A stretch of DNA of 7,737 nt from positions 1 to 7,737 of the forward strand of contig CADAHD010000100.1 in assembly GCA_902787595.1 (NCBI GenBank). The letters are read 5' to 3'. Of this stretch, positions 1 through 7,737 are shown piece after piece. Position 1 is the first letter of the stretch, and each line of letters starts with the position of its first letter. The notes under the pieces were generated by a model. The model made no database searches. It saw only the letters and a list, made by a program, of their open reading frames with translations, and was not told the DNA's origin. The DNA comes from an uncultured Lachnospiraceae bacterium (lineage in GTDB: Bacteria > Bacillota_A > Clostridia > Lachnospirales > Lachnospiraceae). The translations under genes and the position numbers were made by a program.

Positions 1-159
1 ACCCTTTATCTCATTTACGTTTCCTTCATCGGATACGCCCTTCTGGGTACCGCAGCCCATACAGGTCGATAACGTCATTCCTCCGCAATGGATCTTATCC
101 AATACTGCCTTAACATCCTCAAGCTTCTCCGGTCGTATAAATATATTTAATTCCTTCAT
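1..159 (-). CDS. P-II family nitrogen regulatory protein, N-terminal part (cut by window edge)
   Basis: The first 53 residues are visible and the rest runs off the window. The start MKELNIFIRPEKLEDVKAVL matches the first beta strand and helix of the GlnB/GlnK family, and it is followed by GGMTLSTCMGCGTQKG, the usual G-MT-S---G-G-QKG strand that leads into the T-loop. P-II proteins are cytosolic trimers that sense 2-oxoglutarate and ATP/ADP and control ammonium transporters and nitrogen enzymes. The T-loop start (GVSDEGNVNEIKG) differs from the enteric GlnB type, and two cysteines sit just before it. The ATG at 157-159 is chosen because GGAGG (168-172) lies 8 bases upstream; an earlier ATG at 164-166 is in another frame. 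The only visible promoter is upstream of an intrinsic terminator (186-223), so expression may require readthrough. The family is clear, but the GlnB, GlnK or NifI-like subtype cannot be decided from this fragment. Confidence 0.88.
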   Translation of the reverse strand, partial: MKELNIFIRPEKLEDVKAVLDKIHCGGMTLSTCMGCGTQKGVSDEGNVNEIKG

Positions 160-185
160 CACTCATACCTCCTTATCTTCTTACT

Positions 186-223
186 TCAAAACAGAAAAGG
201 CGCCGTATCACCGATACAGCGCC
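186..223 (-). terminator. Rho-independent terminator / possible attenuator in the P-II leader
   Basis: Read on the minus strand, an 11-bp stem (213-223 with 199-209, one G-U pair) closes a 3-base loop (210-212) and is followed by a T-rich run, TTTTCTGTTTT. It lies downstream of the promoter at 263-291 and only about 14 bases before the P-II ribosome binding site. It therefore ends transcripts from the six-gene operon and would also stop transcripts from that promoter unless they read through. I saw no strong competing antiterminator stem. The 17-base sequence AGGCAAGGGCGCTGTAT at its upstream side is identical in the second copy near 6400. Confidence 0.85.
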
Positions 224-262
224 CTTGCCTAATTTGTATAATATAGGACTTCTTTTATGTGC

Positions 263-291
263 AATATAAACTATTCATCAATACAATTCAA
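263..291 (-). promoter_or_regulatory. Sigma-A promoter for the P-II gene
   Basis: On the minus strand, TTGAAT (286-291) and TATATT (263-268) are separated by exactly 17 bases, close to the vegetative consensus. The copy before the six-gene operon has TTGAAA and TATATT with the same spacing. Predicted transcription starts near 256, giving a leader of roughly 100 bases that contains the terminator at 186-223. The start site is inferred from box positions. Confidence 0.75.
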
Positions 292-314
292 CTCACCAAT
301 AATACCATTTTTCT

Positions 315-331
315 ACTACTTTTTGAGTAGT
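315..331. promoter_or_regulatory. Candidate operator dyad upstream of the P-II promoter
   Basis: ACTACT and AGTAGT form a perfect 6-bp inverted repeat around a 5-base centre. It lies about 24 bases upstream of the -35 box, a position suited to an activator. The equivalent site at 6508-6520 keeps the inner TACT-(5)-AGTA arms, and the flanking AAAAAGTAGTAGAAA is one of the best conserved parts of the duplicated module. The neighbouring LuxR-type protein is the natural candidate ligand, but that is inference. Confidence 0.5.
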
Positions 332-332
332 C

Positions 333-362
333 TCACTCCTTTTCAAGTATCCCTGCCCTCAT
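333..362 (-). pseudogene. Possible remnant of a luxR gene 3' end
   Basis: In one minus-strand frame the codons read MRAGILEKE then stop. The complete regulator at 6524-7273 ends FKMILEKE then stop, and the shared ILEKE-stop coincides with the first bases of the duplicated regulatory module. This suggests the module was copied together with the last codons of luxR, or that a second luxR gene was once here. The match covers only a few codons, so conserved regulatory DNA overlapping the gene end is an alternative. There is no reason to think these codons are translated. Confidence 0.35.
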
Positions 363-371
363 AGTTGATAC

Positions 372-1643
372 TCATACTTCCCCCCAATAAAACATTTTAC
401 CCATATGTCTTATCATCTGACTGCTGTTATCATGTGGATACATCACATCAGTGCGGCTGTTATCATCACTTAGTTTTATCGTTTTCTTTAAGCCTTTTAT
501 TGCTTTAAGATGATCTATCATATTTTCCGCAGATGCATTTTTGTTATATAACTTCAGATAGGAATATCCCTTATGTTCATCTGACGGATATACCACAACC
601 TTAAAACGTCCGGCGATACCTTCGTCAGTCATTTCATTTAATAACCTCTGTACTTTTTCGGTTTTATCTATAAGCATAAAATAAACCACCGCATGCCCGC
701 GGGGCCTTGGTTTGTTCAGATAATTCCTGTAGGGTGATCTGTGCAGCTTATCATAGATCTGTTTTTCTGCAGGATTATCCAGTTTTTCATAATATATCAG
801 CAGGACATCTTCCAGGATGACCGTACTGAAAAGTCCGAACCCTTTTGCAGATATGTACTCTTCAAGTTCATCTGCCTGCTCTGCAGATATTACATAAACT
901 TTAGGGTAACTGTTCTCATTCACATCATAGAGTATTGCCCCATCCATTGCGATCACCGGCAATTCAGGACGTATTTCCGGCATGACTTCAAGATATGTTG
1001 CCGGAGTCTGCGTTGTCATGATCACCAGCTGTATACCATCCTCCAGTAAACTACCCAGATAAAACCTGCTGTATGGATCCAGCCCGTCTCCGTTTCTTCT
1101 GAAAGCATTATCAAGATCAGCAGCAAACAACACATCTTTCTGCATCTTGCCGTGAATATGGATCCCATTGAGCAAAAGTCCAAGGATTATACCGATCAGG
1201 GTATCAACGCTCCGGTCAATAACAAACAGGACCGGATCTGCATCTCCCAGATGGTTTACTACAATACTGAGATAAACCACACACGAAAAATATGCTGCGT
1301 TCTTTTTCTTTAACAAAACCGTTGAATATATGATCGGAACGATCATAACCGAAAGCGCAAAGAAATGGACTATACCATCTTTAAGATCATATACATATAT
1401 TTTTATCAGTATAAAAAGCAGTCCGAAAACCGCTCCTGTCAGTGTCCCGAAAATACGCTGAAAGGCATTGCCGACAGTATCCTTATTATGGGACTGGATA
1501 CACCAGAGTACGGCCAGCGCAGAATAGAACGGTGTTCCCTGTCTGCCGCGAAGCAGGTATATCACGAAACATAAGAACACACCCACTGCGGATTTTATGA
1601 TCCTCATGCCTATATGCGGGATTTCTTTTTTATTTTTCTTCAT
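372..1643 (-). CDS. FUSC/ArAE-family membrane protein with C-terminal HAD-like domain
   Basis: This 423-residue protein has two parts. Residues about 15-161 hold six predicted membrane segments (near 15-31, 37-50, 64-85, 91-111, 116-132 and 145-161). They include the repeated R-----T--G---G signature of FUSC/aromatic-acid-exporter proteins, seen as RIFGTLTGAVFG and RSVDTLIGIILG. From residue 170 the sequence resembles a Cof-type (IIB) HAD phosphatase: AADLDNAF (174-181) at motif I, IMTTQ (208-212) at motif II and AMDGA (232-236) where that class has NGA. The usual DxDGT is altered to DLDNA and later motifs are weak, so catalysis is doubtful and the domain may bind a ligand or act as a gate. 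It is the last gene of the operon, starting about 20 bases after its neighbour's stop. The ribosome binding site is weak, so the start is less certain than the frame. A role exporting the operon's product is inferred. Confidence 0.82.
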   Translation of the reverse strand: MKKNKKEIPHIGMRIIKSAVGVFLCFVIYLLRGRQGTPFYSALAVLWCIQSHNKDTVGNAFQRIFGTLTGAVFGLLFILIKIYVYDLKDGIVHFFALSVMIVPIIYSTVLLKKKNAAYFSCVVYLSIVVNHLGDADPVLFVIDRSVDTLIGIILGLLLNGIHIHGKMQKDVLFAADLDNAFRRNGDGLDPYSRFYLGSLLEDGIQLVIMTTQTPATYLEVMPEIRPELPVIAMDGAILYDVNENSYPKVYVISAEQADELEEYISAKGFGLFSTVILEDVLLIYYEKLDNPAEKQIYDKLHRSPYRNYLNKPRPRGHAVVYFMLIDKTEKVQRLLNEMTDEGIAGRFKVVVYPSDEHKGYSYLKLYNKNASAENMIDHLKAIKGLKKTIKLSDDNSRTDVMYPHDNSSQMIRHMGKMFYWGEV

Positions 1644-1663
1644 GGATATCTGCCGGCCCCGGT

Positions 1664-2602
1664 TCAGATCGCATCCGGATCAGCGATCAGTTTTATAACA
1701 GCAGTATACTGATAAGCAAGCGTTTCATTATGCACAAAGGCCACGATCCCGTCCTCCGGCGCTTTTATCTCCTGCTTTATTTCTCCGGTGTAAGGATCGC
1801 TGATGTATGCCATAAGCTCACCTTTTTGAACTCTCTGTCCCGCTTTTATCACTCCCATAAAAAATCCGGCACATTCGGTACGGATATTAAGCATATCTTT
1901 AGATTCCACTACCCGTGAGATATAACCTTCATAGCCCTGATACTCGATCATTTCCTGCTTTGACATAAAATGAAGTATGGAATTGACTGCCTGTTCCGCG
2001 CTTTCCTTATCGATAGCACCCGTACTTGTTGTGTAGATTGAAAAAGCCTGTGTATTCCATAACTGCCAGTTATAATTCAAAGTAGTTGTATCAAATGGCC
2101 TCGGATTATGCAGCACAACGTAAGGAAAGCCGAATTTTTTAGCCAGTTCGATATTCTCCCTTCCCGTTTTCATCATACGTACCTGCGGGACAAAGTTTCC
2201 GGGCATATAAAAAGAAGCAAACTGTATACCATACTCGTAATCCTTTATCTTTTCAAATATCCCGCCTGCGATCCGCTGCGTTGTTTCTCCCAGGTCATAT
2301 CCCGGAAACATTCTGTTTATATCCGTATTATCTATAGTCCAGAATCTTTTTTTCGCATTGGCCGAATATGGATTGGCACAGGGGATAACCATGATCTGCC
2401 TGCCGGGTAATATCCTGCCTTTTTTCTCCATAACCTTAAGCCTCTGTATAAGACGCGAGCACGCATATATCTGCTGGAACTCATTTCCGCGCATACTGCC
2501 GACTACACAAAGGCTTTTTTCACCTTCTCCAAACGTAAAAGATGTCACCCTGAAATCATCCCTGTATAATGAATGTATCTGATAGAGCGTCTCCCTTTTC
2601 AC
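1664..2602 (-). CDS. AstE/aspartoacylase-like protein without zinc ligands (predicted pseudoenzyme)
   Basis: This 312-residue protein is a diverged relative of its upstream neighbour. It keeps the fold landmarks: VVGSMRGNE (33-41) at the zinc motif, IPCANPYS (73-80), the substrate-site segment DINRMFPG (94-101), VPQVRM (138-143) and a C-terminal lipoyl-like beta domain (about 240-305, with IKAPEDGIVAFV). The zinc-binding His of the G-HGDE motif is Arg38 here, the second His (DIHAS in the neighbour) is replaced in IQFAS, and the catalytic Glu region reads SIYTTSTG. Family members with these changes are not expected to bind zinc or hydrolyse amides, so a regulatory or heteromer role is more likely. 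The start is GTG in a GTGA overlap with the previous stop, which favours translational coupling. The family is fairly sure and the loss of activity is inferred from motifs. Confidence 0.8.
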   Translation of the reverse strand: MKRETLYQIHSLYRDDFRVTSFTFGEGEKSLCVVGSMRGNEFQQIYACSRLIQRLKVMEKKGRILPGRQIMVIPCANPYSANAKKRFWTIDNTDINRMFPGYDLGETTQRIAGGIFEKIKDYEYGIQFASFYMPGNFVPQVRMMKTGRENIELAKKFGFPYVVLHNPRPFDTTTLNYNWQLWNTQAFSIYTTSTGAIDKESAEQAVNSILHFMSKQEMIEYQGYEGYISRVVESKDMLNIRTECAGFFMGVIKAGQRVQKGELMAYISDPYTGEIKQEIKAPEDGIVAFVHNETLAYQYTAVIKLIADPDAI

Positions 2603-3573
2603 CCTTCATACACCTCTCTTTTTAGTATTCTTCCGATAAGAGAACCTTCCTCAACTATCGGATACTCCCTGGTCGTAAACAGCCAGCCATCCACAGGAGC
2701 CTTTATCTGCGCTAATGCTTTTCCCCGCAGAGGATCCACGATAATACCTATCATATCTCCCTTAAGCACATGACTTCCCGTATTCTTATTCTTCAGATAT
2801 ACTCCTGATACAGGCGCATTCATATAACAGACATCATCGCCATTCTGGTCATAAGCGATCACCGGCTTTCTTATCTGGGGTGCCCTCCCACTCCAGATAC
2901 CCACTTCTGACATCATTGAGATGATGCCCTCTGTCATCTGCTCACCGTAGTCTTTAGTGATCCGCATACCTACCCCCATCTCGACCACCAGGGTTTTTAC
3001 ACCTATACTGTTCATGCTGAAAGCAAATGTAGATTCAAGCACAGTACTGTTTCCGTGTACCCATATAAGATCCATATTCGCTTTAGAAGCTATTGGTACA
3101 AGCTCATCTTTATGTATCTCATTTATCCTGATCTGCGGTATCTCCGTCAGGAATATATTGCTGGCATGGATATCTACGCAAAGATCGGCGCCTTTGCAGT
3201 CATCTATGATCTTCGAAGCAATATATTCATTCATATCCCCTTCGGTATTTCCCGGAAAGATCCGGTTCATGTCCAGATCAAATGCAGGTATCCCGCGGGT
3301 AACCGAATCCATTCCTATCGGATTCATGGCCGGATAGATATCAACTATGCCATTTAATGCTTCAGGATCCTTCTTAATGATCTCAGATAATGCATAACAG
3401 ACATACTGTCCTTCCAGTTCGTCCCCGTGTATGCCCGTGACTACACATATCCTTTTTTCATTCCCCTGCACATCGGCCGGCATTAGCCTGTGCTTATGCA
3501 GTTCAAAATTCTCATCTATAGGAAGTTCCGCCGAAGCCACCTTTCTTATCTCTTCAATCAGCACATTCTCCAA
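2599..3573 (-). CDS. Succinylglutamate desuccinylase/aspartoacylase-family zinc deacylase (M14-like)
   Basis: This 324-residue cytosolic metalloenzyme has the family's active-site set. GIHGDELEG (47-55) supplies zinc ligands His49 and Glu52, and DIHAS (134-138) supplies His136. DLDMNRIFPG (99-108) holds the Asn-Arg pair that holds the substrate carboxylate, and LVVEMG (195-200) holds the catalytic Glu198. After residue about 245 comes the C-terminal lipoyl-like beta domain (NAPVSGVYL, IKAPVDGWL) seen in AstE-type proteins. Characterised relatives remove acyl groups from N-acyl amino acids such as N-succinylglutamate and N-acetylaspartate. The substrate here is unknown, and the other arginine-succinyltransferase-pathway genes are absent, so naming it astE would be unsafe. 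The start is TTG, with GGAGG about 9 bases upstream. It overlaps the transglutaminase gene by 20 bases and the next gene by 4. Confidence 0.9.
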   Translation of the reverse strand: MENVLIEEIRKVASAELPIDENFELHKHRLMPADVQGNEKRICVVTGIHGDELEGQYVCYALSEIIKKDPEALNGIVDIYPAMNPIGMDSVTRGIPAFDLDMNRIFPGNTEGDMNEYIASKIIDDCKGADLCVDIHASNIFLTEIPQIRINEIHKDELVPIASKANMDLIWVHGNSTVLESTFAFSMNSIGVKTLVVEMGVGMRITKDYGEQMTEGIISMMSEVGIWSGRAPQIRKPVIAYDQNGDDVCYMNAPVSGVYLKNKNTGSHVLKGDMIGIIVDPLRGKALAQIKAPVDGWLFTTREYPIVEEGSLIGRILKREVYEG

Positions 3574-4387
3574 GTTCCTTCACCTCCACTGAAACAGTCT
3601 GTGTCTGAAAAGCCTTTTTACCGCATCCGGTAAAAACACCACGGTTTATCAGGCAGTCGCTGTAATCCCTTCCTTTTGCAATGCTTATGTGATCCTCACA
3701 CGTTATCGCATCATTCGTCGGATCCAGGCCTATCCATCCCTTTTCGGTATACGCCTCTACCCAGGCGTGTGATAAACCTTCTCCTGTCATCATCCCGGTA
3801 ACATAGCGGCAGGATATCCCCGCCAGCCTGAGCAGGGATAATAATATCTGAGCATAATCCTGGCACACTCCTTCACCTATGGAAAAAGCTTCCTCCGCTG
3901 TCGTAGTTATCATCGTTACATCACGTTTATATTCCAAAACATCGTGCAGTCTTTCCATAAAAAAAACAGCCTTGTGAAATGTCTTTGCCGGTTCATTTTT
4001 TTCAATACTATATATATATTCCTGCTCAAGCACCTTATAAAACCCTGTTATAGCTTTCCCCGGCAAGGTCTGTCCGGTCTGATAACGGAAAACATGATCT
4101 GACATGCGGTATGTCTCATCAATGTTTTCCGTATGCCCGGTGATAACTATACCATTAACTCTTACTCCAAAAAGAACATGTTCATCCTTTAACGATCCGT
4201 ATATGATCTCATTATCAAACTGATCCTTAGACCGGCTTAAGTAAAAATATGGACTAACGATATAATCCGATCTTTCAACGATCTGCCTGCCATCACTATG
4301 CGGCAGACACTTTAATGTAAAATGGTGTTCATGAACATGAACATCAAACCGTATCTCCATGTTGTAACAAAACTGAAGCCTTTTCAT
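3554..4387 (-). CDS. Transglutaminase-like cysteine protein
   Basis: This 277-residue protein has an N-terminal beta region typical of bacterial transglutaminase-like proteins (about 3-85, including FCYNMEIRFDVHVHEH). It is followed by a papain-like catalytic core with all three expected residues: Cys175 in GEGVCQDYAQ, His207 in SHAWVEAY and Asp222 in GLDPTND. The family contains proteases and amide transferases acting on peptide bonds or glutamine side chains. No signal peptide is visible, so it is probably cytosolic. In many bacteria this family is encoded beside ATP-grasp and alpha-E proteins, as here, where it has been proposed to cut or transfer the ligase product. The ATG overlaps the previous stop (ATGA), with GGAGG about 10 bases upstream. 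The exact reaction is unknown. Confidence 0.92.
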   Translation of the reverse strand: MKRLQFCYNMEIRFDVHVHEHHFTLKCLPHSDGRQIVERSDYIVSPYFYLSRSKDQFDNEIIYGSLKDEHVLFGVRVNGIVITGHTENIDETYRMSDHVFRYQTGQTLPGKAITGFYKVLEQEYIYSIEKNEPAKTFHKAVFFMERLHDVLEYKRDVTMITTTAEEAFSIGEGVCQDYAQILLSLLRLAGISCRYVTGMMTGEGLSHAWVEAYTEKGWIGLDPTNDAITCEDHISIAKGRDYSDCLINRGVFTGCGKKAFQTQTVSVEVKELGECAD

Positions 4388-5049
4388 GACATAAGAGCCT
4401 CCACCTCCTCTACCAGCTTCTTATAATCTATCTCATCGTCCTCCAGCAGAAAGTTGATATGGGCCAGACGTTTTTTACTGTATGAAAGCCCGGTCCTGTC
4501 AATCCTTCTGTTCAGTTTTTCCGCTTCCCTTTTGAGTTCCGGTCTTTCCATATGCATACGTGCATACAGATCCAGACGCTCCACACGCTTGCCCAGTTTT
4601 ATCATGCTCCGGACATGTTCATCATCGATACTGTCATCCACTATTCCCCAAAAAGCAACGATATTGTCCTTCACCCTCTGCAGTTCAAAGATCGGTGCTC
4701 CGGATATCTTTGCTTTATTCATTGCATAAACGGCCATCTGAATATACGCCAGTGTATTACTGCCTATCTCTTCCCTCATTACCACAGCATTATCATATGC
4801 TCTGGTCAGGTTTGAGATAATGGAATTCGGATCTTCCTCATCAAAACAGTATCTCTGCGCAAAACTTTCCGCAGAATAATAGATATCGGGAATATCCTGC
4901 TTTCTGCAATAATCCTTATATTCCTCCTCTTTCAGATCTATCATCGAATCATACTGATCCGAAAAGATCCTCAATGTTGTATAAACTCTTTCACTGTATC
5001 GTCCCAGCCAGTATAATCTGTCTGAGTGTTCTATTGAGATAATACCCAT
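4384..5049 (-). CDS. Alpha-E domain protein (DUF403), short form
   Basis: This all-helical, 221-residue protein has the alpha-E hallmarks: RLYWLGRYSERV (11-22) near the N-terminus, the helix YDNAVVMREEIGSNTL (85-100), FWGIVDDSI (133-141) and a second KLGKRVERLDLYAR (151-164) that echoes the first. Family members are commonly about 300 residues, so this one is short, mainly in the central and C-terminal part, but it has no frameshift and ends cleanly. The biochemical role is not established. Constant pairing with permuted ATP-grasp proteins suggests a partner or scaffold for the ligase. The ATG at 5049 has AAGG about 5 bases upstream and lies inside the end of the ATP-grasp gene (19-base overlap). 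The stop overlaps the transglutaminase start. Confidence 0.9.
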   Translation of the reverse strand: MGIISIEHSDRLYWLGRYSERVYTTLRIFSDQYDSMIDLKEEEYKDYCRKQDIPDIYYSAESFAQRYCFDEEDPNSIISNLTRAYDNAVVMREEIGSNTLAYIQMAVYAMNKAKISGAPIFELQRVKDNIVAFWGIVDDSIDDEHVRSMIKLGKRVERLDLYARMHMERPELKREAEKLNRRIDRTGLSYSKKRLAHINFLLEDDEIDYKKLVEEVEALMS

Positions 5050-6350
5050 GTATCCTTAAAACCTCCTCCCTGTGATGAATTGACTATAAACGAATCGGGA
5101 TTACGTGAAAAACGTGTAAGTCCGCTCTTCCATACCATCGGCTCATCTGCCATAAGTACAAACGCTCTCAGATCAGCCTTCCTGGGAACCACTTCTCCCT
5201 GATCAAGGATATCAATATCCAGAAAATCTATCACTTCCTGAGCTATAAACCTGCGTGGCTGAGCCTTCAGCATTCTTATAAAATCTTCCTTCTGGGCTGC
5301 GCTCATCTTGCTTCCGAAAACCACACCGTATCCGCCTGCTTCGGCCACATCCTTAAGTACCAGATCATCAAAGTGTTCAAGAACATATGACATATCCTTT
5401 TCATAATACGGCAGATATGTGGGTGCATTATTAAGTATCGAATCCTCATTCAGATAATACCTGATCATCTGCGGTACAAAATAATAGATTCCTTTATCAT
5501 CGGCAACGCCGTTTCCCGGTGCATTGAGGATCGCTACATTCCCCTTGCGGTATATGTCAAATATATGCGGTATCCCTATCAGTGAATCCTCTCTGAAGTT
5601 CATCGGATCCAGATAATCATCCGATATCCTGCGGTATACTGCGCCCACCAGTTCCTTCTTACCTGAATAGTCTATAAAATACAGATGATCGTTTTCGACA
5701 GTCAGTTCCTGTCCTCCCGCCAGATGGGCTCCGGTCTTTTCAGCCAGATAAGAATGTTCAAAGTATGCTGCATTATATCGTCCGGGTGTAAGGATAACCG
5801 TATGTCCTCCCGTATTTACATAGTCAAGAGTATCCCGCAGCATCTGTGCGTAATTACGGTTATCTTCCAGATGATTGTCACGGAATAACTGTGGTGCGCA
5901 TTTTCTGCAAAGATCCCTGGCTATCATCGGATAAGAAGCTCCGGACGGGATCCTGAGATTATCCTCCAGCACATACCATGTACCGTCTTTTCCCTGTACC
6001 AGATCAATACCGGAAATATGGGAATAAATCCCCTTTGAAGGCTCTATCCCTTCACAGTTTGCGAGATATCCGCTGCCGGCAAATACAAATTCCTCCGGCA
6101 CCACACCGTCCTTTATGATCTTTTTCTCATGATAGATGTCCTTTATGAACAGATTCAGAGCCGTAACCCTTTGTTTCAGCCCTTTTTCCAGATAAGAAAA
6201 TTCTTCCGCTCCTATCACTCTCGGGATCATATCAAAAGGGAATAACTGCTCATGAAAAGAGTTATTCTTATAAATCCCGAACTTAACACCATATCTTGCC
6301 AACAGCTCATTCACGGAATCTGTATTATTGATCAACTCCCTGGTATCCAT
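5031..6350 (-). CDS. Circularly permuted ATP-grasp ligase (type 2, DUF404/DUF407)
   Basis: This is the first gene of the operon, 439 residues, about the usual family length. Landmarks in order are LEDNLRIPSGASY (128-140), VILTPGRYNAAYFEHSYL (185-202), NAPGNGVADDKGIYYFVP (276-293), LKDVAEAGGYGVVFG (332-346), RKADLRAFVL (390-399) and the C-terminal block NSSQGGGFKDTWVL (424-437). These cover the nucleotide- and metal-binding parts of the permuted ATP-grasp fold, and nothing essential looks lost. ATP-grasp enzymes activate a carboxylate as acyl phosphate and join it to an amine or thiol. For this subfamily an amide-forming peptide ligase role has been proposed from genomic context, with substrates unknown. 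The ATG at 6348-6350 is preferred over an in-frame GTG 30 bases upstream because GGAGG (6357-6361) is well placed for the ATG and would otherwise lie inside the gene. The gene follows the promoter at 6454-6482 and the terminator at 6380-6417. Confidence 0.95.
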   Translation of the reverse strand: MDTRELINNTDSVNELLARYGVKFGIYKNNSFHEQLFPFDMIPRVIGAEEFSYLEKGLKQRVTALNLFIKDIYHEKKIIKDGVVPEEFVFAGSGYLANCEGIEPSKGIYSHISGIDLVQGKDGTWYVLEDNLRIPSGASYPMIARDLCRKCAPQLFRDNHLEDNRNYAQMLRDTLDYVNTGGHTVILTPGRYNAAYFEHSYLAEKTGAHLAGGQELTVENDHLYFIDYSGKKELVGAVYRRISDDYLDPMNFREDSLIGIPHIFDIYRKGNVAILNAPGNGVADDKGIYYFVPQMIRYYLNEDSILNNAPTYLPYYEKDMSYVLEHFDDLVLKDVAEAGGYGVVFGSKMSAAQKEDFIRMLKAQPRRFIAQEVIDFLDIDILDQGEVVPRKADLRAFVLMADEPMVWKSGLTRFSRNPDSFIVNSSQGGGFKDTWVLSQ

Positions 6351-6379
6351 GGCATCCCTCCTTTTTAACCTTTCATTCA

Positions 6380-6417
6380 CATAACAGAAAGGGCACCGTA
6401 TTCTTCATACAGCGCCC
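6380..6417 (-). terminator. Rho-independent terminator / possible attenuator before the six-gene operon
   Basis: On the minus strand an 11-bp stem (6407-6417 with 6391-6401, two G-U pairs) closes a 5-base loop and is followed by TTTCTGTTAT. It would end luxR transcription, but it also lies downstream of the promoter at 6454-6482 and about 20 bases before the ATP-grasp ribosome binding site. Operon transcripts must read through it or start at a site I do not see. Its upstream arm is identical to the copy at 186-223, while the opposite arm carries base changes that keep pairing, which supports a functional hairpin. Confidence 0.8.
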
Positions 6418-6453
6418 TTGCCTGAATATGTACTGTTACCCTATGTTGTATGC

Positions 6454-6482
6454 AATATAGCTTATTCAGGAGACCATTTCAA
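6454..6482 (-). promoter_or_regulatory. Sigma-A promoter for the six-gene operon
   Basis: On the minus strand TTGAAA (6477-6482) and TATATT (6454-6459) are 17 bases apart, a near-consensus vegetative promoter. It starts about 40 bases after the luxR stop. Predicted initiation is near 6447, so the leader before the ATP-grasp ATG is about 100 bases and includes the terminator hairpin. The duplicated copy at 263-291 conserves both boxes and spacing. Confidence 0.78.
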
Positions 6483-6507
6483 CTGATCAAAATAACCGTT
6501 TTTCTAC

Positions 6508-6520
6508 TACTTTTTAAGTA
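6508..6520. promoter_or_regulatory. Candidate operator dyad upstream of the operon promoter
   Basis: TACTT and AAGTA form an inverted repeat around 3 bases, directly after the luxR stop codon and about 25 bases upstream of the -35 box. The site matches the dyad at 315-331 in position and core (TACT, 5 bases, AGTA). The conservation of this stretch between copies that have drifted elsewhere suggests protein binding. Which protein binds is not shown by the sequence. Confidence 0.45.
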
Positions 6521-6523
6521 TGT

Positions 6524-7273
6524 TCATTCTTTTTCAAGTATCATCTTAAACAACCCTACCCGGTTATTGATCCCAAGCTTGCGATAAAGATTCAATATAT
6601 GCTTCTTAAGTGTACCTTCCGTAATGGTCATCATCTCACAGATAACGGTATTGCTCTTACCCTCCATAAGATGCTTAAGCACAGCTTCTTCCCGCCTAGT
6701 CAGTTCGTACTTTTCTGCTGCAGCGTGTACCGACAGTTTTTCAACAGAAGGATCATTACTCTTCTTCTGCTGGTACAGGCGGTATGCAAGATGATCTTTC
6801 AGCAGATCAAGGATAAATATATCATCATAAACAAAGTCATCTTTCCCGATCGTTCTGTAAAAAGTCACCACGCCTACGAATTCTTTTTTTCTTGCCAGCA
6901 CCATCTGCAGTGAGTAATGCCAGTTATTTGCTTTATATACATTCTTGTAATAATCTGTTTCAACTCTTTTGGCATCGCTTATTATATCCGTTTCGCGGTA
7001 GATCAGCGTCTTCCCGCCATACAGTATACCTCTGCTGTAATCCAGCTCGTCATATACCATGGACATATCTTCTTCGCAATTATATAAAATCGGCGATATG
7101 AGCTTTCTTTCCCCATCCGGAGATGCCAGATGAAAATCCGCGCTGTCATAATCGATCAGCATCTTCATCTGTTCAAGAAACTGCGCACGCATATCGTCGA
7201 TATCATCGACCGTATATATCTTATATATTATACTGTTTAGGAATATCCAGTCATTTGTTTCAAGAGTTCTCAT
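6524..7273 (-). CDS. LuxR-type transcriptional regulator with GAF-like sensor domain
   Basis: This 249-residue cytosolic regulator has an N-terminal region of about 165 residues with the alternating pattern of a GAF/PAS-like sensor (for example HYSLQMVLARKKEFVGVVTF, 119-138). A LuxR/FixJ-type DNA-binding domain follows at about 187-247: LTRREEAVLKHLMEGKSN (191-208) and then the recognition helix region TEGTLKKHILNLYRKLGI (218-235). There is no receiver domain with a phosphorylatable Asp, so a small-molecule signal is more likely than a histidine kinase, but the ligand is unknown. The ATG at 7271-7273 has GGGAG 8 bases upstream and no better start is near. Its 3' end overlaps the duplicated regulatory module, placing it as the probable local regulator of the downstream operon and perhaps of the P-II gene. 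Its own promoter is not evident; REP-like palindromes start 23 bases upstream of the start codon. Confidence 0.88.
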   Translation of the reverse strand: MRTLETNDWIFLNSIIYKIYTVDDIDDMRAQFLEQMKMLIDYDSADFHLASPDGERKLISPILYNCEEDMSMVYDELDYSRGILYGGKTLIYRETDIISDAKRVETDYYKNVYKANNWHYSLQMVLARKKEFVGVVTFYRTIGKDDFVYDDIFILDLLKDHLAYRLYQQKKSNDPSVEKLSVHAAAEKYELTRREEAVLKHLMEGKSNTVICEMMTITEGTLKKHILNLYRKLGINNRVGLFKMILEKE

Positions 7274-7295
7274 ACCTTATTCTCCCATCAAGCAA

Positions 7296-7326
7296 TGAGG
7301 ACACGGGGACGGTCCTTTTGTCCTCA
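7296..7326. repeat. REP-like palindrome, copy 1
   Basis: Perfect 8-bp outer arms TGAGGACA and TGTCCTCA enclose the core CGGGGACGGTCCTTT, which has a small internal GGAC/GTCC palindrome. It lies 23 bases upstream of the luxR start codon, so it is probably transcribed in the luxR leader or lies within its promoter region. The GAGGACACGGGGACGGT type is recognisable as a dispersed REP-like repeat of the kind often linked to RAYT transposases. No such transposase gene is visible here. Confidence 0.85.
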
Positions 7327-7337
7327 CTCATTCCTTA

Positions 7338-7370
7338 ATGAGGACACGGGGACGGTCCTTCTGTCTTCAT
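7338..7370. repeat. REP-like palindrome, copy 2
   Basis: This is a direct repeat of copy 1, about 42 bases further on, with the same core. The outer arms ATGAGGACA and TGTCTTCAT are 9 bp with one mismatch that is a G-U pair in one RNA strand. It forms the left end of the long inverted repeat that reaches 7657. Confidence 0.85.
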
Positions 7371-7623
7371 GTTATTATTGCGTATAAGCAGTCAGGCGTG
7401 AATCACGGACCGCCTATGGAGGAGCTTAGAGGCTCTTGAGACTGCTATATACACCAGAAATGCGAAGCCCGGATGGCTGAGCAAGGGAGATATGAGGAAT
7501 GGATTCCGAATATCGACCGGTTTCGGACTGTATCATAAAATCCGGGCAGGCTCATAGAGCCTCTTAGCGACGGAATCGAGCGTGTCCGTGATCATGCCAG
7601 ATGCGATACGCATTAAGGAAAGT

Positions 7624-7657
7624 GTGAGGACAGTAAGAACCGTCCCCGCGTCCTCAC
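7624..7657. repeat. REP-like palindrome, copy 3 (inverted)
   Basis: Outer arms GTGAGGAC and GTCCTCAC (8 bp, perfect) enclose a core that, on the minus strand, reads GCGGGGACGGTTCTTA. It is therefore inverted relative to copies 1 and 2. It closes the right end of the long inverted repeat and abuts the possible gene end at 7658. Confidence 0.85.
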
Positions 7658-7737
7658 TCAGGTAACCGGATCGTACTGGAATCTGGACAGATGCTCGAAG
7701 GGCAGGATCTGCCGGCCTCTGAAAAGACCGCAGCCGT
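7658..7737 (-). CDS. Possible C-terminal end of an unidentified gene (cut by window edge)
   Basis: One minus-strand frame is open from the window edge to a TGA at 7658-7660 and ends FEHLSRFQYDPVT. Its strand agrees with all the other genes, and it stops exactly where the REP palindrome ends, as expected for repeats lying just after a gene. The fragment is only 25 codons and a plus-strand frame is also open here, so coding status is uncertain. I recognise no family. Confidence 0.28.
   Translation of the reverse strand, partial: GCGLFRGRQILPFEHLSRFQYDPVT

Follow-up and report, generated by a model that had tools for sequence, protein, structure and literature searches.

A terminator-overlapping leader RNA and a probable role in nitrogen limitation for a conserved ligase and deacylase operon of Lachnospiraceae

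Genes for a circularly permuted (CP) ATP-grasp ligase, an Alpha-E protein and a transglutaminase-like protein form a trio whose association was noted by 2009 at the latest and has stayed unexplained (Iyer et al., as cited in PMC5666114). The three families lie adjacent in DNA of an uncultured Lachnospiraceae bacterium (GCA_902787595.1, contig CADAHD010000100.1, positions 1 to 7,737); this whole stretch of 7,737 nucleotides is referred to here as the window. What is the operon for, and under which condition is it expressed? A preliminary description proposed that six genes of the window make an amide-linked molecule, trim an acyl cap and export the product; it left the control region unmentioned and hinted at nitrogen only through a P-II gene. 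Nitrogen control emerges here as a stronger signal than such a pathway. The genes probably form a nitrogen-limitation operon under ANTAR-type attenuation, in which amide-making and amide-breaking enzymes help to scavenge nitrogen.

The five-gene unit and its optional neighbours

The overlapping six-gene operon of the preliminary description is borne out by the ORF list: the six ORFs follow one another on the minus strand from 6350 to 372, each overlapping or almost touching the next. The first encodes the CP ATP-grasp ligase (5031..6350; Pfam CP_ATPgrasp_2, E 2e-137). Its start is placed at the ATG at 6350, which has aaggaggg ahead of it, the mechanical ORF start being 6380, and the protein is related over nearly its full length to the solved structure 3n6x (E 1e-112), annotated as a putative glutathionylspermidine synthase. 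The Alpha-E protein (4384..5049; Pfam Alpha-E, E 1e-22; AlphaFold2 pLDDT 88) is a short form of 221 residues that covers only positions 7-165 of the 294-position Pfam profile. It is followed by the transglutaminase-like protein (3554..4387; Transglut_core, E 3e-16), in which Cys175, His207 and Asp222 are invariant across an alignment of 69 sequences.

The next two genes encode an AstE/AspA-like zinc deacylase (2599..3573; AstE_AspA_cat, E 3e-21) and an AstE/AspA-fold pseudoenzyme (1664..2602; AstE_AspA_cat, E 3e-13). All 66 deacylase sequences carry His49, Glu52, His136, Glu198 and the Asn of an Asn-Arg motif, and 65 of them its Arg; we take the His, Glu and His to be zinc ligands and the second Glu to be catalytic. 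The active member has the fold, zinc ligands and Asn-Arg motif of the AstE/AspA family (EutE/DoeB, 6twm; CphZ, 8ein), although it scores under the DoeB cut-off (57 vs 403 bits) and, unlike those enzymes, is paired with a fixed inactive paralogue. The preliminary description had read this paralogue as lacking active-site residues, and rightly so: in 64 of 64 sequences His49 is replaced by Arg, His136 by Ala, Thr or Ser, and Glu198 by Tyr, so that both zinc histidines and the catalytic Glu are gone, while the Glu ligand and the Asn-Arg motif are retained. Its AlphaFold2 model (pLDDT 92) finds 3cdx, 3na6 and 6twm as best Foldseek matches.

These five genes are the conserved unit. Their order recurs, in excess of chance, in 58 of the 61 loci with at least 4 kb of downstream DNA, within a set made up of the best 80 of 390 loci found, many of them from MAGs; close relatives are over-represented in it because the best loci were taken. 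Among 100 sampled Lachnospiraceae genomes, 12 have Alpha-E and all 12 have the deacylase, on the same contig and within a few kb in 11, so the expected company of trio and deacylase pair held up. Two loci (L008 and L009) deviate in having Alpha-E and the transglutaminase 4-5 kb downstream. The pair is also found where the trio is missing; of 13 such loci examined, 8 have purL nearby. Across 299 Bacillota genomes, three short-form Alpha-E genes were found, all accompanied by the pair. In three genomes with long-form Alpha-E, the trio stands without the pair and without an adjacent proteasome-fold gene, although a single gene of that fold occurs elsewhere in each; the trio can therefore do without both.

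The other neighbours are optional. The sixth gene of the window (372..1643), 20 nt downstream of the deacylase pair, does encode, as first described, a FUSC membrane protein fused to a HAD-like domain (FUSC_2, 1.5e-13, and Hydrolase_3, 1.8e-9, in one protein). The C-terminal domain appears degenerate: DxD is present in the window, and the first Asp is gone in 10 of 15 aligned sequences, judged by eye. The preliminary description itself named rarity of FUSC beside the trio in related genomes as a finding that would tell against its reading, and FUSC falls short on this count: it occurs in 13 of the 44 loci with both flanks, and in 2 of 55 it comes immediately after the pair. The LuxR-type gene of the window (7273-6524, minus strand; Pfam GerE, E 1.4e-13) fares no better, since none of the 44 loci with both flanks scores above 60 bits and the closest relative (97% nucleotide identity) has a different gene ahead of the same leader. 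Two spirochaete loci (L025 and L048) have a short protein with a weak LuxR match (40 and 43 bits), which in L025 carries a LuxR-type HTH domain. The P-II gene, whose start (1..159, minus strand) runs off the window, was recognized by a DNA match of 93% identity to a relative's gene assigned to P-II by Pfam. Among the best 80 of 390 loci, P-II lies near the operon in few (L002, L042 and L043, fused to Amt in the last two). In the relative G001, potABCD-like genes and two ornithine-cyclodeaminase-like genes come after P-II. What remains of the first interpretation is the single operon and the association of pair and trio; FUSC and LuxR are not constant partners.

This pattern bears on the proposal that the operon is a secondary-metabolite-like pathway in which an amide is ligated, an acyl cap trimmed and the product exported through FUSC. 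The enzyme families identified by Pfam are compatible with it, the window has FUSC directly behind the pair, and leaders of the kind described below precede FUSC genes in other genomes. However, FUSC is missing from 31 of the 44 loci, sits in AB2028 behind glnA, ANTAR and a RelA/SpoT-like gene, and the nitrogen control suits core metabolism more than a secondary product, which makes this pathway quite unlikely.

A leader RNA with two mutually exclusive structures

Two related control regions occur in the window, both on the minus strand. Ahead of the operon lie a palindromic box, TACTTAAAAAGTA (6508..6520), seen in an alignment of upstream repeats; a sigma-70-like promoter, TTGAAA-N17-TATATT (6454..6482), recognized by its match to the consensus and its alignment with the P-II promoter; and a leader RNA (6384..6425; R2 model and terminator scan) with the hexaloop hairpin GGC-AAGGGC-GCU and a terminator (6419-6389; fold z -4.7) whose 5' arm overlaps that hairpin. 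The arrangement recurs before P-II, with the box TACTCAAAAAGTA (317..329, repeat alignment), a promoter TTGAAT-N17-TATATT (263..291) assigned by consensus match only, and a second leader copy (191..232; R2 and terminator scan) with its terminator at 226-196 (fold z -4.8). Repeats of 97 and 44 nt thus place the same promoter and leader ahead of ATP-grasp and P-II, the 97-nt copies being 76% identical. Both leaders score 35.5 bits with R2 (E 9e-6); the operon leader belongs to the training set, and the P-II leader lies outside it, yet is a close paralogue of a training sequence. The box TACTTAAAAAGTA, common to the P-II promoter of the window and found once without mismatch in G001, ahead of the ATP-grasp leader, is a candidate activator site. 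Transcripts would start at places set by the promoter consensus, a scan for which found 16 matches against 21 expected and so performed no better than chance. In both window leaders the -10 box lies about 30 nt upstream of the hairpin, no P1 hairpin was seen, and the hairpin taken alone has little folding stability (z -0.65 and +0.54); an Rfam search of the window gave no match to the leader.

Across relatives, the hairpin consensus is [A/G]C-AARGGN-G[U/C], mutually exclusive with an overlapping intrinsic terminator. When every class of 10-mer was counted across 191 kb of intergenic sequence, ACAARGGNGT ranked first among terminator-linked classes, a terminator following 50 of 51 copies, and GCAARGGNGC was followed by one in 19 of 27 (scrambles: mean 0.15, maximum 2). 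A strict site lies within 400 nt before ATP-grasp in 44 of 79 loci, compared with 14 in 1.31 Mb of antisense strands. The first and last stem bases pair in 114 of 120 distinct leaders, where 96.5 would be expected (0 of 5000 shuffles). In A3, 95.5% of cells are paired compared with 89.3% after shuffling, and two of five measures are no better than shuffles; the terminator pairing is partly built in, because leaders were selected for a terminator arm. The training set of R2 comprised 28 ATP-grasp leaders, one from the window and 27 from the loci, and these match it by construction. Of the 52 loci left out of training, 39 have an R2 leader no more than 1.6 kb upstream and 13 have none in that range; E-values from the model are rough.

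These features resemble the targets of ANTAR proteins (EutV, NasR, AmiR; nitR of C. acetobutylicum), which likewise have hexaloops with A1 and G4, AC/GU closing pairs, an overlapping terminator, nitrogen genes and an ANTAR gene beside glutamine synthetase. The AARGGN loop of the window and of most leaders has both A1 and G4, and the intrinsic terminator overlaps the hairpin that corresponds to P2. In contrast to classical ANTAR targets, described as requiring two hairpins (PMC3369931), tandem P1 and P2 hairpins are not the rule here. In 39 of 48 scored leaders the hairpin comes 7-14 nt after the best -10 box, which leaves little room for P1, and most leaders have one hairpin near the 5' end; a strict hairpin-pair scan gave one plausible site (L055), and tandem elements are present in a few loci. 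The leaders also include GC/GC closing pairs and, in a minority (e.g., L010, L015 and L061), a G at loop position 1 (GAAGGN).

The nitrogen regulon and its likely regulator

The leader is shared by a nitrogen regulon. Among 150 candidates scored per genome in 12 genomes, R2 marked 82 places, of which 16 were dropped at E > 0.01 and 6 as overlapping or lying less than 150 nt from a better one, leaving 60 separate sites (E < 0.01); because only these candidates were scored, the list is incomplete. Eight sites precede ATP-grasp, four of them training sequences. Thirty precede nitrogen-type genes: GS-III (5), NAD synthase (5), GOGAT (4), AsnB (4), a Na/Ala symporter (3), a GlnQ-like ABC transporter (3), another ABC substrate-binding protein (1), a C26 amidase (2), P-II (1), Amt-P-II (1) and PyrG (1). 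A further 12 stand before other genes and 10 at an unrelated gene or none. Neither the sites nor the genomes are independent samples: the 12 include four close relatives (Pseudobutyrivibrio and Butyrivibrio fibrisolvens 16/4), and all four AsnB sites come from these.

An ANTAR protein is encoded in 50 of 53 operon genomes of relatives (49 over the cut-off; two copies in one) and in none of 14 control genomes, and glutamine synthetase lies within 1.5 kb of the ANTAR gene in 32 of 33 ANTAR loci examined. Among the 100 Lachnospiraceae genomes, 80 have a leader at E 0.001 or better; 78 have both ANTAR and leader, 11 ANTAR only, 2 the leader only and 9 neither (p 3.9e-6), so that the leader is absent from 11 of 89 ANTAR genomes and present in 2 of the 11 that lack ANTAR. 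The shared leader with its two exclusive structures, the regulon and the co-occurrence with ANTAR are shown here. The regulator is likely the ANTAR protein encoded beside glutamine synthetase, and we infer that it binds the leader hairpin. That the leaders are instead read by a non-ANTAR factor, or are plain unregulated terminators, would fit the single hairpin close to the predicted transcript start and the 11 ANTAR genomes in which no leader was detected; it is improbable, however, given the covariation of a terminator-excluding hairpin, a loop A1/G4 and AC-GU closing pairs as reported for EutV, the co-occurrence just given and the nitrogen gene set.

Under ANTAR-type attenuation, the operon of these rumen and gut Lachnospiraceae would be switched by its leader RNA. 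For most relatives, transcription is predicted to start just 5' of a short hairpin with the loop AARGGN, of the kind that ANTAR proteins read. When the glnA-linked ANTAR protein holds the hairpin, the overlapping terminator would be blocked and the operon transcribed; otherwise the terminator would form and transcription end in the leader. The same switch would act ahead of P-II, glutamine synthetase, glutamate synthase, asparagine and NAD synthases and nitrogen transporters. A search of open-licence papers found no account of ANTAR-type control of the trio operon.

Nitrogen shortage is the presumed signal, by analogy with the NtrC control of the same trio. The Pseudomonas operon PP_2686-2688 is apparently equivalent to the trio; PP_2687 and PP_2688, listed as hypothetical in the expression source, we take to be Alpha-E and ATP-grasp. 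According to that source, PP_2686-2688 rise 11 to 15 fold under nitrogen limitation in P. putida and are still induced when rpoN is mutated; PP_2685 hardly changes in the wild type (1.12; PMC7801951). In a B. cenocepacia ntrC mutant the trio, whose domains are named in that study, is reported down 6 to 9 fold, together with glnA, P-II and potA/D (PMC5491218). In a Caulobacter ntrC mutant the transglutaminase homologue hvyA rises, its membership of a trio being only putative (PMC10274813). The Anbu-associated trio (P. putida PP_2685-2688; B. cenocepacia I35_5080-83) thus has, as far as these sources describe it, the same three families clustered and under nitrogen control, whereas the Lachnospiraceae operon has a short Alpha-E and an added deacylase and pseudoenzyme pair, and leader attenuation in place of the NtrC of Burkholderia.

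Possible chemistry of the operon

How the enzymes would serve scavenging is more speculative. Our leading guess, held with considerable doubt, is that the ligase, the transglutaminase-like enzyme and the deacylase with its pseudoenzyme together free usable nitrogen from a capped compound. The ATP-grasp ligase would link a carboxylate with an amine or amino compound, the product would be processed or transferred by the transglutaminase-like enzyme, and the zinc deacylase with its partner would strip an acyl group.

An isopeptide nitrogen store resembling cyanophycin, made or recycled with the deacylase as a CphZ-like dipeptide hydrolase, seems unlikely. CphZ (8ein, 8eip) is structurally related to the modelled pseudoenzyme (E 2e-20) and weakly related in sequence to the active deacylase (residues 249-320, E 4e-5), and P-II control of nitrogen stores is known in cyanobacteria. 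However, the operon has no cyanophycin synthetase, and the CP ATP-grasp is another type of ligase; matches to EutE/DoeB and further AstE relatives are as good or better; and building a reserve during shortage would be odd.

In Proteobacteria, Anbu holds a hydrolase place beside the trio that the deacylase pair may fill here. Peptide tagging and protein turnover, of the kind proposed for the Anbu operon in PMC5666114, would on that footing use the pair in Anbu's stead. Pfam found no Anbu peptidase among the window ORFs, a proteasome-fold peptidase (PF00227) was found in 0 of 13 operon genomes searched, with matches in 10 of 14 control genomes, and the short-form Alpha-E genes of the Bacillota sample all come with the pair. 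Against this, the three long-form genomes keep the trio with neither the pair nor an adjacent proteasome-fold gene. AstE/AspA enzymes, moreover, act on small molecules, and protein turnover appears a rather remote prospect.

Returning to nitrogen scavenging, a broader proposal is plausible, if short of probable: that the Lachnospiraceae nitrogen regulon is run by a compact attenuator of one hairpin at transcript 5' ends, a variant of ANTAR antitermination, which reached rumen Treponema with the operon, and that the five-gene module serves as an undescribed pathway of nitrogen scavenging, with a deacylase and its obligate pseudoenzyme in the place of Anbu. Nitrogen control of the trio in another phylum, through a second and unrelated mechanism, would point to a physiological condition under which to assay it, and the shared leader would provide a ready reporter. 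The leader could also account for nitrogen control in bacteria common in the gut and rumen.

The five-gene unit and its optional neighbours

On the minus strand of the window, a LuxR gene (7273-6524) precedes genes for an ATP-grasp ligase, an Alpha-E protein, a transglutaminase, an AstE/AspA-like deacylase, a second AstE/AspA-like protein and a FUSC/HAD protein, in that order (6350-372), followed by the start of a P-II gene (159-1). The five genes from ATP-grasp through the second AstE/AspA-like gene overlap, and FUSC lies 20 nt further on. The nearest relative of the window, a Lachnospiraceae metagenome-assembled genome (MAG), shares 97% nucleotide identity across 1.5 kb.

Conservation was assessed in the best 80 of 390 ligase relatives from species genomes. 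Among these, 61 loci extend 4 kb or more downstream, and 58 of them carry Alpha-E, transglutaminase and both AstE/AspA-like genes (exceptions: L008, L009 and L053). When 100 Lachnospiraceae genomes were sampled, all 12 with Alpha-E also had the deacylase. The deacylase pair thus accompanies the trio of ATP-grasp, Alpha-E and transglutaminase, as the preliminary description proposed. FUSC and luxR, also named there, are not constant partners: among the 44 of these best 80 loci with both flanks, FUSC is present in just 13 and a LuxR match above 60 bits in none.

Alpha-E occurs in six of 299 Bacillota genomes; the three with the short form each carry the deacylase pair, and the three with the long form have no pair within the 14 kb fetched. 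Strong matches to the pair without Alpha-E were found in 11 of the 100 Lachnospiraceae genomes. Stand-alone pairs lie near purL in eight of 13 fetched loci (L194, L196, L197, L199-L203), which suggests that these purL-adjacent pairs have a function separate from the trio. Because the pair tracks short-form Alpha-E, is absent beside the long form and also occurs alone, it is an independent module joined to the short-form trio.

The transglutaminase catalytic triad is invariant in 69 sequences, as are the zinc ligands and catalytic Glu of the deacylase in 66. In the second AstE/AspA-like protein, Arg, Ala/Thr/Ser and Tyr replace three active-site residues in 64 of 64 sequences, yet the protein retains the fold, Glu, Asn-Arg and its own DTxTLNYNWQ motif; it is therefore a maintained pseudoenzyme rather than a product of decay. 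Of 15 FUSC sequences inspected by eye, 10 have lost the first Asp of the HAD domain.

Upstream of LuxR, on the opposite (plus) strand, lies a TwoAYGGAY RNA (RF01731; 7415-7578; 83.5 bits, gathering threshold 43), enclosed by inverted GGGGACGGTCC-type repeats (7333-7360 and 7635-7662). Among five genomes, copies number five in the relative G001, 17 in G002 and 12 in G004, where divergent pairs occur four times, with none in G003 and G005. Such repeats fall within the fetched flanks of three of the five G001 copies and of eight of 21 loci overall, and the RNA may be carried by a mobile repeat.

A leader RNA with two exclusive structures

Two repeats align the DNA upstream of ATP-grasp with that upstream of P-II in the window; both regions carry a TACTYAAAAAGTA box, the sequence TTGAAW-N17-TATATT and a leader with a terminator at its end. 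A scan of the minus strand of the window found four terminator-like sites, namely strong terminators in the leaders (6419-6389 and 226-196) and two sites with 5-pair stems. In a count of all 10-mer classes in 191 kb of intergenic DNA from the best 80 of 390 loci and the window, ACAARGGNGT was the commonest terminator-linked class (50/51), several further classes being the same element in shifted register.

The element forms two mutually exclusive structures, a hexaloop hairpin, [A/G]C-AARGGN-G[U/C], and an overlapping terminator. Of 120 distinct leaders, 114 can pair the outer hairpin bases (96.5 expected), A-U swapping with G-C; the terminator test applied alongside made no use of those bases. 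In leader alignment A3, cells paired, double changes and the covariation score were all above every shuffle, unlike the counts of pair types and of pairs showing double changes. The terminator shows double changes at seven of 13 pairs, a result partly built in by selecting leaders for a complementary arm. Being related, the sequences compared do not count as independent. With the best -10 box 7-14 nt upstream of the hairpin in 39 of 48 scored leaders, most transcripts are predicted to start at the hairpin; in the window this distance is about 30 nt.

Seven loci (L055, L079, L076, L029, L012, L003 and L056) have two tandem leader elements 37-93 nt apart, each with its own terminator, ahead of either the operon or transporter genes. 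Six loci belong to rumen spirochaete MAGs: L008, L009, L025, L038 and L040 (Treponema) and L048 (Spirochaetaceae). Four have the five genes in order, Alpha-E and transglutaminase lie further downstream in L008 and L009, and a leader precedes ATP-grasp in L008, L009, L025 and L038. Given correct binning, these sequences suggest transfer of operon and switch to rumen spirochaetes. Behind the operon, a convergent gene for a short protein has its own leader in L025 (14827-15162) and L048 (10615-10965); the L025 protein, which was checked, has a LuxR-type HTH.

A nitrogen regulon and a candidate ANTAR regulator

A leader model trained solely on leaders upstream of ATP-grasp was applied to the 52 loci, among the best 80 of 390, that had no part in its training. 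It found a leader no more than 1.6 kb upstream in 39 of them and within 5.2 kb in 45, where co-oriented FUSC or transporter genes frequently follow it. It matched the window P-II leader at 35.5 bits. Twelve whole genomes gave 60 separate sites (E < 0.01), the same gene recurring in closely related genomes for several. ATP-grasp follows eight sites, four of them training sequences. Another 30 precede genes of these kinds: glutamine synthetase III and NAD synthase (five each), glutamate synthase and asparagine synthase (four each), sodium-alanine symporter and GlnQ-like ABC ATPase (three each, two of the latter checked), C26 amidase (two), and an ABC substrate-binding protein, P-II, an Amt-P-II fusion and CTP synthase (one each). 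Twelve sites precede further plausible members, comprising M20 peptidase and PPDK-like genes (three each) and RelA/SpoT-like, FUSC, 2-hydroxyacid dehydrogenase, aminotransferase, RidA-like and CitMHS genes; an unrelated gene or none follows ten.

Gene neighbourhoods agree with this list. In AB2028, gltD, pyrG (by eye), carAB, glnA, ANTAR and FUSC lie upstream; in L042, GS-III, purF and an Amt-P-II protein (Amt part by eye) lie downstream; and Treponema L025 has a urea ABC transporter preceded by a leader of its own. In L088, a leader-like element identified by pattern match alone precedes an ornithine-cyclodeaminase family gene (1217-2428, minus strand), which NCBIfam names tyramine oxidase subunit B and which lies beyond P-II and potABCD-like genes in the downstream direction.

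An ANTAR domain (PF03861) was found in 50 of 53 operon genomes (49 above cut-off; one with two). Of these 51 matches 33 loci were examined, and all but one, 32, have glutamine synthetase no more than 1.5 kb away. Among the 100 Lachnospiraceae genomes, 78 have ANTAR and leader, 11 ANTAR alone, two the leader alone and nine neither (p = 3.9e-6 if each genome counts as independent). PMC3369931 sets out what EutV requires of loop and closing pairs, its need for two hairpins, and ANTAR targets upstream of P-II, ammonium transporters, and glutamate and glutamine synthases. The leaders resemble EutV targets in loop and closing pairs, but most lack a second hairpin. The leader is therefore described here as working like an ANTAR target and as a putative member of that class. 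The G001 glnA leader (L089 3127-3170), in which two hexaloop elements overlap at a spacing of 16 nt, comes closest among the leaders examined to a classical dual-hairpin ANTAR site. In C. acetobutylicum, ammonia assimilation has a nitR antiterminator (PMC4676874).

Nitrogen limitation and candidate substrates

The trio is tied to nitrogen elsewhere. In data from PMC5491218, a B. cenocepacia ntrC mutant shows DUF404/407, DUF403 and two transglutaminase-like genes down 8.2-, 9.4-, 9.4- and 6.0-fold; glnA, P-II and potA/potD drop too, and another spermidine/putrescine ATPase carries the opposite sign. In nitrogen-limited wild-type P. putida, PP_2686-2688 rise 11- to 15-fold and PP_2685 is given as 1.12; the same report names NtrB/NtrC as putative regulator and records a rise in an rpoN mutant as well (PMC7801951). 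Values of 11.1, 6.6 and 7.1 for PP2685, PP2686 and PP2687 appear in a separate study (PMC3325844), and a marine metagenome study ties the trio domains to urea metabolism (PMC3597751). In a Caulobacter ntrC mutant, hvyA, a transglutaminase homologue not assigned to the trio, rises (PMC10274813).

To the operon, its leader with exclusive structures, the regulon and the ANTAR co-occurrence observed here, we would add a mechanism in which ANTAR would bind the leader, nitrogen shortage is the putative signal and the operon chemistry would serve scavenging. PMC5666114 notes that nitrogen limitation induces Anbu in P. putida. A search of 13 operon genomes found a proteasome-fold peptidase in none of them, and the deacylase pair may therefore fill the hydrolase place held elsewhere by Anbu. 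The G001 P-II unit, which shares 93% identity with the window across the 284 nt compared, continues into genes with PotA, PotB, PotC and PotD as best named matches and further into two ornithine-cyclodeaminase-like genes, one of them checked; amines are thus a reasonable first substrate class to consider.
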